Assembly: GCA_020850415.1 (NCBI GenBank)
Contig: JADZER010000004.1
Location: 102,219-166,218, forward strand
Length of the DNA stretch: 64,000 bases
From: Phycisphaerales bacterium
GTDB lineage: Bacteria; Planctomycetota; Phycisphaerae; Phycisphaerales; UBA1924
Direction: 5' to 3'
Each line of letters begins with the position of its first letter. Position 1 is the stretch's first letter. This document shows positions 1-64,000 of this stretch, piece after piece. The notes below the pieces were generated by a model. It worked only from the letters and a program-made list of their open reading frames with translations, ran no database searches and had not been told where the DNA came from. The position numbers and the translations under genes were made by a program.

Positions 1-416
1 CGGCCGTTGAGCGTCAGCGTCGCCCCCGCGCCCTGCTCGGGCGCCGATTCGCCGGGCGCCGGCACATCGGCCGCGGGCGCATCCTCAGCCGGTGTCGCCT
101 CCGCGGGCGCACTCACCGCGAGATCCTCCGCGAGCGGCGCAGGCTCACTAACCGGTTCCGGGCCCGACTCAAGATCCGCCTCGTCAGCGTCCGCGACGCC
201 CACCCCCACGACGACCGGCTCCTCAGGCGCGGGCGATCCAGCCGCCGGCGCGGGCTCCGCCGCGGGCTCCGGCACCGCGTCGACCTCCGGCCCCTGCTCA
301 ATACTCGTCCGGCTGGCCGGCGACGCCGCGCCGTCACGCGGGCCCCCGCCGCGCACCGCGAGCATCACGCCCGACGCGATCACCAGCCCCACCATCAACG
401 CCCAGAATACCCGCAT
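1..416 (-). CDS. Membrane-anchored Ala/Pro-rich protein, C-terminus outside the window
   Basis: The reading frame starts at ATG 416 and is still open at base 1, so only about 138 N-terminal residues are seen. Residues 4-19 form one hydrophobic segment (RVFWALMVGLVIASGV), either an uncleaved signal anchor or a signal peptide. The rest is a low-complexity linker of Ala, Pro, Glu and Val, typical of a periplasmic spacer in front of a folded domain that lies outside the window. A GGAGG ribosome site precedes the ATG, and a TAGGAT box overlaps the stop codon of the YCII gene 24 bases upstream. No family could be assigned. The same region is open on the plus strand, but that frame has no plausible protein. 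Confidence 0.6.
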   Translation of the reverse strand, partial: MRVFWALMVGLVIASGVMLAVRGGGPRDGAASPASRTSIEQGPEVDAVPEPAAEPAPAAGSPAPEEPVVVGVGVADADEADLESGPEPVSEPAPLAEDLAVSAPAEATPAEDAPAADVPAPGESAPEQGAGATLTLNG

Positions 417-439
417 CGGCACACCCTCCAGACCGCATC

Positions 440-745
440 CTACCCCACGGGCCTGCCCGACAGCAGCGCCACCGAGTAAGGCCGCACCTCCGCGCGGAAC
501 ACCCCCGAAAGCACCGCCGGGTCATCCGCCACAAACGCCCGCGCCGCACCGTCCGTCGACGCCTCGAACACCCCCAGCCCCATCGGCGGCTCGTCCTGCG
601 TCCGACCCGCCATCACCAGACGGCCGGCCTCCAGCGCCCGCGCCAGATACGCGAAGTGCTCGCCAACGACCGCCCGCTCCCGCTCGTCCGCGTCACGCGC
701 AAACGACGGGCGGCACGGGGTGTAGATCACCAGATACTCGGCCAT
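440..745 (-). CDS. YCII-related domain protein
   Basis: A 101-residue protein that matches the YCII fold (a small dimeric alpha/beta barrel) over almost its whole length. It starts MAEYLVIYTPCR, has the usual central HFAYLARALEAGRLVMAGR stretch, and ends in the paired strands around FRAEVRPYSVALL. The family His at the start of helix 1 is present. Members resemble muconolactone isomerases and are usually of unknown substrate. GAGGAGC precedes the ATG at 745. The gene lies 23 bases upstream of the membrane-anchored gene on the same strand and may be cotranscribed with it. The family call is firm, the function is not known. Confidence 0.8.
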   Translation of the reverse strand: MAEYLVIYTPCRPSFARDADERERAVVGEHFAYLARALEAGRLVMAGRTQDEPPMGLGVFEASTDGAARAFVADDPAVLSGVFRAEVRPYSVALLSGRPVG

Positions 746-763
746 CGCGCTCCTCTATCACCG

Positions 764-2074
764 CTATCGCCGCGGATTGCGGGCCCGGTTCGGACGGGCC
801 GGCGGTCGCGGCGGGTGCGGGCCCCGCGCCGCCTCCGGCGCGCCCGCCTCTTCGGGCGCCGACCCCGTCGGTGCTCCCGCGTCGGGCTCCGGCGCCTCGT
901 CGGGAGCCTCCCCCCGCGGGCCGCCCATGTCCAGGGGCTCGGCGTCAGGCCCCTCGGTATCGATCCGCCCGAAGATCATCCGCCCCGCCGAGGTCTGCAG
1001 GCTGCTGGTCACCGTCAGGGAGACCGACTCGCCGATGCGCGCGACCCCGTCCTCGGCGACCACCATCGTCCCGTCAGGGAGATAGCCGACCGCCTGGGTC
1101 TTCTGCTCGCCCCGACGCATCAGCTCGACCTGCACCACCTCGCCCGGGATCAGGTCCGGCTTGAGCGCGTTGGCCAGGTCGTTGAGGTTGAGCACCATCA
1201 CGCCGTGGATCGCCGCGACCTGGCGCAGGCCCACATCGGTCGTGACGATCACCGCGGGCAGCTGCCGGGCCAGGTCCACCAGCATGTGGTCGACCGCCTT
1301 GCTGGGCATCGGGGTCTCGTCGATCGTGACATCGAGCAGGTGCGAGCGCTGGAGCTTGCTGACGATCTCGAGCCCGCGACGGCCGCGGGTCCGCTTGAGC
1401 CGGTCGGCCGAATCGGCCAGGCGCTGCAGCTCCTCGACCACGAACCGCGGGATGATGATCGGCGCCTGGCTGATCCCCGTCTCGGCGACCTCGACCACCC
1501 GCGCGTCGATCAGCGACGAGCTGTCCAAGAGCAGCGGACGCACCCCGCGCATCTGCTTGGCAAACTCCACATACGGGATCACCAGCCGGAAGTCGTCCTG
1601 CGTCTGCAGCACCAGCGAGATCGCCAGATAGCACATGGCGATCCCCAGCAGGATCTTGATCACGAAGATGAAGGTCGGGGCGTAGGTGTTCAGGTCCCAC
1701 GACTCGGCCACCAGGTCGATGATGAAGCTCAACGCCACCGTCGCCAGGAGCCCCCCCGCGAGCCCCAGCAGGATCCCCGCCATCGCCGACAGCTTCTTGC
1801 GGGGGATCAGGAGGTCCAGCGCCAGGAACCCCGTCGCGAAGATCCCCGCGATCACGATCGGCGCCCACCACCAGTCCTGCAGCAGCATCGCCTCGGTGCT
1901 GGTCTGGCTCCCGGCCCCCTCCTTGAACTGGATCGCCGTGAGCAGCGGCACCGTCAGCGTCAGCACCAGGAACACCATCCGCACCGCCGTCAACGCCGCC
2001 GAACGAGCCCGCGGGTTGACAGGTTCGGGGCTCATTTGGGTCGCCGACTTGGGGTGGGCCTTCGGCCAGTCCAT
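764..2074 (-). CDS. Membrane PIN/TRAM domain RNase-like protein (YacL type)
   Basis: 436 residues. Four hydrophobic segments fill the first 150 residues. A PIN nuclease domain follows, with its acidic residues visible as LLLDSSSLID (first Asp near residue 184), the VVEELQRLAD helix and VIVTTDVGLRQVA. A TRAM domain (VVQVELMRRGEQKTQAVGYL) follows, then a disordered Pro/Glu-rich tail. This is the order of Bacillus YacL and its relatives, thought to be membrane-tethered RNA-binding ribonucleases. A TACACT box six bases before the ATG at 2074 argues for a leaderless message and decides this start. An in-frame extension to 2572 runs through the SRP RNA region and is rejected. The gene is divergent from SRP RNA and the ABC operon. 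Confidence 0.88.
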   Translation of the reverse strand: MDWPKAHPKSATQMSPEPVNPRARSAALTAVRMVFLVLTLTVPLLTAIQFKEGAGSQTSTEAMLLQDWWWAPIVIAGIFATGFLALDLLIPRKKLSAMAGILLGLAGGLLATVALSFIIDLVAESWDLNTYAPTFIFVIKILLGIAMCYLAISLVLQTQDDFRLVIPYVEFAKQMRGVRPLLLDSSSLIDARVVEVAETGISQAPIIIPRFVVEELQRLADSADRLKRTRGRRGLEIVSKLQRSHLLDVTIDETPMPSKAVDHMLVDLARQLPAVIVTTDVGLRQVAAIHGVMVLNLNDLANALKPDLIPGEVVQVELMRRGEQKTQAVGYLPDGTMVVAEDGVARIGESVSLTVTSSLQTSAGRMIFGRIDTEGPDAEPLDMGGPRGEAPDEAPEPDAGAPTGSAPEEAGAPEAARGPHPPRPPARPNRARNPRR

Positions 2075-2080
2075 GTGGAG

Positions 2081-2086
2081 AGTGTA
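2081..2086 (-). promoter_or_regulatory. TACACT -10 box, leaderless PIN/TRAM gene
   Basis: TACACT on the minus strand, six bases before ATG 2074. Transcription would begin at or next to the start codon. Confidence 0.6.
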
Positions 2087-2129
2087 CGGGCGGGCCCACC
2101 CGGTGTATCCTTGAAATCTGTCCGTCGCT

Positions 2130-2243
2130 CCCGCAGGCGGCCGGGCCCGGTGTACGGGTGGCCCGTGAACCTGGTCAGGGCTTGACCGCAGCAGCCATAA
2201 GCGGCCGTCATCCGGTACCGCCGGTGTCCTGGCCGCCTGCGGG
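2130..2243 (+). ncRNA. ffs: Signal recognition particle RNA, small bacterial type
   Basis: A 114-nt segment closed by a perfect 13-bp stem (CCCGCAGGCGGCC at 2130-2142 with GGCCGCCTGCGGG at 2231-2243). The conserved domain IV core is present as GTGAACCTGGTCAGG, ten apical bases, then AGCAGCCATAAGCGG, which is the arrangement seen in bacterial 4.5S RNAs. The length equals that of E. coli 4.5S RNA. It pairs with Ffh to target membrane proteins. The apical ten bases, GCTTGACCGC, replace the usual TCCGGAAGGA, so no GNRA tetraloop is visible. It sits between the divergent PIN/TRAM gene and the ABC operon. No promoter or U-tract terminator is obvious. Confidence 0.85.
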
Positions 2244-2324
2244 GGCGATCGGCACAAACGCCGCGGGCGTCCCTCCCAATCAGGGAGGAGGTCGGGGCCG
2301 GGCCCCGCCGGGAGGGGTTGGTCC

Positions 2325-3167
<843 letters not shown>

Positions 3168-3196
3168 CCGAACTCATGCATCCAACACAAAGACAG

Positions 3197-3279
3197 TTGA
3201 ACGCGAAGCACGCGAAGAGCGCGAAGGAAGACACAGTGGTTCAGCCCCTCTTCGCGTTCTTCGCGATCTTCGCGTTCAA
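3197..3279. repeat. GCGAAG palindrome: inverted arms of 9-bp tandem units
   Basis: Left arm 3197-3228 is three 9-bp units of the form nCGCGAAGn; right arm 3248-3279 is its imperfect reverse complement (CTTCGCG units); the loop is about 20 bp. It lies between the ABC ATPase and permease genes. A related palindrome is present at 11166-11266 and another at 13077-13173. Confidence 0.85.
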
Positions 3280-3303
3280 GTCCCCCTTCCAGGCTGACCG
3301 AGC

Positions 3304-4638
3304 ATGAACGAGATCTGGGCCCTCGCTCTCAAAGACCTCAAGCTCCTTGTCCGCGACAAGGCGGGGCTGTTCTTTACCTTCTTCTTCCCCGTGCTCTACG
3401 CGATCTTCTTCGGCACGATCTTCGGCGGCATGGGCGGCGGCGGCGGGGGTTCGGGCGAGACCGCGATCGTCGTCGTCGACCAGGACGGCACCGACGCCTC
3501 CCGCGAGTTCGCGGCGGCCCTCGACGCCGACAGCCGCCTGGCGGTCACACCGATGCCCGACCGCGCCGGCGCCGAAGAAGCGGTCAAGAAGGGCCAGAAG
3601 ACCGCGTTCATCGTCATCCCCGAGGGGTTCGGCTCGGTGTCGCTGTTCCGGGGCGAGCCGATGAAGCTGATCGTCGGCGTCGACCCCTCGCGACAGGCCG
3701 AGGGCGGGCTCATCCAGGGCCTCATCACCGCCAAGGCCTACGAGCGGCTCCAGAGCTCGTTCATGAACGCCGACAGCGCCCGGGAGATGACCCGCGACGC
3801 GCTCGACGAGATCGCACAAACCGACGACCTCAACCCGCTCCAGAAGGGAATCCTCAACACCTTCCTCGGCAGCCTCGACACCTTCCTCGAGCAGGCGCCC
3901 GACGCCGGCGTGATCGGCGGGGGCGATGGTGGGGGAGATGACGGGGGTGATGGCGGGGACAGCGCCGGGGGCGGCGCCGCGGCGTTCAACCCCATCGAGA
4001 TCGAGTCGGTCGAGCTCCTGGCCGACGAATCGGGCGAGGGGCCGAGCCCGTACGCGATCACCTTCCCGCAGGGGATCATCTGGGGCATCATGGGGTGCGC
4101 CTCGGGCTTCGGCATCTCCCTGGTCACCGAGCGCAACAAGGGCACCCTGACCCGCCTCCGCACCGCCCCGCTCGGGCGAAGCCGCGTGCTCCTGGGCAAG
4201 GGCCTGGCGTGCTTCATGACCACCATCGGCGTGGCGGCGATGCTGCTGGTGATCGCGACCGTGGGGTTCGGGGTGAGGCCCGGGTCGGTCCCGCTGCTGG
4301 CCGTCGCGGTCTTCAGCGTCGCGGTGGCCTTCGTCGGGATCATGATGCTGCTCTCGACCGTCGGCAAGACCGAGGCCGCGGCCGGGGGGATCGGCTGGGC
4401 GGTCATGCTCGTCTTCGCCATGCTCGGCGGGGGGATGCTCCCGCTGGCGTTCATGCCCGCCTGGATGGCCCCCGTGAGCCACATCAGCCCGGTGAAGTGG
4501 TCCATCCTGGCGATGGAGGGGGCGATCTGGCGAGGGTTTGCCCCAGCAGACATGGCGCTCCCGTGCGGTATCCTGCTGGCGGTCGGGCTGATCGGCTTCG
4601 CCCTCGGCGCCCGGCTGTTTGACTGGAACGAGCACTGA
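3304..4638 (+). CDS. ABC-2 type transporter permease
   Basis: 444 residues in the ABC-2 exporter layout: one N-terminal membrane helix (residues about 18-38), an extracytoplasmic domain of roughly 220 residues, then five C-terminal helices starting near GIIWGIMGCASGFG and ending with GILLAVGLIGFALGA. The internal motif TERNKGTLTRLRTAP is typical of the family. A flexible stretch of Gly and Asp (residues about 203-225) separates the external domain from the second membrane block. It partners with the ATPase immediately upstream. The ATG at 3304 follows the repeat. The substrate is unknown; drug, lipid or polysaccharide export are all possible. Confidence 0.9.
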   Translation: MNEIWALALKDLKLLVRDKAGLFFTFFFPVLYAIFFGTIFGGMGGGGGGSGETAIVVVDQDGTDASREFAAALDADSRLAVTPMPDRAGAEEAVKKGQKTAFIVIPEGFGSVSLFRGEPMKLIVGVDPSRQAEGGLIQGLITAKAYERLQSSFMNADSAREMTRDALDEIAQTDDLNPLQKGILNTFLGSLDTFLEQAPDAGVIGGGDGGGDDGGDGGDSAGGGAAAFNPIEIESVELLADESGEGPSPYAITFPQGIIWGIMGCASGFGISLVTERNKGTLTRLRTAPLGRSRVLLGKGLACFMTTIGVAAMLLVIATVGFGVRPGSVPLLAVAVFSVAVAFVGIMMLLSTVGKTEAAAGGIGWAVMLVFAMLGGGMLPLAFMPAWMAPVSHISPVKWSILAMEGAIWRGFAPADMALPCGILLAVGLIGFALGARLFDWNEH

Positions 4639-4770
4639 GCGCATCCCGGTCTCGAAGCCCGGGATGTGAAAACCCTGCAACCATCCCCAGATCCGGGGAT
4701 ACAACCTGCCGCGGCGAGAGTCGGTGTGGCCCATCTCGCTGAATACCAGAGAAAGCACGAGGAGCAATCC

Positions 4771-7521
4771 ATGCGCCGGACCGGAACCACCCTTGCCTTC
4801 GCCCTGCTCGCCTGCGTCGGACTTCCCGGCGGGCTGGGCCTCACCCCCGACGCGGCGTTCGCCCAGCGCGCCGGTCAGGCCGACGACTTCCCGCCCTTCG
4901 ACAAGACGATCGAGGGGCTGACCCGGGTGGTCTCGACCGCCGATGGGGCCTCGGGGCTCTACGACCTGTACAAGGACGAGAAGACCGGCAAGCTGCTGGG
5001 CGTCCTGCCGCGGAACTACGACAGCCAGCTGCTGATGATCGCCTGCACGGTCTCCGGGGGCGACTCGCAGGCGGGCGTCATGGGCCCGACCTACTACGCG
5101 AAGTGGCGCCGCTACGACAAGCAGCTCGCGCTGGTGATGCCGAACTTCAATGTCCGGACCACGGGCGACCGTCAGGCCCGCGACTCGGTCAACGAGCTGT
5201 TCACCGACCGGGTGCTGGTGACGGTGCCGATCGTGACCGAGACCGACGGGCGTCCGGTGATCGACCTGGGCTCGCTGATGACCCGCAACGCGGGGAGCTT
5301 CTTTGGGTTCAGCGTGTTCGGCGGCTACGGGCCGAGCGTGCGGGGCGTGAACGCGTCGCTGGTGAAGCTGACCAAGGCCAAGAGCTTCCCGAAGAACTTC
5401 GTGGTGGAGTACGAGCTGCCCGAGTCGCAAGGCCAGCTGATCCGGCTGAGCTACTCGGTGGGGGCGCTCGAGGGCACGCCGGGGTACCAGCCCCGGCAGG
5501 CCGACCCCCGCGTGGGCTACTTCTACGACTTCTACCAGGACTACGCCAAGCCCTCGAACGAGGATGTGACGGAGCGGTACATCAACCGCTGGTATGTGGA
5601 GAAGGCCGACCCGAGCCTGAAGCTCAGCCCGCCCAAGCAGCCGATCGTGTGGTACATCGAGCACACCACGCCGGTGAAGTTCCGGCGCTATGTGCGCGAG
5701 GGCATCGGCCTGTGGAACGAGGCGTTCCGGGATATCGGGATCGACGGGGCGATCGTGGTCTACCAGCAGGACGCCGACACCGGCGCCCACATGGACAAGG
5801 ACCCCGAGGACTCGCGGTACAACTTCTTCCGCTGGAACTCGAGCGACCAGAGCTACGCCATCGGGCCGAGCCGGACCAACCCCGAGACCGGCGAGATCCT
5901 CGACGCCGATGTGGTGTGGCACCAGGGCCTGACCCGCTCGGTGCGGAACATGCTCGAGGGGCTCAGCGACGACATCACCGAGACCACCTTCACACCCGAG
6001 ACGCTGGCGTTCTTCGCCGAGCACCCCGACTGGGACCCGCGGGTGCGCCTGGCGCCCCCCGGCGAGCGTGACCGGCGCCAGCGCGAGCTCGCGCTCGCGG
6101 TCGAGGCCGGGGCGGCCGAGCCCTTCGGCGAGCAGGGCCACCCCCTCGCGCCCGAGGCCTTCGACCACACCAACCACGCCTGCCGCATCGGCAACATGCT
6201 CGCGGCCGATCTGTCCCTGTTCGACGCGGCGCTCGCGGGGTCGCTCGTCGAGGAGGGGGATGGCGCCGACCTGCTCGACGGCATCCCCGAGGACTACATC
6301 GGCCCGATGATCCGGTACATCTCGTGCCACGAGGTCGGGCACTGCCTGGGCCTGCAGCACAACATGGCCGCGTCCACGATCCGCGAGCTGTCCGATGTCC
6401 ACTCCGGGCATTTCGAGGGTGCGAGCTCGGGATCGGTGATGGACTACATCGCGGCGAACATCAACTACAAGCTGGGCCCGGAGCAGGGCCCGTACGCGAC
6501 GCCGACGGTCGGCCCGTACGACCGCTGGGCCATCGCGTACGGCTACGGGCCGGACAAGGACCTCGAGGCGCTGCTCAAGCGCTCCGGCGAGCCGGACCTG
6601 ATCTACCTGAGCCAGATGGAGATGAGCTCGGGCTCCGACCCGCGCAACATGACCTGGGATAACGGGGCCGACAACCTCGACTTCTGCGAGTCGCGCATCG
6701 GCCTGGTCAACGAGCTGCGCGCCAAGCTGATCGGCGACATCGTCGACGACGGCGAGAGCTGGGCGCATGTCCGCCGGCGTTACGGCAACCTGCTGGGCAC
6801 GCAGCTCCAGTGCCTCTCGATCGCCAGCCGCTGGATCGGCGGCACCTTCAGCAACAACGACTTCAAGTCCGAGGGCGGGCGGGCCGCCATCGAGGATGTC
6901 CCCGCCGCCCAGCAGCGCCGGGCGCTCCAGCTCATCATCGGCAACGCGTTCGACGAGCAGGCGTTCGGCCTGACCCCCGACCTGGTCCGCCACATGGGCA
7001 AGGAGTACTGGTGGGACGACGCCGGGGTCGACGAGCTGATGGCCGACCCGAGCTTCACCGTGCACGACATGGTCGGCGGCGTGCAGGCCGCGGCGCTGTC
7101 GATGGTCCTGAACCCGGGCACCCTGCGCCGGGTCTACGACAACGAGTTCCGTACCTCCGGTCAGGGCGACATGCTCACCCTCGCGGAGGTCGTGGGCGCC
7201 GTCTCGGACGCGGTGTGGGACAGCGCCAAGAGCGCCAAGAAGGGCGACTACTCGGCGGGCAGCCCGATGATCTCCAGCTTTGACCGGAACCTCCAGCGCG
7301 AGCACACCGACAGGCTGATCACGCTGGCGCTCATGGAGCGGACCACCAGCCCGGCGATGCGGACGATCAGCTCGCTGGCGGCCCAGGAGCTTCGCCGGGT
7401 CAACGAGATCGCCGGCAAGGCTCAGAGCGCAGGGCCCGACGCCTACACCAACGCGCACCTGGCCGACATCCAGACGCGGATCGGCAAGGCCCTCGACGCG
7501 GCGTATGTCGTGACTCGCTGA
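4771..7521 (+). CDS. Secreted zinc-dependent metalloprotease (DUF5117/DUF4953/DUF5118 family)
   Basis: 916 residues with an N-terminal signal peptide ending near AFAQ. The catalytic zinc site HEVGHCLGLQHN begins at residue 520 (His520, Glu521, His524, His530), the extended metzincin-like motif used by this DUF4953-centred family. The preceding region (VVEYELPESQGQLIRLSYSV) matches the DUF5117 part, and the C-terminal helical third matches the rest of the family. The usual family length is 800-950 residues, so the protein looks complete. The ATG at 4771 has GAGGAG seven bases upstream. It acts outside the cytoplasm, presumably on peptides. A strong terminator follows 27 bases after the stop. 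Confidence 0.88.
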   Translation: MRRTGTTLAFALLACVGLPGGLGLTPDAAFAQRAGQADDFPPFDKTIEGLTRVVSTADGASGLYDLYKDEKTGKLLGVLPRNYDSQLLMIACTVSGGDSQAGVMGPTYYAKWRRYDKQLALVMPNFNVRTTGDRQARDSVNELFTDRVLVTVPIVTETDGRPVIDLGSLMTRNAGSFFGFSVFGGYGPSVRGVNASLVKLTKAKSFPKNFVVEYELPESQGQLIRLSYSVGALEGTPGYQPRQADPRVGYFYDFYQDYAKPSNEDVTERYINRWYVEKADPSLKLSPPKQPIVWYIEHTTPVKFRRYVREGIGLWNEAFRDIGIDGAIVVYQQDADTGAHMDKDPEDSRYNFFRWNSSDQSYAIGPSRTNPETGEILDADVVWHQGLTRSVRNMLEGLSDDITETTFTPETLAFFAEHPDWDPRVRLAPPGERDRRQRELALAVEAGAAEPFGEQGHPLAPEAFDHTNHACRIGNMLAADLSLFDAALAGSLVEEGDGADLLDGIPEDYIGPMIRYISCHEVGHCLGLQHNMAASTIRELSDVHSGHFEGASSGSVMDYIAANINYKLGPEQGPYATPTVGPYDRWAIAYGYGPDKDLEALLKRSGEPDLIYLSQMEMSSGSDPRNMTWDNGADNLDFCESRIGLVNELRAKLIGDIVDDGESWAHVRRRYGNLLGTQLQCLSIASRWIGGTFSNNDFKSEGGRAAIEDVPAAQQRRALQLIIGNAFDEQAFGLTPDLVRHMGKEYWWDDAGVDELMADPSFTVHDMVGGVQAAALSMVLNPGTLRRVYDNEFRTSGQGDMLTLAEVVGAVSDAVWDSAKSAKKGDYSAGSPMISSFDRNLQREHTDRLITLALMERTTSPAMRTISSLAAQELRRVNEIAGKAQSAGPDAYTNAHLADIQTRIGKALDAAYVVTR

Positions 7522-7548
7522 TCGGCGTGGACGATGCACCGACCTCGC

Positions 7549-7586
7549 GGACCCGCGGGCCATCCGGCCCGCGGGTCCCTTTGTTT
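7549..7586 (+). terminator. Intrinsic terminator of the metalloprotease gene
   Basis: A perfect 13-bp stem, GGACCCGCGGGCC (7549-7561) with GGCCCGCGGGTCC (7566-7578), has a 4-base loop and is followed by CTTTGTTT. Confidence 0.85.
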
Positions 7587-7588
7587 GG

Positions 7589-7975
7589 TCGCGTGCGCCG
7601 AGAAAGGTGAACGGGGCGGGGCTCCTGGGTTGTGCCGCCCTTGGCATATGGGGGCGGCGGGTTGCACCTTGGCGTGACCGGTCACTGGCTCCGTGCCGTG
7701 CGTCTGTCGAACGCGCGGGCGGAGTGTGCTGCTGGGTCGGAGTTGTTCCCCGCCCCGTCACCGTGACGGAACGAGTAGGCGGGCTGATCAGTGCCTCTAC
7801 CCATGGGGCGCCCGCCCTGGTCTGTGCGCGCGCCGGGGGGTGCGGGCGGGCGTCCGCTCGGCGCAAGTGCTTGTGGGGCCTGGGGAAAGAAAATCTGCAG
7901 GATCTTGCGCCGCGGGGCCGGCCCGGGGCCGGGTTGCGCGCGCGCGGGGGGATATCGCGCCGGTGAGCCCCGCGC
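7589..7975. other. Intergenic stretch with no recognised feature
   Basis: 387 bases between the metalloprotease terminator and the end of the glycosyltransferase gene. Open frames exist on both strands, but they have biased, low-complexity translations and no homology I recognise. No RNA fold or repeat was found. Confidence 0.5.
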
Positions 7976-9031
7976 TCACGGGCCGACGAGGACGCGTCGG
8001 CACGCGCGGAGCATGCCCCGGAGCGGCACGCGCAGGACGCCCGGCATGGCGTCGAGCACACGCCCGACGCGCCGGTGCAGGCGCACGCCGGCCATGCCCT
8101 CGTACTCGGTCCGGGTCGCCTCGCATCGTTTGCGGCACGACTCGGTGTGCTCGCGGACGCCGGCGAGCTCCTGCTTGATAGCGTCCAGCTCGCGCTCGAG
8201 GGCGTGGGCCTCGGCGGTCTTCTTGTGCAGGTACTGGAGGGGGATGGGGGTGCCGGTCTCGTCGATCCAGTTGCAGTCGAAGGCGCGGAGCATGGAGTTG
8301 CACCGGCGGGCGAGAGCCTCGAACGAGCGTTCATAGAGGGCGCGGTGGCGTTCGATGATCTGGGCGTAGAGCTGGTCGTGGCGGGTGACGGCGTCGTGGA
8401 TCATGGTGTCCTGGCTGTGGCGTCGCCAGAAGAAGAGGGGCTCGGCGACGCGGACGGCGCGGAAGCCGCGAGCGGCGCAGCGGACCCAGAGCTCCCAGTC
8501 CTCATAGCCGCGGGTCATGGTGGCGTCGAAGCCGCCGAGCGTCTCGAAGACGCTGCGCTTGATCAGGCAGGTGACGGGGTGGAGGTTGGTGATGAGGAGG
8601 AGCTCGGGGTCCCATTCGGGGACGCGCCAGGTGCCGTGGGCCCGGTCGGTGAGCGTCTCCTGGCAGTAGGCGTGGCTGACGGAGGGGTCGGCGGCGAGCT
8701 CGATGGCGTCGGCGAGTTTGCGGACAAAATCGGGGGCAATCGTGTCATCGGCGTCGAGGAAAGCGAGGTACTCGGTGCGGGCCTCGGCGGCGCCGCGGTT
8801 GCGGGCGCCGGGCAGACCGGTGTTGGGCTGGTGGATCACCCGCACATGGTCGCCGAACCGCTCGGCGAGCTCGTCGCAGGCCTGGGGCGTGGTCCCGTCG
8901 TCGGAGCCGTCGTCGATGACGACAACGCGGATGTCGGCGTCGGCCTGCTCCAGGGCGCTGCCGACAGCGTCGGCGACGAACCGGCCGTGGTTGTAGCAGG
9001 GGATGACGATGGTGGCGGTGGGCCGGGGCAT
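7976..9031 (-). CDS. Family 2 glycosyltransferase
   Basis: 351 residues with a GT-A fold from the very N-terminus: TATIVIPCYNHGRFV, the nucleotide-binding VVVIDDGSDDGT and the metal-binding AFLDADDTI. WELWVRCAARG lies in the acceptor part. A coiled-coil-like stretch (residues about 280-320) and a basic C-terminus follow the catalytic domain. It should transfer a sugar from a nucleotide-sugar to a cell-surface glycan or lipid. The frame continues upstream to 9232, but the extension runs through an AGCAAAGC repeat arm, so MPRPTATIVI at 9031 is taken as the start. It is divergent from the MsbA-like exporter, and a shared envelope role is plausible. Confidence 0.87.
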   Translation of the reverse strand: MPRPTATIVIPCYNHGRFVADAVGSALEQADADIRVVVIDDGSDDGTTPQACDELAERFGDHVRVIHQPNTGLPGARNRGAAEARTEYLAFLDADDTIAPDFVRKLADAIELAADPSVSHAYCQETLTDRAHGTWRVPEWDPELLLITNLHPVTCLIKRSVFETLGGFDATMTRGYEDWELWVRCAARGFRAVRVAEPLFFWRRHSQDTMIHDAVTRHDQLYAQIIERHRALYERSFEALARRCNSMLRAFDCNWIDETGTPIPLQYLHKKTAEAHALERELDAIKQELAGVREHTESCRKRCEATRTEYEGMAGVRLHRRVGRVLDAMPGVLRVPLRGMLRACRRVLVGP

Positions 9032-9046
9032 GGGGGGCTCAAGCGC

Positions 9047-9085
9047 AGGAAACCAGCAAAGCAGCAAAGCAGCAAAGCAGGAAAT
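9047..9085. repeat. AGCAAAGC tandem arm (half palindrome)
   Basis: Three copies of an 8-bp AGCAAAGC unit lie directly upstream of the glycosyltransferase start. I see no matching inverted arm nearby. In the gene's frame it would read FAALLLCW, which looks like a false membrane segment. Confidence 0.7.
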
Positions 9086-9246
9086 CCAAGGCACTCCATC
9101 CGGGCCATGGTGGCGGGCACGAGGGGTGGGCCGGCTGGAGTCGGGGTCTTGGGTGCGGGGTTCTGGGCTCCGGGGGCCCGTCCGAGCCTGGTTATACGCT
9201 TGGCGGGTGTACCCGGGCCCGCGGGGGTTCAATACTGGTGGACCGT

Positions 9247-11163
9247 ATGGACGCGTTCTGGCTCTTTGCTCGTCGGATGCTCCGCTACAAGGCGATGATC
9301 GTCTGGGCGATGGTATTCGCGGGGCTGAGCGCGGGGGGGCTTGGGGTCGGGCTGGTGTCGATCGCCCCGGTGCTCCGCATCATCCTGACGGAGCAGCCCC
9401 CGGCGGCATCACCCCCGGCGCCCGAAGGGGAGGCGTCGGCGGGTGCGGCGGGGCAGGCGTCGGCGGGCGTTGAGCCCGGGCTGGCGGATGTGGTGTTGGC
9501 GTACAACGAGAAGGTGCCGGAGTGGGCCGGCTGGGCGCGTGTCCCGCCGGGGGTCATCGACGGGCTGCCGCGGGGGCAGTTCACGGCGGTGGTGGTGATC
9601 GTGTCGGCGCTCGGGGTGCTGACGCTCGTGGGCGCGGCGGCGAACTTCCTGCACGCGTACCTCTCGCTGACGGTGGTGTACCGGACGGCGACCAACATCC
9701 GGCGGGAGGCGTTCCACCGTGTGGTGCGCCTGCCGCTCAAGACGGTGGTCACGGGGGGCGCCAGCGACCTGGTCAGCCGGATCGTGAACGACAGCAACCA
9801 GCTGAGCCAGGGGTTCGCCACCCTGCTCTCGCGGACTGTGGCGCAGGCGACCAAGGGGCTGGCGGGTCTCCTGGCGGCGTTCGTGCTCGGCCCGCTGCTG
9901 GTGACCTCGGCGTTGCCGGTGATCATCCTGCTGTATGTGGTGATCCGGCGTCTGGGCAAGAAGATCCGGCGGGCGTCGCGCGGGGCGCTCAAGAGCCAGG
10001 CGGGTCTCTACGCGTCGACCACCGAGGTGCTCCAGGGCCTGCGGGTGGTGAAGGTGTACACCACCGAGCGGTACGAGGCGGGCCGGTTCCACCGGATCAA
10101 CAAGCAGTACATGCGGGACATGATGCGGGTGCGCATGGCCCGGGCGCTCTCGAGCCCGTTGGTCGAGGTGCTCACGCTGTTCGCGCTGGGGCTGCTCAGC
10201 GTGATCGCGTCCAAGGCGATCATCGACGGGACGGTCGAGGTCGAGAGCTTCATCGCGACCCTGATCGCGCTGGGCGCCGCCGGTGCGAGCCTCAAGCCGA
10301 TCACCGGGCTGATCAACGAGATCCAGGCCTCCAGCGCCGCGGCCCAGCGGCTGGCCGAGCTCATGAACGAGAAGGCCGAGGCCGGGCACAACACCAAGCT
10401 CCCCAAGCTCGCCCGCCACGCCGAGACCGTGGAGTTCGACCGCGTGAGCTTCACCTACCCGGGCGCCAACCGGCCCGCGCTGCGGGAGGTCTCGCTGCAG
10501 ATCACGCGCGGCGAGCGGGTGGCGATCGTCGGCCCCAACGGCTGCGGCAAGACGACGCTGCTGGCGCTCGTGCCGCGCCTGTTCGACCCCGACCCCGCCG
10601 AGCCGGGCAGGCCCGGCGGGCGGGTGATGATCGACGGGTGCGACATCCGGGACTACTCGGTGCGGAGTCTCCGCCGGCAGATCGGCGTGGTGACGCAGGA
10701 GACGGTGATCTTCCACGGCACGATCCGGAGCAACATCGCGTACGGGGCCGAGGGGGCGACGCCGGAGCGGGTGGAGGCGGCGGCGCGGAAGGCGCGGGCG
10801 CACGAGTTCATCAGCCGCCTGCCGCAGCGGTATGAGACGGTGGTGGGCGAGCAGGGTCTGACGCTCTCGGGCGGGCAGCGCCAGCGGATCGCGATCGCGC
10901 GGGCGATCCTGCGGGACCCGGCGATCCTGATCCTCGACGAGGCGACGAGCATGATCGACGGGGAGAGCGAGGCGCGGATCGCCGAGGCGATCGGGGAGTT
11001 CTCGAGCGAGCGGACATGCCTGATCGTGGCCCACCGGCCGAGCACGATCCGGTCGGCCGACCGGATCGTCGTGATGCACGAGGGGAAGGTGATCGACGAG
11101 GGCACGCACGAGACGCTGAGCGAGCGGTGCGAGATCTACAAGCAGCTTTTTGAGAGGCGATGA
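9247..11163 (+). CDS. ABC transporter, fused permease and ATPase (MsbA-like)
   Basis: 638 residues. Six membrane helices fill the first 380 residues. The ATPase domain follows with Walker A VGPNGCGKTT, signature LSGGQRQR, Walker B AILILDEATSMID and H-loop IVAHRPSTI. This is the half-size exporter layout of MsbA and related lipid or drug flippases, active as a homodimer. The first extracytoplasmic loop carries an unusual Ala/Pro-rich insertion (residues about 40-80). ATG 9247 has GGTGG upstream; a GTG at 9238 is an alternative. Its divergent neighbour is a GT2 glycosyltransferase, so lipid-linked sugar export is a reasonable guess but is not shown. Confidence 0.88.
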   Translation: MDAFWLFARRMLRYKAMIVWAMVFAGLSAGGLGVGLVSIAPVLRIILTEQPPAASPPAPEGEASAGAAGQASAGVEPGLADVVLAYNEKVPEWAGWARVPPGVIDGLPRGQFTAVVVIVSALGVLTLVGAAANFLHAYLSLTVVYRTATNIRREAFHRVVRLPLKTVVTGGASDLVSRIVNDSNQLSQGFATLLSRTVAQATKGLAGLLAAFVLGPLLVTSALPVIILLYVVIRRLGKKIRRASRGALKSQAGLYASTTEVLQGLRVVKVYTTERYEAGRFHRINKQYMRDMMRVRMARALSSPLVEVLTLFALGLLSVIASKAIIDGTVEVESFIATLIALGAAGASLKPITGLINEIQASSAAAQRLAELMNEKAEAGHNTKLPKLARHAETVEFDRVSFTYPGANRPALREVSLQITRGERVAIVGPNGCGKTTLLALVPRLFDPDPAEPGRPGGRVMIDGCDIRDYSVRSLRRQIGVVTQETVIFHGTIRSNIAYGAEGATPERVEAAARKARAHEFISRLPQRYETVVGEQGLTLSGGQRQRIAIARAILRDPAILILDEATSMIDGESEARIAEAIGEFSSERTCLIVAHRPSTIRSADRIVVMHEGKVIDEGTHETLSERCEIYKQLFERR

Positions 11164-11165
11164 AA

Positions 11166-11266
11166 TGGAACGCGAAGGGCGCGAAGGGCGCGAAGAGCGC
11201 GAAGAACGCGGAGATCACACCTGATCGACATGTTTCTCTTCGTGTCCTTCGCGACCTTCGCGTTCA
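11166..11266. repeat. GCGAAG palindrome, second copy
   Basis: It begins three bases after the exporter stop codon. Left arm 11166-11214 holds five 9-bp nCGCGAAGn units and right arm 11235-11266 the inverted CTTCGCG units. Same family as 3197-3279. Confidence 0.85.
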
Positions 11267-11317
11267 AAGAAGGGATTGGCAATGCGCAGGCCGGGATGTG
11301 ATGAGGACAACCTGCAG

Positions 11318-11617
11318 ATGTCGGATGTCATGTGCGACTTCTGCGGCAACGAGTGGACGCTGGAGCGGCCCATGGTCGAGGGTCACCACGGGAGCTGCAT
11401 CTGTGGGCCCTGCCTGACCGTCGCGTACACCGAGCTGGTGGTCGCCAAGGGGGGCGACGCGCCCGCGGGGTACAAGTGCACGCTGTGCCTGGAGCACCGG
11501 GAGGACCCCGGCTGGGCGAGCCCGGCGCGGGAGGCGTGGGTGTGCCGCCGGTGCGTGAAGCAGTCGGCGGGGGTGATGGGCAAGGACAAGGAGTCGGGTT
11601 GGTCGAGGCCGGTGTGA
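11318..11617 (+). CDS. Small protein with four cysteine pairs, probable zinc-binding
   Basis: 99 residues, mostly zinc-ligand motifs: CDFC, CICGPC, CTLC and CRRC, enough for two zinc fingers. The first pair with its FCGNEW context recalls the ClpX-type C4 zinc finger, although the rest does not match ClpX. No membrane segment or signal peptide is present. The start is uncertain: ATG 11318 gives a protein that begins directly at the first finger, while ATG 11282 would add residues that overlap the end of the palindrome. It may act as a small adaptor or DNA/RNA-binding protein; no function is claimed. Confidence 0.6.
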   Translation: MSDVMCDFCGNEWTLERPMVEGHHGSCICGPCLTVAYTELVVAKGGDAPAGYKCTLCLEHREDPGWASPAREAWVCRRCVKQSAGVMGKDKESGWSRPV

Positions 11618-11644
11618 CGCGAGTCCGCTGGTGTTGATCGATTG

Positions 11645-11740
11645 GGTGCCATGGTCTGAACGGAGCGCAGCGCAGAGAAGGCCATGCGGCGGGACCAGGG
11701 TCGTGGCCTTCGCTCCTGTCGTCGCTCAGACCACCGCACC
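11645..11740. repeat. Imperfect inverted repeat with TGGTCTGA ends
   Basis: Left arm 11645-11686 (GGTGCCATGGTCTGAACGG, then AGAAGGCCATG) pairs imperfectly with right arm 11702-11740 (CGTGGCCTTCGCTCC, then CTCAGACCACCGCACC). It fills the space between the convergent zinc-protein and nudix genes. Confidence 0.7.
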
Positions 11741-11747
11741 CGGGTTG

Positions 11748-12542
11748 CTACACCCACCCCATCCCCCGCCAGATCGCGACGGTCGGCGGGATGATGTTGG
11801 CCTCGCCCTCGCGCGCGATGAACTCCGGCAGCGCCGCGACGGGCACGAGCCGGGTCGAGCCGTACTCCCACGAGCCGGATTCCATCGCCCGCTCGGCGCC
11901 CTCGCGCAGGCGCACGCGGACGATGACATCGACGCTGGGGGTGTTGGGGTCGATGGTCAGGCCGAGCGCATCGCCGGGGCCGGGCGGCTCGAGCAGCTCG
12001 CCGCGGCGGGAGCCGTCGACCAGGCCGGTGAGGCCGAGTTCCTCTTCGGTCTCGAGGAGGAGCTGGGCGTAGATGTCTGGCGATTCGAGCCCGCCGCCGG
12101 GGGCGTGCTCCCACATGTGGGGGTAGATGAAGGTGCTCGCCCCGCGCTTGCCGAGCACGACGGCCTCGTTGCCACGCCCATCGCGAGCCGTCACGACGCC
12201 GGTCACCGCGAGGTGGTAGATGTCGTGCGCGGGATCGGCGGTTGCGGGGTCGTGGCGCTGCATGGCGTAGCGCTGGTAGGTGTCGTGGCGGGCGGTGATC
12301 TGGGGAGGGATGAGGCTGGGAGAAGAAAGGGGGGGCCCACAGTGCCCCGCCCCGGAGTGGGACATGTACCGGAGGATCGGGCCGTTGAAGAGGCGCGGGT
12401 TGGCGGCGGCGGCGTGGCGCCAGCGGTCCAGCATGTCGGGCGTCGCGGGCGGCGGGGCGCCGGGCCGGATGTCGATGGTGATGTCGGCGAGCGAGCGGCC
12501 GAGGGGGATGAAGAGCGCGGGCTGGAGGGGGCGGCCGGTCAC
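11748..12542 (-). CDS. Nudix hydrolase with a divergent Nudix box
   Basis: 264 residues. The Nudix region runs from HLAVTGVVTARDGRGNEAV to VDVIVRVRL. The Nudix box reads GGLESPDIYAQLLLETEEEL: the EE pair and the following glycine are kept, but Asp replaces the first Glu and Leu replaces the Arg of the REUXEE core. Activity on a nucleoside-diphosphate-linked substrate is therefore uncertain. Residues about 60-75 (HSGAGHCGPP onwards) come from a dispersed repeat whose relative lies at 61490-61530. The start is GTG 12542. It lies downstream of dnaX-ybaB on the same strand, separated by an inverted repeat. Confidence 0.75.
   Translation of the reverse strand: MTGRPLQPALFIPLGRSLADITIDIRPGAPPPATPDMLDRWRHAAAANPRLFNGPILRYMSHSGAGHCGPPLSSPSLIPPQITARHDTYQRYAMQRHDPATADPAHDIYHLAVTGVVTARDGRGNEAVVLGKRGASTFIYPHMWEHAPGGGLESPDIYAQLLLETEEELGLTGLVDGSRRGELLEPPGPGDALGLTIDPNTPSVDVIVRVRLREGAERAMESGSWEYGSTRLVPVAALPEFIAREGEANIIPPTVAIWRGMGWV
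12331..12366. repeat. GGGGCGGGGCACT dispersed repeat inside the nudix gene
   Basis: On the minus strand, CTCCGGGGCGGGGCACT followed by a GGGCCC run and C-rich tract closely matches 61490-61530. It is in frame with the nudix gene. Confidence 0.65.
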
Positions 12543-12574
12543 GCGTAGTGCTCGAGGGCGATTGGGGCCGGTGG

Positions 12575-12676
12575 TTGTGTGCCACGGCTCTGTGAGCCGT
12601 GCGGCGCCTCGGCGTGCTCTTGCCGGGCCTCAGCCCTCGGCGCCATCGCACGGCCGGCACGGCCGCGGCACACAGG
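12575..12676. repeat. REP-like inverted repeat (TGTGCCACGGCTCTGTGAGC)
   Basis: Left arm 12575-12607 contains the palindrome CACGGCTCTGTGAGCCGTG and ends in GGCGCC. Right arm 12639-12676 is the degenerate inverse (GGCGCC to GCGGCACACAGG). It sits between ybaB and nudix. Confidence 0.7.
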
Positions 12677-12693
12677 TCCGACCGCGCATTCGC

Positions 12694-13059
12694 TCACGAG
12701 AGCAGCCCGCCGAGCTGGTCGCTGAGTCCCTCGATGCCGAGGTCCTTGGCCTCGCGGTCGATGGCCTCTTTCACGCGTTGCTGGGCGCGTTTGAGGGCGT
12801 CGTTGGTGGCCTCGGCGATGAGGTCCTCGACCTGGCGGACGGCGCCGCCGCTCAGGCCGGCGACCGCCGCGGGGGCGATCTCGACGCGGGTGACCCTCAT
12901 GTCGCTGCCGACGGTGACGCGGACGGCGCCGGCGCCGGCCTCGCCGACGACTGGTCGTTCGTCGAGCGTTCGCTTCACGCGTGCGGCGGCCTCGGTGATC
13001 TTCTCCCGGTTCTTGAGCAGGCCGGCGATCGCGCCCATGGCCTTCATCTGTTCGAACAT
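12694..13059 (-). CDS. ybaB: YbaB/EbfC family nucleoid-associated protein
   Basis: 121 residues. It begins MFEQMKAMGAIAGLLKNREK, as expected for YbaB, and ends in the amphipathic helices NDALKRAQQRVKEAI and DLGIEGLSDQLGGLL. YbaB/EbfC proteins bind DNA as tweezers-like dimers and are very often encoded directly after dnaX, as here (110 bases apart, with a palindrome between). AGGGAG lies seven bases before the ATG. The domain fills the whole protein, so it appears intact. A link to replication or repair is inferred from the conserved neighbourhood rather than from the sequence. Confidence 0.9.
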   Translation of the reverse strand: MFEQMKAMGAIAGLLKNREKITEAAARVKRTLDERPVVGEAGAGAVRVTVGSDMRVTRVEIAPAAVAGLSGGAVRQVEDLIAEATNDALKRAQQRVKEAIDREAKDLGIEGLSDQLGGLLS

Positions 13060-13076
13060 GTGCGGCTCCCTGTTGG

Positions 13077-13173
13077 AACGAGAAGCTCGCGAAGTGCGCG
13101 AAGCGAAGGCGGAGCGCCAACGCCGCGGGTGTCCCTCGTGTTCTTCGCGATCTTCGCGTCCTTCGCGTTCATG
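13077..13173. repeat. GCGAAG palindrome, third copy, overlapping the dnaX stop
   Basis: Arm 13077-13111 (GAACGAGAAGCTCGCGAAG...) pairs with arm 13135-13173 (CTTCGCG units). The second arm includes the dnaX stop codon TGA (13169-13171). It separates dnaX from ybaB. Confidence 0.8.
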
Positions 13174-14892
13174 ACTTCTTCTTGTAGTACGCCCGATCGA
13201 CCCTGCCGCCGAAGAGCTCGATGGCCTGCTTGACGAGCGGGTGCTCCATGGCCAGGAGGGTCGCGTCGGGCGGTCGTTCGGCTTTCTCGGCGTCGTCGGC
13301 GCCCTCGGGCTCGCGGATCTCGAGGGTGATCTTGCGCCCAGCGATCCCGCGGAGCAGCTTCTCGATCTCCTCGGCGCGGTGCTGGAGCACGGCGCGCATC
13401 GGGCCGCCGAGCTCGACGGTGAGGGTCTGGCCCTCCCAGCTCACGGGCGTGGCGGCGCGGAGCATCGACTGCGTGCGGACCGAGCCGGCGGCGGCGTCGA
13501 GGGCGCGGGCCCAGAGCTGGGCGGCGGTCTTGCACTCGGCCGGGCCCGGCGCCTCGGGCGGGAGCGCCCGGCTCGCGGAGCGTGGGGCGGGGGCGTCGTC
13601 GGCGCGTTCGTCATCGCTCCCCGCGCGAGGGCGGGGGGGCGTCGGCGCCTCAGTCTCGGGGTCCGGCAGCGGGCGGGGTGGTCGTTCCGGCGACGGCTGG
13701 TGCGCCGGGCCCGATCCTCCAGCCGCTGCCGTCAGGCTTTTTTTGGCGCTGCCCCCCGCCCGGCGAGCCCCGCGCCCGGGCCGAGCTTGGTCACGATCTC
13801 CGTCACATTGGCAAGGCTCTCGGTCATCGCGAGCCGGACGACGGCGGCGTCGAAGAGGGCCCGGGGCAGGGCGCTTTGGCGCATCCCGCGCATGACGGAC
13901 TCACAGACGGCGATCATGTGGGAGAGCGCCGCGACATCGAACCGCTCGGCCCTGGCGACATCCTCGGCCCGCGCGTCGCCGGTCGAATCGACAAGGTCGG
14001 TCTGGGGCCCGCAGGCGCAGAGGACCATGAGGTCGCGCAGGCGGGACGCCAGCGACTCGAGCACGACCTCCTGGCCGGACCCCTTGGCGAGCAGGGCGTC
14101 GGCGGCCTCGAGGGCGGCGCGGGCGTCGCCGCCGGCCAGCGCGTCGATCAGCCGGCCGAGCAGCTCGCGCTCGGGGAGGCCCAGCAGCTCTTCGAGGAGG
14201 GTGATGGTCAGCTTCTTCTCGCCGGAGGCGAGCAGCCGGTCGAGCAGGCTCAGGGCGTCGCGCATCGAGCCGTTGCCCAGGCGGGCGACGGCGTGCAGCA
14301 GCTCATCATCGGCCTTGACCTTCTCGGCCTTGCACACCTCGGCCAGATGGGCGGTGATCCGTGTGGTCGGGATATCGCGGAAGTCGAACCGCTGGCAGCG
14401 GCTCTGGATGGTCGCCGGGACCTTGTGGGCCTCGGTGGTGCAGAGGATGAACTTCACATGCTCGGGCGGCTCCTCCATGGTCTTGAGGAGGGCGTTGAAC
14501 GCCTCCCGGGTGAGCATGTGGACCTCGTCGACGATGTAGACCTTGTAGGGCCCGCGCATCGGCCGGTAGATGCAGTTGGCGATCAGGCTGCGGGCCTCGT
14601 CCACGCCGCGGTTGCTGGCGGCGTCGATCTCGATGACATCCTGATCCTGCCCGGTCATGATCGCCTTGACGACCTCCTCGGGCAGCTCGCCGTCCTTGGG
14701 GGTGTTGATGGCGCAGGCGAAGATCCGGGCCATGGAGGTCTTGCCGACGCCCCGCGTGCCGCAGAAGAGGTAGGCGTGGGCGACCCGCCCGGACTCGGTG
14801 GCGTTCTTGAGCGTGCGGGCGATGGGCTCCTGCCCGAGAACCTCGTCGAAGGAGCGGGACCGGTATCGTCGCGCCAGTGCGGTGTAGCTCAT
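13169..14892 (-). CDS. dnaX: DNA polymerase III subunits tau and gamma, frameshift needed for tau
   Basis: From ATG 14892 the zero frame gives a 386-residue gamma form ending at TGA 13732-13734. It carries Walker A CGTRGVGKTS, the IVDEVHML Walker B and SRCQRFDF, so the clamp-loader AAA+ core is complete. A -1 shift on seven A residues (13738-13744) opens a further frame to 13169 and gives a tau form of about 574 residues, whose C-terminus (TVELGGPMRAVLQHRAEEIE) matches the DnaX tau tail. The usual zinc module, CxxCxxC between Walker A and the sensor region, is missing: FACAINTPKDGELPEEVV stands in its place. A TACACT box six bases from the ATG marks a leaderless message. Confidence 0.9.
13689..13744 (-). 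promoter_or_regulatory. dnaX programmed -1 frameshift signal
   Basis: In the zero frame the slip site reads CCA AAA AAA GCC TGA, a run of seven As. About seven bases downstream a stem forms between GGCAGCGGCTGG (13719-13730) and CCAGCCGTCGCC (13689-13700): ten pairs around a 2x2 internal loop. A purine-rich GGGGGGCAG lies upstream. Together this is the dnaX gamma/tau recoding layout. Confidence 0.85.
13732..14892 (-). CDS. dnaX: DnaX gamma form (zero-frame product)
   Basis: 386-residue product of the unshifted frame, ending PKKA directly after the slip site. It holds the AAA+ ATPase and collar regions but no tau-specific C-terminus, like E. coli gamma. See the tau entry for motifs and regulation. 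Confidence 0.8.
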   Translation of the reverse strand: MSYTALARRYRSRSFDEVLGQEPIARTLKNATESGRVAHAYLFCGTRGVGKTSMARIFACAINTPKDGELPEEVVKAIMTGQDQDVIEIDAASNRGVDEARSLIANCIYRPMRGPYKVYIVDEVHMLTREAFNALLKTMEEPPEHVKFILCTTEAHKVPATIQSRCQRFDFRDIPTTRITAHLAEVCKAEKVKADDELLHAVARLGNGSMRDALSLLDRLLASGEKKLTITLLEELLGLPERELLGRLIDALAGGDARAALEAADALLAKGSGQEVVLESLASRLRDLMVLCACGPQTDLVDSTGDARAEDVARAERFDVAALSHMIAVCESVMRGMRQSALPRALFDAAVVRLAMTESLANVTEIVTKLGPGAGLAGRGAAPKKA

Positions 14893-14898
14893 GGGGGC

Positions 14899-14904
14899 AG
14901 TGTA
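14899..14904 (-). promoter_or_regulatory. TACACT -10 box, leaderless dnaX
   Basis: TACACT on the minus strand, exactly six bases before ATG 14892. Confidence 0.6.
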
Positions 14905-14988
14905 CGCGCGGTCGCCCGCGTCGCTCCGCGGCCGGGCGGGGGCGCGCGGGGCGTCCGGGAGGGGGTCGGCCCGCCCCGGCGCGCGACA

Positions 14989-15019
14989 GGCCCCGCGGCA
15001 GGGGTACAGCCGCGGGGCC
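14989..15019 (-). terminator. Terminator-like hairpin after the VCBS gene
   Basis: A perfect 11-bp stem, GGCCCCGCGGC with GCCGCGGGGCC, and a 9-base loop lies 40 bases past the stop of the VCBS gene. There is no U tract, so the terminator role is only inferred from position. Confidence 0.4.
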
Positions 15020-15058
15020 CGTCGGGGGTGAGAGGGAGTCACTGCGTTGGGTTCGGGC

Positions 15059-16330
15059 TCAGCAGCCGGCGTTCCAGGCGTTCAGGAAGCACAGGACATC
15101 GAGCGTGTTGACCGCGCCGTTGCCGTCGCAGTCGGCGCCGAGGTCGCTCGCGCCCCAGGCGTTGAGGAAGGCGAGGACATCGAGCGTGTTGATGGCGCCG
15201 TCGCTGTTGAAGTCCGCGTAGCAGGGGTCGGCGAGCTGGTTGAGGTAGACGCCGGTGGAGTCGCTGTCGCGGTTGGTCACGGCGATGTCGGCGGCGCCGC
15301 TGGCGCCGAGGTCGGCGATGAGGACATGATCGGGCGTGGTCCCGGTCGGCAGCAGCTGGGGCGCGCCGAACACGCCGGCGCCGTTGTTGGCCAGCAGCGC
15401 CATGTTGTTGCTGTCGACATGCAGGACCGCCAGGTCCATGTCGCCGTCGCTGTCGAGGTCGCCCGCGGTCAGCGAGCCCGCGCCCACGCCGCCCGTCGGG
15501 TAATCGGACCGGGCGCCGAACGCGCCGCCCGCGTTCAGCCACACGGCCGCGAGGCTCGGGTCCCCCGTGCCCGCGGCCAGGTCGTCGTCGCCGTCGCCGT
15601 CGAAGTCTCCCGCGACGACACCCTCGGGCCGGGTGGCGGGGTTGACCGCCAGCGTCCCGCCCGCGCCGAACCCGCCCACGCCGTTGCCGAGCAGGATGGA
15701 GACGGTCCGGTCGTCGTGGTTGCTGACCGCGAGGTCCGCCGAGCCGTCGCTGTTGAAGTCGCCGACCGCGACCGCGCGGGGGTCGGCGCCGACCGCGAAC
15801 GACGCGCCGGAGAAGGCGCCGACGGTGTTGGTCAGCACCGTGACATCGTTCGAGTCGCGGTTGACGACGGCCATGTCGGTCAGGCCGTCGCCGTTGAAGT
15901 CGCCGGTGTCGATGAACCGCGGCTCGGTGCCGGTCGCGAAGGCGCCGATGCTCGTGAAGCCGCCGGCCCCGTTGCCCTGGAACACCAGGACCGAGTTGGC
16001 GTTCTGCAGGCAGACGGCGATGTCGAGCTGCGGCCCGCCGACCAGATCGGCGACGGCGACATGCCCGGCCCCGGTGCCCGCGCCGGTCAGGAAGTTCACG
16101 GGCGCCCCGAAGGTCCCGTCGCCGTTGTTGAACATCACGCTGACCTTGTCGAGGTTGTCGGTCCCGACGGCCAGATCGGCGAACCCGTCGCCGTTGAAGT
16201 CGCCCGATGCCACGCCGGCGGGGCGCTGCGCCGTGGCGTAGCTGGTCGGACCGCTGAGCGCGAACTGGGCGGAGGCGCCCTGGGTCATCGCAAGCCCGGC
16301 GGCGAGTGTTACGAGAGTGGTCATCTTCAT
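15059..16330 (-). CDS. Secreted VCBS/FG-GAP repeat protein with dockerin-like tag
   Basis: 423 residues. A signal peptide (MKMTTLVTLAAGLAMTQG, cut after ASAQ) is followed by seven repeats of the GDFNGDGFADLAV type, the calcium-binding FG-GAP/VCBS unit that builds beta-propellers. The C-terminus holds two dockerin-like calcium loops, DFNSDGAINTLDVLAFLNAW and DCDGNGAVNTLDVLCFLNAW, and ends in AGC. The protein is therefore exported, and probably held at the surface or in a complex through its tag. TGGAG precedes the ATG at 16330; longer in-frame starts lack a signal peptide. What the propeller binds is unknown. A similar tag occurs in three other genes here. Confidence 0.87.
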   Translation of the reverse strand: MKMTTLVTLAAGLAMTQGASAQFALSGPTSYATAQRPAGVASGDFNGDGFADLAVGTDNLDKVSVMFNNGDGTFGAPVNFLTGAGTGAGHVAVADLVGGPQLDIAVCLQNANSVLVFQGNGAGGFTSIGAFATGTEPRFIDTGDFNGDGLTDMAVVNRDSNDVTVLTNTVGAFSGASFAVGADPRAVAVGDFNSDGSADLAVSNHDDRTVSILLGNGVGGFGAGGTLAVNPATRPEGVVAGDFDGDGDDDLAAGTGDPSLAAVWLNAGGAFGARSDYPTGGVGAGSLTAGDLDSDGDMDLAVLHVDSNNMALLANNGAGVFGAPQLLPTGTTPDHVLIADLGASGAADIAVTNRDSDSTGVYLNQLADPCYADFNSDGAINTLDVLAFLNAWGASDLGADCDGNGAVNTLDVLCFLNAWNAGC

Positions 16331-16603
16331 CGGTGGTCTCCAGGTGTGTCGCGGAGCGTCTCGCTCCAATGCCTCGGTTTCTCCCCTCCCGAGGCCGGGC
16401 CCTGTGCCCGGCGGGAGGCGGGGGTCCGGTATTGCAACACCTGTGCCAACAACTATCGTGGGGCCGGAGGGAGGCACGGCTTCCTGTTCGGGCCACCACT
16501 GGCCCGGCACCGCCCGCGCAGACCCCCAGGCTGGTGGTGAAATCAGACTTCGATGTCGTTAACTCTCGCGCGTCCCGACCGTCCCCGGCGTCCCTTTCGG
16601 CGG

Positions 16604-17281
16604 CTACACCATCCCCCGCCCCTGGTTGAGCACCAGGTTGTCCCGGCCGAGGACGAGCACATCCGCGATCTCGACGGCCTCCTTGAAGCTGTCCATCGCC
16701 GCCGCGCCGTCCAGGGCGTTCTTGAGCACCTTCCCCTGCTCGTAGTGCTCGAGCGTCGGGATCGCGTCGCCGCAGATCAGCGTGGTGCGGTTGGCGTCCG
16801 CCACCAGCAGCCCGCACAGCCCGGGCGTCACGCCGGGGAGTGGGAAGAGGTCCACCCCCCGGACGATCGAGTCCGGCGCGGGCTTGCACTCCCGGAGCAG
16901 GGACACCTGGTACTCCAGCTCGGCCCGGGTCTCGTCGTCGGCGTCGCCGGCGTCGCGCAGCAGGGTGGCCAGCGGCACGCCCAGGGCCTCCCGCTCGGCC
17001 TGGTGGATCAGCCACTCGGCGTTATCGAACGCCCGGATGCCCCGGCAGGTGTCGGCCTTGAAGCTGGTCAGGAAGACATGCGTGATCTCCGAGGCCTCGA
17101 GCCCGGCGCGCTCGTCGAGCCGGGCGACCACCGCCGCGGGGGGCAGCCCGGGGTCGACCAGGATCGCGGCGTCGCCCGCCCGGATGAGCGTGGTGGTGGC
17201 GTGGCCGGTTCGGGGGCGCCGGGCCTTGTCGCGGAGGGGGTGCTCGGGGAGGGTGCCGAGGCTGATGATGCGGACATCCAT
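16604..17281 (-). CDS. Metallo-beta-lactamase fold protein with degenerate metal site
   Basis: 225 residues. The fold is recognisable from TTTLIRAGDAAILVDPGLPP and the later LFPLPGVTPGLCGLLVADAN and TLICGDAIPTLEHY strands. The HxHxDH metal motif is replaced by TSFKADT within VFLTSFKADTCRGI: only the Asp is kept. Hydrolase activity is therefore doubtful unless ligands are supplied elsewhere. A TACCCT box lies six bases before ATG 17281, so the message is probably leaderless and the longer frame starting at 17335 is not used. It lies downstream of coaD on the same strand, separated by an AAAAGCG palindrome. Confidence 0.75.
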   Translation of the reverse strand: MDVRIISLGTLPEHPLRDKARRPRTGHATTTLIRAGDAAILVDPGLPPAAVVARLDERAGLEASEITHVFLTSFKADTCRGIRAFDNAEWLIHQAEREALGVPLATLLRDAGDADDETRAELEYQVSLLRECKPAPDSIVRGVDLFPLPGVTPGLCGLLVADANRTTLICGDAIPTLEHYEQGKVLKNALDGAAAMDSFKEAVEIADVLVLGRDNLVLNQGRGMV

Positions 17282-17287
17282 GGGGGG

Positions 17288-17293
17288 AGGGTA
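17288..17293 (-). promoter_or_regulatory. TACCCT -10 box, leaderless MBL gene
   Basis: TACCCT on the minus strand, six bases before ATG 17281. Confidence 0.5.
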
Positions 17294-17306
17294 GGGGGAG
17301 CGGATA

Positions 17307-17431
17307 AAGCTCAAAGCGGAAAGCTCATAGCTCAAATTGAGGCACTCGGCGCCGGTGCTTGGCTGGTGCTCCTGTACCGAGTGTCTCGATTTGAGCTTTT
17401 CGCTTTTCGCTTTTCGCTTTTCGCTTTGAGT
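17307..17431. repeat. AAAAGCG palindrome with 7-bp tandem units
   Basis: Left arm 17307-17349 (AAGCTCAAAGCGGAAAGCTC... to GGCACTCGG) pairs imperfectly with right arm 17377-17431 (CCGAGTGTCTCGATTTGAGC, then CTTTTCG repeated at 7-bp spacing). The loop is about 27 bp. It separates coaD from the MBL gene. Confidence 0.8.
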
Positions 17432-17446
17432 TCTTCGCTCCGCTCC

Positions 17447-18001
17447 TCACTCCTCGCGTTGCGAGAGGAGCCGCTCCAGCACCGGGTGCCTGGCCTGCTT
17501 CTTCTTGAGGAGCGCCTCGATGACGAGGGGGGGGACCATGGACTCGAGCTGGGTGAGGTCTCGGCCCAGGGCGGTGATCTGCCGGATGAGGCTCGAGCTG
17601 GTGTAGGCGAAGCTCTGCCCGGCGACGACGAACGCGGTCTCGAGGCCGGCGACCTGGCGGTTGGTGACCGCCTGCTGGATCTCGTACTGGAGGTCGGAGA
17701 GGTTGCGGATGCCGCGGAGCAGCGCGGCGGCCCCGACGGAGCTGGCGAAATCGACCGTGAGGCCGGAGAAGGACTCGACCCTGACGGTGGCGCCCTCTGG
17801 CTCGTCCCTGACGAGCTTCTCGGCGAGGCGCCGGGCCAGGTCCACGCGTTCGTCGCTCGTGAAGAGCTGGTCCTTGCCCGGGTTTCGCCCGACGGCGACG
17901 ACGAGCTCATCGAACAGCCTCCGACCGCGCCGGATGACATCGAGGTGCCCGAAGGTCATGGGGTCAAACGACCCCGGGAAGACAGCCAGATGGTGGGCCA
18001 T
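17447..18001 (-). CDS. coaD: Phosphopantetheine adenylyltransferase
   Basis: 184 residues (family usually about 160; the extra residues are a basic C-terminal tail). The nucleotidyltransferase site is intact: AVFPGSFDPMTFGHLDVI carries the TxGH signature, then LLRGIRNLSDLQYE and the ISS-like SSSLIRQI. It converts 4'-phosphopantetheine and ATP to dephospho-CoA, the fourth step of coenzyme A synthesis, in the cytoplasm. A TACACT box stands six bases before ATG 18001, so the longer in-frame extension through the intergenic region is rejected. It appears to be transcribed alone or with the MBL gene. Confidence 0.95.
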   Translation of the reverse strand: MAHHLAVFPGSFDPMTFGHLDVIRRGRRLFDELVVAVGRNPGKDQLFTSDERVDLARRLAEKLVRDEPEGATVRVESFSGLTVDFASSVGAAALLRGIRNLSDLQYEIQQAVTNRQVAGLETAFVVAGQSFAYTSSSLIRQITALGRDLTQLESMVPPLVIEALLKKKQARHPVLERLLSQREE

Positions 18002-18007
18002 GGGGCC

Positions 18008-18013
18008 AGTGTA
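18008..18013 (-). promoter_or_regulatory. TACACT -10 box, leaderless coaD
   Basis: TACACT on the minus strand, six bases before ATG 18001. Confidence 0.6.
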
Positions 18014-18544
18014 CCCGGCGCAGATCCCCCAGCCGGACGGGTGGTGAACGGGCAGGGCCCCGCTCTCTCGCCGCGCTCGGGAACGCATGGCATGGTGTGG
18101 GTGCAGTTTCTCCCCTTTGGGAGTCGGAGGAGGGGACGACCCCCTGCGAGGGCCCCGTGCCGAGCCTCGGTGGCACGGGGCCCATTCTTCTTTTGGGCTC
18201 GGGAGGCGGTGGGCACACCCATCGGGCTGACACCCGGCGGGCGGTCGCCGGCCCTCCGCCCGCGCGGCGCCTGGCCGGACGCGAGGGGCAGTCGCCCAAT
18301 CCCACAAGCCGCGTCGTGCGCTGCTCCGGCGGGACTCTCCGCGGCACGGGGACGGGCGCTGGGCAGCGATAACCGCCCCCCGGATGCCCCCGAAGCGCAA
18401 AACCATTGCAAACACGGGTCCGCGAGGGCCAACAAATTCCAGTACTCCGCCCCCAGGCTTACGATACATCAGGCGGGGAGTCCCGCATCGCACGGCTGGG
18501 AGCAGCCGGGGGACCCCGGGAGTCAGGCTGGAGAAGCCTCATCA
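18014..18544. other. Gene-free divergent region upstream of the PHP-GT gene
   Basis: About 530 bases between divergent coaD and the PHP-glycosyltransferase gene. It holds a strong hairpin with a T-rich tail (18150-18196) and a possible TACGAT box near 18467. The open plus-strand frame that runs through it has low-complexity content and is not considered coding. Confidence 0.5.
18150..18196 (+). terminator. Orphan hairpin plus T-rich tail
   Basis: A perfect 12-bp stem, GGGCCCCGTGCC (18150-18161) with GGCACGGGGCCC (18172-18183), is followed by ATTCTTCTTTTG. No plus-strand gene ends upstream, so it may end a small RNA or attenuate the PHP-GT transcript. Confidence 0.5.
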
Positions 18545-21196
18545 ATGGACGCGATCGAACCATCCTCGCCCTTCGCCCTCACCCGGATGGACACCCATTG
18601 CCATTCGTGGGCGTCCGACGGCCCGGCGGTGGCGGCGTTGTCGTTCATCGGGGTTCCGGAGTGCTATTCACCCCCCGAGAAGGTCTACGACCAGGCCAAG
18701 GCCCGGGGCATGGACCTGTTCACCCTCACCGACCACGACACGATCAAGGGGGCGATGGAGCTGGTGGAGCGGGGGTTCCCGGGGGTGATCGTCGGCCAGG
18801 AGGTCACGGTCTGCTTCCCGGAGGACCGGTGCAAGCTGCATGTGCTGGTCTGGGGGCTCAACCCGGTCCTTGACGACGAGCTGGGCCGGCTGGGGCTCCG
18901 GGGAGATGTGTACGCCTTCGCGAACTGGCTCTACGAGCACAAGCTGGCGCACTCGCTGGCGCACCCGCTGTATATGCAGAACGGGCGCCTGACCCGCTGG
19001 CATGTCGAGCGGTGCGCGCTGCTATTTAAGGGGTTCGAAGTCCTGAATGGCGCCCACACCGAGCGGCATCGTTTCCCGCTGGAGCGGTTCCTCGACGGCC
19101 TGACGCCGGGGCGGGTGCAGCAGCTGGTGAAGCACCACGGGCTCGAGCCGGTCTGGCCGCGGATCTGGCAGAAGGCCCGGACGGCCGGGTCGGACGACCA
19201 CGGCCTGCTGAACATCGGGCGGACCTGGACGGGGGTCCGTGGCGAGGACGGGCGTGGGATCACGGACCCGTCGGAGTTCATGCGGATCGCGATGACGGGC
19301 CGCTGCCAGGTCGGTGGCGAGGGGGGGCACAGCGCGCTGCTGGCCCACCAGCTGACGACGGTGGGGGCGCACTACTACGCGGACCGGCTGGCCGAGCGTC
19401 AGAGCGTCAAGGGGCGGTATGTCGCCAGCAAGCTGCTGCGGTTCGCGGGGGTGGACCTGCCCCGGCCCTCCAAGGCCCGTCTCGCGGCCCACCTGACCAA
19501 GCGCAAGCTGATCCGGCGGAAGCGTTTCAAGAGCCTGCCGCTGCTGAACAGCCTGCGCGAGTCGCTCTCGCCGGTGCTGGACAAGTACCCCGACCTGCGT
19601 GCGCGGCTGAGCAGCGAGACCTGGGACGACGGCGCGGCCCTGGCGGACCACGAGCGGATGGCGGCGTTCGCCGACGAGCTGACGGCGCTGCTGACGCGCG
19701 AGCTCGGGGGCTCCTCGCTGCGGGCGCTGCGGAAGAAGGACAAGAGCGGGCTGGTCGACCACGCCCTCTCGTACGCGATCCTGACGACGGCCCAGCTCCC
19801 GTATGTGTTCAGCCTGTTCTACCAGAACAAGGAGCGGGACTTCATCGAGCGGTTCGAGCACGAGACCGGGCGCCCCGGCGACGGGGTCAGCGTCCTGGAG
19901 CGACCCATGCGCGTGAGCCTCTTCACCGACACCCTCGGCGATGTGAACGGCGTGAGCCGGTTCATCGGCGATGTGGCCCAGCGGGCCCGCGCCACCGGGC
20001 GCGACCTGCAGGTGATCACCTCGACGAAGATGCAGGTGCCGCCGGCCGAGAACATCTTCAACTTCGAGCCCGTCTACTCGACCGCCATGCCGCGGTACCA
20101 GAACCTGGAGATCGTGCTGCCGCCGCTGATCCCGATGCTCCGCCATCTGGACAAGCACCAGCCGGACTGCATCCACATCTCGACGCCGGGCCCGGTGGGT
20201 CTGGTGGGGTTCATCGCGGCGAAGATGCTGAAGGTCCCGGTGCTCGGGGTGTACCACACCGACTTCCCCTCGTACATCGACAACCTGTTCGAGGACCGGG
20301 CGTTCACAGTGGCGTGCGAGAAGTTCATGCGGTTCTTCTACCGTCCGTTCTGGGCGATCTTCACGCGGAGCGAGGACTATGTGGAGTCGCTCGGGCGCCT
20401 CGGCCTGCCCCGCGAGCGATGCTGCGCCCTCATGCCCGGCTTCGAGCACGAGTCGTTCCACCCGCGCTTCCGGCACACGAAGATCTGGGAGCAGCACCCG
20501 GCGATCGACCCGGAGAGCACCAAGGTGCTCTATGTCGGGCGGGTCAGCGTCGAGAAGAACCTGCCGTTCCTGACCGGCGTGTGGAAGCAGACCCAGCACC
20601 GGCTCAAGGAGCAGGGGCTCAACGCCGAGCTGATCGTCGTCGGCGACGGCCCGTACCGCGAGCGCATGGCCCAGGAGCTGCGCCGGGAGCGGGTCCATTT
20701 CCTCGGCTTCCGTCGGGGCGAGGAGCTCAGCCGGCTCTACGCCTCCAGCGACATGTTCGTCTTCCCCAGCGTCACCGACACGCTCGGCCAGGTGGTGATG
20801 GAGAGCCAGGGCTCGGGCCTGCCCGTGCTCGTCACCGACCAGGGCGGCCCCAAGGAGGTCGTCGAGGACGGCTCGACCGGCTATGTGCTGCCCGTGACGA
20901 ATGTGAACGCGTGGGTCGAGCGGATCGTCGGCCTGGTCGCCGACCCCGAGCGCCGCCGGCGGATGGGCGTCGCCGCCCACATGTCGATGCAGAAGTACTC
21001 GCTCGCCAACTCCTTCGAGCACTTCTGGGAGGTGCACACGCGGGCGTGGCGCGAGCACTCGATGGCCCGCGGCCTCGAGCCCCGCGAGCCCGGGGGCGAG
21101 GCGCCCGCCAAGCTCTGGGACGGCCCCTCCGACGACGAGATGGACGACCTGTTCAACCAGCCCAAGCGTCGGGACACGCAGGCCGACCCGGCCTGA
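18545..21196 (+). CDS. PHP-domain phosphoesterase fused to a GT4 glycosyltransferase
   Basis: 883 residues. Residues 1-290 form a PHP metallo-phosphoesterase domain: MDTHCHSWASDG (His18, His20), LFTLTDHDTIKGA, the AHSLAHPLYM region and SDDHGLLNIG. From residue 455 (MRVSLFTDTLGDVNGVSRFI) to about 860 there is a GT4/GT-B transferase with YVGRVSVEKNLPFLTGVW and FPSVTDTLGQVVMESQGSGL. A helical linker joins them. The GT half resembles the glycolipid mannosyltransferases that use activated sugars; the PHP half might remove a phosphate from donor or product. The ATG at 18545 follows GGAGAAG; a very long upstream extension is only open sequence. Confidence 0.88.
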   Translation: MDAIEPSSPFALTRMDTHCHSWASDGPAVAALSFIGVPECYSPPEKVYDQAKARGMDLFTLTDHDTIKGAMELVERGFPGVIVGQEVTVCFPEDRCKLHVLVWGLNPVLDDELGRLGLRGDVYAFANWLYEHKLAHSLAHPLYMQNGRLTRWHVERCALLFKGFEVLNGAHTERHRFPLERFLDGLTPGRVQQLVKHHGLEPVWPRIWQKARTAGSDDHGLLNIGRTWTGVRGEDGRGITDPSEFMRIAMTGRCQVGGEGGHSALLAHQLTTVGAHYYADRLAERQSVKGRYVASKLLRFAGVDLPRPSKARLAAHLTKRKLIRRKRFKSLPLLNSLRESLSPVLDKYPDLRARLSSETWDDGAALADHERMAAFADELTALLTRELGGSSLRALRKKDKSGLVDHALSYAILTTAQLPYVFSLFYQNKERDFIERFEHETGRPGDGVSVLERPMRVSLFTDTLGDVNGVSRFIGDVAQRARATGRDLQVITSTKMQVPPAENIFNFEPVYSTAMPRYQNLEIVLPPLIPMLRHLDKHQPDCIHISTPGPVGLVGFIAAKMLKVPVLGVYHTDFPSYIDNLFEDRAFTVACEKFMRFFYRPFWAIFTRSEDYVESLGRLGLPRERCCALMPGFEHESFHPRFRHTKIWEQHPAIDPESTKVLYVGRVSVEKNLPFLTGVWKQTQHRLKEQGLNAELIVVGDGPYRERMAQELRRERVHFLGFRRGEELSRLYASSDMFVFPSVTDTLGQVVMESQGSGLPVLVTDQGGPKEVVEDGSTGYVLPVTNVNAWVERIVGLVADPERRRRMGVAAHMSMQKYSLANSFEHFWEVHTRAWREHSMARGLEPREPGGEAPAKLWDGPSDDEMDDLFNQPKRRDTQADPA

Positions 21197-21229
21197 GCGG
21201 GCGCGGCCGGGATTCCGGGGGGCGTGGGG

Positions 21230-22642
21230 CTATTCCTCCCGCGGGATCAGCCCCAGCTGCCTGTACTTCTCCCGGTACTTGGCCGCGAGCCTGGTCTGCT
21301 TGTTCTCCAGGTCGATCGCCCGCCCGTCGATGAACGCCAGCTCGACATTGCTGAGCACATCGAGCGGGTGGCCCGTGGTCACGATCAGCGTCGCCGACTT
21401 GCCGGCCTCCAGCGAGCCGTAGTCGGCGCCGACGCCGAAGATCTCCGCCGGCGTGAGCGTCAGCGCCCGCACCCCGTCGTCGGGCGACAGGCCGTGGGCG
21501 ACGGCGATCGCGACGGCGTAGGGCAGCGACCGCTCGTGCGGCGTGTCGTCGCCGGACATGAACGAGTACGGGACGCCCGCCCCCTGGAGCTGCTGGGGGC
21601 GCGTGTACAGGTCGTCGTAGGGCGAGTCGTCCCGCTTGGGCATGCGGAAGCTGGTCTCGAGGATGACCGATGCGCCCGCGCTCTTGAGGGCGTCGAGGCA
21701 CATGTGCGAGTCCCGCCCGCCCACGATCACCGGGCGCAGGCCGTGCTCGGCGGCGAAGGCCAGGGCGCCGGTGATCTGGTCGTAGTCGTTGGCCCGGAAG
21801 AAGGTGGGGAGCTGGTGCTCGGCGCTCGGCAGCACGCCCGCGCTCGCCTCGTAGCGCAGGTCCGTCGGGTGATCGCCGGCCATCGCCTGATACGCCGCCG
21901 CGTTGTCGAAGAACTCGTCGAGCCGGCGGATCGCCCGGTCGTAGCCGCTGGTCTGGTCCTCCTCCTCCTCCTCCATCCACCACGCGCGGACGGCGCGGCC
22001 GAGGGGGAAGTTCACGACCAGCCCCGCGTCGCCGACCACCGCCATGTCCTCGGTCGTCCAGCCGTCGAGGCGGATGAGGCCGGCCCGGCCGGGGATGAGC
22101 CCCGTCGGCTCGGGGCCCGAGAGGCTGAGGCGCGCGGTGGGGAAGACGCCCGCGAGCAGGACGCCGTTGGAGCGCGTGACCGGGAGCAGCGTCGAGTCGG
22201 GGTTGACCGCCACCGCCGCCCGCACCTCGGGGGTCATCGCGCTCGACTCGCTCATGTCGTCGCTGGCGCGCACGGCCCCGATCTCGGTCAGACCGAGCTG
22301 GGAGTAGGGGCTGATGAGCCCGGGCCAGACATGCAGGCCCGTCGCGTCGATCTCGATCACCTCGGTGCCGGGGGCGAAGCCGGAGACCATCCCCTCGCCG
22401 AGGATGCTGGTGATGCGCCCGTGCTCGAAGATGATGCCGCCGCTCTCGATCGTGCCGCCGCTGACGGTGTGGATGGTGGCGTGGTTGATGTAGACGGTGT
22501 GGGACTGGGGCGGGGCCTTGTGGCCGAGGTCCTGGGCGTGGGCGGCGAGGGGGGTGGTGAGGGAAAGGCAAGAGACGAAGAGACGGAGAGACGGAGAGAC
22601 GGAGTGGGGGGCGGGGCGGGTGGTTCGGTGGGGAGTGTTCAT
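21230..22642 (-). CDS. Secreted amidohydrolase-family protein
   Basis: 470 residues. The composite beta-sandwich (YINHATIHTVSGGTIESGGI), the TIM-barrel segments and the C-terminal NVELAFIDGRAIDLENK strand place it in the amidohydrolase superfamily. The usual HxH after the first barrel strand is lost (HVWPGLISPYSQLGLTEIGA), so metal binding is doubtful. A signal peptide ends at AHAQ. Its hydrophobic core (residues about 11-25, SVSPSLRLFVSCLSL) is encoded by a CGGAGAGA repeat arm. The start overlaps the stop of the larger upstream amidohydrolase by four bases (ATGA), so the two are translationally coupled and probably act together. Confidence 0.8.
   Translation of the reverse strand: MNTPHRTTRPAPHSVSPSLRLFVSCLSLTTPLAAHAQDLGHKAPPQSHTVYINHATIHTVSGGTIESGGIIFEHGRITSILGEGMVSGFAPGTEVIEIDATGLHVWPGLISPYSQLGLTEIGAVRASDDMSESSAMTPEVRAAVAVNPDSTLLPVTRSNGVLLAGVFPTARLSLSGPEPTGLIPGRAGLIRLDGWTTEDMAVVGDAGLVVNFPLGRAVRAWWMEEEEEDQTSGYDRAIRRLDEFFDNAAAYQAMAGDHPTDLRYEASAGVLPSAEHQLPTFFRANDYDQITGALAFAAEHGLRPVIVGGRDSHMCLDALKSAGASVILETSFRMPKRDDSPYDDLYTRPQQLQGAGVPYSFMSGDDTPHERSLPYAVAIAVAHGLSPDDGVRALTLTPAEIFGVGADYGSLEAGKSATLIVTTGHPLDVLSNVELAFIDGRAIDLENKQTRLAAKYREKYRQLGLIPREE
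22570..22610. repeat. GACGGAGA tandem arm (half palindrome) in a signal-peptide region
   Basis: An 8-bp unit (GACGGAGA, first copy GACGAAGA) is repeated about four times and followed by a G run, very like the arms at 23491 and 23961. It lies inside the 5' end of the amidohydrolase gene. No inverse arm is seen nearby. Confidence 0.75.
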
Positions 22643-25600
22643 CGGTGGCCTCCGAGCTGGAGTTCGGTGACGCCGCAGTCGCCGCAGCGGTGGTCGGCGG
22701 GGTTGATGCCGCGGAGGTAGAGGTCGAGGTAGTGTCGCGTGCGTGCGGCGGCGGCGATGCGCTCGCGGAGGGAGCCTCGGGTCGGGTTCTCGTCGGTCAT
22801 GTTGTTCTCACCGGCGTCGTCCTCGGGCTCGGGCTTGGCCTTGGGCGCGCCCTTGGTGAGGATCTTCTGGGTGATGCGGGTGCGGTGCGCCGCGTTCTTC
22901 TCGCGGAGGGCCTCGTCGCGCTCCAGACTGAAGTACTCGCGCCCGTCGATCCAGGCCGCCTCGCACATGGAGAACGAGCTCAGCGGCTCGCCCGACCAGA
23001 TCGCCAGGTCCGCGTCCTTGCCGACCTCGATCGAGCCGACGCGAGAGTCGATGCCGAGCTGGATCGCGGGGTTGATGGTGACGAACTTCAGGGCGTCCTC
23101 CTTGCTGAGGCGCCCGCCCGAATACTTGTACGCCTTCGCGGCCTCGACATGCATCCGCCGCGCCAGCTCGTCGGAGTCGGAGTTGTAGCTCGTGAGCACG
23201 CCCACCTCGGTCTGCAGCGGCCCGGCCTGGGCGATCCCGTCCTGCACCTCGACCTTGTACGCCCACCAGTCGGCGAAGAGCGACGCGCCGACCGCGTGCT
23301 CCTTGACCGCCTCGGCGACCTTGTAGACCTCGAGGCCATGCTGGAAGGTGCCGATCTTGAATCCGAAGTCCTCGGCCACGCGGCAGAGCATGAGGATCTC
23401 GTCTTGCCTGTAGGAATGACAATGCACAAGTCGTTCGCCTGCGAGGATCTCGGCGAGGGCCTCGAGTTCCAGGTCTCGCCTGGGGGCGACAAGCGACGGA
23501 GCGACGGAGCGACGAAGCGACGAAGGGGGGCTGGCTGCGGTCAGCCTTGCTGGTTCTTGGCTTCCAGGCTCCGGATGAGGCCTTGCAACACCCGGTCGGT
23601 CTCCTGCATCAGGTCGATCGTTTGCTGGGCTGCCTGCATCATCGTCATCGAAGTCGCCAGCTCGTAGTGTGTCATCGTCTCGTGGAGGGAACCTCTTGCG
23701 ATCCGAAGAAAGCGGATGTAGTCCGGTCGGCTCTGACGCCCGTGGCCCTCCGCGATGTTGGCGGCCACCGATGCCGCCGAATCCCTCATCTGCCGGGTCA
23801 GCCCGAACCGCTCGTCCCGCGGCATCTTCACCGAGTCCCGATAGACCGCTCTGGCCATGTCCATCACTTTCTGCCACGCGATCAGATCTCGGAAGGTCCT
23901 TATCTGCATGCTCCATGCCCCCTGGCAGGCCCCGGTTCTGCTCCGCAGCGTACTCGATGTCCCCCTCCGTCGCTCCGTCGCTCCGTCGCTCCGTCGCTTG
24001 GGCTGCCGAATACTCCCTCGCCGCCATGAACCGATCCCGGATCAGCGTCTCCACCCCCATGCGCGTCTGCGGGTAGCGCGTCCCGTCGCTCTCCCAGTTC
24101 GACTGTTTCACATTCTCGCCCAGGGCGAACTTGATGCCGGGCTTGGCGCCCTCGAAGTGCATGTCGTCGGGGTGGGCGACGCCCCAGCGGACCTTGTTGG
24201 TCTGGGTCTGGCCGCCGATGGGGTTGGCCGAGCCGTGCATGCTGTTGACGGTGGTCACGCCGCCGGCGAGCTGGCGGTACCAGTTGATGCTGTCGGGGTC
24301 GGTGACATCGCCGATGCGGACCTCGGCGGTGACGGCCTGCCCGCCCTCGTTCACGCCGCGGCTGATGCCGGTGTGCGAGTGTGCATCGAGCAGGCCGGGG
24401 GTGATGTGCTTGCCTTCGAGGTCGATCATGACCGGGTCGTGACGGGTCAGGATGTCGATCACACCGCCCGGCTGCACGGCGATGATCTTGCCCTCTTCGA
24501 TGGCCATCCAGCCGTTCTCGATCACGCCGGCCGGGCCGCTGGTCCAGATGGTGGCGTTGTGGAAGATGACGGTCTGCTGCGCGGGCAGTTCCTTCGCGGC
24601 GTAGGGGCCGAAGGGGTAGCCGGGGAGGTCGGCGGGGGGGAGGTCTTCGGGTTGGTCGCTATCAGCCTCGTCGTCCTCGTCGGCTTCGTCAGCTTCGTCG
24701 TCCTCGGGTTGGACCCTCGCTGGCGCTTCGGGCTCTGTTCTGGTCGCGGTCCATTCGAAGGGCGTGTTGTCGGCGCCCAGGCCCGTGCCGCGGATCACGC
24801 CGTCGGGGCCGAGGACGCCGGTGATGACATAAGTGCCCGAGCCGTCGTCGGTGTCGTCGAGGAGGAAGCTGATGGTGCGGGTGTTGGCGTCGATCTTGAC
24901 CTCGCGGGCGTCGCCCTCGTTGGCGTCGTCGCCCCCCTCTTCCGTTGGGCCCTCGATGCCCGTGACCTTCTCGCCCTCGATGATGATCCGCATCTCGAAG
25001 AACTCGCCGACGCGGAAAGTCCACTCGCCGTCGAAGGGCGGCGGCGGGGCGTTGATCGCGTGGCGCACGCCGTCGATCCAGACATCGAGGATCTCGGCGT
25101 CCTTGTCCGCGGCGTCGAAGAGGTCGCCCGTCGCAACGACGAGGTTCGCGAGCTTGCCGGTCTCGACCGTGCCCATGCCGTCGCTCGCGCCGAGCATGGC
25201 GGCCGGGGTGGTGGTGAGCATGGCCAGGGCGCGGTCGGGGGCCAGGCCGCCGGTCTTCATCGCCTCGCGCAGGTTCTTGTCGAACTTCTCGCCCTTGCGC
25301 AGCCCCCCGGCGGTGAGCGCGACGACCACGCCCGCCTCGTCCAAGCGCCGGGCGTTGGTCGGGGCCTGCTCCCAGGTCATGAGGTCGCGGAGGTCGGTCG
25401 AGTCGGCCTTGCCGATCGTGGCGAGGTCCGGGGTCTCCGGGAACGACAGCGGCAGGATGTAGTGGGGCTGGTAGCCGCTGTTGCTCTCGGGCCCGATCGG
25501 CAGCGCGCCCAGCCGGCGGAACTCGGTGCCGCAGCCGAGGACGATCGGGATGCGCCCGAACTCCCGGGCGATCTTGAAGGCGCGGAGGCCCTCGAGCTCG

Positions 25601-26418
25601 TCGCTCGTGCGGAAGACCATCGCTAGGCCCCGGCCCGCGTCGAGGTGCGCCAGACACGAACCGTCGGCCGCGCTCGGACCCTGAGAGGCAAGCCAGTCCG
25701 CGTCACTCAGCGTCTGACGCATCAGCGCGATGACCCCCATCTGCGAGCCCGGGTACCCGCTGAACTCGCCGCGGCTGCCGGGCGCACCCCGATTGGTGAA
25801 CGCCAGCGTCTGGTACACATCCTCGAGGTACACCGGCGGGCGCCCGTCGGCCGGGTCGGCCGGGTGTTCCGCCAGGCTCACCAGCGCCGCCCGCCCGGCG
25901 AAGATCCCGCCCTCCGGCGCGATCGCCGCCGCCGTGAACCCCAGCCCCCGCAGCCGCTCGGCATCGCCCGCCGGCACGCCCCCCGCGTCGAGGGCCGATC
26001 GCTGGGGCGTGACGCCGGCGTTCCAGTGGGATCCGGGGGCGTCGAGGTCCGGGCGCGGGGCGTCGATCGCCAGGTGGGCGTCGATGAACCCCGCGTAGAC
26101 ATGCATCCCGGCGAGGTCGTACACCTGCGCGCCCGGCGGCGGGGCGAAGCGGACGGTCGTCATGTCGGTGACGCCGACGATCCGGTCGCCCTCGATCTCG
26201 ACGATCGCCGACCCGATGACCACGCCGGGGCTGACATGCACCGCCGGCCCGAGGAGGAAGTGCCAGTCGGGGTTGGTCTGGCGCGGCCCGTTGGGCTGCG
26301 GGTCCAGGGGGTTGCCGGTGTTGTTGCCGGTGTAGTTGCCGGATTGTGCGAGGGCCGGGGCGGCCAGGGCAAGGCAGGCGGCGCAGGCGACAGCGAGGTG
26401 GTTGCGTTGGCGGGTCAT
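22639..26418 (-). CDS. Two-domain secreted amidohydrolase interrupted in frame by a repeat element
   Basis: 1259 residues. A signal peptide (cut near ALAQ) is followed by a first amidohydrolase-like domain (to about 450) that lacks HxH (GFIDAHLAIDA), an acidic linker, and a second domain with intact LLDAHSHTGISRG. Past RDRFMAAREYSAAQ the frame enters a foreign 509-bp element (residues about 807-976, ATERRSDGATEG to SLRRSVAPSL). It resumes family sequence at PRRDLELEALAEILAGERLV and VHCHSYRQDEILML and runs to a normal C-terminus. The insertion point is a variable linker. A TACGCT box lies seven bases from the ATG. Peptide or cyclic-amide substrates are guessed from the family only. Confidence 0.82.
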   Translation of the reverse strand: MTRQRNHLAVACAACLALAAPALAQSGNYTGNNTGNPLDPQPNGPRQTNPDWHFLLGPAVHVSPGVVIGSAIVEIEGDRIVGVTDMTTVRFAPPPGAQVYDLAGMHVYAGFIDAHLAIDAPRPDLDAPGSHWNAGVTPQRSALDAGGVPAGDAERLRGLGFTAAAIAPEGGIFAGRAALVSLAEHPADPADGRPPVYLEDVYQTLAFTNRGAPGSRGEFSGYPGSQMGVIALMRQTLSDADWLASQGPSAADGSCLAHLDAGRGLAMVFRTSDELEGLRAFKIAREFGRIPIVLGCGTEFRRLGALPIGPESNSGYQPHYILPLSFPETPDLATIGKADSTDLRDLMTWEQAPTNARRLDEAGVVVALTAGGLRKGEKFDKNLREAMKTGGLAPDRALAMLTTTPAAMLGASDGMGTVETGKLANLVVATGDLFDAADKDAEILDVWIDGVRHAINAPPPPFDGEWTFRVGEFFEMRIIIEGEKVTGIEGPTEEGGDDANEGDAREVKIDANTRTISFLLDDTDDGSGTYVITGVLGPDGVIRGTGLGADNTPFEWTATRTEPEAPARVQPEDDEADEADEDDEADSDQPEDLPPADLPGYPFGPYAAKELPAQQTVIFHNATIWTSGPAGVIENGWMAIEEGKIIAVQPGGVIDILTRHDPVMIDLEGKHITPGLLDAHSHTGISRGVNEGGQAVTAEVRIGDVTDPDSINWYRQLAGGVTTVNSMHGSANPIGGQTQTNKVRWGVAHPDDMHFEGAKPGIKFALGENVKQSNWESDGTRYPQTRMGVETLIRDRFMAAREYSAAQATERRSDGATEGDIEYAAEQNRGLPGGMEHADKDLPRSDRVAESDGHGQSGLSGLGEDAAGRAVRADPADEGFGGIGGRQHRGGPRASEPTGLHPLSSDRKRFPPRDDDTLRAGDFDDDDAGSPANDRPDAGDRPGVARPHPEPGSQEPARLTAASPPSSLRRSVAPSLVAPRRDLELEALAEILAGERLVHCHSYRQDEILMLCRVAEDFGFKIGTFQHGLEVYKVAEAVKEHAVGASLFADWWAYKVEVQDGIAQAGPLQTEVGVLTSYNSDSDELARRMHVEAAKAYKYSGGRLSKEDALKFVTINPAIQLGIDSRVGSIEVGKDADLAIWSGEPLSSFSMCEAAWIDGREYFSLERDEALREKNAAHRTRITQKILTKGAPKAKPEPEDDAGENNMTDENPTRGSLRERIAAAARTRHYLDLYLRGINPADHRCGDCGVTELQLGGHR
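23491..23999 (-). mobile_element. Inverted-repeat element carrying a four-helix-bundle gene
   Basis: 509 bp bounded by 38-40 bp inverted arms: 23491-23530 (AAGCGACGGAGCGACGGAGC, then GACGAAGC units and a G run) and 23961-23999 (the inverse, with two G/A differences). The arms are 8-bp tandem units. The interior is filled by one gene for an S23/Avd-like protein. The element has no transposase of a known family and no clear target duplication, and it leaves the host frame open. Confidence 0.8.
23541..23909 (-). CDS. Four-helix bundle protein (S23 / Avd-like family)
   Basis: 122 residues with the family hallmarks: FRDLIAWQKVMDMARAVYR at the N-terminus, ERFGLTRQMRDSAASV, the nearly invariant NIAEGHGRQS, then FLRIARGSLHE. 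Length and helix pattern match known members, such as the protein encoded inside intervening sequences of 23S rRNA and the Avd accessory protein of diversity-generating retroelements; these form pentameric nucleic-acid-binding bundles. It lies wholly inside the amidohydrolase gene, on the same strand but in another frame. ATG 23909 is preceded by GGAG within a few bases. It presumably binds the transcript or DNA of its own element; this is inference. Confidence 0.88.
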   Translation of the reverse strand: MQIRTFRDLIAWQKVMDMARAVYRDSVKMPRDERFGLTRQMRDSAASVAANIAEGHGRQSRPDYIRFLRIARGSLHETMTHYELATSMTMMQAAQQTIDLMQETDRVLQGLIRSLEAKNQQG

Positions 26419-26425
26419 GGCCGAG

Positions 26426-26431
26426 AGCGTA
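26426..26431 (-). promoter_or_regulatory. TACGCT -10 box, leaderless amidohydrolase operon
   Basis: TACGCT on the minus strand, seven bases before ATG 26418. Confidence 0.5.
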
Positions 26432-26567
26432 CCAGCCCGGCTGCCCCCGGTTGCCGGGGGGTATCATCGGATCCGCCGGCCGAGACGAGACGGTGACAAG
26501 GCCGATCTCGCGCGGGCGGCCGCCGGGGCCGGCCCCGGGCCCGGGGCCACGGAGAAGGGTGGAGCGC

Positions 26568-27815
26568 ATGCCGAGCATGATCGAGGGCAACGCGGCGATC
26601 GGGCAGTCCGGGGGGCCGACGGCGGTGATCAACCAGTCGCTGGTGGGGGTGGTCATGGGCCTGCGGGCCCGCGGGGCGTGCCGCCCGGGGCACCCGATCC
26701 GCAAGGTCCTCGGCATGCGCCACGGCGTCCGCGGGCTGGTGCACGACGAGCTGGTGGACCTGAGCGAGTTCGAGCACGAGCGGCTCGAGCGGCTCGCTTC
26801 GACCCCCTCGGCCGGCCTGGGCTCCACCCGCGACAAGCCCGACCGGGCCTACTGCGAGCGGATCTTCAAGGCGTGCGAGAGACACGACATCCGCTACTTC
26901 TTCTACATCGGCGGCAACGACTCGAGCGACACCTGCCGCATCGTCAACGAGCTGTCCAACAAGGCCGGGTACGAGCTGCGGTGCTTCCATGTGCCCAAGA
27001 CGGTGGACAACGACCTGGTCGGCAGCGACCACACGCCGGGGTTCCCCTCCGCGGCGCGGTTCGTCGCGATGGCCTGCCGGGCGGACTTCATGGACAACAT
27101 CAGCCTGCCCGGCATCAAGATCAATGTGATCATGGGCCGGCACGCGGGCTTCCTGACGGCCGCCAGCGCCCTGGCCCGGCGCAGCGACCGCTTCGAGGGC
27201 TCGACCGACGGCCCGCAGCTCATCTATGTGCCCGAGATCCCCTTCGACACCGAGCGCTTCGTCCAGGATGTCGCGAAGATCTACGACGCGAAGGGGCGCT
27301 GCCACATCGCCGTCAGCGAGGGCATCTGCGACGAGGAGGGCCAGTCCATCGGCGCCACGCTCATCCGGGGCGGGCAGACCGACGACCACGGCAATGTCCA
27401 GCTCTCCGGATCGGGCGTCCTCGGCGACGCCCTCTCGAACCTGCTCAAGGAGAAGCTCACGCCCCCCGGCGGCAAGCCGGTCCGCGTCCGGGCCGACACC
27501 TTCGGCTACATCCAGCGGTGCTGGCCCGAGCAGTCCCGCATCGACGCGACGGAGGCCCGCGGCGCCGGGCGGTACGCCGCCGAACTCGCCCTGGAGGGCG
27601 ACCTCGACGGCAGCGTGGCGATCGAGCGCGTGAGCCCCATCGGCGGGTCCCAGCCCTACGCGGCCCAGTTCAAGCGCCTCGACCTCTCGGCCGTCGCCGC
27701 GAAGACCAGGCACATGCCCGACTACTTCCTCGACGGGCACAACAATGTGTCGGAGATGTTCCTCGACTACTGCGCCCCGCTGATCGGGAAGCTGCCGAGC
27801 TTTGAGCGGCTGTGA
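26568..27815 (+). CDS. 6-phosphofructokinase, probably pyrophosphate-dependent
   Basis: 415 residues of the phosphofructokinase fold: GQSGGPTAVINQSLVGVV at the N-terminus, YIGGNDSSDTCRIVNE, and the catalytic PKTVDNDLVGSDHTPGFPS (the PKTxDND signature). The GGND sequence, where ATP enzymes have GGDGS, and the overall length fit the PPi-dependent group, which phosphorylates fructose 6-phosphate reversibly in glycolysis. GGAG precedes the ATG at 26568; ATG 26577 is an alternative nine bases later. A TATCAT box near 26461 could be its promoter. It is divergent from the amidohydrolase operon and convergent with the SnoaL-like gene. Confidence 0.9.
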   Translation: MPSMIEGNAAIGQSGGPTAVINQSLVGVVMGLRARGACRPGHPIRKVLGMRHGVRGLVHDELVDLSEFEHERLERLASTPSAGLGSTRDKPDRAYCERIFKACERHDIRYFFYIGGNDSSDTCRIVNELSNKAGYELRCFHVPKTVDNDLVGSDHTPGFPSAARFVAMACRADFMDNISLPGIKINVIMGRHAGFLTAASALARRSDRFEGSTDGPQLIYVPEIPFDTERFVQDVAKIYDAKGRCHIAVSEGICDEEGQSIGATLIRGGQTDDHGNVQLSGSGVLGDALSNLLKEKLTPPGGKPVRVRADTFGYIQRCWPEQSRIDATEARGAGRYAAELALEGDLDGSVAIERVSPIGGSQPYAAQFKRLDLSAVAAKTRHMPDYFLDGHNNVSEMFLDYCAPLIGKLPSFERL

Positions 27816-27858
27816 GGTGTGGGGTGTTGGCGTTCCGAGGGTCTTGGTGCGCGCGACC

Positions 27859-28362
27859 TCAATCGTGCCGGATGATCTCCAGCACCGCGTTCGCGTCGTC
27901 GTTGGGGATGAGGAAGGTCAGGTTGTACTGCGCCAGCTTCCACGCGCCGCCCTCGCGCAGCACCACCCCCGTGCCGCGGAGGTCGCCGTACTTCTCGTTG
28001 CGGACGACCTCGTCGAACCACCCGACCCCGGCGCCGTCGGCGACGCGCACATGGCGCTCGACCGCGCGGTACACCCACGCGCTCTCGCCCTCGAAGTAGG
28101 GCGCCGCCCACGCCCGGAACTCCTCGACCGTCCAACGCTCCGTCGGGTCGGTGCCCAGGAACACCGCGCCCTCGGCGAAGTGCGCGAAGTACCGGCGCTC
28201 GTCGGCCTTCGCCGCGGCGTCGTGGAAGTCGTCGAGCATGTCGGCGATCGTGTCAACCTCGGAACGCGACGGGCCGGACCGGGCCGGGCCCCCCGGCCCC
28301 GCCAGGGCCAGCAGGCCGAGCGAGCCGAGCAGCGCGGACGCGAGGATCAGTGGTGTGCGCAC
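27859..28362 (-). CDS. Secreted SnoaL/NTF2-like protein
   Basis: 167 residues with a signal peptide (MRTPLILASALLGSLGLLAL). The mature part has the cone-shaped NTF2 pattern: DMLDDFHDAAAKADERRYFA, FAEGAVFLGTDPTERWTVEE, and the final GGAWKLAQYNLTFLIPND strands. Such domains occur in polyketide cyclases, isomerases and many uncharacterised exported proteins, and residues specific to a reaction are not evident. The GTG at 28362 has a strong GGAAGGAG site, and a TACGCT box with a GC-rich hairpin leader lies upstream. The gene stands alone and is convergent with the phosphofructokinase gene. Confidence 0.75.
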   Translation of the reverse strand: MRTPLILASALLGSLGLLALAGPGGPARSGPSRSEVDTIADMLDDFHDAAAKADERRYFAHFAEGAVFLGTDPTERWTVEEFRAWAAPYFEGESAWVYRAVERHVRVADGAGVGWFDEVVRNEKYGDLRGTGVVLREGGAWKLAQYNLTFLIPNDDANAVLEIIRHD

Positions 28363-28422
28363 GGGCGGGTCTCCTTCCGGGGCCGGGCGACCGCCCGGCC
28401 ACCGGAAGCGTATCGCGGGCGC

Positions 28423-28674
28423 CTAGCGCGTGGGGCGGTGCACCAGGAACCCCAGGCGGCAGAGGAAGGCCGTCGCCTCCTCCAGCTCCTCGCTGGTGAA
28501 CCCGTCGAGGACCTCGGGGTGCCCGGGCATGTCGAGCATCGCGGGCGGGTAGGGGCAGCGCCCGGTCTTGGCGTCCGCGACCTCCGCCAGCGCCACGCCC
28601 ACCGCGTCGGCCGCGTCGATCAGGCGCAGGGGCTCGATGAAGTACTCGTCGTGGATCCCGTCGTCGTTCGGCAT
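28423..28674 (-). CDS. Hypothetical small protein
   Basis: 83 residues, acidic, with no signal peptide or membrane segment. I recognise no family. The sequence has a helix-rich centre (EPLRLIDAADAVGVALAEVA) and a C-terminal SEELEEATAFLCRLGFL helix. The frame is supported by a GAGGGA ribosome site at good spacing before ATG 28674 and by its compact fit between two genes. It lies 60 bases upstream of the SnoaL-like gene on the same strand and may share its transcript. Confidence 0.55.
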   Translation of the reverse strand: MPNDDGIHDEYFIEPLRLIDAADAVGVALAEVADAKTGRCPYPPAMLDMPGHPEVLDGFTSEELEEATAFLCRLGFLVHRPTR

Positions 28675-28764
28675 TGCACATCCCTCGTCACGCAGTCATT
28701 CGTGCGCCGACGCCCGCGGTTTCATCCTCCTCCTGATACCGGCGAGGGTTTCTCGGGCTGCCCG

Positions 28765-28803
28765 AAAAAAACAAGCCCGGCCTGCCAATGTGGCAGACCG
28801 GGC
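28765..28803 (-). terminator. Intrinsic terminator of the DUF1080 gene
   Basis: A 13-bp stem with one G-U pair (GCCCGGTCTGCCA with TGGCAGGCCGGGC on the minus strand) is followed by TTGTTTTTTTC, 26 bases past the gene's stop. Confidence 0.9.
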
Positions 28804-28829
28804 GGGAATATCCGGATCGCGGCGCGGGT

Positions 28830-29615
28830 TTACTCCGCGCTCAGCGGGCGGACCCACAGGTTGCGGAACCGCATCGGGTTGCCGTGGTCCTGCAGCTTGA
28901 TCGGCCCCTCCGCCCCGTGCGGCGAATAACTCGGGGCCGAGAGGTGCGATGTCCGCCCGAGCAGCGCCCGGCGGTTGTGCACCAGCACCCCGTTGTGCAC
29001 CACCGTCACATACGCGGGCTTCTCCAGGTTGCCATCCTTGTCGAACGCCGGCGCCTCGAAGAAGATGTCGTAGGTCTGCCACTCGCCCGGCGCCCGGCTG
29101 ACATTCACCAGCGGCGGGTACTGCCCATAGATCGCCGCGCACTGCCCGTCCGCGTAGGTCGTGTTCTCGAAGGAGTCGAGCACCTGGATCTCGTACACCC
29201 CGAAGAAGAACACGCCCGAGTTCCCGCGTCCCTGGCTCTCGCCGACCGGCTCGGGCGTGGAGAACTCGACATGCAGCTGGCAATCCCCGAAGTGCTCGCG
29301 CGTCAGAATGTCGCCCGTGCCCGCCTTGACGGTGACGACCCCGTCGGCGCCCACGGACCACGCCGCGCTGCCCCCGTCGGCGTGCTGCCACGCGTCGAGG
29401 TCCCCGTCCATCAACACCGTCGCGTCGCCCGGTGCCGCGGCCGGATCGCCCGCCGGCGCGGGCGTCACCACCGGCGGGTTCGGCCGGCTCTTGTCGTGGA
29501 CCTTCCACTTCTGCCCCGGGATCTGCGGTGTGTTGTCGTAGCCGACGCCCTGTGCCATGGCGGTGTTGTAGGCGGCGGCGAGGGCACAGAGCGACAGGAC
29601 AGCGGTGCGGTGCAT
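28830..29615 (-). CDS. Secreted DUF1080 (3-keto-disaccharide hydrolase-like) protein
   Basis: 261 residues. A signal peptide ends at AMAQ. The mature part is a single concanavalin-like DUF1080 domain: VLMDGDLDAWQH near its start, LTREHFGDCQLHVEFSTP, RGNSGVFFFGVYEIQVLDSF and the final GPIKLQDHGNPMRFRNLWVR, all hallmark segments. DUF1080 proteins are abundant in Planctomycetota, and some hydrolyse 3-keto-glycosides. The ATG at 29615 has GGAGG at the right distance, and a perfect terminator follows. It is monocistronic. The substrate is unknown. Confidence 0.9.
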   Translation of the reverse strand: MHRTAVLSLCALAAAYNTAMAQGVGYDNTPQIPGQKWKVHDKSRPNPPVVTPAPAGDPAAAPGDATVLMDGDLDAWQHADGGSAAWSVGADGVVTVKAGTGDILTREHFGDCQLHVEFSTPEPVGESQGRGNSGVFFFGVYEIQVLDSFENTTYADGQCAAIYGQYPPLVNVSRAPGEWQTYDIFFEAPAFDKDGNLEKPAYVTVVHNGVLVHNRRALLGRTSHLSAPSYSPHGAEGPIKLQDHGNPMRFRNLWVRPLSAE

Positions 29616-29669
29616 GGTGGCCTCCGGCGATGCTGGGTCGTTGGACGCGCCGCGCCCGCGGCGGTTCCT

Positions 29670-30551
29670 TCACTGTAGGGGGCGGTCCCGATCCCCATCG
29701 CCCGCCGGGGCTTCGGCCGGGGTCAGCGCCGCCGCGCACTGCGCCGGACGGTCGGTATTGATCAGGTCCACCCCCAGGCCCCGCAGCGTCTCCCACGCGC
29801 CCGGCCGGTCGGGGATCGCCCAGAACCGCACCAGCCGCCCCTGCTCGTGCGCCGGCCCGACGATCGACCGCATCGTCTCAAGATCCTGCTCGCCCGGCTG
29901 GCCCTCGCCCCGCCAGGCGAAGCGGGAACCCCATCGCTCGCTGATGAGCGGGATGAGCGAGACCGGGGTGTCCCCCGCGAGATCGCCCGGCCGGCCGTCG
30001 ACCGCCATGAGGCGGGGGTTGTCCGACGCGATCGCCCCGACGGGCCGATCGCCCGACACCACCACGAGCACCGGCCCCCACCGGGTCCGGCCGTCGGTGG
30101 TGATCGTCAGCATGTCCCGGTAGCCCCCGAGCAACTCGCGCAGCGCCGCGTGGCACTCGGCGCCGTCGCGCTTGAAGTCGATCAGCAACAGCACCGGCTC
30201 ATCCTCGGGCTGCTCGGCGTAGACACCGCCGGTGGCCCGCACCCGCGCCGCCAGCGGCGCCAGATAGAGCGACTCCAGCGTCCGGGACCCGTGCAGCTCG
30301 AACTCCTCGTGCCCGACCAGCAGCCGCCCGTCCACGAGAAACACATCCGCCTCGATGCTGCGGCACCCCGCGTCCAACGCGTCCAGCAGCGGGCGCTCCC
30401 GGTAGTAGTCGTTGTGCGAGTGCACCGGGGCCGCGCGGGGCGGCGCCGAGACCTCCCGCGAGACGGGCCGCGCCGGCAGGCTGGGACCGAGCCACGGGAA
30501 CATCGCAAACAGCAGCACCCGCGCCAGCAGGGCGAACCAGGTCATCGTCAT
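29670..30551 (-). CDS. Secreted GDPD / PI-PLC-like phosphodiesterase
   Basis: 293 residues, membrane-targeted N-terminus (WFALLARVLLFAMFPWLG). The catalytic barrel starts at VHSHNDYYRERPLLDALDAG and continues CRSIEADVFLVDGRLLVGH, which supplies the two His and acidic residues expected of glycerophosphodiester phosphodiesterases and their bacterial PI-PLC relatives. VLLLIDFKRDG and the last barrel segment GLGVDLINTDRP fit as well. It should hydrolyse phosphodiesters outside the cytoplasm, perhaps for phosphate supply. GGAGAA precedes ATG 30551; a longer open frame upstream reaches into the cytochrome gene and is not used. Confidence 0.8.
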   Translation of the reverse strand: MTMTWFALLARVLLFAMFPWLGPSLPARPVSREVSAPPRAAPVHSHNDYYRERPLLDALDAGCRSIEADVFLVDGRLLVGHEEFELHGSRTLESLYLAPLAARVRATGGVYAEQPEDEPVLLLIDFKRDGAECHAALRELLGGYRDMLTITTDGRTRWGPVLVVVSGDRPVGAIASDNPRLMAVDGRPGDLAGDTPVSLIPLISERWGSRFAWRGEGQPGEQDLETMRSIVGPAHEQGRLVRFWAIPDRPGAWETLRGLGVDLINTDRPAQCAAALTPAEAPAGDGDRDRPLQ

Positions 30552-30633
30552 GGCGGATTCTCCGCGTCCCGACCCGCCGCGCGAGATCCACGCCGCCTTC
30601 TTCGCCGAACCTTGACGCGCCCGCCACGCACGC

Positions 30634-32904
30634 TCAGCGGTCCAGCGCTTCGAGCCGGTCGAGGCACGCCCCCGCCTCGGCGCCGAGCCCCCGGGCCTGG
30701 CACATCCCCGCCAGCGCCCCGAGCACCTCGCGGTCGTAGGGGTGTGCCGCCACCGTCGAACGCATGACCTCCAGCGCCCGGTCGGGCTCGCCCAGCGAGT
30801 CCAGCGCCACCGCGAACACATACCCGTGGCGGGGGCTCTCCGGCCCCCAGGCGAACGCCCGCTCCAGCTCCGCCAGCGCCTCGTCACGCCGGCCCAGGCG
30901 GACCAGGGTCAGCCCCAGCGCGTGCCGCACGCTGGCGTTCCGGGGGGTCAGCCGGAGCGTGTCGCGCAGGACCCGCTCGCCCTCGGCGTCGCGCCCCTGC
31001 AGACGGCGCAGGTCGGCCAGGTTCACGCCCGCGGCGATGCTCGCCGGGTCGAGGCGTAGCGCCGCCCGGTACTCGGCCTCGGCGCGGTCGAGCATGCCGA
31101 GGTCGGTGAAGTAGACGCCGAGGTTCACGCGCGACTCCGGACGCTCGGCGCTCGCCATCTGCGAGGCGACGAAGTCCGCCCCCGCGCGCTCGAACGCCCC
31201 GCCCGCCGGCGCGCCAGGCCCGACCGACGCCGCGAGCACCCGTGCGGCCTCCGCGCGCACCGCGAGCACCGGGTCCTCCAGCAGCGCCGCGCCGAGCCCG
31301 AGCCGCTGCTCGGGCGCGGCCGCCGCCACCGCCTGGAGCGCCCCCAGCCGCACGACCGGGTCGGCATCGCCCAGCCCCGCGCGCACCGTGTCGGCAAAGC
31401 CCGGACCCGCCGCCGGGGTCAGCAGCGTGAACCCCGTCGCCCGCGCGATCGCCGGCTGCCCGGCGTCGTTCGCCAGGCGCAGCAGCAGCGCCCCCGCCCC
31501 CGGCAGCCCCCCGCGCCCCGCGTGCAGCGCCTCGCCGAAGTGCCACTCCGCGCGACGCCCCTCCCCGTACCACTCCGCCACCCGCGCCGCCGCCCACGAC
31601 GCCGATTCCTCGGTGTGGCACCCGTTGCACGCGTTGGGCGTGCCGAGCTGCTCGGAGAGGTCCGGGCGCGGCACGCGGAACGAGTGGTCCCGCCGGTCGT
31701 CCACCACCATGTAGGTCCGCACCGGCATGTGGCAATCCACGCAGCTGGTCCCCGGCGCCCCCGCCCCGCCGGGGTGCCGGTGGTGCGACGCGGCCCCGAA
31801 CACCTCGGGCTGGTGACACCGGAAGCACAGCGCGTCCCCCTCGGCCACCAGCCTCGCGGTGTGCGGGTCGTGGCACTCGGCGCAGGTGACCCCCGCGTGG
31901 TACATCTTGCTCTGCAGGAACGAGCCGTGCTCGTAGTTCTCCCCCAGGATCTGCCCGTCGGCGAAGTACTCCGGCTCGGTGAGCAGGCTGAGCCGGTGGG
32001 TGCCCAGCAGCGGGCGCCCGTGCGTGTAGTCGTCGGTCAGCGCCGCCCGGCGCGAGTGGCACCGCGCACACGCCTCGATCTCCGCGTGCTCCGTGCGCTC
32101 CTCGATCCGCACGGCGGTGGGGGACCCCTCCGTGAACACCCACGGCCACGCCTCCGCCCGCGTCAGCCCCACCCCCAGCCCCGCCTCTGCGGCATCGGCC
32201 GCTGTCGCCCCTTCCCCGGCCCGCTCCGCCCAGTCCACATGCGCCGAGCCCGGCCCGTGGCACGCCTCGCACGAGACATCGATCTCGCTCCAGACCGTCT
32301 CGAACGCGTCAGTCTGCGGGTCGTATCTCTTGTGTAGGTCCGTCGAGTGACACTCGGCGCACATGAAGTTCCAGTTCTGGTTCCGCCCCGTCCAGTGCAG
32401 CTCGTCACCCGCGGGGATCGGCTCCCCCGAGTACAGATGGAACCAGCGCTGCCCGCCCTCGGCCGCGGGGCGCGCGTCCCAGCACAGCGGCAGCGACTGC
32501 AGCCGCCCGCCGGGGAACTCGACCAGGTACTGCTGCAGCGGCGTGACGCCGAAGGTGTACGCGACCCGGCATTCGCCCGCCGAGCCGTCGGGCCCGTCGG
32601 TCTCGACGAAGTACCCGCCGTCGCGCGTGAAGAACCGGCTCGTCACGCCGAAGTGCTCGAGCGTGACGCCGCCGAAATCGCCCAGCACCGTCTCCGCCGT
32701 CGCTTCCTGCATCGCCAGGTCGTGGTGCGAGCCGAGCCACAGCGCGTGCTCATTCTGGTGGCACTCCGCGCACGCCGCCCGGCCGACGAACCGGGTGGCG
32801 TCCGCCGGCGCCGTGGCGCCCGGTGCCGGCCGGCCCTCCGGCGAGCAGGCGCCGAGATACCCGCAGGCGAGCAAACCGACAAGCACGGGGCGGGCGGTGG
32901 ACAT
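30634..32904 (-). CDS. Octaheme c-type cytochrome with HEAT-like and TPR domains
   Basis: 756 residues. The lipoprotein-type signal ends at GACS. Eight CxxCH heme sites follow: CAECH (twice early), CEACH, CARCH, CAECH, CFRCH, CVDCH and CNGCH, spread over residues about 45-430, in the style of cytochrome c554/nitrite-reductase-like proteins. The middle has Ala-rich HEAT-like repeats (DADPVVRLGALQAVAAA), and the C-terminal 200 residues are TPRs (LGMLDRAEAEYRAALRLDP). It is probably an outer-surface electron carrier with a protein-interaction tail; its redox partner is not encoded nearby. A TAGACT box lies six bases from ATG 32904. Confidence 0.88.
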   Translation of the reverse strand: MSTARPVLVGLLACGYLGACSPEGRPAPGATAPADATRFVGRAACAECHQNEHALWLGSHHDLAMQEATAETVLGDFGGVTLEHFGVTSRFFTRDGGYFVETDGPDGSAGECRVAYTFGVTPLQQYLVEFPGGRLQSLPLCWDARPAAEGGQRWFHLYSGEPIPAGDELHWTGRNQNWNFMCAECHSTDLHKRYDPQTDAFETVWSEIDVSCEACHGPGSAHVDWAERAGEGATAADAAEAGLGVGLTRAEAWPWVFTEGSPTAVRIEERTEHAEIEACARCHSRRAALTDDYTHGRPLLGTHRLSLLTEPEYFADGQILGENYEHGSFLQSKMYHAGVTCAECHDPHTARLVAEGDALCFRCHQPEVFGAASHHRHPGGAGAPGTSCVDCHMPVRTYMVVDDRRDHSFRVPRPDLSEQLGTPNACNGCHTEESASWAAARVAEWYGEGRRAEWHFGEALHAGRGGLPGAGALLLRLANDAGQPAIARATGFTLLTPAAGPGFADTVRAGLGDADPVVRLGALQAVAAAAPEQRLGLGAALLEDPVLAVRAEAARVLAASVGPGAPAGGAFERAGADFVASQMASAERPESRVNLGVYFTDLGMLDRAEAEYRAALRLDPASIAAGVNLADLRRLQGRDAEGERVLRDTLRLTPRNASVRHALGLTLVRLGRRDEALAELERAFAWGPESPRHGYVFAVALDSLGEPDRALEVMRSTVAAHPYDREVLGALAGMCQARGLGAEAGACLDRLEALDR

Positions 32905-32910
32905 CCGGCG

Positions 32911-32916
32911 AGTCTA
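32911..32916 (-). promoter_or_regulatory. TAGACT -10 box, leaderless cytochrome gene
   Basis: TAGACT on the minus strand, six bases before ATG 32904. Confidence 0.6.
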
Positions 32917-32947
32917 GCGGCCGGCCCGTCCGGGCTCGCGGTCCGGG

Positions 32948-34147
32948 CTACTGGTCTGGGCTAGCGGCAGCCGGGGACGCGAGCGACCCCCGCAGGGCCT
33001 CCAGCGCCGCCGCGCCGGGGCGGTCCGGGGGCCCCGCGTCGCCGTACACGAGCAACGCCCCGCGGGGCTCGATCGTCACCGCCGACTCGTCGGCGGCGCC
33101 GAGGTCCAGTCCGAGGCGCCGGGCCAGAAACCGGTACATCGCCGCCCGCTTCGACGGGCCGTAGTCGTGCCCCTCGTCGCCGAAGTGCGCGTTGCCCACG
33201 AGGTCCGCGGCGCCCAGCTCCGCGTAGACGCCGAGGATGTACGGGAACTCGACCCGCGGGGTGTTGCTCGTCCAGTCCGCCCCGTCGGAGATCACCAGCA
33301 TCGGGCGCGGGGCGGCCATCGCCGCGATCTCCGCGTTGTTCGTCACCAGCCCCTCATAGGTATGGATCGGCAGCCCCGTCTCGCACTCGCACCCGCCGAA
33401 GAAATGGGCCGACACCTGCACGCACGGCACGCTCACCGCCACCCGCTCGTCCAACGCCGCGAGCAGAAAGGTTTGCGTCCCCCCGCCCGACGCCCCGGTG
33501 ATCGCGACGCGCGACGCGTCCACATCCTCACGCGAGCACAGGTAGTCCAGCGCCCGCACGCTGTTGTAGCACTGCAGCGACAGCGCCGCCGGGTCGTGGT
33601 GCCCGGCGATGTCGCTCTCGCCCCACCCCACCATGTCGTACGCGAACACCACCGCGCCCATCCGCGCCAGCGTCGCGCAGCGCACCTGCATGTCCCGCCG
33701 GAACCGCCCCTCCGCGTCGTCGCCCGTCGCCCCGAAGTGGCCGTGCGGGCACAGCACCGCCGGGAACGGGCCGCCACGCCCGGTCGGGAGGTAGAGGTTG
33801 CCGGTCACCCGCGACCCGTCGAACGACCGGACCGCGAGATTGACCACCTCGTACCCGTCGAACCGGCGCGGCGCCGACGCGATCGGGTCGAACGCACCCC
33901 GTGCCGCCGCGCTTTCGCCGTTGCGCCCGTCGGCCCGGAGCGTCGGCAGACCCAGCCGCCCGACCAGCAGCGACCGGAGCCCCGCGGCCCGGAGCGACCA
34001 CGCGGCGCCGTCGCCCCACGCGCCCCGCATCGCCTCCATCCGTGCCGCGGCGGCGCCCGGGTCCAGCTCGATCAGCCGCTCGCCCTGCCCCGCCGAACGC
34101 GAGCAAAGCACCGCCGCCAGCATCAGACTCACGACGCCCTTGTGCAT
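32948..34147 (-). CDS. Secreted alpha/beta hydrolase, acetylxylan-esterase-like
   Basis: 399 residues with a short signal peptide. The alpha/beta hydrolase core shows [20 protein letters not shown] (oxyanion side), [14 protein letters not shown], the nucleophile elbow [10 protein letters not shown], then [11 protein letters not shown] with an acidic residue and GDEGHDYG with the catalytic His. The overall order resembles the acetylxylan esterase/DUF-type carbohydrate esterases common in planctomycetes. It probably deacetylates a polysaccharide outside the cell. A TATGCT box stands six bases before ATG 34147. It lies upstream of the cytochrome gene on the same strand, but each has its own promoter. 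Confidence 0.82.
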
Positions 34148-34153
34148 CCGCCC

Positions 34154-34159
34154 AGCATA
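34154..34159 (-). promoter_or_regulatory. TATGCT -10 box, leaderless esterase gene
   Basis: TATGCT on the minus strand, six bases before ATG 34147. Confidence 0.6.
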
Positions 34160-34180
34160 CCGGGCCGCGCCGACGCCCGC

Positions 34181-35308
34181 TCAGCAGCCCGCGACCCAGT
34201 CGTTCAGGAACGCCAGCACATCCAGCGTGTTGACCGCCCCGTCGTCGTTCCAGTCCGCGAGGGCCTCCCCCGCCGCCCAGGCGTTCAGGAACGCCAGAAC
34301 ATCGAGCGTGTTGACCGCCCCGTCTCCGTTCAGATCGGCCTCGCACGCCCCCCCGCACGACGCGACATCGACGGCGAGCATGCCGGTCGCGTCGTCGGCC
34401 AGCAGCACGGCGCCGCCGGCCCGGGCGACATCCCACGCGTACAGCGCCGAGTCGAGCACGCCGACCTGCACCGGGTCGGAGGGGTCGCCGACATCGATCA
34501 CCGCCATCCCGCCCTCGCCGGCGGCCACAAACGCCAGCCCCGCGCCGAGCGCAACCTGCTCGGCGCTGCCCGGGGTCGCGCACACGCCGAGCGCCGAGGG
34601 GTGCGCCGGGTCGCTGACATCGACCACATAGAGCCCCGCGTCGTCGCTCGCCAGATACGCCACCGTCCCCTCGACAACCACCCCCGCGCCGCGCCTGTCG
34701 GTGAGATACTCGCCGAGCAGCACCGGGGCCGCCGGGTCCGACGCGTCGAGGACCCGCATCCCGTTGAACCGGTCGCCGACGAACACCGTCTGCCCGACGG
34801 CGAAGACCGACATCGGCGCCCCGAGCACCTCGCTGTACTGGCCGAGCAGCGTGGGCGTGGCCGGGTCGGTGACATCCACGACCCGCAACCCGCCCCCGAA
34901 CCCGCCGGCGAGATAGGCGACCGAGCCGACCACATGCACGGCGTAGCAGTTGGCCCCGTAGGTTCCAAGCAGCGTCGGTGCGCCGGGGTCGGCGATGTCG
35001 ATGATCGCCAGACCGCCCGTCCCGTCGGCGAGATACGCCACCGACCCGGCCAAAAAGACATCGTACGAGTACCCCGGCGTGTCCAGCGTTCCGAGCACCA
35101 CCGGCCCCGCAGGGTCGTGGATGTCAACGACCGCCAGGCCCGCGCTCCCGCATGCGCAGCACGCCAGCCCGCCCGAGATCGCGACCGCCCGCGCCACGCC
35201 CGGCGTGTCGGCGATGCCGAGCAACACGGGCTCGCACTGCGCCTGTGCGCCGGCCGAGACCGCCCCGAACGCCACCCACGCCGCCGACAAGAAGCGCTGC
35301 ATGTCCAT
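34181..35308 (-). CDS. Secreted LVIVD beta-propeller with dockerin-like tag
   Basis: 375 residues. A signal peptide ends near AQAQ. About seven repeats of the LVIVD type follow (GLAVVDIHDPAGPVVLGT, GLAIIDIADPGAPTLLG, GLRVVDVTDPATPTLLGQ and so on), which build a surface beta-propeller. The C-terminus carries two dockerin-like loops, DLNGDGAVNTLDVLAFLNAW and DWNDDGAVNTLDVLAFLNDW, and ends AGC, like the VCBS protein at 15059-16330. GAGGAG precedes ATG 35308, with a TACGAT box further upstream. Ligand and partner are unknown. Confidence 0.87.
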   Translation of the reverse strand: MDMQRFLSAAWVAFGAVSAGAQAQCEPVLLGIADTPGVARAVAISGGLACCACGSAGLAVVDIHDPAGPVVLGTLDTPGYSYDVFLAGSVAYLADGTGGLAIIDIADPGAPTLLGTYGANCYAVHVVGSVAYLAGGFGGGLRVVDVTDPATPTLLGQYSEVLGAPMSVFAVGQTVFVGDRFNGMRVLDASDPAAPVLLGEYLTDRRGAGVVVEGTVAYLASDDAGLYVVDVSDPAHPSALGVCATPGSAEQVALGAGLAFVAAGEGGMAVIDVGDPSDPVQVGVLDSALYAWDVARAGGAVLLADDATGMLAVDVASCGGACEADLNGDGAVNTLDVLAFLNAWAAGEALADWNDDGAVNTLDVLAFLNDWVAGC

Positions 35309-35541
35309 GATGTGCTCCTCTGAGCCCGGTCAACGGACGCGGCCGAAAGCCGCAGGGGACGAATCCCCTCGTCGCGCCCGCTCCCGAGCACACCACATCG
35401 TATCGCGCGCCGCCGCCCGCCACATCGGCCGCGCACCCCTCCCTCGCACCGCGCCGCACGGCGCCGCGCAGCGCACACCCCCGGCGCGCACCGACACCCT
35501 CGGTATCCCGTCTTCTGCGTTCGCGCCCGGCCTCCGCCGGT

Positions 35542-35808
35542 TCAGCCCGCGCCGTCACCGCGCGCACGACCGTCCGCCCGGGCATCGCCTGCGACAAGGA
35601 AGAAACACACCATGCCGGCGAAAGCCGCCCCAGCGAGCGCCGCGCCCAACACACCGGTGGTCAGCGCGGTCCGGGCGTTGTCGCTCAAGCCGCCCGGGTC
35701 GATCACCGAGCCGAGCGCGAGAACGACGCCGTAGGTCAGGGCGAACCACAGGACCACCGCCCCGACCGCCGCGAACACAGCGAGCACGATGCGTGTGCCG
35801 TGTGCCAT
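35542..35808 (-). CDS. Small two- or three-helix membrane protein
   Basis: 88 residues with two or three hydrophobic helices: IVLAVFAAVGAVVLWFALTY, VVLALGSVI and AALAGAAFAGMVCFFLV, followed by a charged tail. No family is recognised. The reading frame is supported by a TAGGCT box six bases before ATG 35808, the same leaderless arrangement seen at many genes in this window. It stands alone between the propeller gene and the ferredoxin-like gene. Likely an inner-membrane protein of unknown role. Confidence 0.6.
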   Translation of the reverse strand: MAHGTRIVLAVFAAVGAVVLWFALTYGVVLALGSVIDPGGLSDNARTALTTGVLGAALAGAAFAGMVCFFLVAGDARADGRARGDGAG

Positions 35809-35814
35809 GCCCGC

Positions 35815-35820
35815 AGCCTA
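35815..35820 (-). promoter_or_regulatory. TAGGCT -10 box, leaderless small membrane gene
   Basis: TAGGCT on the minus strand, six bases before ATG 35808. Confidence 0.55.
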
Positions 35821-35926
35821 CCAAACGGTGCGCAAAAGCAAACAAAAATGTCCCAAATAGCCCGAGCGCCGGGCCCGCGCCCCGCCCGCGCCCCCCGATC
35901 GCACTTTGTTCGCACGCCCGCGGGGG

Positions 35927-36226
35927 TCAGGAACCCCCGTCCCCCGTCGCCTCCGCCACCACGCCCTTGTCACGCTCGCCGCTCTGCTTGTAGCCCGTCC
36001 GGGCCTCCGCATACTTCTGCGGCGAGATCTTCAGGTCCGGCTCCACGCCCCTGGTGTGCTGGTCGTGCAGGTGCTCCAGGAACGGCACGCACCACCCGCA
36101 CCCCGTGCCCGCGTCCAGGCACTCGGAGATCAGCGACGCCACCGGCGGGTTCTCCCGCGCCAAGTACGCCCGGATCTTCCGCAGCGAGACCCGGTAGCAC
36201 AGACACACATGATCGTCCTGGTCCAT
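35927..36226 (-). CDS. BFD-like [2Fe-2S]-binding protein
   Basis: 99 residues. The four cysteines of a bacterioferritin-associated-ferredoxin-type domain are in place: CLCYRVSLRKIRAYL at the N-terminus and GTGCGWCVPFLEHLHD about 40 residues later. The remaining 40 residues are a polar, probably disordered tail. BFD-like proteins hold one [2Fe-2S] cluster and pass electrons or release stored iron; here no bacterioferritin gene is adjacent. A TAGAAT box lies five bases before ATG 36226, so the message is leaderless. It is divergent from the serine hydrolase gene. Confidence 0.85.
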   Translation of the reverse strand: MDQDDHVCLCYRVSLRKIRAYLARENPPVASLISECLDAGTGCGWCVPFLEHLHDQHTRGVEPDLKISPQKYAEARTGYKQSGERDKGVVAEATGDGGS

Positions 36227-36231
36227 GGGGC

Positions 36232-36237
36232 ATTCTA
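36232..36237 (-). promoter_or_regulatory. TAGAAT -10 box, leaderless BFD-like gene
   Basis: TAGAAT on the minus strand, five bases before ATG 36226. Confidence 0.55.
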
Positions 36238-36338
36238 TATGCCGCGCCGTGCCGCCCGGTGCGCGGGTCTCGGATACGCTGCAATCCGTACCCGCGTGTC
36301 GCCAACAAGCACGCGACCACCCAGGGAGAGAGCCCGCC

Positions 36339-38753
36339 ATGCCGTTCGCCCGCACCGCCCGCACGCTCGTCCTCGCGAGTCTCGCTTCGACCCTCTGGGC
36401 CCAGGCGCAGCCGACCGAGACCGCCCCGAGCCTCGACGACCGCCTCGCCTGGATCAGCGCCGAGTTCGACCGGGCCCTGGCCGAGCACCACGCCCCCGGC
36501 GCCGCCCTCGCCGTCATCAAGGACGGCGAGGTCATCCTGCTCGGGGGCTTTGGCGTCGCCGATACCGACACCGGCCGGCCCGTCACCCCCGACACCCGAT
36601 TCGCTGTCGGCTCGACGACCAAGGCCTTCACCGCGTCCGCCATCGGCATGCTGGTGGACGAGGGGCGCATGAGCTTCGACGAGCCCGCCCGCACCCACCT
36701 GCCCGCCTTCCACCTCGCCGATCCCGACGCCGACAGCCAGGTCGTCATCCGCGACCTGCTCTGCCACCGCGCGGGCCTGGCGGTCATGAACGCGTCGTGG
36801 TACGGCGTCCCGGGCGTCACCCGCGACGAGATCATCGAGATCGTCGGGCGCGCCGAGCTGCTGTTCCCCTTCCGCGAGCAGTGGAACTACTCCAACGAGA
36901 GCTTCCTCGCCGCGGGCCTGGCCGCCGGCAACGCCGCCGGGACCGACTGGGACACCCTCATCGCCACGCGGATCCTCGGCCCGCTCGGCATGACCGAGAC
37001 GAACACGACCTACGACGCCGCCCAGGCCGACACGCTCATGGCCAAGGGCTATTTCTGGCACGCCGACAAGGGCGAGCTCGAGCATCAGCCCATGCGCAAC
37101 GCCGACGCCATCGCCCCCGCCGGCTCGATCAACTCCAGCGTCCGCGACATGAGCCGCTGGGTCATCTTCCAGCTCGGGCGCGGCGAGATCGACGGGAGCC
37201 GGCTCCTCAGCGAGACCACGCACGCCGAGACCTGGACCCACCACATGGACCTCGACATGGGGCCCCTCCCCGGCGCCTACGGCCTCGGCTGGTTCCTCGG
37301 CGAGTGGGAGGGCCGGCGCATGGTCGAGCACGCCGGCGGCATCGACGGCTTCACCGCCGAAGTCGCCATGCTCCCCGAGGAGAACCTCGGCATGGTCATG
37401 CTCACCAACCAGTTCGGGAGCCCCCTGCAGGAGCAGTCGCGCAAGATCGTCTTCCGCGGCATGCTCGGCGATATCTCCGAGACCGCCGCCCCGGTCTCCG
37501 ACGAAGACTTCGGGCCCTTCCTCGGCGACTACACCGCCAACTTCGGATCGTTCAAGGGCGCGACCATGAAGGTCCTCGTCCAGAACGGGCGCCTCGCCGT
37601 CGATGTCCCGGGGCAGATGGTCTACGAGCTCGCAGCGCCCGACGACCAGGGCAAGCGGGCCTTCACCATCACCGACGCCGTCGCCGTCAAGTTCAACCAG
37701 AACGACCGGGGCGAGGTCTTCTCGCTCACCATCTTCCAGGGCGGCATGACCTTCGAGGTGATCCGCGCCGGTCTCGAGGCCCCCATCGAGATCGACCTGG
37801 CCGAGGCCCGCGACTACCTCGGCGTCTACCACCTCGACGCCCCCGGGCAGCAGACCGATGTCTCCGTCCTCCTCCAGAACAACCGCCTCGCCATCGACCA
37901 CCCCGGTCAGATGGTCTACGAGCTCTACCCCCCCGACGCCGACGGCTGGATGACCTTCCGCGTCACCGACGCCATCCGCGTCCGCTTCGACCGCGACGAA
38001 GCCGGCAAGGTCGTCTCCATCACCCACCACCAGGGCGGCGCCGAGAGCGTCCTCCCCCGCCTCCGCGGCCCCGCCGAAGCCGAGTTGCTCCCCACCGTCG
38101 AGGACCTCCTCGCCCGCGCCGCCGAGGCCGGCGCCGTCGCCACCGGCGCCACGCTCCGCTCCCTCACGCTCGAGGGCTCCGTCCGCGCCGTCCACATGGG
38201 CCTCGCCGGCCCGGAACGCGCCGCCTACACCGCCGACGGCAAGGTCTTCACCTCCCTCGACCTCGGCGGCGGACGCCTCACCGAGACCTGGATCGACGGC
38301 GAACGCGCCCTCACTCGCTCCTTCGCCGCCGGCGACACCGAGCTCACCCCCGACCAGCAGGCCGCCGCCCTCCTCCAGAGCCCCCTCGCCTGGGCCACCG
38401 ACTGGCGCGAGAGCTTTGACACCGTCGCCGTCACCGCGAAGCGACCCTTCGACAACCGCGACGCCTTCGCCATCCGCGTCACCCGCGGCGACCAAGAGGC
38501 CACTATGTTCCTCGACGCCGAAACCAGCATGCCCCTGGCCATCCAAGCCACCATCGAAACCGGCCTCGGCGGCGCCATCCCCATCACCCTCCGCCTCTCC
38601 GACTGGCGCCAGGTCGGCCCCGTCAAGATCGCCCATCGCCAGGAAGTCGAGCTCCCGATGGCGGGGATCCTGCGCACCGAGTATGCCACGGTCGAGGTGA
38701 ACCAGCCCATCGACGAATCGGTCTTCCACGCCCCGGAGGTCATGGGGGGCTGA
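36339..38753 (+). CDS. Secreted serine hydrolase, class C beta-lactamase fold
   Basis: 804 residues with a signal peptide (cut near AQAQ). The penicillin-binding-type catalytic domain holds the SxxK motif in AVGSTTKAFTASAIG, the YxN motif in WNYSNESFLAAG, and a later HAGGIDGFTAE in place of KTG. Residues about 400-560 contain two similar lipocalin-like repeats (LGDYTANFGSFKGATM and LGVYHLDAPGQQTDV), and a C-terminal domain follows (YATVEVNQPIDESVFHAPEV). Such proteins are esterases or D-aminopeptidases more often than true beta-lactamases. GGGAG precedes ATG 36339, and a TACGCT box lies near 36273. Its 3' end overlaps the convergent PhnP-like gene by 14 bases. Confidence 0.85.
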   Translation: MPFARTARTLVLASLASTLWAQAQPTETAPSLDDRLAWISAEFDRALAEHHAPGAALAVIKDGEVILLGGFGVADTDTGRPVTPDTRFAVGSTTKAFTASAIGMLVDEGRMSFDEPARTHLPAFHLADPDADSQVVIRDLLCHRAGLAVMNASWYGVPGVTRDEIIEIVGRAELLFPFREQWNYSNESFLAAGLAAGNAAGTDWDTLIATRILGPLGMTETNTTYDAAQADTLMAKGYFWHADKGELEHQPMRNADAIAPAGSINSSVRDMSRWVIFQLGRGEIDGSRLLSETTHAETWTHHMDLDMGPLPGAYGLGWFLGEWEGRRMVEHAGGIDGFTAEVAMLPEENLGMVMLTNQFGSPLQEQSRKIVFRGMLGDISETAAPVSDEDFGPFLGDYTANFGSFKGATMKVLVQNGRLAVDVPGQMVYELAAPDDQGKRAFTITDAVAVKFNQNDRGEVFSLTIFQGGMTFEVIRAGLEAPIEIDLAEARDYLGVYHLDAPGQQTDVSVLLQNNRLAIDHPGQMVYELYPPDADGWMTFRVTDAIRVRFDRDEAGKVVSITHHQGGAESVLPRLRGPAEAELLPTVEDLLARAAEAGAVATGATLRSLTLEGSVRAVHMGLAGPERAAYTADGKVFTSLDLGGGRLTETWIDGERALTRSFAAGDTELTPDQQAAALLQSPLAWATDWRESFDTVAVTAKRPFDNRDAFAIRVTRGDQEATMFLDAETSMPLAIQATIETGLGGAIPITLRLSDWRQVGPVKIAHRQEVELPMAGILRTEYATVEVNQPIDESVFHAPEVMGG

Positions 38754-39639
38754 CGCCCACCTCCAACCCATCCCACGCCAGCCCCATCCCCCGCGGCAGC
38801 CCCGCGTCCGTCTCCTCGTGCCCCAGGTCGTGGCTCATATGCACGAACCAGGTCCGCGCCGCCCCCACCTCGTGTGCCACGCTCACCGCCTGCCCCACCG
38901 TCAGGTGCGTCGGGTGGTGCCGGTGACGCAGCGCGTCGAGCACCAGCGTGTTCAGGCCGCGGAGGTGGGGCCAGGTCTCCGGCGGGACCGCCGACACATC
39001 GGTGCAGTACGCCAGCGGCAGGACAGCGTTGTCCCCATCCGGCTCGGAGAGCCGGACCACCTCACCCTCCGGCTCGGAGAGCCGGGCCACCTCAACCCCC
39101 GGCTCGGAGAGCCGGGCCACCTGATCGAACCGGTACCCCAGCACCGGCAGCCGCCCGTGCAGCAGGTGCAGCGGCGTGACGCGCAGCCCGAACAGCTCGA
39201 ACGCCGTCCCGGGCGTCACCCGGTGCGCGATCAGCGTCGCCACGAACGACTTCTGCACATTGCCCGCCTTGTCGAAGATGTGCGCGTACACCCGGCGCAG
39301 CCCCTCCAGCGTGTGCGCGTCGGCGTAGATATCGATCGGCGCGTCCATCAGCACATTGAACCGGCGTACCTCGTCGAGCCCCCAGGTGTGGTCCACATGG
39401 TTGTGCGTCAGCAGGATCGCGTCCACCCGGTCCAGCCCCGCCCGCAAAGCCTGCTCGCGCAGGTCCGGCCCCGCGTCGATCAGGATCGTCCGGGGCTGAC
39501 CCGACGGGTCGGTGAACCGCAGGCACGCGCTGGTGCGCAGGCGCCGGTCGCGCGGGTCTTGCGACCGGCACACCGCGCAGCCGCACCCGATCGCCGGGAC
39601 GCCCGAGCTGGTGCCGGTGCCGAGAAAGGTGAGCCGCAT
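38740..39639 (-). CDS. PhnP-like metallo-beta-lactamase hydrolase
   Basis: 299 residues. It begins MRLTFLGTGTSSGVPAIGC, continues with CxxC (CGCAVC) and has the intact metal motif LLTHNHVDHTWGLDE, then HLLHGRLPVLGYRF and the late FVHMSHDLGHEE. This is the PhnP/RNase Z-like phosphodiesterase group (PhnP hydrolyses a cyclic ribose phosphate). Between the barrel segments it carries a non-family insertion of three 10-residue repeats (VARLSEPEGE) made by a 30-bp DNA repeat at 39039-39128. A TATGCT box lies five bases before ATG 39639. No other phosphonate genes are near. Confidence 0.85.
   Translation of the reverse strand: MRLTFLGTGTSSGVPAIGCGCAVCRSQDPRDRRLRTSACLRFTDPSGQPRTILIDAGPDLREQALRAGLDRVDAILLTHNHVDHTWGLDEVRRFNVLMDAPIDIYADAHTLEGLRRVYAHIFDKAGNVQKSFVATLIAHRVTPGTAFELFGLRVTPLHLLHGRLPVLGYRFDQVARLSEPGVEVARLSEPEGEVVRLSEPDGDNAVLPLAYCTDVSAVPPETWPHLRGLNTLVLDALRHRHHPTHLTVGQAVSVAHEVGAARTWFVHMSHDLGHEETDAGLPRGMGLAWDGLEVGVSPP
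39039..39128. repeat. Three tandem 30-bp repeats inside the PhnP-like gene
   Basis: Three consecutive 30-bp copies, each containing the palindrome CCGGCTCGGAGAGCCGG (the third slightly offset). In frame they encode VARLSEP-type decapeptides. Confidence 0.9.
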
Positions 39640-39644
39640 GGACG

Positions 39645-39650
39645 AGCATA
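39645..39650 (-). promoter_or_regulatory. TATGCT -10 box, leaderless PhnP-like gene
   Basis: TATGCT on the minus strand, five bases before ATG 39639. Confidence 0.55.
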
Positions 39651-39674
39651 GCGGGCGCCCCGAAGCCCCGGCGG

Positions 39675-41318
39675 TCAGGATTCCGCGTCCTCGGCCCGAC
39701 GGACCCGCCGGCGCGCGATCGCCGAGACTTCCTCGGACACCGGCGCCGGGCTGTCGCCGGCGTGCCCCGCCGCCGCGTCCGCGCCCCGGTGGCACATCTC
39801 CGCGAGCCCCGCGCGGATCGCGAACCGCGCGATCTCCAGACGCGTCGTGATCCCCAGCTTCTTGCAGATGCTGTCGCGGTGACGCTCCACCGTCCGCTGG
39901 CTCCGGTGCAGCAGCCGACCGATCTCCGCGTACGAGAACCCCTCCCCCACCAGCACCAGCACCTCCACCTCCCGCGGGCTCAGGAGCGCCAGCGCCCCCG
40001 GCTCGTGGTGCTCGGGGTGCACGATCGCGGCGTCGGGCGCCACCCGGCCGTCCACCCGCTCCCACGCCCGGAGCCGGCGCGACACGCTCAGCACCATGTG
40101 CCCCTCCCGGTGCGGCGCCGGGATGGGGTGGAAATAGATCAGGTCGCGCAGGCCATCGTTGATGCTCTCGTACGCGAGACACACCCCCTCGTCGCACACC
40201 CGCCGCACGAACGCCAGCCGCTCCGCGAGCATCTCCGGCGCGACGCACCGCCCCAGGTGCGCCGGCGCGGCGTCGCCCGGCGCCGACCGGTACCGGTCCC
40301 GCCAGGCAAGCCACGCCAGCGACCGCGGGTTCGCGTACGCGATCGAGCCGTCGCGGTCGGTGACCGTCACGCAGCACCCGCTGTGCAGCGTCAGCAGCCG
40401 CCACAGCCGCGCCGCACCCAGCCGCTCCGCGCTCAACCGAGCCTGCCGCTCCTCGGCCTCGAAGTCCGCGCTCTGCGCCGGCTCGGGCCCCTGCACCCCC
40501 GCCGGCGGCCCGCGCCGCACCCGTGTCAGGTGCGTGACCGTGTCAGAAAGCTCCAGCGGGTCGCACTGCGCCAGCGACAGCACCGCGTCCTGCTCGGGGC
40601 TCCCCGGGTCGGCCAGCCCCGCGTTGATCGCAAAGCCCGCCACCTCCAGGCGCGACACGATGCCCAGCTTGGAGCAGATGTTGTCCCGGTGACGCTCCAC
40701 CGTCCGCCCGCTGCAGCCCAGCATGCCGGCGATCTCGGGGTACGCGTGCCCCTCGCCCACCAGCACCAGCACCTCCAGCTCGCGGGGGCTCAGCAGCGCC
40801 AGCCCGCCGGGGAAGTGGTCCCGCGCGAACACGACCTCACAACCCGGGAAGTTCTGGGCGAGCACGCGCTCGGCCGACCGCATGGGACGGCACACGCTCA
40901 TCACCGCCGGCTGCCCCTCAAACCCGACGGCCGGCGTCAGCGTCACCAGGTCGCGCCGACCCTCGTCGATGCTCTCGTACACCACCGTCACGCCCTCGTC
41001 GCACACCCGGCGCATGAACCCGAGACGCTCGGACGCCATGGCCGGCGGGCAGTAGTGCTCCACCCGCAGCGGCCGAAGGTGGGAGATCGGCGCAGGGGAC
41101 CGCCTGTCCAGGCTCCGCCGGTTCTCCTCGTTGAGGTACACGATCGTCCCGTCCCGGTTGGTGAAGGTCACGCCGCAGTGCGTGACCCGCGTCAGCAGGG
41201 TCCAGAGCCGCCCGATCCCCGCCCGCTCGGCGAACGCCGAGCCAGAGCCCGACGCCCCGCAATCGGGGGCTCGGGGGCCGTCCGGCCGGGGGGGTTGGTG
41301 CTGCTCGTTCGGCATCAT
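39675..41318 (-). CDS. Double PAS-LuxR regulator (PAS-HTH-PAS-HTH)
   Basis: 547 residues made of two full copies of one module. Copy 1: PAS-like VTFTNRDGTIVYLNEENRRS, then LuxR-type HTH LLSPRELEVLVLVGEGHAYP to SGRTVERHRDNICSKLGI. Copy 2, after about residue 265: VTVTDRDGSIAYANPRSLAW, then LLSPREVEVLVLVGEGFSYA to SQRTVERHRDSICKKLGI. Each ends with RLEVAGFAINAGL or RLEIARFAIRAGL. Two DNA-binding domains on one chain are unusual and could act as a built-in dimer. A TATGCT box at 41335-41340 makes the ATG pair at 41318/41315 the likely start. Ligands and targets are unknown. Confidence 0.85.
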   Translation of the reverse strand: MMPNEQHQPPRPDGPRAPDCGASGSGSAFAERAGIGRLWTLLTRVTHCGVTFTNRDGTIVYLNEENRRSLDRRSPAPISHLRPLRVEHYCPPAMASERLGFMRRVCDEGVTVVYESIDEGRRDLVTLTPAVGFEGQPAVMSVCRPMRSAERVLAQNFPGCEVVFARDHFPGGLALLSPRELEVLVLVGEGHAYPEIAGMLGCSGRTVERHRDNICSKLGIVSRLEVAGFAINAGLADPGSPEQDAVLSLAQCDPLELSDTVTHLTRVRRGPPAGVQGPEPAQSADFEAEERQARLSAERLGAARLWRLLTLHSGCCVTVTDRDGSIAYANPRSLAWLAWRDRYRSAPGDAAPAHLGRCVAPEMLAERLAFVRRVCDEGVCLAYESINDGLRDLIYFHPIPAPHREGHMVLSVSRRLRAWERVDGRVAPDAAIVHPEHHEPGALALLSPREVEVLVLVGEGFSYAEIGRLLHRSQRTVERHRDSICKKLGITTRLEIARFAIRAGLAEMCHRGADAAAGHAGDSPAPVSEEVSAIARRRVRRAEDAES

Positions 41319-41430
41319 CGCATCGACGCCGCACAGCATACCCACATCTGCTAAATGTCACTCACAAGTCCGCTATTGGCGGCACGCCCTCCCCCCTTGC
41401 GCACCGCCCGGCCCGCCCGCGCCAAGCCAC

Positions 41431-42201
41431 CTACCCGGCCCGCACCCGCTGGTCGGCCATGCGCCGCACCGGGCCGGTGAATGCCAGGGGGTCGTACCCC
41501 GACGCCTCCAGCTCGGCCTGCTCCGGCGGCGTCGGGAGCTCGGCCAGCCCCGCCCGGATCGCGAACCGCGCCAGCTGCACCCGGTTGTTCGCCCCGAGCT
41601 TCTGACCCAGCCGGTCGCGGTGCCGCTCGATCGTCCGCACGCTCCGGTGCAGGTGTGCCGCGATCTCCGAGTAGCTCAGGCCCTCGGCGATCAGCACCAG
41701 CACCTCCAGCTCCCGCAGCGACAGCGACGCGAACACCCCCGGGTCGTGGTGCACCACCACGACCGGCTCGGGCTCGCCCGGGCGCGTCGCCCCGATCCGC
41801 TCCCACGGCTGCATCCGCCGAGAGATGATCAGCGCCGCAGCCCGCCCGTCCGCCAGATCCACTGGACGCATCGTCACCCGGTACCGGATGTTGCGGCAGA
41901 TGCTCTCGTAGACCACCGCCTGCCCGCGCTCGCAGACCCGCTCGCACAGCTCCCGGCGCTCACGCAGCAGCGCGGGCGTGGTGGTCGTGTCGCAGAACAG
42001 ATTGCCGCTCGCCGGGCCGGTGTGCTTGGTCTCACGCCAGTGCAGCCAGCGCTGGGCGACGCCGTTGGCGAAGAGGACCGTCCCCTCCCGGTCGCACACC
42101 ACGACATTCACCCCCGTGTCCTCACACAGTGCCAGCCATGCCTGACCGAGTTCCGAGGGCGGGATGAGCCCCCCGGCGTTGCTCATGCTGTGGTCATTCA
42201 C
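41431..42201 (-). CDS. PAS-LuxR transcriptional regulator
   Basis: 256 residues. PAS-like domain with VNVVVCDREGTVLFANGVAQ and WLHWRETK, then the LuxR HTH (LSLRELEVLVLIAEGLSYSE to SVRTIERHRDRLGQKLGA) and the NNRVQLARFAIRAGL tail shared with its neighbours. It is one of three adjacent regulator genes holding four such modules. The GTG at 42201 has GGAGG upstream; an ATG 15 bases downstream is possible. It presumably binds DNA as a dimer in response to a small ligand or redox signal sensed by the PAS domain. Confidence 0.83.
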   Translation of the reverse strand: MNDHSMSNAGGLIPPSELGQAWLALCEDTGVNVVVCDREGTVLFANGVAQRWLHWRETKHTGPASGNLFCDTTTTPALLRERRELCERVCERGQAVVYESICRNIRYRVTMRPVDLADGRAAALIISRRMQPWERIGATRPGEPEPVVVVHHDPGVFASLSLRELEVLVLIAEGLSYSEIAAHLHRSVRTIERHRDRLGQKLGANNRVQLARFAIRAGLAELPTPPEQAELEASGYDPLAFTGPVRRMADQRVRAG

Positions 42202-42376
42202 GAGGGGCCTCCGCACGCCGAGTTGCCCGCTCCCTCCGGTTGCGCCGCCGGAGAGTATCGCACCTCATGGGCGCGCTGGTTGAGCGATTATACCCAAAAC
42301 TCCGAACCCCGTGTCGGGCGCTCCTGCGGTCCTCATCTGCATGCCCCGTGCATATGCATCGAAAGGCCCGGATCGG

Positions 42377-43144
42377 TCAGCCGGTACGGGCCTTGGGCTG
42401 CCGCCGCCGCGCGATCGCAAGCGCCGCCGGCGAAACATCGAGCGGGTTGAAATCCTGTGCCGGCCCCGCGAAGGCCTCGGGCGGCGCGGGGAGCGCGCAC
42501 AGCCCGGCGCGGATGGCGTACCGGGCGAGCTGCACGCGGTTCGTCGCGCCCAGCTTGCGCCCCAGCTGGTCCCGGTGGCGCTCGATCGTCCGGATGCTCC
42601 GGTGCAGGTGCGCCGCGATCTCCGCGTAGCTGAGCCCCTCGCCGATCAGGATCAGCACATCCAGTTCCCGGGCCGAGATCTGCGCGAACGCGCCCGGGCT
42701 GTGGTGCTTCACGCTGATGACATCCAGGTCCCCGAGGTGGTCGCCCGGGCGCAGACGCTCCCACGGCTGCATGCGCCGCGCCGTGTGCAGCAGGTGCGTC
42801 TGGCCGCCCACCGACGGGAGCGGGCGGAAGGTGATCCGCCACCGCATCCCCCACGCGATCGTCTCGAAGGTCACGCCGCGCCCGGTGTCGCACACCCGCT
42901 CCTGCAGGCGCAGCCGCTCCTCGGACTGCTCCGGCGAGCAGGTCTCCGGCAACGAGGCGGGCGTCTCGGAATCGCCGGTCAGCACATGCGCACACCACGC
43001 CACCCACCGCGACGCCTGCTCGTTGGCGAAGAGGATCTTTCCCTCCCGATCGAGGACCATCACATTGGCATCGAGGTCCTGCGTCAGCGACGGCCACAAC
43101 ACCGCCGCCGCTCGGCTGTCCACAGGGTAGGACAATTGCTTCAT
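42377..43144 (-). CDS. PAS-LuxR transcriptional regulator
   Basis: 255 residues, same design as the gene just downstream: PAS-like ANVMVLDREGKILFANEQAS and WVAWCAHV, then HTH ISARELDVLILIGEGLSYAE to SIRTIERHRDQLGRKLGA, followed by TNRVQLARYAIRAGL. The close similarity of the last 60 residues to the 41431-42201 protein shows recent duplication. MKQLSYPVD at 43144 is preceded by GAGGTG at good spacing; an open extension to 43285 lacks such a site. It is probably the first gene of the cluster, although each member may have its own promoter. Confidence 0.83.
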   Translation of the reverse strand: MKQLSYPVDSRAAAVLWPSLTQDLDANVMVLDREGKILFANEQASRWVAWCAHVLTGDSETPASLPETCSPEQSEERLRLQERVCDTGRGVTFETIAWGMRWRITFRPLPSVGGQTHLLHTARRMQPWERLRPGDHLGDLDVISVKHHSPGAFAQISARELDVLILIGEGLSYAEIAAHLHRSIRTIERHRDQLGRKLGATNRVQLARYAIRAGLCALPAPPEAFAGPAQDFNPLDVSPAALAIARRRQPKARTG

Positions 43145-43290
43145 CAATTCGACACCTCTTCGGACCACTGGCGGCAATACCCCCAAATCACCAGTGGCGG
43201 ACAGCGTAGCGGCCGGGCACACCACTGTCGCACCGCGCCGAGGGCTTCGGTGAATCATCATGATGCTTTGGGCGAAATACGACAAGCAAA

Positions 43291-43319
43291 AAACGCCGCT
43301 GCGGCTTGCAGCGGCGTTT
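43291..43319 (-). terminator. Terminator after the DUF1579 pair
   Basis: A perfect 12-bp stem (AAACGCCGCTGC with GCAGCGGCGTTT) and 5-base loop. On the minus strand it is followed by TTTGCTTG directly after the TTT of the stem, 28 bases past the stop at 43348. Confidence 0.85.
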
Positions 43320-43347
43320 CACGCGGTGTGCGTTCCTTCGGCTCTTT

Positions 43348-43881
43348 CTACATCCGTTTGTAAGTAATGCGCATGCTCCGGCTCCACTCCCCGGAGCCCG
43401 TGTCGAAGAACATCTCCATCTCGTGGCTCGCGCTGGCGTGCAGCGTGATCACCGACTTCTTGCGCATCGACCCACCCGTCGAGGGATTCACTATCTCGCT
43501 GTGCATTTCCCAGATCCTGCCGGCTTTGTCGACCTGACCATGCTCAATCTGGAAGAAGGTGCAAGCGTTATCAATCCAGAACCCCTCGTACCGATTGCTG
43601 ACGGTGTTGTACCCCCAGAAGCCCCGCCCCTCGAAGTTCGGGAACGGGCCGTTGTTGGGGTCGCCCTTGTACACCTGCTGCAGGAACCGGCCGCCGAGCT
43701 CGAGCGTGTTGGTCATTGTCCCGGTCGAGACCATGGGGTCTCCCGGCCCCATCCACATGGTGACCTCGGCCCCGAAGCGGCCGACGAAGGGCTCGAACCG
43801 CGCGTGCGCATCCGTCATCGCGCCCATCGCGGCGCACGCGTCCTTGGCGCCGACCGGGTGTTCGGAGGCGGCGCCGCTCAT
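43348..43881 (-). CDS. DUF1579 protein, second of a pair
   Basis: 177 residues of DUF1579 type: HARFEPFVGRFGAEVTMWMG, TMTNTLELGGRFLQQVYKG, the WGYNTVSNRYEGFWIDNA core and a final SRSMRITYKRM strand. The domain is a lipocalin-like barrel of unknown ligand. There is no signal peptide. It starts at ATG 43881, overlapping the stop codon of the upstream DUF1579 gene by one base (TGATG), so the two are translationally coupled paralogues. A good terminator follows. The function is unknown. Confidence 0.85.
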   Translation of the reverse strand: MSGAASEHPVGAKDACAAMGAMTDAHARFEPFVGRFGAEVTMWMGPGDPMVSTGTMTNTLELGGRFLQQVYKGDPNNGPFPNFEGRGFWGYNTVSNRYEGFWIDNACTFFQIEHGQVDKAGRIWEMHSEIVNPSTGGSMRKKSVITLHASASHEMEMFFDTGSGEWSRSMRITYKRM

Positions 43882-44573
43882 CACTTCCTCCGGGTGTAGG
43901 TGATCTCGCCGTTCTTGATCATGTCCTCCCCGGGGGCCGGCGGCTCCCAGAACTCCATGACCATCTTGTCCGGCCCGTCGTGCCTGATGATGTGCTTGAC
44001 GGGGGTCTCCGTCACCCCCTCGGGCCCGGGGTAGACCGCGGTGCCGGTCCAGGTCACCGTGTGCGCCTTCTTGTCGGCCACGCCCTCCATGGTCATCATG
44101 CCGGTCCCGAAGTTGTCGATCCAGGCGTTGATGTACTTGCCCTTGGCCTTGTCGAACCCGACCACGCCGTAGCCCTCGAACGGGATTCCCATGAAGTCCG
44201 GCATGGTGAAGTGCTGGCTGACGAACCGCCCGTCGAGGATCAGCTCGGCCTCGGAAACCCCCTTGGACTCCGTCGGCGGGGCGTCGGGCGCCATCCAGAA
44301 CCTCGCCGTCGCGTCCCAGGTCCCCGCCATGCTCTTGAGCATCTCGTGCTCCTCGACCGGCGCAGCCCAGTCCGCCATCGCGGCCATCATCTGCTCGGGG
44401 GTCATCTCCGCCTCCGGCTGGTGCGAGGCCGGGACGACGACCGCCGGCCCCGCATCGGGCCCGGCCTTCTCCAGCGACCGGGTGAGCACCGCCCCGCCGA
44501 GCACCCCGGCAGCGCCCACGATCGCCGCGATGAGGGCCGTCTTCCCCGATGAACTGCAGCAGCATCCGAACAT
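43881..44573 (-). CDS. DUF1579 protein with membrane anchor, first of a pair
   Basis: 230 residues. The N-terminus MFGCCCSSSGKTALIAAIVG has a Cys cluster and then a hydrophobic helix (ALIAAIVGAAGVLGGAVL), which suggests membrane anchoring. The DUF1579 domain follows from EEHEMLKSMAGTWDATARFW through DGRFVSQHFTMPDFMGIPFE to ENGEITYTRRK-like ends. The partner downstream has the same domain without the anchor. AGGAG precedes ATG 44573. The pair may form a heteromeric barrel at the membrane, but this is inference only. Confidence 0.82.
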   Translation of the reverse strand: MFGCCCSSSGKTALIAAIVGAAGVLGGAVLTRSLEKAGPDAGPAVVVPASHQPEAEMTPEQMMAAMADWAAPVEEHEMLKSMAGTWDATARFWMAPDAPPTESKGVSEAELILDGRFVSQHFTMPDFMGIPFEGYGVVGFDKAKGKYINAWIDNFGTGMMTMEGVADKKAHTVTWTGTAVYPGPEGVTETPVKHIIRHDGPDKMVMEFWEPPAPGEDMIKNGEITYTRRK

Positions 44574-44736
44574 GGTGTTTTCTCCTGTTGATCAGCACAT
44601 GGACGCGGCGCCGGGGACTCCCGTCGAGGCCCTCCGACCCGGTCAAACTCCACGAAGCGTACCCGTCGCGTCCCGCTCGTCGAGGGGCAAATACGGGGAT
44701 TTGCGGAAAATGTTTGGTGGATCGCCGGGTCCGACT

Positions 44737-45927
44737 TTACACCCCGGACGCCCGGACCGGGACCCGCTCGCTGATCATCAGCCCGAACGACCGCAGCAAT
44801 GGGTAGTCCGCATCACTGTTGGTGATCAGGCGGAGCGTCCGCACCCCCAACGCCGCCAGAATCTGCGACCCGGTGCCGTACTCCAGCGTCGCGTGATTGA
44901 CGCTCTGCACCGGCGAATCCGTGCTGTCGTGGTTGAACGGGCGGCTGAGGCGCTGGCTCAGGGTATCCCCCAGGCCGTGGGGACGCAGGTAGATCACCGC
45001 CCCGCGCCCCGCCTCCTGGATCATCCGCATCGACTCCCGGAGCGTCTGCCCGGTCGATGCCCGGCGCCCCGGGATCGTGCAGGTGGACAGGTCGTCGAAG
45101 ATATCCCCCAGCAGGTCGCGCCGGTGCACCCGCACCAGCGTCGGCTCCTCGGTCTCGATCGGGCTCCCGTCGCTGCCCAGCCGCCCCACGCCGCCAACCG
45201 TCAGGGCCAGGTGCGGCAGGGGATCCACCAGGGAGCGGAACGCGATGCAGTTGAACCGCCCCAGGGGCGTGTCGATCGGGGTCCCCTCGACCGGGTCCAG
45301 CCGGTGCAGGAACGGGTCGCCCGCCAGCCGGTGCTCGATGATCTGGCGCACCGAGCACATCTTCAGACGGTGCTTGGCGCAGAAGGTCTCGAGGTCGGGG
45401 ATCCGGGCCATCTCGCCGTCGGCCCGCATGATCTCGATCCCGACCGCGCCCGGGTAGAGCCCGGCGAGCTTGCAGAGGTCCACCGACCCCTCGGTCTGCC
45501 CGATGCGCACCAGCACGCCGCCGTCCCGGGCGCGGAGCGGGTTGATGTGCCCCGGACGCACGAAGTCGCCCGCCTTGGAATCGGGGTTGATCGCGAGCTT
45601 GATGGTCCGGGCCCGCTCGTGGGCCGAGACGCCGGTGGTAAACCCGTGCCGGGGGTGGCCGTCGATCGAGACGGTCAGGGGCGTGCCGCGGACCGAGGTA
45701 TTGACCGGGGTCTGGGCGTGCAGGTCCAGCCGGTCGCAGTCGGCCTCCGTGAGGCTCATGAAGAGGTACCCCGCGGCCTCGCGGATCATGAAGCTGATGG
45801 CCTCGGGGGTCACGAACTCGGCGGCCATGATCAGGTCGCCCTCGTTCTCCCGGTCCTCATCGTCGGTGAGGATGATCATGCGGCCTTGGCGGAGCTCTTC
45901 GAGGATGTCTTCGACTGGGCTGAACAC
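44737..45927 (-). CDS. ribB: RibBA-like: DHBP synthase with a degenerate GTP cyclohydrolase II domain
   Basis: 396 residues. The first 200 are an intact 3,4-dihydroxy-2-butanone 4-phosphate synthase: ILTDDEDRENEGDLIMAAEF, FTTGVSAHERARTIKLA, RPGHINPLRARDGGVLVRIG. It makes the four-carbon precursor of riboflavin. The second half keeps the GTP cyclohydrolase II fold, but the zinc ligands are gone: the usual E-C-L-T-G-D is RDLLGD, and the R-C-D-C-G region is TCTIPGRRASTGQ. The late TNNPRK is TNSDADY. So this half is unlikely to open GTP. GTG 45927 follows TAGGAT by six bases (leaderless). Confidence 0.88.
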   Translation of the reverse strand: MFSPVEDILEELRQGRMIILTDDEDRENEGDLIMAAEFVTPEAISFMIREAAGYLFMSLTEADCDRLDLHAQTPVNTSVRGTPLTVSIDGHPRHGFTTGVSAHERARTIKLAINPDSKAGDFVRPGHINPLRARDGGVLVRIGQTEGSVDLCKLAGLYPGAVGIEIMRADGEMARIPDLETFCAKHRLKMCSVRQIIEHRLAGDPFLHRLDPVEGTPIDTPLGRFNCIAFRSLVDPLPHLALTVGGVGRLGSDGSPIETEEPTLVRVHRRDLLGDIFDDLSTCTIPGRRASTGQTLRESMRMIQEAGRGAVIYLRPHGLGDTLSQRLSRPFNHDSTDSPVQSVNHATLEYGTGSQILAALGVRTLRLITNSDADYPLLRSFGLMISERVPVRASGV

Positions 45928-45933
45928 GCTACG

Positions 45934-45939
45934 ATCCTA
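45934..45939 (-). promoter_or_regulatory. TAGGAT -10 box, leaderless ribB
   Basis: TAGGAT on the minus strand, six bases before GTG 45927. Confidence 0.55.
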
Positions 45940-45989
45940 GGCCGCGGGCCGACCAGGCCCGCCCGTCGAGCACGACCGCTGGAGCCCTC

Positions 45990-46145
45990 ATGACCGAGCA
46001 ATCACCGCAGAACCAGCCGCTGAAACCTGGCGAAGGCAAGGGGGGGTGCCTCGGGCTGCTGGCGGGCGTCACGGTGCTCGCCCTGACCAGCTTCGCGCTG
46101 ACCGGCGTCGGCTACCTGGTGGCCCACGCGATGCACTGGGTCTGA
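45990..46145 (+). CDS. 51-residue single-span membrane protein
   Basis: A short frame: MTEQSPQNQPLKPGEGKGG, then one clear membrane helix (CLGLLAGVTVLALTSFALTG) and VGYLVAHAMHWV. GGAG lies five bases before ATG 45990. The polar N-terminus and positive residues before the helix suit an N-in orientation. No family is recognised. It precedes the ABC operon by 122 bases on the same strand and might be its first gene. Confidence 0.6.
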   Translation: MTEQSPQNQPLKPGEGKGGCLGLLAGVTVLALTSFALTGVGYLVAHAMHWV

Positions 46146-46267
46146 GCCGCCCTCCCGGACGCAAGAGGGCCGGGGACTTCCCAAACAACCGGACCGCCGG
46201 CGGGGTACGCACCGGGTTGCCGCGTGAGGCCCGGGCCGGTGAACTGGCGCCCCCCCCTGTGGTCGAC

Positions 46268-47203
46268 ATGATCGACATGATCGAGATGACCGACATCCGG
46301 GTGGACTACGGCGACCTCACGGCGGTGCGGGATGTCACGCTGTCCATCGGGGCCGGCGAGGTCTTCGGGCTCATCGGCCCCAACGGCGCGGGCAAGACCA
46401 GCCTCATCGGGGTGCTCGCCACGCTCCGGGAGCCCACCTACGGCGAGGCCCGGATCGCGGGCTTCGACATCCGCGAGGAGGTCGCCTCCGCCCGACGCGT
46501 CATCGGCTACATGCCCGACCTCGCCCCGGTCTACAAGGACCTCAAGTGCTGGGAGTTCCTCGACCTCTTCGCCCGGGCCTACTTCGTGGACCGGCGTGAC
46601 CGGATCTCCCGCGTCCGCGGGTGCATGGAGCGGGTCAACCTCACCACCAAGCGCGACGCCCTCGCCGGCACGCTCAGCCGCGGCATGACCCAGCGCCTGG
46701 TCCTCGCCAAGACGCTGCTGCACGACCCCAAGGTGCTGCTGCTGGACGAGCCTGCCAGCGGCCTGGACCCGCTGGCGCGGGCCGACCTGCGCGAGCTGCT
46801 CAAGGACCTGCGGGCCCAGGGCAAGTCGATCATCGTCAGCAGCCACATCCTCAACGAGCTCAGCGAGTTCTGCACCTCGATCGGCATCATGGAGAAGGGC
46901 CGGCTGGTCCTCAGCGGGCCGATGGACGCGATCGTCGCCGGGCTGAATCAGACGAGGCGCTTCACCGTCGAGACCGTCGGCCCCGGCGAGGCCGCCGCGC
47001 TCGTGCTCCGGGCCCGCGAGGGGCTGCACCGGGTCGAGTCTTCGGACGGCAAGTGCCTGTTCGAGACCGACCTGGGCGACGAGGGCGTGGCCGACCTGCT
47101 CGAGGCGCTGGTCTCCGGGGGCGTGCGCGTGCGGGGCTTCTTCGAGCGCCGGCGCGGGGTCGAGGATGTGCTCCGCGAGGTCGGCGCATCGGAGGTGTCA
47201 TGA
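46268..47203 (+). CDS. ABC transporter ATP-binding protein
   Basis: 311 residues with all ATPase motifs: GPNGAGKTSLIG (Walker A), LSRGMTQRLVLAKTL (signature), VLLLDEPASGLDP (Walker B) and SSHILNELSEFC. It belongs to the ABC-2 exporter ATPases. The start is ambiguous because a 9-bp repeat gives three ATGs in a row (MIDMIEMTD, 46268/46277/46286). The C-terminal 80 residues (FTVETVGPGEAAALVLRARE) are the usual accessory region. Its stop overlaps the permease start by four bases (ATGA), so the pair is coupled. Substrate unknown. Confidence 0.9.
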   Translation: MIDMIEMTDIRVDYGDLTAVRDVTLSIGAGEVFGLIGPNGAGKTSLIGVLATLREPTYGEARIAGFDIREEVASARRVIGYMPDLAPVYKDLKCWEFLDLFARAYFVDRRDRISRVRGCMERVNLTTKRDALAGTLSRGMTQRLVLAKTLLHDPKVLLLDEPASGLDPLARADLRELLKDLRAQGKSIIVSSHILNELSEFCTSIGIMEKGRLVLSGPMDAIVAGLNQTRRFTVETVGPGEAAALVLRAREGLHRVESSDGKCLFETDLGDEGVADLLEALVSGGVRVRGFFERRRGVEDVLREVGASEVS

Positions 47204-48885
47204 CCGACGCGCCGGCCGAGATCAGGGGCGCGGGGCTCTGGCGGGTCAACCCCATCTGGCAGAAGTGCGCCCGCGCCCGCCTGCGCCCCAGGCACCTCAT
47301 CAGCTGGGGGGTCGTCACCGTCACCATCACCCTCTTCGTCGCGCTGATCGTCTACATGACGATGACCGAGCAGGAGCTGGCCAGCCGCCAGGTCGCGGCC
47401 GAGGCCGTGCTGCCCGCGATCGTCGTCATCCAGGCCGTGCTCCTCATGATGTTCGGCACCGGCGTCGTCGCCGCGGGCATGAGCCAGGAACGCGACGAGG
47501 GGCTCATCGACTACCAGCGCATGACGCCGATGAGCCCCACGGCCAAGATCCTCGGCTACCTCTTCGGCCTCCCGGTGCGGGAGTACGCGCTCTTCGCCAT
47601 GACCCTCCCGGTCGTCGCCGTCGCCGCGGTCGTGAGCGGGTTCAGCCTGCTCACGCTCGCCCACTTCTACCTGGTGTTCTTCACCTCGGTGTGGGTCTAC
47701 CACCTGACCGCCATGGCCGCGGGGATGATCTCGCCCAAGCCCCGCCTGGCCCAGATGCTCTCGGTCGGCGTGGTGGTGGTGCTCTACTTCGTGCTGCCGA
47801 ACCTCTCGCGCGTCGGCATCACCTTCTTTGAGTTCCTCACGATCCGCCCCACCTTCTTCGGCCTGCTCCAGCAGGAGCTGCCCGAGCACCTGCGCGCCCC
47901 CGCCGAGGCCAGCGGCATCGACAGCTTCCGCGATGTCCCCTTCTTCCACGGCGCCATGCACCCCACCCCATACACCCTCCTGGTCCAGGGCTTCCTCCTC
48001 GCGACCATGTTCACCATGGTCCACCGCAAGTGGCGCAACCCCGCCCACCATGTCCTCAGCAAGGGCGGGGCCCTCGCCGTCTACTGCGGCGTCGTGTTCT
48101 TCCTCCTGGCCAGCGTCTGGGCGGTCGTCGTCCAGGACGGGGCCTACAAGCAGATCTTCGCCGCCTTCGACAGCGGCTGGCACGATGGCGAGCGCCGGCC
48201 CGAGTCCCTCGAGCTCCTGCTCGGCCTGTTCGGCGGGATCGTCGGCGTCGCCTTCCTCGCGCTCATCACCGCCGTCACCGCCTCCCGCCACACCGTGCTG
48301 GAAGGCTGGCGACGGGCCGCGAAGTTCGGCAGCGCCCGGCTCCCCGCGAACTCCGACGCGGCGTCGAGCCTGCCGCTGGCGCTGGCCATGCTGGCCATCG
48401 CCGGCGCCGCCGGGCTGGCGGTGCTCTGGCAGGCCGACCGGGGCGGGCTCTACTTCGCGCGCCCGCCCAGCGCGTGGGCGGTCGGCGTGCTGGTCGTGTC
48501 GTTCGTGGGGGCGGGCTTGTTCGTGCAGGGCGCCCGCGAGTGGCTCAGCCTGCGGGTCTTCGGCCTGCTCATGTTCCTGCTCTGGATGATCCCGTTCTTC
48601 ACGATGGCGATCCTCTTCTCCGCGTTCGAGGCGTGGAAGCTCGGGGCGCATATCGGCCTGCCCTGCCCGCCGGTGCTGCTCATCTTCGCGCTGGGCGAGA
48701 TGATGCAGTCCGCCGAGACGCTCCCCGGGATCAGGGGCGAGTTCCTGCCGCCAGAGCTGGCCGGGGTCGCCGGGCCGGCGAGCGTGGCGGGGGCCGTCGG
48801 GTACGGCGTGGCCGGGGTGCTCGCCCAGATCGCGCGGGCCCGGCGCCGGTCGAGGCTTCGTGCCCGCAGCGCCGAGCTGGTCTGA
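47200..48885 (+). CDS. ABC-2 type permease, twelve-helix form
   Basis: 561 residues. About twelve hydrophobic segments in two blocks (first block about residues 30-240, second about 275-520). It contains family-like cytosolic motifs such as SQERDEGLIDYQRMTPMSPT after the second helix. It starts at ATG 47200, overlapping the ATPase gene. The length is larger than a simple ABC-2 permease (about 250-400) and suggests two fused membrane halves. It would form the transmembrane channel of the exporter. The cargo is unknown. Confidence 0.85.
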   Translation: MTDAPAEIRGAGLWRVNPIWQKCARARLRPRHLISWGVVTVTITLFVALIVYMTMTEQELASRQVAAEAVLPAIVVIQAVLLMMFGTGVVAAGMSQERDEGLIDYQRMTPMSPTAKILGYLFGLPVREYALFAMTLPVVAVAAVVSGFSLLTLAHFYLVFFTSVWVYHLTAMAAGMISPKPRLAQMLSVGVVVVLYFVLPNLSRVGITFFEFLTIRPTFFGLLQQELPEHLRAPAEASGIDSFRDVPFFHGAMHPTPYTLLVQGFLLATMFTMVHRKWRNPAHHVLSKGGALAVYCGVVFFLLASVWAVVVQDGAYKQIFAAFDSGWHDGERRPESLELLLGLFGGIVGVAFLALITAVTASRHTVLEGWRRAAKFGSARLPANSDAASSLPLALAMLAIAGAAGLAVLWQADRGGLYFARPPSAWAVGVLVVSFVGAGLFVQGAREWLSLRVFGLLMFLLWMIPFFTMAILFSAFEAWKLGAHIGLPCPPVLLIFALGEMMQSAETLPGIRGEFLPPELAGVAGPASVAGAVGYGVAGVLAQIARARRRSRLRARSAELV

Positions 48886-49140
48886 GCGCCGCCCGAAGTC
48901 AAAATCCGATCCCGTCCGGCGTCCGAAAGCCAGCGGGAGAGCGCCGCACGGGCCGTGCCGCGCCCTGTGTGTTCGCGCGCGACGGCCCGCGGCTGGGACG
49001 CGGGCCGCCGTCGCGCGCCGGCCCGCCGCGGGGGACCGGAAGTTCCTTCCCCCCGGCGACATCCGCTTCCTCCCCGGGCCCGAAGGTGGTGCGCCGGCCC
49101 GGCGCGTGCGCGGGCCAAGACGCGCAGAAAGGACCGACCG

Positions 49141-50724
49141 ATGACGCGACGACTCTCTGTCTCCCTGGCGATGCTCGCGATGTGCGCCGGCGGCGCCGTC
49201 AGCCTCACCCAAGCCTCCTCCGGGTCGCTGACCACGGCGCTGAAGCTCATGTCGAGCCACAACGACGCCCCGCTCATCAAGCAGGACGCCGGAGCCAACC
49301 TCACCGATGTGTACGCCTTCGTCAGCGACCGCTACGACGGCAGCGGGCCGGTGCTGACGGTGATCGCGAATGTCCACCCCTTCAGCGAGCCGGGGGACGG
49401 CCCGCACTTCGAGCGCTTCGCCTCGGACGCGCTCTACAGCCTGCACATCACCAACCCCACCACCGGCGAGACGGTCATCCGCTACGACTTCGCCTTCTCC
49501 CCCGAGGACGAGGGGTACAAGAACGAGAACACCATCCTCTCCTACGGGCTCGGCACCGAGGCCGGGCCGATCATGGACATCGGCGACGCCCGGCAGAACT
49601 TCACCCAGACCTACGCCGTGACGCGCACCGAGGGCGGCCAGGCCTCCAGCGTCGGCGAGGGCTACCTCGTCAACATCCCCAATGTCGGCAAGAATGTCAC
49701 GCCCTTCTACAACGACGAGGACGGCCGAGCCGTCAGCGGGGCAACGACCTTCGCCGAGCTCGACCGCTACACCCGGCAGGCGGTCCAGGACGGGTCCGGC
49801 GGCGAGGCGGTCTTCGCCGGCCCCCGCGACGACGGCTTCTTCGCCGATGTGCCCGGCGTCTTCGACCTGCTCAACATCCGGATCCTCGACAACGACAACG
49901 ACCTCTCCGACGGGCTCGGCCAGGACGGGCGCGGCGTCGACGGGTTCAAGGGCTTCAATGTCCTCACCTACGCGGTCCAGATCCCCCTCGCGGACCTCCC
50001 CGCCCTGCCCTACCAGGACCCCTTCTTCGGGGCGCAGACCGGCGTCGGCGTCTACGCGTCGGTCAGCCGGCGCGAGGTCACGATCCGGAACGCCGGCGAC
50101 GATGTGGTGCACACGGGCGACTGGGTCCAGGTCAACCGCCTGGGCAACCCCCTCTTCAACGAGGCACTCGTCGCCTACGCCGACAAGGACCGCTACAACG
50201 CGACCGAACCCACCGGCGACTCCCAGTACGCGCACTACGCCTCCGACCCCGAGCTCGCCACGCTCATCAACCTGGTGTTCGGCACCGCCTTCGCCACCAC
50301 CGACCGCGCGGACCTCGTCGCCGTGTTCATCCCCGATGTCCTCCGCGTCTGCACCACCACCGGGCCCGTGCCCGTCGCCGGCGACCCGGCGTTCCACCGC
50401 CTCGGCTTCATCGGCGGCGACACCACCGGCGGGGTCTCCAGCGGCTGGCCCAACGGCCGACGCCTCGGCGACGATGTCATCGACATCGCCCTCACCGCGA
50501 TCGCGAGCGGGCCGTCCTACCAGTCGATCACCGTCGTCGGTGACAATGTCCCCCAGAACGACACCGACTACAACATGGTCTTCCCCTACAGCGCGACACC
50601 CCACTCGGGCACCCTCAACCGCAAGGACCCCCCCAAGCTGCTCCAGGCCGATTTCAACGACGACGGCGTCATCAACTCGCTCGACATCATCCTGTTCCTG
50701 AACGCGTGGAACTCCGAGCGGTAG
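49141..50724 (+). CDS. Secreted DUF4331 protein with single dockerin-like loop
   Basis: 527 residues. A signal peptide (MTRRLSVSLAMLAMCAGG) is followed by the typical DUF4331 start SSHNDAPLIKQDAGANLTDV and family segments such as YAFVSDRYDGSGPVLTVIAN and VLTYAVQIPLADLP. The last residues, QADFNDDGVINSLDIILFLN then AWNSER, form one dockerin-like calcium loop, half of the doublet seen in two other genes. AAAGGA precedes ATG 49141. DUF4331 is a large exported beta-rich family, often next to sigma factors and transport genes; its function is unknown. Confidence 0.85.
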   Translation: MTRRLSVSLAMLAMCAGGAVSLTQASSGSLTTALKLMSSHNDAPLIKQDAGANLTDVYAFVSDRYDGSGPVLTVIANVHPFSEPGDGPHFERFASDALYSLHITNPTTGETVIRYDFAFSPEDEGYKNENTILSYGLGTEAGPIMDIGDARQNFTQTYAVTRTEGGQASSVGEGYLVNIPNVGKNVTPFYNDEDGRAVSGATTFAELDRYTRQAVQDGSGGEAVFAGPRDDGFFADVPGVFDLLNIRILDNDNDLSDGLGQDGRGVDGFKGFNVLTYAVQIPLADLPALPYQDPFFGAQTGVGVYASVSRREVTIRNAGDDVVHTGDWVQVNRLGNPLFNEALVAYADKDRYNATEPTGDSQYAHYASDPELATLINLVFGTAFATTDRADLVAVFIPDVLRVCTTTGPVPVAGDPAFHRLGFIGGDTTGGVSSGWPNGRRLGDDVIDIALTAIASGPSYQSITVVGDNVPQNDTDYNMVFPYSATPHSGTLNRKDPPKLLQADFNDDGVINSLDIILFLNAWNSER

Positions 50725-50806
50725 CACCCGGCGCCCGGCGCTGGCGGGCGGAGGGGCCCGCCGGCGCGGCGCGCCCGTGAACCCCCTCCCGAGGAAAGGA
50801 AACCCG

Positions 50807-51607
50807 ATGCTCTCCCCATCCCAGACCCTGGCGGGCCTCACCGCCGCCCTCCTGCTCGCCCCATCCGCGAGCGCCCACGAGTTCTGGCTCCTGCCCAGCA
50901 CCTTCCGGTGCGCGCCGGACTCGCTCCTCCGCGTCGAGATGTACCACGGCGAGCGGTTCAACGGCGAGCTGGTCGCCCGGAACACGCCGCAGATCGCGCG
51001 GTACGAGCTCCTGCAGGGCGACCAGACCACCGAGGTGAAGGGCCTGCACGCCAGCCACACCGGCCTGCTGCGCCCCTCGGCGCCCGGGCCCGGCATCATC
51101 GTCTACGAGAGCAACGAGTACATCAACATCCTCGAGGCCCCCCGGTTCGAGGCCTACCTCGAGGAGGAGGGGCTCACGGCGATCAAGGCCTGGCGAGAGC
51201 GCGAGGGCCGCTCCGGCGAGCACGGCCGCGAGGCCTATGTCCGCTGCGCCAAAGCGCTCGTCGCCGTCGGAGACCCCGGGGACGCCCCCGCCGATCACCC
51301 CGTGGGCCTCGCCTACGAGATCGTGCTCGACCGCGCAGGCGTCGGCGACGCCGGCGCGACCGTGCTCTTCGGCGGCGTGGCGCTCGAGGGCGCCAGGGTC
51401 GTCGTGGTCTCCCAAACGGACCCGTCGGACCTCATCGAGCTGACAACGGACGAGCATGGCCAGATTCAGTTCGCGCCAGCGCCGGGCGGCGCCTGGATGA
51501 TCACCTCGCTGCACATGGTGCAGACGACAGACAGAGAAGATGTGGATTGGAAGAGCTATTGGGCATCCCTGACCTTCGAACTCGGCGACGGCCGGCCCCG
51601 GGGCTGA
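50807..51607 (+). CDS. Secreted DUF4198 protein
   Basis: 266 residues. A signal peptide ends at SASA, and the mature protein begins HEFWLLPSTFRCAPD, the hallmark N-terminus of DUF4198, where the exposed His may bind metal. LLQGDQTTEVKGLHASHTGL and ATVLFGGVALEGARVVVVSQ match the beta-sandwich parts. Relatives are periplasmic and are often associated with nickel or cobalt uptake. GAGGAAAGG precedes ATG 50807. It lies 82 bases after the DUF4331 gene on the same strand; the two may be cotranscribed. No metal transporter is nearby. Confidence 0.82.
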   Translation: MLSPSQTLAGLTAALLLAPSASAHEFWLLPSTFRCAPDSLLRVEMYHGERFNGELVARNTPQIARYELLQGDQTTEVKGLHASHTGLLRPSAPGPGIIVYESNEYINILEAPRFEAYLEEEGLTAIKAWREREGRSGEHGREAYVRCAKALVAVGDPGDAPADHPVGLAYEIVLDRAGVGDAGATVLFGGVALEGARVVVVSQTDPSDLIELTTDEHGQIQFAPAPGGAWMITSLHMVQTTDREDVDWKSYWASLTFELGDGRPRG

Positions 51608-51702
51608 GCCCCCGCGGGTCCGGGCTCCAACCCGCACCGGCCGGCCGAGTGTGGTACCCTCGTGTGCACGGGGTGTCGGGCCGGCGATCAGGGGTAGCTG
51701 CA

Positions 51703-52254
51703 GTGGCGACCATCCTTCAACGCATCGCCGCGGGTGAACAGGCCGCGGTCGGAGAGTGCGTCCGCGAGTACGGCGGGCTTGTCTACCGCATCGCGGCCAG
51801 GCACCTCGACAGCGCCGGCTCGGAGGTCGACGACGCCGTGCAGGAAGTGTTCATGGAACTCTGGCTCTCCGCCTCCCGGTTCGACCTCGCCAAGGGGAGC
51901 GAGCCGGCCTTCGTCGCGACCATCGCCCACCGACGCACCATCGACCGACGCCGCCAGGCGAGCGCCCGGCGCCGCCACGCGGCCGACGCCGCCGGCGCCC
52001 GCCCCGCCCCGTCCCTCGCCGACGCCATCGACCCCGCCTCGGGGCGCGAGGAGGTCCGCCGTCTCGCCGCCGCCTTCGACGGCCTCCCCGACGCCGAGCG
52101 CGAAGCACTCTGGATGAACATCTGCGCCGGGCTCAGCCACAGCCAGATCGGCACGGCGACCGGCAGCCCCATCGGCACCGTCAAGTCCCGCCTCCGCCGC
52201 GCCATGATGCGACTCACCGACGCCATGCTCTCGGTCGGGGAGGGCGTGCGATGA
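51703..52254 (+). CDS. ECF-type RNA polymerase sigma factor
   Basis: 183 residues. Region 2 (GLVYRIAARHLDSAGSEVDD, AVQEVFMELWLSASRFD, PAFVATIAHRRTIDRRRQA) and region 4 (LPDAEREALWMNICAGLSHS, QIGTATGSPIGTVKSRLRRA) are complete, with no region 3, as in ECF factors. The GTG at 51703 has AGGGG eight to nine bases upstream, and a TACCCT box at 51655-51660 fits a short leader. The next gene, a probable RskA-type anti-sigma factor, overlaps by four bases, so the pair forms a regulatory unit that responds to a signal in the envelope. Confidence 0.9.
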   Translation: MATILQRIAAGEQAAVGECVREYGGLVYRIAARHLDSAGSEVDDAVQEVFMELWLSASRFDLAKGSEPAFVATIAHRRTIDRRRQASARRRHAADAAGARPAPSLADAIDPASGREEVRRLAAAFDGLPDAEREALWMNICAGLSHSQIGTATGSPIGTVKSRLRRAMMRLTDAMLSVGEGVR

Positions 52255-53306
52255 ACAACCCCGCCAGCTGGGAACGATACCTCGAACTCCTCGCCGACGA
52301 GCAGCTCGGACAGCTCGCCCTCGAAGACGCGTCCGAGTTCGAGCGCCTCCGGGACCAGTTCGCCGACCCGCCCGCCGACACCCTCGGCGAGCTGCTGCTC
52401 GCGATCGACGCCGCGGAGGGCGGCGGGGACATCCCCGAGCATCTCGCCGCCCGCATCGAAGCCCGCGGGCGCGCCGTCGTCGGCGCCGGGACCGCCGGAC
52501 GAATCGGCCCCGCCGGCGGGCGCGGGTGGCTCGCCTTCGCCGTCGCCGCGGCGATCCTCGCCGCCGTCTCCGTCCTGTTCGGCGTCATGGCCGTGGACGC
52601 CCGCCAGCGCGCCGAGCGCGCCCTGGCCGCCCAGACCGAAGAGATGCGCCTCCGCATGGTCAACAACGAGACGCTGCTCGCCGACTCGCGCCGCTCGGTC
52701 GAGGACCTCCGCGCCGAGCTGGCAAACGCCGAGAACCTCTCGGCGCAGCAGCGCACGCAGCTCGCCGAGGCCGCGGGCCGCGCGCTCGAACTCGCCGAAC
52801 GCCTCGCGTCGGTCACCTCCGAGCTGGCCATCGCCCGGCACGACCTCGACGCGGCCGAGCTCCACATCGCCCGGCTCGAGACGCCCGTTGACCCGACCGA
52901 GCTGGCCGCCTCCCGCCAGAAGCTGCTCGAGGTCCCCGGCTCGTGGCGCGTCGCATGGAGCCCCTTCGACCTGCCCGACGCCCCCGCCGAGCAGGGCAGC
53001 GTCCGCGGCGATGTCGTCTGGAACGACGAGCTCCAGCAGGGCTACCTCCGATTCGTCGGACTCAAGCCCAACGACCCCGCCGTCGAGCAGTACCAGGTCT
53101 GGGTCATCGACGAGCGCGGCATGGAGCAGAAAGTCTCCGGCGGCGTCTTCAACGCCACAGCCGCCGGCGAGGTCATCGTCCCCATCCACCCCGGCATCGA
53201 TGTCGGACGAGTCGCCCTCTTCGCCGTCACCATCGAGGAGCCCGGCGGCATCTGGGTCCCCGACCTCTCACGCCGCGTGGTCGTCGCCCCGCGCGAAGAG
53301 GGCTGA
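52251..53306 (+). CDS. RskA-like anti-sigma factor
   Basis: 351 residues. A cytoplasmic N-terminal part with LELLADEQLGQLALEDASEF (the sigma-binding helices of the anti-sigma family, here without the zinc HxxxCxxC), one membrane helix (WLAFAVAAAILAAVSVLFGV), a long coiled coil (residues about 115-210, EEMRLRMVNNETLLADSRRS) and a periplasmic RskA domain: GYLRFVGLKPNDPAVEQYQV then WVIDERGMEQKV. It should hold the adjacent ECF sigma factor at the membrane. ATG 52251 overlaps the sigma stop. A REP palindrome starts six bases after its stop. Confidence 0.85.
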   Translation: MNNPASWERYLELLADEQLGQLALEDASEFERLRDQFADPPADTLGELLLAIDAAEGGGDIPEHLAARIEARGRAVVGAGTAGRIGPAGGRGWLAFAVAAAILAAVSVLFGVMAVDARQRAERALAAQTEEMRLRMVNNETLLADSRRSVEDLRAELANAENLSAQQRTQLAEAAGRALELAERLASVTSELAIARHDLDAAELHIARLETPVDPTELAASRQKLLEVPGSWRVAWSPFDLPDAPAEQGSVRGDVVWNDELQQGYLRFVGLKPNDPAVEQYQVWVIDERGMEQKVSGGVFNATAAGEVIVPIHPGIDVGRVALFAVTIEEPGGIWVPDLSRRVVVAPREEG

Positions 53307-53311
53307 CCCGA

Positions 53312-53389
53312 ATTGTGGTGCAGGCTTCCAGCCTGCACGATACCGTGTGACAACGCAGGGATGTGCAGGCTGGAAGCCCGCACCACAAC
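53312..53389. repeat. REP doublet (REPIN) upstream of the RAYT gene
   Basis: Two inverted REPs: 53312-53338 (GTGGTGCAGGCTTCCAGCCT, then GCAC) and 53362-53389 (GTGCAGGCTGGAAGCC, then CGCACCAC). Each has its own stem GCAGGCT/AGCCTGC. Confidence 0.9.
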
Positions 53390-53401
53390 ACGGGGGGCCG
53401 C

Positions 53402-53962
53402 ATGCCCGACCTACACCCCGATACAGATGATGTACTGGCGATCTGCGCCCGGCACGACCCCCCGCTCCGCGCCGGGTCGTGCGTCCTGCGCCGGCGCGAG
53501 GCGGCGGCGATCGTGCAGAGCGCATTGCTGCACTTCGAGGGCGATCGGTACAACCTGGTCTCGTGGTGCGTGATGCCCAATCATGTGCATCTGCTCGTCA
53601 CACCATCGTTGCGGCACGCCCTGTCGGACATCGTCCACTCCTGGAAGTCCTTCACATCCAACACCATCAACCGCCTCCTGGGTCGATCCGGGACGCTGTG
53701 GGAGCGGGAGGGGTTCGATCATCTGGTGCGGAGCGAGCAGGATCTTGTGAGGCTCATCGGGCATGTGGAGCAGAACCCGGTGGCCGCGGGGCTGTGCGCG
53801 GAGCCCAGGGAGTGGGAGTTCTCCAGTTGTGGTGCAGGCTTCCAGCCTGCACGCCATCGGCTGGTTGACCCTCGCAAGCTGCCGTTCGTCGATCCGACAT
53901 CACGGGGCGAGCTGGTGCACCTCTACAAGCCCGGCGGGACATACTTCCTGACTTGGCGGTAG
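53402..53962 (+). CDS. REP-associated transposase (RAYT), probably inactive
   Basis: 186 residues of the Y1/RAYT family: the HuH motif in MPNHVHLLVTPS, SWKSFTSNTINRLLGRSGTL, LWEREGFDHLVR and the HVEQNPVAAGL segment. In RAYTs the catalytic tyrosine lies at the first residue of YIxxNPV; here the codon is CAT and gives His, so the DNA-nicking residue appears lost. The C-terminal 40 residues are encoded through a REP sequence (SSCGAGFQPARH), which departs from the usual family ending. ATG 53402 follows the upstream REPIN; a longer frame inside the REP is not used. It would mobilise or maintain the flanking REPs. Confidence 0.85.
   Translation: MPDLHPDTDDVLAICARHDPPLRAGSCVLRRREAAAIVQSALLHFEGDRYNLVSWCVMPNHVHLLVTPSLRHALSDIVHSWKSFTSNTINRLLGRSGTLWEREGFDHLVRSEQDLVRLIGHVEQNPVAAGLCAEPREWEFSSCGAGFQPARHRLVDPRKLPFVDPTSRGELVHLYKPGGTYFLTWR
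53826..53852. repeat. REP copy inside the RAYT coding region
   Basis: GTTGTGGTGCAGGCTTCCAG followed by CCTGCAC, same family and orientation as the REP at 53312-53338. It encodes residues near 141-150 of the RAYT. Confidence 0.88.
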
Positions 53963-53993
53963 TGGGATGCGGTAGGCGAGTAGGTGGGGAGGG

Positions 53994-54021
53994 CGTGCAG
54001 GCTGGAAGCCCGCACCACAAC
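53994..54021. repeat. REP copy downstream of the RAYT gene
   Basis: CGTGCAGGCTGGAAGCCCGC followed by ACCACAAC, inverted relative to 53826-53852. Together they form a wide REPIN that surrounds the RAYT 3' end. Confidence 0.88.
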
Positions 54022-54031
54022 AAGGCACCGG

Positions 54032-56485
54032 CTACTTCTTATCCCGCCTGTGGTTCCCCTTCCCCTTGTCCCGCGACTTGCTCTTCCGGCTCCGCCGCTC
54101 CGACCCCGTCATGCCGCCGAACCCCGCCCCCTTGCCCTGCCCGATCCCCCCGAACTTGTCGCCCCCGCCCAGCCTCGGCAGCGGCTGCTTGGCCTTCCCC
54201 GCCGCACGCCCCTCCGCGTCCGCGATCCCCAGGTTCATCTGACGCTTCGCCAGATCGATCTCCAGGATCCGCACCTTGATCAGGTGCCCCATGTTGTAGC
54301 TGCGCCCGCTGTTGGCATCCACCAGCGCGCCGGTGCGGGCGTCGACCTGCCACCGCGGCGGCGCGCTCGACCTCGTCACATCCCCCGGCAGGTCCTTGGT
54401 CTGGATCATCCCGTCCGCCAGGTACTTGTCGATCTGCACATAGATCCCGCGCGGGCTCACCCCCGTGACCACGCCGTCGAACTCCTCGTCCATCTTCGTC
54501 GTCAGCAGCTGCAGCACCAGGAAGCTCCGCAGCTCGCGCTCGGCGCTCTCGGCGTTCTCCTCCCGGCGCGTGCAGTGCCGCCCGATCTCCGTCAGCGTGT
54601 CCACACCCGGGCACGCGTCGGTGCCCGCAAGCTCGTGCCCCAGGTTCTTCCACGCCCGCTCGTCCTTCGGCGCCGCCTCGCCGTTGTTGGTCCGGTGCAG
54701 AAACTCCTCCAGCGCCCGGTGCACCGTCAGGTCCGGGTACCGCCGGATCGGGCTCGTAAAGTGCGCGTACGCCCCGCTCGCCAGCGCAAAGTGCCCCACC
54801 CTCGCCGGCGAATACTCCGCCTTGGTCAGCGTCCGCAGCACCGCCATGTGCACCGCCCGCGCCGCCGGCGTCCCCCGCGTCGCGTTCAGCAGCCCCTGCA
54901 GCTCCTCGCGCGTCGGGTGCTTGGGGATCGTGAACCCCGCCACCTTCGCGGCCTTCTGCATGTGCTCGGTCTCGCCCGGCGTCGGCTCGGGGTGCACCCG
55001 GCGCAGCAGCGGCACATTCAGCTTCTCAAACAGCCGCGCCAGCACCTCGTTGGCCTCCACCATGAACATCTCGATCAGCGTGTGCGTGAACGCGTCGTCC
55101 TCACGCTCCGCGTCGATCACCCGCCCGTGCTCGTCGAACAGCAGCACCACATCCGGCAGCTCCAGCGAGATCATCCCCTGACGCTGACGCCGCCCCTGGA
55201 TCGCCCTGGCCAGCGCGTCCATCTCCTTGAGCGTCGCGAGCAGCTGCGCCGTGTAGTTCGGCTCGGTCTTCGCGTGGGTCTTGGCCTCCTCCGGGTCCCC
55301 GTCGATCAGCGCCTGCGCCTCCAGATAGGTCATCCGCTTCGCGCTCTTGATCAGCGTCTGCGCCACACCCTCGGACTTCACCACCCCGTTCTTGTCGTAC
55401 CGGATGAACGCGCTCTTGGCGTACCGCGCCACACCCTCCTGCAGCGAGCAGATGCCGTTGCTCAAGACCTCCGGCAGCATCGGGATCACCAGCCGCGGCA
55501 GGTACACCGAGTTCGCCCGGTCCGCCGCCTCACGGTCCAGCGCGCTGCCCGCCTCGATGAAGTGCGCCACATCCGCGATGTGCACCCCAAGCTCCCACCC
55601 GCCGCCCTCCAGCCGCTTGATGCTGATCGCGTCGTCGTAGTCCTTCGCGTCCGGCGGGTCGATCGTCGCGATGAACTCCCCCGTGAGATCCAGCCGGCCC
55701 TTCAACGCCTTGGCCCCGTGGCGCTCCCACTCGGCGATCTCCCCGTCAAAGAACCGCGTGACCCGCCGCGCCTGCTCCACGCAAGACTCCGGGAACTCCC
55801 CCGGCAGGTTGAACGCCGCGATCACCGCCTGCGTCTCCACATCCGGCAGGCCGGCCTCGCCCAGCACGCGGCTGATCACGCCCTCCGCCAGGTTGTTCCC
55901 CTCCGGGTACTCGATGATCTCGACCACCACCTTGTCCCCGGGGTTCACATTCTTGCTCGCGGCGTCGCGGATCACGATCTGCTCGCGCATCTCGCGCCCG
56001 TCCGGCTGCACCAGCCACAGCGGGCCCTGCTTGAAGATCTCGCCCGTAAAGCAACTCCGCTTCCGCTCGACGACCTCGACCACCTCGCCCACGAACTGCG
56101 GCCCCTCCTCGCGGCGCTCGCGCCGCTTGTCCCGGCTCACCGCCACCCGCACGATGTCCCCGCTCATCGCGTCCAGCGTCGCCCCCGGCGGGATGAACAC
56201 ATCGCCCTCCCGCGTCTTGCTCCGGGGCTTCACAAACCCGAACCCCCGGTCGGTCCCCTTGAACTCCCCGACGATCTCCCCGCCCATGTCCCCCAGCGAC
56301 GGCAGACGCACCCGCCCCGCGTCATCCACCGCCAGCTCGCCGGCATCGACGAGCTGCTGGACCTCCGCGGCCAGGACCGCCACATCATCGATGCGCAGCT
56401 CCTCCGCCAACGCCTCCACCACCTTGGGCTTGTAGTCGTCGTGCTGGAGATGCTGCATCAGTTGGCGCTTGTAGCGCAAAGCCAT
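54032..56485 (-). CDS. rnr: Ribonuclease R
   Basis: 817 residues with the standard RNase R order: an N-terminal helix-turn-helix-like region, cold-shock domains (GEFKGTDRGFGFVKP), the RNB catalytic domain with the acidic TIDPPDAKDYDDAISI cluster and SPIRRYPDLTVHRAL, an S1 domain (FDGVVTGVSPRGIYVQIDKY) and a basic tail rich in Arg and Lys. It degrades structured RNA 3' to 5'. Start MALRYKRQL at 56485 has GGAAGGA upstream; a 20-residue extension is encoded by a GCGAAG repeat arm and is rejected. It is the last gene after cbs-cgl on this strand; REP4 lies 11 bases past its stop. Confidence 0.93.
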   Translation of the reverse strand: MALRYKRQLMQHLQHDDYKPKVVEALAEELRIDDVAVLAAEVQQLVDAGELAVDDAGRVRLPSLGDMGGEIVGEFKGTDRGFGFVKPRSKTREGDVFIPPGATLDAMSGDIVRVAVSRDKRRERREEGPQFVGEVVEVVERKRSCFTGEIFKQGPLWLVQPDGREMREQIVIRDAASKNVNPGDKVVVEIIEYPEGNNLAEGVISRVLGEAGLPDVETQAVIAAFNLPGEFPESCVEQARRVTRFFDGEIAEWERHGAKALKGRLDLTGEFIATIDPPDAKDYDDAISIKRLEGGGWELGVHIADVAHFIEAGSALDREAADRANSVYLPRLVIPMLPEVLSNGICSLQEGVARYAKSAFIRYDKNGVVKSEGVAQTLIKSAKRMTYLEAQALIDGDPEEAKTHAKTEPNYTAQLLATLKEMDALARAIQGRRQRQGMISLELPDVVLLFDEHGRVIDAEREDDAFTHTLIEMFMVEANEVLARLFEKLNVPLLRRVHPEPTPGETEHMQKAAKVAGFTIPKHPTREELQGLLNATRGTPAARAVHMAVLRTLTKAEYSPARVGHFALASGAYAHFTSPIRRYPDLTVHRALEEFLHRTNNGEAAPKDERAWKNLGHELAGTDACPGVDTLTEIGRHCTRREENAESAERELRSFLVLQLLTTKMDEEFDGVVTGVSPRGIYVQIDKYLADGMIQTKDLPGDVTRSSAPPRWQVDARTGALVDANSGRSYNMGHLIKVRILEIDLAKRQMNLGIADAEGRAAGKAKQPLPRLGGGDKFGGIGQGKGAGFGGMTGSERRSRKSKSRDKGKGNHRRDKK

Positions 56486-56500
56486 GCTGATTCCTTCCTG

Positions 56501-56543
56501 CTTCGCTCCGCGCTCTTCGCGCCCTTCGCGCCCTTCGCGTTCC
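56501..56543. repeat. GCGAAG arm, half palindrome
   Basis: Four to five CTTCGCG units at 9-bp spacing (CTTCGCGCCCTTCGCGCC then CTTCGCGTTCC), the same sequence as the arms at 3248 and 13135. No inverse arm is present. It lies between the cgl stop and the rnr ribosome site. Confidence 0.8.
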
Positions 56544-56549
56544 AAACTC

Positions 56550-57704
56550 TTATCCCAGCGCCTGCTCGATATCCCCGATCAGGTCATCCACATCCTCGAT
56601 CCCCACGCTGAATCGTACCAGCCCGTCGGTGATCCCGAGCCTCGCCCGCTGCTCGGGCGGCACGCTCGCGTGCGTCATGATCGCCGGGCTCTCGATCAGG
56701 CTCTCCACCCCGCCCAAGCTCTCGGCGATCGAGAAGACCCGGAGCCGCTCCAGGAACCGCCGGGCGTCCTCCAGCCCCCCGTCCATCTCCGCCGTGATCA
56801 TCCCCCCGAACCCGCACATCTGCTTCTTCGCGACGGCGTGCTGGGGGTGGCTCTCAAGCCCCGGGTAGACCACGCGGGTAAACCGCTTGTGCGCCTCCAG
56901 GTGCCGCGCGACCTTCATCGCGTTCTCGCAGTGCCGCTGGACTCGGACATGGATCGTCTTGGTCGACCGCAGCAGCAGGAAGCAGTCCATCGGCCCCGGC
57001 ACCGCGCCCACCGAGTTCTGCACGAACTTGAGCCTCTCGTGCAGCCCCGCGTCGCGCGTGATCAGCGCCCCGCCCACCACATCCGAGTGCCCCCCGATGT
57101 ACTTGGTCGAGCTGTGGCACACGATGTCCGCCCCCAGCGAGAGCGGGTTCTGCAAGACCGGCGTCGCGAAGGTGTTGTCCACCGCCAGCATCACCCCCCG
57201 CCCCCTGCACATCTCGGCCATCGCCGCGATGTCGATGACCTTGAGCATCGGGTTGGTCGGCGTCTCGAGCCACATGAGCTTCGTCTCGCGCCGGAACGCC
57301 GCCCGCGCCGCGTCGTGGTCGGTCAGGTCCACCAGCGAGATCGCGATCCCGTGCTTGTCGTACACCCGGTTGAAGAGCCGGTTCGTCCCGCCGTACACAT
57401 CGTCGCACAGGACCACATGATCGCCCGGCTTGAGCTGGTGCAGCACGCAGTCCATCGCCGCGCACCCCGAGCCGAAGCACAGCCCGAACGCGCCCCCCTC
57501 CAGGCTGGCCAGGTTCGCCTCCAGGGCCTTCCGCGTCGGGTTGCTCGACCGCGAGTAGTCAAAGTCCTCGACGAACTTCCCCGGCGAGGGCTGGGCGTAG
57601 GTCGCCGTCTGGTAGATCGGCGTCATGATCGCCCCCGTCGCGGGGTCGGGCCTCTGCCCGGCATGGATGGCGCGGGTGGCGAAGCGGGCGTTGTCTGCAC
57701 TCAT
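56550..57704 (-). CDS. Cystathionine gamma-lyase / gamma-synthase family enzyme
   Basis: 384 residues, the full length of the Cys/Met-metabolism PLP family: FATRAIHAGQRPDPATGAI, PIYQTATYAQPSPGKF, the YSRSSNPTRKALEANLASLE segment, DNTFATPVLQNPLSLGADIV and the PLP lysine in HSSTKYIGGHSDVVGG. The C-terminal ESLGGVESLIESPAIMTHAS is also typical. Because it follows cbs, the likely reaction is cleavage of cystathionine to cysteine (reverse transsulfuration), although family members cannot be told apart by sequence alone. AAGGA precedes ATG 57704, within the end of a nested palindrome. Confidence 0.9.
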   Translation of the reverse strand: MSADNARFATRAIHAGQRPDPATGAIMTPIYQTATYAQPSPGKFVEDFDYSRSSNPTRKALEANLASLEGGAFGLCFGSGCAAMDCVLHQLKPGDHVVLCDDVYGGTNRLFNRVYDKHGIAISLVDLTDHDAARAAFRRETKLMWLETPTNPMLKVIDIAAMAEMCRGRGVMLAVDNTFATPVLQNPLSLGADIVCHSSTKYIGGHSDVVGGALITRDAGLHERLKFVQNSVGAVPGPMDCFLLLRSTKTIHVRVQRHCENAMKVARHLEAHKRFTRVVYPGLESHPQHAVAKKQMCGFGGMITAEMDGGLEDARRFLERLRVFSIAESLGGVESLIESPAIMTHASVPPEQRARLGITDGLVRFSVGIEDVDDLIGDIEQALG

Positions 57705-57714
57705 GGTCGTTCCT

Positions 57715-57875
57715 TTTCACCACAGAGGACACAGAGGTACACAGAGAAGAGCATTATTGGCCGCGGATCAACGCGGATGAGCGCGGATACAAGACAGTGC
57801 TCCAAGGCATGTATCCGATCCGCGTTCATCCGCGGCATGTCTTCCTCTGTGCCCCTCTGTGCCCTCCGTGGTGAA
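57715..57875. repeat. Nested double palindrome between cbs and cgl
   Basis: Outer arms: 57715-57750 (CACCACAGAGGACACAGAGG, then TACACAGAG) with 57838-57875 (its inverse CTCTGTG units). Inner arms: 57761-57791 (CCGCGGATCAACGCGGATGA, then GCGCGGATAC) with 57811-57835 (GTATCCGATCCGCGTTCATC, then CGCGG). One repeat type sits inside another. Confidence 0.88.
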
Positions 57876-57881
57876 CTGCCT

Positions 57882-59270
57882 CTACGCCCCCGTCTTCCGC
57901 GACAGGTAGTCAATCAGATCAATCTGCGACACGATCCCCACGATCCGCGCCCCGTCCACCACGATCGCCACCTGGTCCTTGGCGAAGATCGCGTACAGCT
58001 CCTCCACCCGCGCCTTGGGGTACACCAGCCCGCCCACCGCCGCCGCCACGCTGCTCGCCGGCGCGTCCATCGATACATCCCCGCGCTGCAGCGCCCGCAG
58101 CAGGTCCACCTCGTGCACGATGCCCGACGGCTTCCCGCTCCCGTGCACCAGCGGCACCTGGCTCACCCCGTGCTCGCGGAACAGCTGCACTACCTCCCGC
58201 AGCGGCGTCTCCGGGCTCGCCGTCACCACCGCCTGCCGCTCCACCCGCAGCACATCCTCCACATACCCCAGATTCCGCTCCGGCTCCAGGAACCCGTAGT
58301 CCTTCATCCACGCGTCCGACAGGTGCTTGGTGATGTACCGGCTCCCGTGGTCCGGCAGCACGCACACCACTTTCTTGCCCGCCCCCAGCTCCCGCGCCAC
58401 CTGCACCGCGATGTGCGCGATCGCCCCCGACGACCCGCCGCAGAACAGACCCTCCTCCCGCGTCAGACGCCGCGCCATCGTGAACGCCTGCCGGTCGTCG
58501 GTCTGCCGGATCTCATCCACCGCCTTCAGGTCGAACGCGTCGCACACGATGTCGTCGCCCACGCCCTCCACCTTGTACACGCTCGCCTCGCCCGGCACCC
58601 CCGTGTAGAACAGGCTGTAGTGCACGCTCCCGATCGGGTCCTCCCCGATCACGCGGATCGCCCGCCCCAGCTCCCTGTTCTTCTGCTTGATATACCGCCC
58701 CACGCCCGAGATCGTCCCCCCCGTGCCCACGCCCGCCACGAACGCGTCGAACTCGCCCCCCGTCTGCGCCCAGATCTCAGGCCCCGTGCTCCGGAAGTGC
58801 GCCTCGATGTTCAGCTCCGTGTGATACTGGTTCACATAGAACCCGCCCGGAGTCTCCGCCGCGATCCGTTTGGCCGTCACCACATAGTGGTCCGGGTGGT
58901 CCCCCGGCACATCCGTCGGCGTGATCACCACCTCCGCCCCGAAGCCCTTCAGCGAGTTCACCTTCTCCTGGCTCATCTTGTCCGGCATCGTGAAGATGCA
59001 CTTGTACCCCTTCACCGCCGCCGCCATCGCCAGCCCAAGCCCCGTGTTCCCCGAGGTGTTCTCGACGATCGTCCCCCCCGGCCTCAGCCAACCCCGCTTC
59101 TCGGCCTCCTCCACGATGAACACCGCCATCCGGTCCTTGATCGACCCCGCCGGGTTCAGAAACTCGCACTTGGCCCAAACCTCCGCCGCACCCGCCGGCA
59201 CGACCTTGTTCAGCCTCACCAGCGGCGTGTCGCCCACGGCCTCAAGGATGTTGTCGAACGGCCTGCGCAT
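57882..59270 (-). CDS. cbs: Cystathionine beta-synthase
   Basis: 462 residues. Residues 1-320 form the PLP synthase core: NILEAVGDTPLVRLNKVVPA, the PLP lysine in NPAGSIKDRMAVFIVEEAEK, ENTSGNTGLGLAMAAAVKGY, GVGTGGTISGVGRYIK and CGGSSGAIAHIAV. A pair of CBS domains follows (VTASPETPLREVVQLFREHG and VEELYAIFAKDQVAIVVDGA), usually a nucleotide or SAM sensor. There is no N-terminal heme-binding extension. It condenses serine and homocysteine to cystathionine. GGGAGGG precedes ATG 59270. It forms an operon-like run with cgl and rnr on the same strand. Confidence 0.93.
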   Translation of the reverse strand: MRRPFDNILEAVGDTPLVRLNKVVPAGAAEVWAKCEFLNPAGSIKDRMAVFIVEEAEKRGWLRPGGTIVENTSGNTGLGLAMAAAVKGYKCIFTMPDKMSQEKVNSLKGFGAEVVITPTDVPGDHPDHYVVTAKRIAAETPGGFYVNQYHTELNIEAHFRSTGPEIWAQTGGEFDAFVAGVGTGGTISGVGRYIKQKNRELGRAIRVIGEDPIGSVHYSLFYTGVPGEASVYKVEGVGDDIVCDAFDLKAVDEIRQTDDRQAFTMARRLTREEGLFCGGSSGAIAHIAVQVARELGAGKKVVCVLPDHGSRYITKHLSDAWMKDYGFLEPERNLGYVEDVLRVERQAVVTASPETPLREVVQLFREHGVSQVPLVHGSGKPSGIVHEVDLLRALQRGDVSMDAPASSVAAAVGGLVYPKARVEELYAIFAKDQVAIVVDGARIVGIVSQIDLIDYLSRKTGA

Positions 59271-59936
59271 CCGTCTACCCTCCCGCCGGGACGGTCCGGT
59301 TCCCGGATCGGCCCCAGCATAGGCGGAATCCGACCCCCCACAGCCGGCCCGCCCCGCGCCTGAACACCACGCCCGCCGGTCACCCCGCGCCACGCCCAAG
59401 CGCCCGCCGACACGACGCCGCGCGCGCAACCCACGCCGCTCGCGCGATGCTCGGATGCACCCACCGCTTTTTCTTCCTACGCAAAAATACACACGAAGCG
59501 TCATTCCAGACCCGACAGGCAGACTTTGCGCCAGACCTCCCATTTTCGCGCGCAAGTCCATTCCACAAACGCCCCCTCGCCGATAGCATCGGCCCGCGAG
59601 TCACGGTTTGGAGTGTTTCCCAAACCCTTGACACGTAAGGCGTTGCGCAGAAACACTCAGCGCTTCGCAGGACCCCACAGGGGAGATCCAGCCACCACCA
59701 GACACGCCTGCGTCCAGAGGCCCGGGATGGGCCCATCCGAGACCAGGGCGCCGCGCGGCAGCCGATCCGGGCCGCGCCCAGCCCCCCGAGACCCTCGGAC
59801 CCCGACCCCAACACCCCTCTGAGCCCATGCCGCCCAAACCCAAACAGGCCCCCCGTGGGCCGCGCGATCACTACGCCCACACACCGCCGCGCCACCTCCC
59901 CGTGCCCGCGGCACATCACACCGGAAGGAGCCCCGA
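59271..59936. other. Divergent intergenic region with no recognised gene
   Basis: 666 bases between cbs and the dockerin-tagged gene. It has a lower-GC patch (about 59455-59560) and a TTGACA at 59628-59633 without a convincing -10. A short palindrome GCCGATAGCATCGGC lies at about 59579-59593. Nothing else was identified. Confidence 0.5.
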
Positions 59937-61355
59937 TTGCACACACGCGAAGCAGCCACGCCCGCACCGTTCAGCGCGACGCCGCCGCCGGCAGTCCTGG
60001 TCCCCGTCCTCGCCCTCGCCGCCCTCGGCCCCCCCGCCATGGCCCAGTGCGAGGGACCCCCCTACACCTGCGAACCCCCTTCCCCCAAGTTCGTCTACCG
60101 CGTCGGTGACGACCCCGAAGACCTCACCTCCTACACGCCCTCGCCGACTCCGCCCTTCACCCCCGATCGGCGCCCGGGCTTCGTCGTCAGCCTGGCCTGC
60201 GGCGACTGCCTCGCGTGCGACAACCCGCTCGAGCAGGCGTCCTGGTGGATGGAGGCCTCCTGGCCCTCCTTCCAGGCGCAGCTCGACGAGGCCTGGGCCG
60301 CGGGCTTCCGCCGCGTCCTCCTCTTCAAGCCCGGCGGCGCGCTCTACACCCAGAAGGTCCAGCAGGCCCAGTACGGCTACCTCACCGACGCGCAGAAGCA
60401 CCTGCTCAACACCGAGCTGTCCGACTGGATCCACCGCGCCCGCCTCGCCGACCCCGACTTCGACATCGGCGTCTTCCTCGGCGCCTGGCAGAGCGGCAGC
60501 ACCTGCACGCCCTGCGTCACCGACGCCGGCGGCAACGGCTACTGGGACTGCACCGACGAGGAGACCGAGCTCGGCTTCCAGTTCAACACCCGACTCTTCA
60601 ACCCCACCGACCGCTCGAGCATGGAAGAGGTCTACCAGAACCTCATGCCCTGGATGGACATCGGATGCAGCTCGCTCTGGCTCGATAACGCCGCGCACAA
60701 GCTCCCCAAGGATGTCGGCGACTACCCCGGACACGACCGACTGCTCGACCTCACCCAGAGCCCCGACTACGCCGGCGTGAAGATCCTCGGAGAGGCCATC
60801 CCCTCCTACACCGACGGCTACATGATGGAGCGCCCGATCGCCCACGCGGCCTGGTTCGCGCACCTCCAGTTCCTGATCGGCGACGACGACGGCGTCCCCG
60901 TCGGCAAGGGCTGGCTCTCCGGCGGCGCCCGCGACGATCAGCTCGTCGACCCCGCAACCTCAGAGCTCATCGTCCTCTTCGCCGACCCCGACGGATCCGG
61001 CGCCGGCCCGCCCTTCACCATCGAGACCATGGCCGACGCACGCGACCGCGGCTACATCGTCTGGGCGCACTCCGACGCGGCCGTCCCCATGCTCCAACGC
61101 CTCTACGACGGAGACGACGACGCCCTCTACCAGGCCTCCGTCGGCACCCTCTCGGACTTCAACGGCGACGGCGCCGTCAACTGCGCCGACTACACCCTCT
61201 TCCTCCGCAACTGGTTCGTCACCCGGTCCGACGCGACATTCGGCGCCGACTACGCCGTCTGGGACGGCGACATCAACAACGACGACCTCGTCGACTCCCG
61301 CGACATCCTCGACTTCTCAAGCCTCGAAGACTGGACGAACATGGGCTGCCAGTAA
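59937..61355 (+). CDS. Secreted protein with GC-ending dockerin-like tag
   Basis: 472 residues. TTG start at 59937 with a strong GGAAGGAG seven bases upstream. A signal peptide (PAVLVPVLALAALGPPAMAQ) is followed by a Cys-rich central domain that I do not recognise (CDNPLEQASWWMEASWPSFQ, SGSTCTPCVTDAGG, WMDIGCSSLWLDNAAHKLP), possibly a glycoside-hydrolase-like barrel since WLDNA and GEAIPSY occur at strand ends. The C-terminus carries calcium loops DFNGDGAVNCADYTLFLRNW and DGDINNDDLVDSRDILDF and ends MGCQ. It is monocistronic. Exported; partner and substrate unknown. Confidence 0.82.
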   Translation: MHTREAATPAPFSATPPPAVLVPVLALAALGPPAMAQCEGPPYTCEPPSPKFVYRVGDDPEDLTSYTPSPTPPFTPDRRPGFVVSLACGDCLACDNPLEQASWWMEASWPSFQAQLDEAWAAGFRRVLLFKPGGALYTQKVQQAQYGYLTDAQKHLLNTELSDWIHRARLADPDFDIGVFLGAWQSGSTCTPCVTDAGGNGYWDCTDEETELGFQFNTRLFNPTDRSSMEEVYQNLMPWMDIGCSSLWLDNAAHKLPKDVGDYPGHDRLLDLTQSPDYAGVKILGEAIPSYTDGYMMERPIAHAAWFAHLQFLIGDDDGVPVGKGWLSGGARDDQLVDPATSELIVLFADPDGSGAGPPFTIETMADARDRGYIVWAHSDAAVPMLQRLYDGDDDALYQASVGTLSDFNGDGAVNCADYTLFLRNWFVTRSDATFGADYAVWDGDINNDDLVDSRDILDFSSLEDWTNMGCQ

Positions 61356-62032
61356 CAACACCGCAACGCCCCAACCACCAACCACGCCCACACCCCGGCC
61401 CCCAACCCAACCCCCACCCCAACCCCTCCCGCCCCGCCCATGAGCACGGACGGCGGGAAAGGGTTGGGGTGAGGGCGCTTCCTCTCTATGTCTCCCTCCG
61501 GGGCGGGGCACTCCGGGCCCCCTCCTCTCCTCCACCGCTCGACCATGCCGACGCCGCAAACACACCGAGCACCCAAGAACTTCCCCGCGCCGTGCCGCTG
61601 GTCAGCGGAGGCTCCGCGCAGCTGACCAGTGCCCGCACGCGGACGGCCCCCCCAGCCCACCACCACGCCCGGTACGCCGGAGCCATCGGCCGCGCCCAGC
61701 ATTCCGGCGCACGGTCATCCGCGCGCCGCGCCACCCAACGCCGTGAACTGCACACACCACGCCCGTGTTCATCGAGGGTCGCCATCCGGCCCCCTCTCCC
61801 GCGCCCCGCGGGAGAGGGCTGGGGTGAGGGCTCTTCCCCTCCTCACCTCCACCGCTCGACCATGCCGACGCCGCGAACACCCCAAGCACGCCGGAAGTTC
61901 ACCGCGCCGTGCCACTGGTCAGCGGAGGCCCTGCGGAGCTGACCAGTGCCCGCACGCTGACCACCCCCCAGATCCCCCGGCCGCGCGCCCGTCCCCGACG
62001 CCCCACCACGCCCAACCGACCGCCGCGCCTGG
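61356..62032. repeat. Repeat-filled intergenic region with a long imperfect direct duplication
   Basis: Two copies of about 125 bp (61520-61645 and 61836-61961), starting TCCACCGCTCGACCATGCCG and each containing GGTCAGCGG...GAGCTGACC palindromes, are each preceded by a GGGGTGAGGGC box. A further weak match links 61655-61735 to 61990-62090, i.e. to the 5' end of the next gene. No intact gene is present. Confidence 0.75.
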
Positions 62033-62038
62033 TAGGCT
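62033..62038 (+). promoter_or_regulatory. TAGGCT -10 box, leaderless zinc-ribbon gene
   Basis: TAGGCT six bases before ATG 62045. Confidence 0.55.
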
Positions 62039-62044
62039 GTGGCC

Positions 62045-62611
62045 ATGGGACACGGGCAGCGATTCCGGCGCGTGGTCATGTTGGCGGCGGGGGTGGTGCT
62101 GGCGATATCGTCCGCGGCGTGGGTCACGAGCCTGTTCCGCGTGCACTGGGCCTCTCCCATAGCGCCCGGCCGGTTCGGGCCGCCGCTGCGTCAGACGCCC
62201 AACGCCTCACTCGAGAATGGCCTTGCCATCTTCTGCAACGAGCAAACGACCGTGAGCGGCTGGCAGGCTTGGGGATTCAGCCGCGAGCACTACTGGTGGC
62301 CCAAGAGCAAGTTCTTCTACTATGTCCATCCCCGCAACCGCGGCCCGCGATGGGGCATCTGCATCCCGCTGTGGATTCCAGCGGCCTGCTCAGGTCTCAC
62401 GCTCGGAGGACTGCTGGTGATCGGCAGGCGTGGTCGGGCGCTGGCTCGCAAGGGCCACTGCCCCACCTGTAACTACGACCTCACCGGCATCACCGGCGTG
62501 TGCCCAGAGTGCGGCATGAGCGTTGATGCCTCACCACGCCAACGGCGTGGCATAGCCGGAGCCCGGGGCGCCGCCCCGGGTCCGCCGCCGGCCGAACGAA
62601 CCAAGCCCTGA
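62045..62611 (+). CDS. Membrane protein with C-terminal zinc ribbon, 3' end formed by a repeat
   Basis: 188 residues. One hydrophobic segment near the N-terminus (VVMLAAGVVLAISSAAWVTS), an extracytoplasmic part, a second segment (LWIPAACSGLTLGGLLVIG), then the zinc ribbon HCPTCNYDLTGITGVCPECG, a signature C-terminus of many small phycisphaeral proteins. After the ribbon 25-30 residues (RRGIAGARGAAPGPPP) are encoded by a palindromic repeat. The stop lies in that repeat. A TAGGCT box six bases upstream marks the start. The function is unknown; the ribbon probably faces the cytoplasm. Confidence 0.75.
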   Translation: MGHGQRFRRVVMLAAGVVLAISSAAWVTSLFRVHWASPIAPGRFGPPLRQTPNASLENGLAIFCNEQTTVSGWQAWGFSREHYWWPKSKFFYYVHPRNRGPRWGICIPLWIPAACSGLTLGGLLVIGRRGRALARKGHCPTCNYDLTGITGVCPECGMSVDASPRQRRGIAGARGAAPGPPPAERTKP

Positions 62612-62701
62612 AGGGGCGCAACAACACCCTGTGCCGCTCCTTCAGGGCTCGATGACCGCGAACGCCCCACACCCCCGGGGCGATGCCCCGGGCTCCGGCT
62701 C
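62534..62701. repeat. Nested palindrome (CCGGAGCCCGGGGC outer, GCCCTGAAGG inner)
   Basis: Outer arms 62551-62580 and 62671-62701 (AGCCGGAGCCCGGGGC and its inverse). Inner arms 62603-62618 (AAGCCCTGAAGGGGCG) and 62635-62650 (GCTCCTTCAGGGCTC). A short palindrome CCACGCCAACGGCGTGG precedes them. The 5' part is coding for the preceding gene. Confidence 0.8.
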
Positions 62702-62767
62702 TGACGCTCCGTTGGGACTGGAACGCCGCGGCCGCCATGCACGCGCGGGCAACCGATCCCACCCCGG

Positions 62768-62773
62768 TAGACT
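62768..62773 (+). promoter_or_regulatory. TAGACT -10 box, leaderless second zinc-ribbon gene
   Basis: TAGACT six bases before ATG 62780. Confidence 0.55.
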
Positions 62774-62779
62774 GCCCCC

Positions 62780-63535
62780 ATGCCCCACCCCCGCCCATCC
62801 TGGCCCCGCCGACTGCGACGGCTGTGCCTGTTCCTGCTCCTGGGGTTGGTGACGACGGTGGGGGTGGCGTGGGGACTCGTGTTCACAACCTCAGCGGCCT
62901 CGACTGACTGTGTCACTTGGGTGCTCGGGATCACGCCAAGACTAGATGCGGAGCGGAAACTGCACATCGTGTCCCGAATCGCCATCGGCACCCACCGCCG
63001 CTGGTGGGCCGAGGAGGGCTTTCGTCCGCCGAACGGAGCAGTCGCCGCTCACCGAGGCCCACCACCACCTTTCCTGACGGCGTACGCGGTGGGTGGGTTC
63101 CTCGGATGGGGTGAGGTGAACGCCGCGATCCAGAATTACATGTCGAAGCGCGAGGTCACTCCGTATCTGGAGGAGGCCAGAGGCTTGCCCGCGCTCTGCC
63201 TCTCGTACGGCGTCGGCGCCGGACCCGAATCGACCAACGGAGTCATCGACGGTGGGTACATCCTGCCCACATTCCTACACGGGGCACGCGATCTGACATC
63301 GCCCCGGGAGTGTGACGCCATGCGGGACCGCGTCGCGGTCCTCCCCCTCCTCCCCATCTGGCCCGGCCTCGCCTTCAACACCCTCTTCTACGCCCTCCTC
63401 TGGTACCTCGCTCTCGCCTCGGTCCGCACCGTCAGCCACAACCACCGCTACCGCCGCGGCCTCTGCCCGATCTGCCGGTACGATCTCCGCGCCGACTACT
63501 CCCAGGGGTGCAGCGAGTGTGGGTGGGGGAGGTGA
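62780..63535 (+). CDS. Membrane protein with C-terminal zinc ribbon
   Basis: 251 residues. N-terminal membrane helix (LCLFLLLGLVTTVGVAWGLV), an external region of about 150 residues without a known domain, a second helix (PGLAFNTLFYALLWYLALAS) and a short zinc ribbon at the end (GLCPICRYDLRADYSQGCSE, then CGWGR). The layout equals that of the 62045 gene, so they are likely paralogues. The start is supported by TAGACT six bases upstream. Its stop region (GGGGGAGG) provides the ribosome site for the next gene. Function unknown. Confidence 0.75.
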   Translation: MPHPRPSWPRRLRRLCLFLLLGLVTTVGVAWGLVFTTSAASTDCVTWVLGITPRLDAERKLHIVSRIAIGTHRRWWAEEGFRPPNGAVAAHRGPPPPFLTAYAVGGFLGWGEVNAAIQNYMSKREVTPYLEEARGLPALCLSYGVGAGPESTNGVIDGGYILPTFLHGARDLTSPRECDAMRDRVAVLPLLPIWPGLAFNTLFYALLWYLALASVRTVSHNHRYRRGLCPICRYDLRADYSQGCSECGWGR

Positions 63536-63540
63536 TTGGC

Positions 63541-64000
63541 TTGACGACCGGCGCGAGGCGAGCTGCGTGGCGGGCCGAGGTCGCGGGCGCGTGCCTCCTG
63601 TGGATGCTCGGTTGCACACTCGTGGTGACCGGGCTGCTCGGGCTGCCCGTGCTGGCCACATTCCCCGCCGCCGAGCCGTTCTACACATGGTGGGAGTATG
63701 TGAGCGAAGCGCTCGTGGTCCCGGCAGCGCTGGGCGTGCTCATTGGCCTTGCTGTCATGTGCACGGGCCTCGCGAGATGCGCGATGTCACGGATGACCGA
63801 GGTGCGGCTCAAGCTCGCGGGCAGCGCGTGGATGCGAACCGCGCCCACGCTGCTCGTGATCGGATTCTCGCTGCTGGGAGTCGCCCTGCTCGTCGGAAGC
63901 GAGCAACTCTCCGAGCGGTCGATGGAGATCCTCGCCGGCGAGGCGAACCGCGCCGCGGGCCTGCTCGGCCTGCGGGCAGGGGCCGTGCTGTGCGCCGTGC
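63541..64000 (+). CDS. Membrane protein, C-terminus outside the window
   Basis: At least 153 residues, still open at base 64000. Four hydrophobic segments are seen: VAGACLLWMLGCTLVVTGLL, ALVVPAALGVLIGLAVMCTG, TLLVIGFSLLGVALLVG and the last AAGLLGLRAGAVLCAV. The start is probably TTG 63541, with GGAGG eight bases upstream; a GTG at 63532 overlaps the previous stop codon. It follows the zinc-ribbon gene by five bases and is probably cotranscribed. It may end in a zinc ribbon like its neighbours, but that part is not visible. Confidence 0.65.
   Translation, partial: MTTGARRAAWRAEVAGACLLWMLGCTLVVTGLLGLPVLATFPAAEPFYTWWEYVSEALVVPAALGVLIGLAVMCTGLARCAMSRMTEVRLKLAGSAWMRTAPTLLVIGFSLLGVALLVGSEQLSERSMEILAGEANRAAGLLGLRAGAVLCAV

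What the first reader, a model, noticed from the sequence alone, without database searches (positions are those of the whole stretch)
23491..23999. Four-helix-bundle element inserted in frame inside an amidohydrolase gene
Seen: a 509-bp block with 38-40 bp inverted arms of 8-bp units (GACGGAGC) encloses one gene for an S23/Avd-like protein, and the host amidohydrolase gene continues in the same frame on both sides (AAREYSAAQ before, PRRDLELEALAEIL after). The insert would add about 170 non-family residues. Known: S23-family genes occur in intervening sequences of 23S rRNA, bounded by complementary ends, and as Avd in retroelements. Inference: this is a self-contained mobile element that targets coding genes. 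Its arms would fold into a long RNA stem in the host mRNA, so RNA-level removal, tolerance as a protein insert, or use of the internal gene as a separate cistron are all possible. Such an arrangement in a protein-coding gene is not one I know to be described.
Basis: partly seen in the sequence, partly recalled or inferred. Interest (0 to 1): 0.92.

Follow-up and report, generated by a model that had tools for sequence, protein, structure and literature searches.

The report
Heptamer-armed S23 elements inside bacterial genes
A small gene (S23) framed by mirror-image arrays of 8-base repeats sits in frame inside an enzyme gene that lacks it in related species, and the same layout, with 7- or 8-base repeats that differ from copy to copy, surrounds most S23 genes checked across bacteria, so it is likely one copy of a widespread, little-noticed mobile element whose insert is predicted to be translated as an extra loop of the host enzyme.

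Summary
A 122-aa S23/IVP gene (PF05635, 5e-30) lies between 40-nt arms (95% complementary, 8-bp units). It adds 172 in-frame, stop-free residues to an amidohydrolase. In 14 related genomes read across the junction the block is absent.

The layout is general. Inverted arrays flank 55 of 76 S23 loci from this genome and relatives, 67 of 85 from named genomes of many phyla and plasmids, and 29 of 34 from Luteimonas kin. Controls give 1.1-2.6%. Units are 7 or 8 bp in 143 of 151 elements, differ between lineages, and agree between the arms of one element.

Plasmids and Rhizobium give filled and empty alleles: gene and arms arrive together. Two sites show a 5-bp duplication (GTAAT, TTCTA) overlapping a stop codon. 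In 84 of 122 elements a sense gene ends within 15 bp of the upstream arm. Seven lie inside genes; five of these are open and in phase. Three genera carry one in the same DnaE2 loop.

The published Coxiella 23S rRNA intervening sequence has heptamers and complementary ends, so IVSs are probably the rRNA-borne case. S23-less hairpins in lipA, carB and uvrA resemble Rickettsia palindromic elements.

Mobility is well supported; the moving enzyme is unknown; translation through the insert is inferred.

The parts
23485..24000 (-). Inserted block = host residues 807-978 (172 aa), absent from the orthologues read
23490..23529 (.). Arm, array of 8-bp units (GACGGAGC/GACGAAGC), downstream side of the S23 gene
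23961..24000 (.). Inverted arm, CTCCGTCG x4, upstream side of the S23 gene
23541..23909 (-). S23/IVP four-helix-bundle gene, 122 aa, same strand as the host but another frame
22639..26418 (-). Host amidohydrolase ORF, 1259 aa, continuous in one frame through the block
22570..22604 (.). Related 8-bp array (AGAGACGG) without S23, in the 5' end of the neighbouring ORF 21230-22642(-)

Best explanation
The block at 23485-24000 is an S23 gene with inverted arms of 8-bp repeats, inserted in frame in an amidohydrolase gene that lacks it in the related species read, and it is likely one copy of a mobile element class found across bacteria that usually settles at stop codons of transcribed genes. Shown: gene and arms arrive together as a unit (413-843 bp, median 483); two junctions carry a 5-bp duplication; the unit is inherited with the S23 lineage; five of seven copies seen inside genes are open and in phase with the host. 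Inferred: the S23 gene has no promoter of its own and is made from the host's transcript as an extra cistron; in the amidohydrolase and in DnaE2 the ribosome reads through the element and the product sits as an extra loop in a permissive place; the long stem in the mRNA would be a substrate for RNase III, as in the 23S rRNA IVS. Least certain: how it moves. I favour a DNA route in which the S23 oligomer binds the hairpin formed by its own arms and an enzyme supplied in trans makes a 5-bp staggered cut. S23-less hairpins in lipA, carB and uvrA, and single arrays in deoC and rlmN, would be non-autonomous or decayed copies.
For: Arms: score >=30 in 55 of 76 S23 loci against 2.4% of 5700 mismatched flank pairs, 67 of 85 against 2.6% of 7140, 29 of 34 (no control of its own), and 11 of 966 random windows. 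Best period 7 in 113, 8 in 30, other in 8 of 151 elements, three of which are repeats. Block absent from host orthologues. Exact empty site at about 97% identity: AAAAAGTAATTAACAA against GTAAT|element|GTAAT; TTCTA at another site. Presence/absence at the Rhizobium nuoC/nuoD junction, 17 of 40 matched through the element. S23 genes 79-83% identical with the same TCAGRAG heptamer at three different sites, each with empty alleles. Arm similarity rises from 0.17-0.18 to 0.46 with S23 identity; the antisense control stays at 0.12-0.16. Sense gene ends within 15 bp of the upstream arm in 84 of 122, opposite orientation 33, random positions 3.7% of 2440. Outside genes 20 of 690 frames are open. Three DnaE2 insertions at one loop with different units and S23 branches, one antisense and two sense. 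S23 dN/dS median 0.09 over 33 pairs. Coxiella IVS heptamers and RNase III excision: PMC4990558 passages.
Against: L136 lies out of frame in a methylase-like gene and L240 truncates the 3' end of its host, so in-gene copies are not always tolerated in frame. My search for out-of-frame cases was narrower than that for in-frame ones (against 54), so five of seven is biased upwards. Duplications could be read at only 2 of 6 junction sets, and not in the window's own case. Arms contain stop codons, so part of the stop-codon signal is made by the arms themselves, though that cannot explain the 84:33 asymmetry. 21 of 76 and 18 of 85 loci have no arms by this test, among them whole subfamilies (L035-L037, L059; L042, L044, L068; L008, L087-L089). 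The 80 loci are the best-scoring of 573 and so not a random sample. No expression data. No transposase or RT was found with the element, and no RVT_1 in the genome, which is 93% complete.
Confidence: 0.75

Rival explanations
1. The element is removed at RNA level, as an intron or by RNase III excision followed by joining, so the host protein is normal.
For: The arms form a 40-bp stem in the predicted RNA, and the Coxiella IVS with the same layout is cut out by RNase III (PMC4990558).
Against: If removed, the element need not be open in the host frame, yet five of seven in-gene copies are open and in phase, while outside genes 20 of 690 frames are open. IVS excision leaves the rRNA in fragments, which would cut an mRNA in two. 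No Rfam match in 23000-24500.
Confidence: 0.12
2. The repeat arrays were there first and S23 genes hitch-hike into them.
For: Arrays without S23 exist in the genome, and heptamer arrays are common in several bacteria (PMC4679880, PMC4692102, passages).
Against: Empty alleles at sites 1 and 5 hold no array and differ from filled ones by gene plus both arms plus a 5-bp duplication. Units follow S23 lineage. L237 has arms of the same unit and the same left boundary at a site where two relatives carry arms plus S23, which suggests loss of the gene from the element.
Confidence: 0.08
3. S23 cassettes are kept because they serve the host, for example as stem-binding regulators of the operon they sit in, and are only rarely mobile.
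For: Strong purifying selection on S23 in Rhizobium, repeated use of the same operon junctions (nuoC/nuoD, accB/accC, pdh by my reading), sense orientation.
Against: Presence/absence varies among close relatives, hosts are unrelated genes, an S23-less remnant persists (L237), and copies inside coding genes have no evident regulatory role.
Confidence: 0.2
4. Assembly artefact or chance tandem repeats.
For: The genome is a draft of 84 contigs.
Against: The layout recurs in complete plasmids and many unrelated genomes, with controls at 1.1-2.6%.
Confidence: 0.01

Closest known systems
23S rRNA intervening sequence (IVS) with S23p ORF, as in Coxiella
   Same: S23/IVP gene, 428-nt element, complementary ends forming a 28-bp stem, tandem heptamers (GACAGAT) at the 5' end with varying copy number (PMC4990558, passages read).
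   Different: Here the hosts are protein-coding genes and gene junctions. None of 197 S23 loci held the rRNA motifs tested (motifs recalled, no positive control), and none of 20 scanned with Rfam held rRNA. Unit sequence varies by lineage, and a 5-bp duplication is seen at two sites.
Rickettsia palindromic elements (RPE)
   Same: Palindromic inserts of about 150 bp, in frame inside unrelated coding genes (PMC10969869, passages). S23-less hairpins in lipA, carB and uvrA here are alike.
   Different: The passages describe no S23 gene and no arrays of 7- or 8-bp units. RPE sequences were not compared.
Heptameric repeats of Xanthomonas (GGGAATC) and Nostoc (GGGGAYT); cyanobacterial STRR (name recalled)
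   Same: Same unit length and inverted pairs (70 and 75 pairs in two xanthomonads, PMC4692102). S23 arms among Luteimonas kin carry GGGAATC- and GGGATTC-like units; a Nostoc S23 has TGGGGAG arms (L095).
   Different: Published as quadruplex-forming repeats that the authors generally did not find associated with mobile elements; the terms S23 and four helix do not occur.
Avd of diversity-generating retroelements
   Same: Weak match of the window protein to DivGenRetAVD; PMC10053308 calls PF05635 Avd-like (passage).
   Different: No reverse transcriptase match in the genome; S23 scores above its own family cut-off and far below the Avd cut-off.

Membership tests
23S rRNA IVS element | encodes an S23/IVP protein | tested here: met
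   PF05635 5.4e-30, TIGR02436 1.8e-30
23S rRNA IVS element | complementary ends that close a stem around the ORF | tested here: met
   40-nt arms, 95% complementary; fold with full stem
23S rRNA IVS element | lies within a 23S rRNA gene | tested here: not met
   Lies in a protein-coding ORF; Rfam search of 23000-24500 empty; no rRNA in the 20 S23 loci scanned with Rfam
23S rRNA IVS element | excised by RNase III without religation | not testable with these tools
   Needs RNA from the organism
Rickettsia palindromic element | in-frame insertion in coding genes, palindromic | tested here: met
   Amidohydrolase; S23-less hairpins read in frame in lipA, carB and uvrA ORFs
Rickettsia palindromic element | sequence member of an RPE family | not tested
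   No RPE sequences were compared
DGR Avd system | reverse transcriptase | tested here: not met
   No RVT_1 match in the genome (93% complete), with 3 of 14 control genomes positive
DGR Avd system | template and variable repeats | not tested
   Not searched for
Transposon with target-site duplication | fixed-length target-site duplication | tested here: inconclusive
   5 bp at 2 of 6 junction sets (sites 1 and 5); sites 2-4 and Rhizobium too diverged to read
Transposon with target-site duplication | encodes its transposase | tested here: inconclusive
   S23 is the only ORF between the arms that I assigned to a family, and it is no known transposase; overlapping ORFs in other frames were not searched

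The most novel reading that the evidence does not exclude
S23 elements are a bacteria-wide class of gene-bearing mobile hairpins that live in transcripts, are steered to the stop codons of translated operons, rewrite their own repeat unit in both arms together, and are the source of many of the unexplained heptamer repeats and in-frame palindromic inserts in bacteria, with the 23S rRNA IVS as the rRNA-borne special case.
Probability: 0.4. Interest if true: 0.97.

Novelty: new variant of a known kind. Interest (0 to 1): 0.88.

Why it matters
Three old puzzles may meet in one element: what S23/IVP proteins do, why heptamers dominate tandem repeats of many bacteria, and how palindromic inserts enter coding genes in frame. 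It gives S23 proteins a setting (they would ride operon transcripts inside their own hairpin), it would explain why IVP genes were reported in cas loci (PMC3936711; here L172, L175, L241), and it supplies filled and empty allele pairs in culturable Nostocales and Rhizobium where movement, RNA processing and protein products can be tested directly.

Tried and rejected
Chance or artefact: rejected by mismatched-flank, random-window and array-density controls. Retroelement with its own RT: no RVT_1 in the genome. Known RNA family: no Rfam match in 23000-24500; one unrelated Flavo-1 match in 20 loci searched. A fixed arm sequence recognised by all S23 proteins: rejected, since units differ widely between lineages. 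One inherited DnaE2 insertion: rejected, since L034 groups with the amidohydrolase copy and L091 apart from L002 (supports 0.90 and 0.87), L039 is distant, and orientation and units differ. G013 has 456 bp at the same DnaE2 loop but of another palindromic family. Duplications at sites 2, 3, 4 and in Rhizobium could not be read because the flanks have diverged. No structure prediction and no promoter scan was run.

Rows dropped: the 76-locus set leaves out 5 weak or partial hits (G028:C12, G013:C7, G023:C2 and two pieces of one gene in G011:C325) of the 81 hits. One search kept the best 80 of 573. One search gave loci for 30 of its hits only; of 36 loci, two truncated ones were left out. L092 repeats L034, L298 repeats L168 and L300 repeats L141. 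One search left out L002, L003, L034, L039, L092 and L154 and kept only flanks with GC3 >=0.70 on both sides. For dN/dS, 14 of 17 Rhizobium loci gave an ORF by my motif, and 33 of their 91 pairs passed the saturation and minimum-dS filter. One search used wrong ends for three truncated loci; one search replaces it.

Full report
OBSERVATION. Arms at 23490-23529 and 23961-24000 are 40 nt, 95% complementary and made of 8-bp units. Between them lies a 122-aa ORF on the minus strand that matches PF05635 (5.4e-30) and TIGR02436 (1.8e-30); its best solved relative is XCC0516, entry 2gsc. The host ORF 22639-26418(-) has amidohydrolase domains and stays open through the block. Residues 807-978, 172 in number, are missing from relatives.

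THE HOST IN RELATIVES. The host protein was sought in 31 genomes, this one included; 25 had a match. In 14 relatives I read the protein across the junction and none has the block; a linker of variable length stands there, for example AAQEYARANNPRRDLELEAL in G002 and AAREYAAADGKRRDLELDAL in G009, longest in G011. In G001 the two matches lie 6 bp apart. So this is an insertion in the present genome, in a loop that varies in length in the family.

THE ARMS BELONG TO S23 GENES. This genome has 8 S23 genes; 7 of 8 pass the arm test, each with its own unit, and L008 does not. Of 31 genomes, 23 have S23 hits (81 hits); 76 loci were tested: arms score 30 or more in 55, against 2.4% of 5700 mismatched flank pairs. 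The best 80 of 573 loci from named genomes of many phyla, plus five plasmid loci, give 67 of 85, against 2.6% of 7140. Among 79 genomes of the family of Luteimonas (L168), 35 have hits; 29 of 34 loci tested from this search and from two single genomes (G071, G072) have arms, many of GGGATTC- or GGGAATC-like units. Random windows of the S23 loci reach the score in 11 of 966. Over these 151 elements the best period is 7 in 113, 8 in 30 and other in 8. Three of the 151 are repeats of one locus: L092 = L034, L298 = L168, L300 = L141. Loci without arms include whole subfamilies such as L035-L037 and L059, which may be settled host genes.

UNITS. Units differ between elements but the two arms of one element agree (mean normalised similarity 0.67; elements were chosen by arm score). 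Arm similarity between elements rises with S23 identity, from 0.17-0.18 below 0.3 identity to 0.46 above 0.6 (79 pairs), while the reverse-complement control stays at 0.12-0.16. So the unit is inherited with the gene, and where it has changed it has changed in both arms.

MOVEMENT. On Nostocales plasmids, filled and empty alleles can be compared. Site 1: filled in Trichormus and Scytonema, empty in Aulosira, Nostoc linckia and Tolypothrix at about 97% identity; the empty AAAAAGTAATTAACAA becomes GTAAT-element-GTAAT. The two filled copies differ by 14 bp, two heptamers, in one arm. L234 has a shortened remnant at this site. Site 5: TTCTA is duplicated around the element. Sites 2, 3 and 4 are also filled/empty pairs, but a duplication cannot be read. 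At site 2, L237 has arms of the same unit and the same left boundary but no S23 gene (tblastn with the L171 protein gives no significant hit). The S23 proteins of sites 1, 4 and 5 are 79-83% identical and their arms share TCAGRAG heptamers. In 40 Rhizobium genomes the nuoC/nuoD junction is matched through the element in 17 and only in separate pieces in the others; three empty alleles at 94-95% were read. Among the filled copies three S23 lineages with three units occur, so the spot seems to have been hit repeatedly. S23 there is under purifying selection, median dN/dS 0.09 over 33 usable pairs.

WHERE IT SITS. An ORF of at least 100 codons in S23 sense ends within 15 bp of the upstream arm in 84 of 122 elements; the mirror case for the other strand is 33 of 122; random positions 3.7% of 2440. 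Arms carry stops, which inflates both numbers alike, so the excess shows sense orientation at gene ends. By my reading of the flanks (not by HMM) the neighbours include accB/accC in two unrelated genomes, pdhA/pdhB, pdhB/pdhC, nuoC/nuoD, gyrB/gyrA and pgk/tpiA; annotated plasmid records show cas6/cas4 twice and cas10/cmr3 once.

INSIDE GENES. Seven copies were seen inside a host gene. Six are among the 122 (L034 and L092 counted once): the amidohydrolase (L003), error-prone DNA polymerase in three genera at the same loop (L002, L034, L039; NF004225, with Pfam domains on both sides of the insert), a DNA methylase (L100; PF01555 lies wholly on one side, so that the other side belongs to it is my reading) and a second methylase-like gene by my reading (L136). 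Five are open and in phase with the host; L136 is not. The seventh, L240, truncates its host. Outside genes only 20 of 690 frames are open across the element. The in-frame search covered all 122 elements and the out-of-frame search fewer, so the ratio is biased. At the DnaE2 loop 13 relatives have 15-150 bp between the matched parts and G013 has 456 bp; G030 carries an S23-less heptamer hairpin there. The three DnaE2 insertions are best read as independent.

ARRAYS WITHOUT S23. Nine loci of this genome with the window's unit but no S23 were examined. Four have an inverted partner within 300 bp (L016, L018, L019, L020) and five are single arrays. In lipA, carB and uvrA a hairpin, and in deoC and rlmN a single array, is read in frame inside the ORF; all five reach a curated NCBIfam cut-off. 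The hairpins resemble Rickettsia palindromic elements as reviewed in PMC10969869 (passages).

MECHANISM. Best supported: a mobile unit of gene plus arms; expression by read-through from the host operon (inferred); translation through the insert when inside a gene (inferred from the open frames). The predicted mRNA stem would be an RNase III substrate, by analogy with the Coxiella IVS, whose ends lie in the stem and whose 5' region holds tandem heptamers GACAGAT (PMC4990558, passages); the authors think that S23p is probably not made in vivo there, which is against expression in that case. The moving enzyme is unknown; no RT was found in the genome.

KNOWN OR NEW. I read listings, abstracts and passages, not whole papers. 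PMC4692102 reports heptamer repeats and inverted pairs in Xanthomonas and Nostoc and holds neither S23 nor four helix. PMC4679880 reports TAACTGA heptamers in Beggiatoaceae. PMC3936711 reports 18 IVP genes in cas loci. PMC10053308 notes PF05635 as the commonest family in its data and as Avd-like. None of my ten paper searches found S23 elements with heptamer arms in protein-coding hosts; subscription papers are mostly not in the library.

Noticed in passing
L218 (G013 DnaE2 loop): A 456-bp in-frame palindromic insertion of a different repeat family (GCCCCGAAGGGGCGAC...) at the same DnaE2 loop that S23 elements hit in three other genera.
   Followed up: partly
L213 (G030 DnaE2 loop): An S23-less heptamer hairpin (GGGATTT units) of about 150 bp at the same loop.
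   Followed up: partly
window 57721-57864: Inverted arrays of 10-bp units (CACAGAGGTA / CCTCTGTGCC) about 100 bp apart.
   Followed up: no
window 17395-17427 and 9046-9080: Solo arrays of GCTTTTC (7 bp) and GCAGCAAA (8 bp) without S23.
   Followed up: no
L090, L008: Larger S23-like proteins of about 200 aa whose genes contain array-like 9-bp repeats inside the coding frame (TDGTDGTND in L090).
   Followed up: no
L172, L175, L241: S23 genes between cas6 and cas4 of type I-D systems and between cas10 and cmr3, likely riding the operon rather than serving CRISPR.
   Followed up: partly
L013: A cluster of several different 8-bp arrays just upstream of, and in frame with, a prepilin-like start (FTLIELLVVIAII, my reading).
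   Followed up: no
L234: Site-1 allele on Nostoc sp. C052 pC052_E: one arm and a 5' piece of the S23 gene remain, the rest is deleted.
   Followed up: partly
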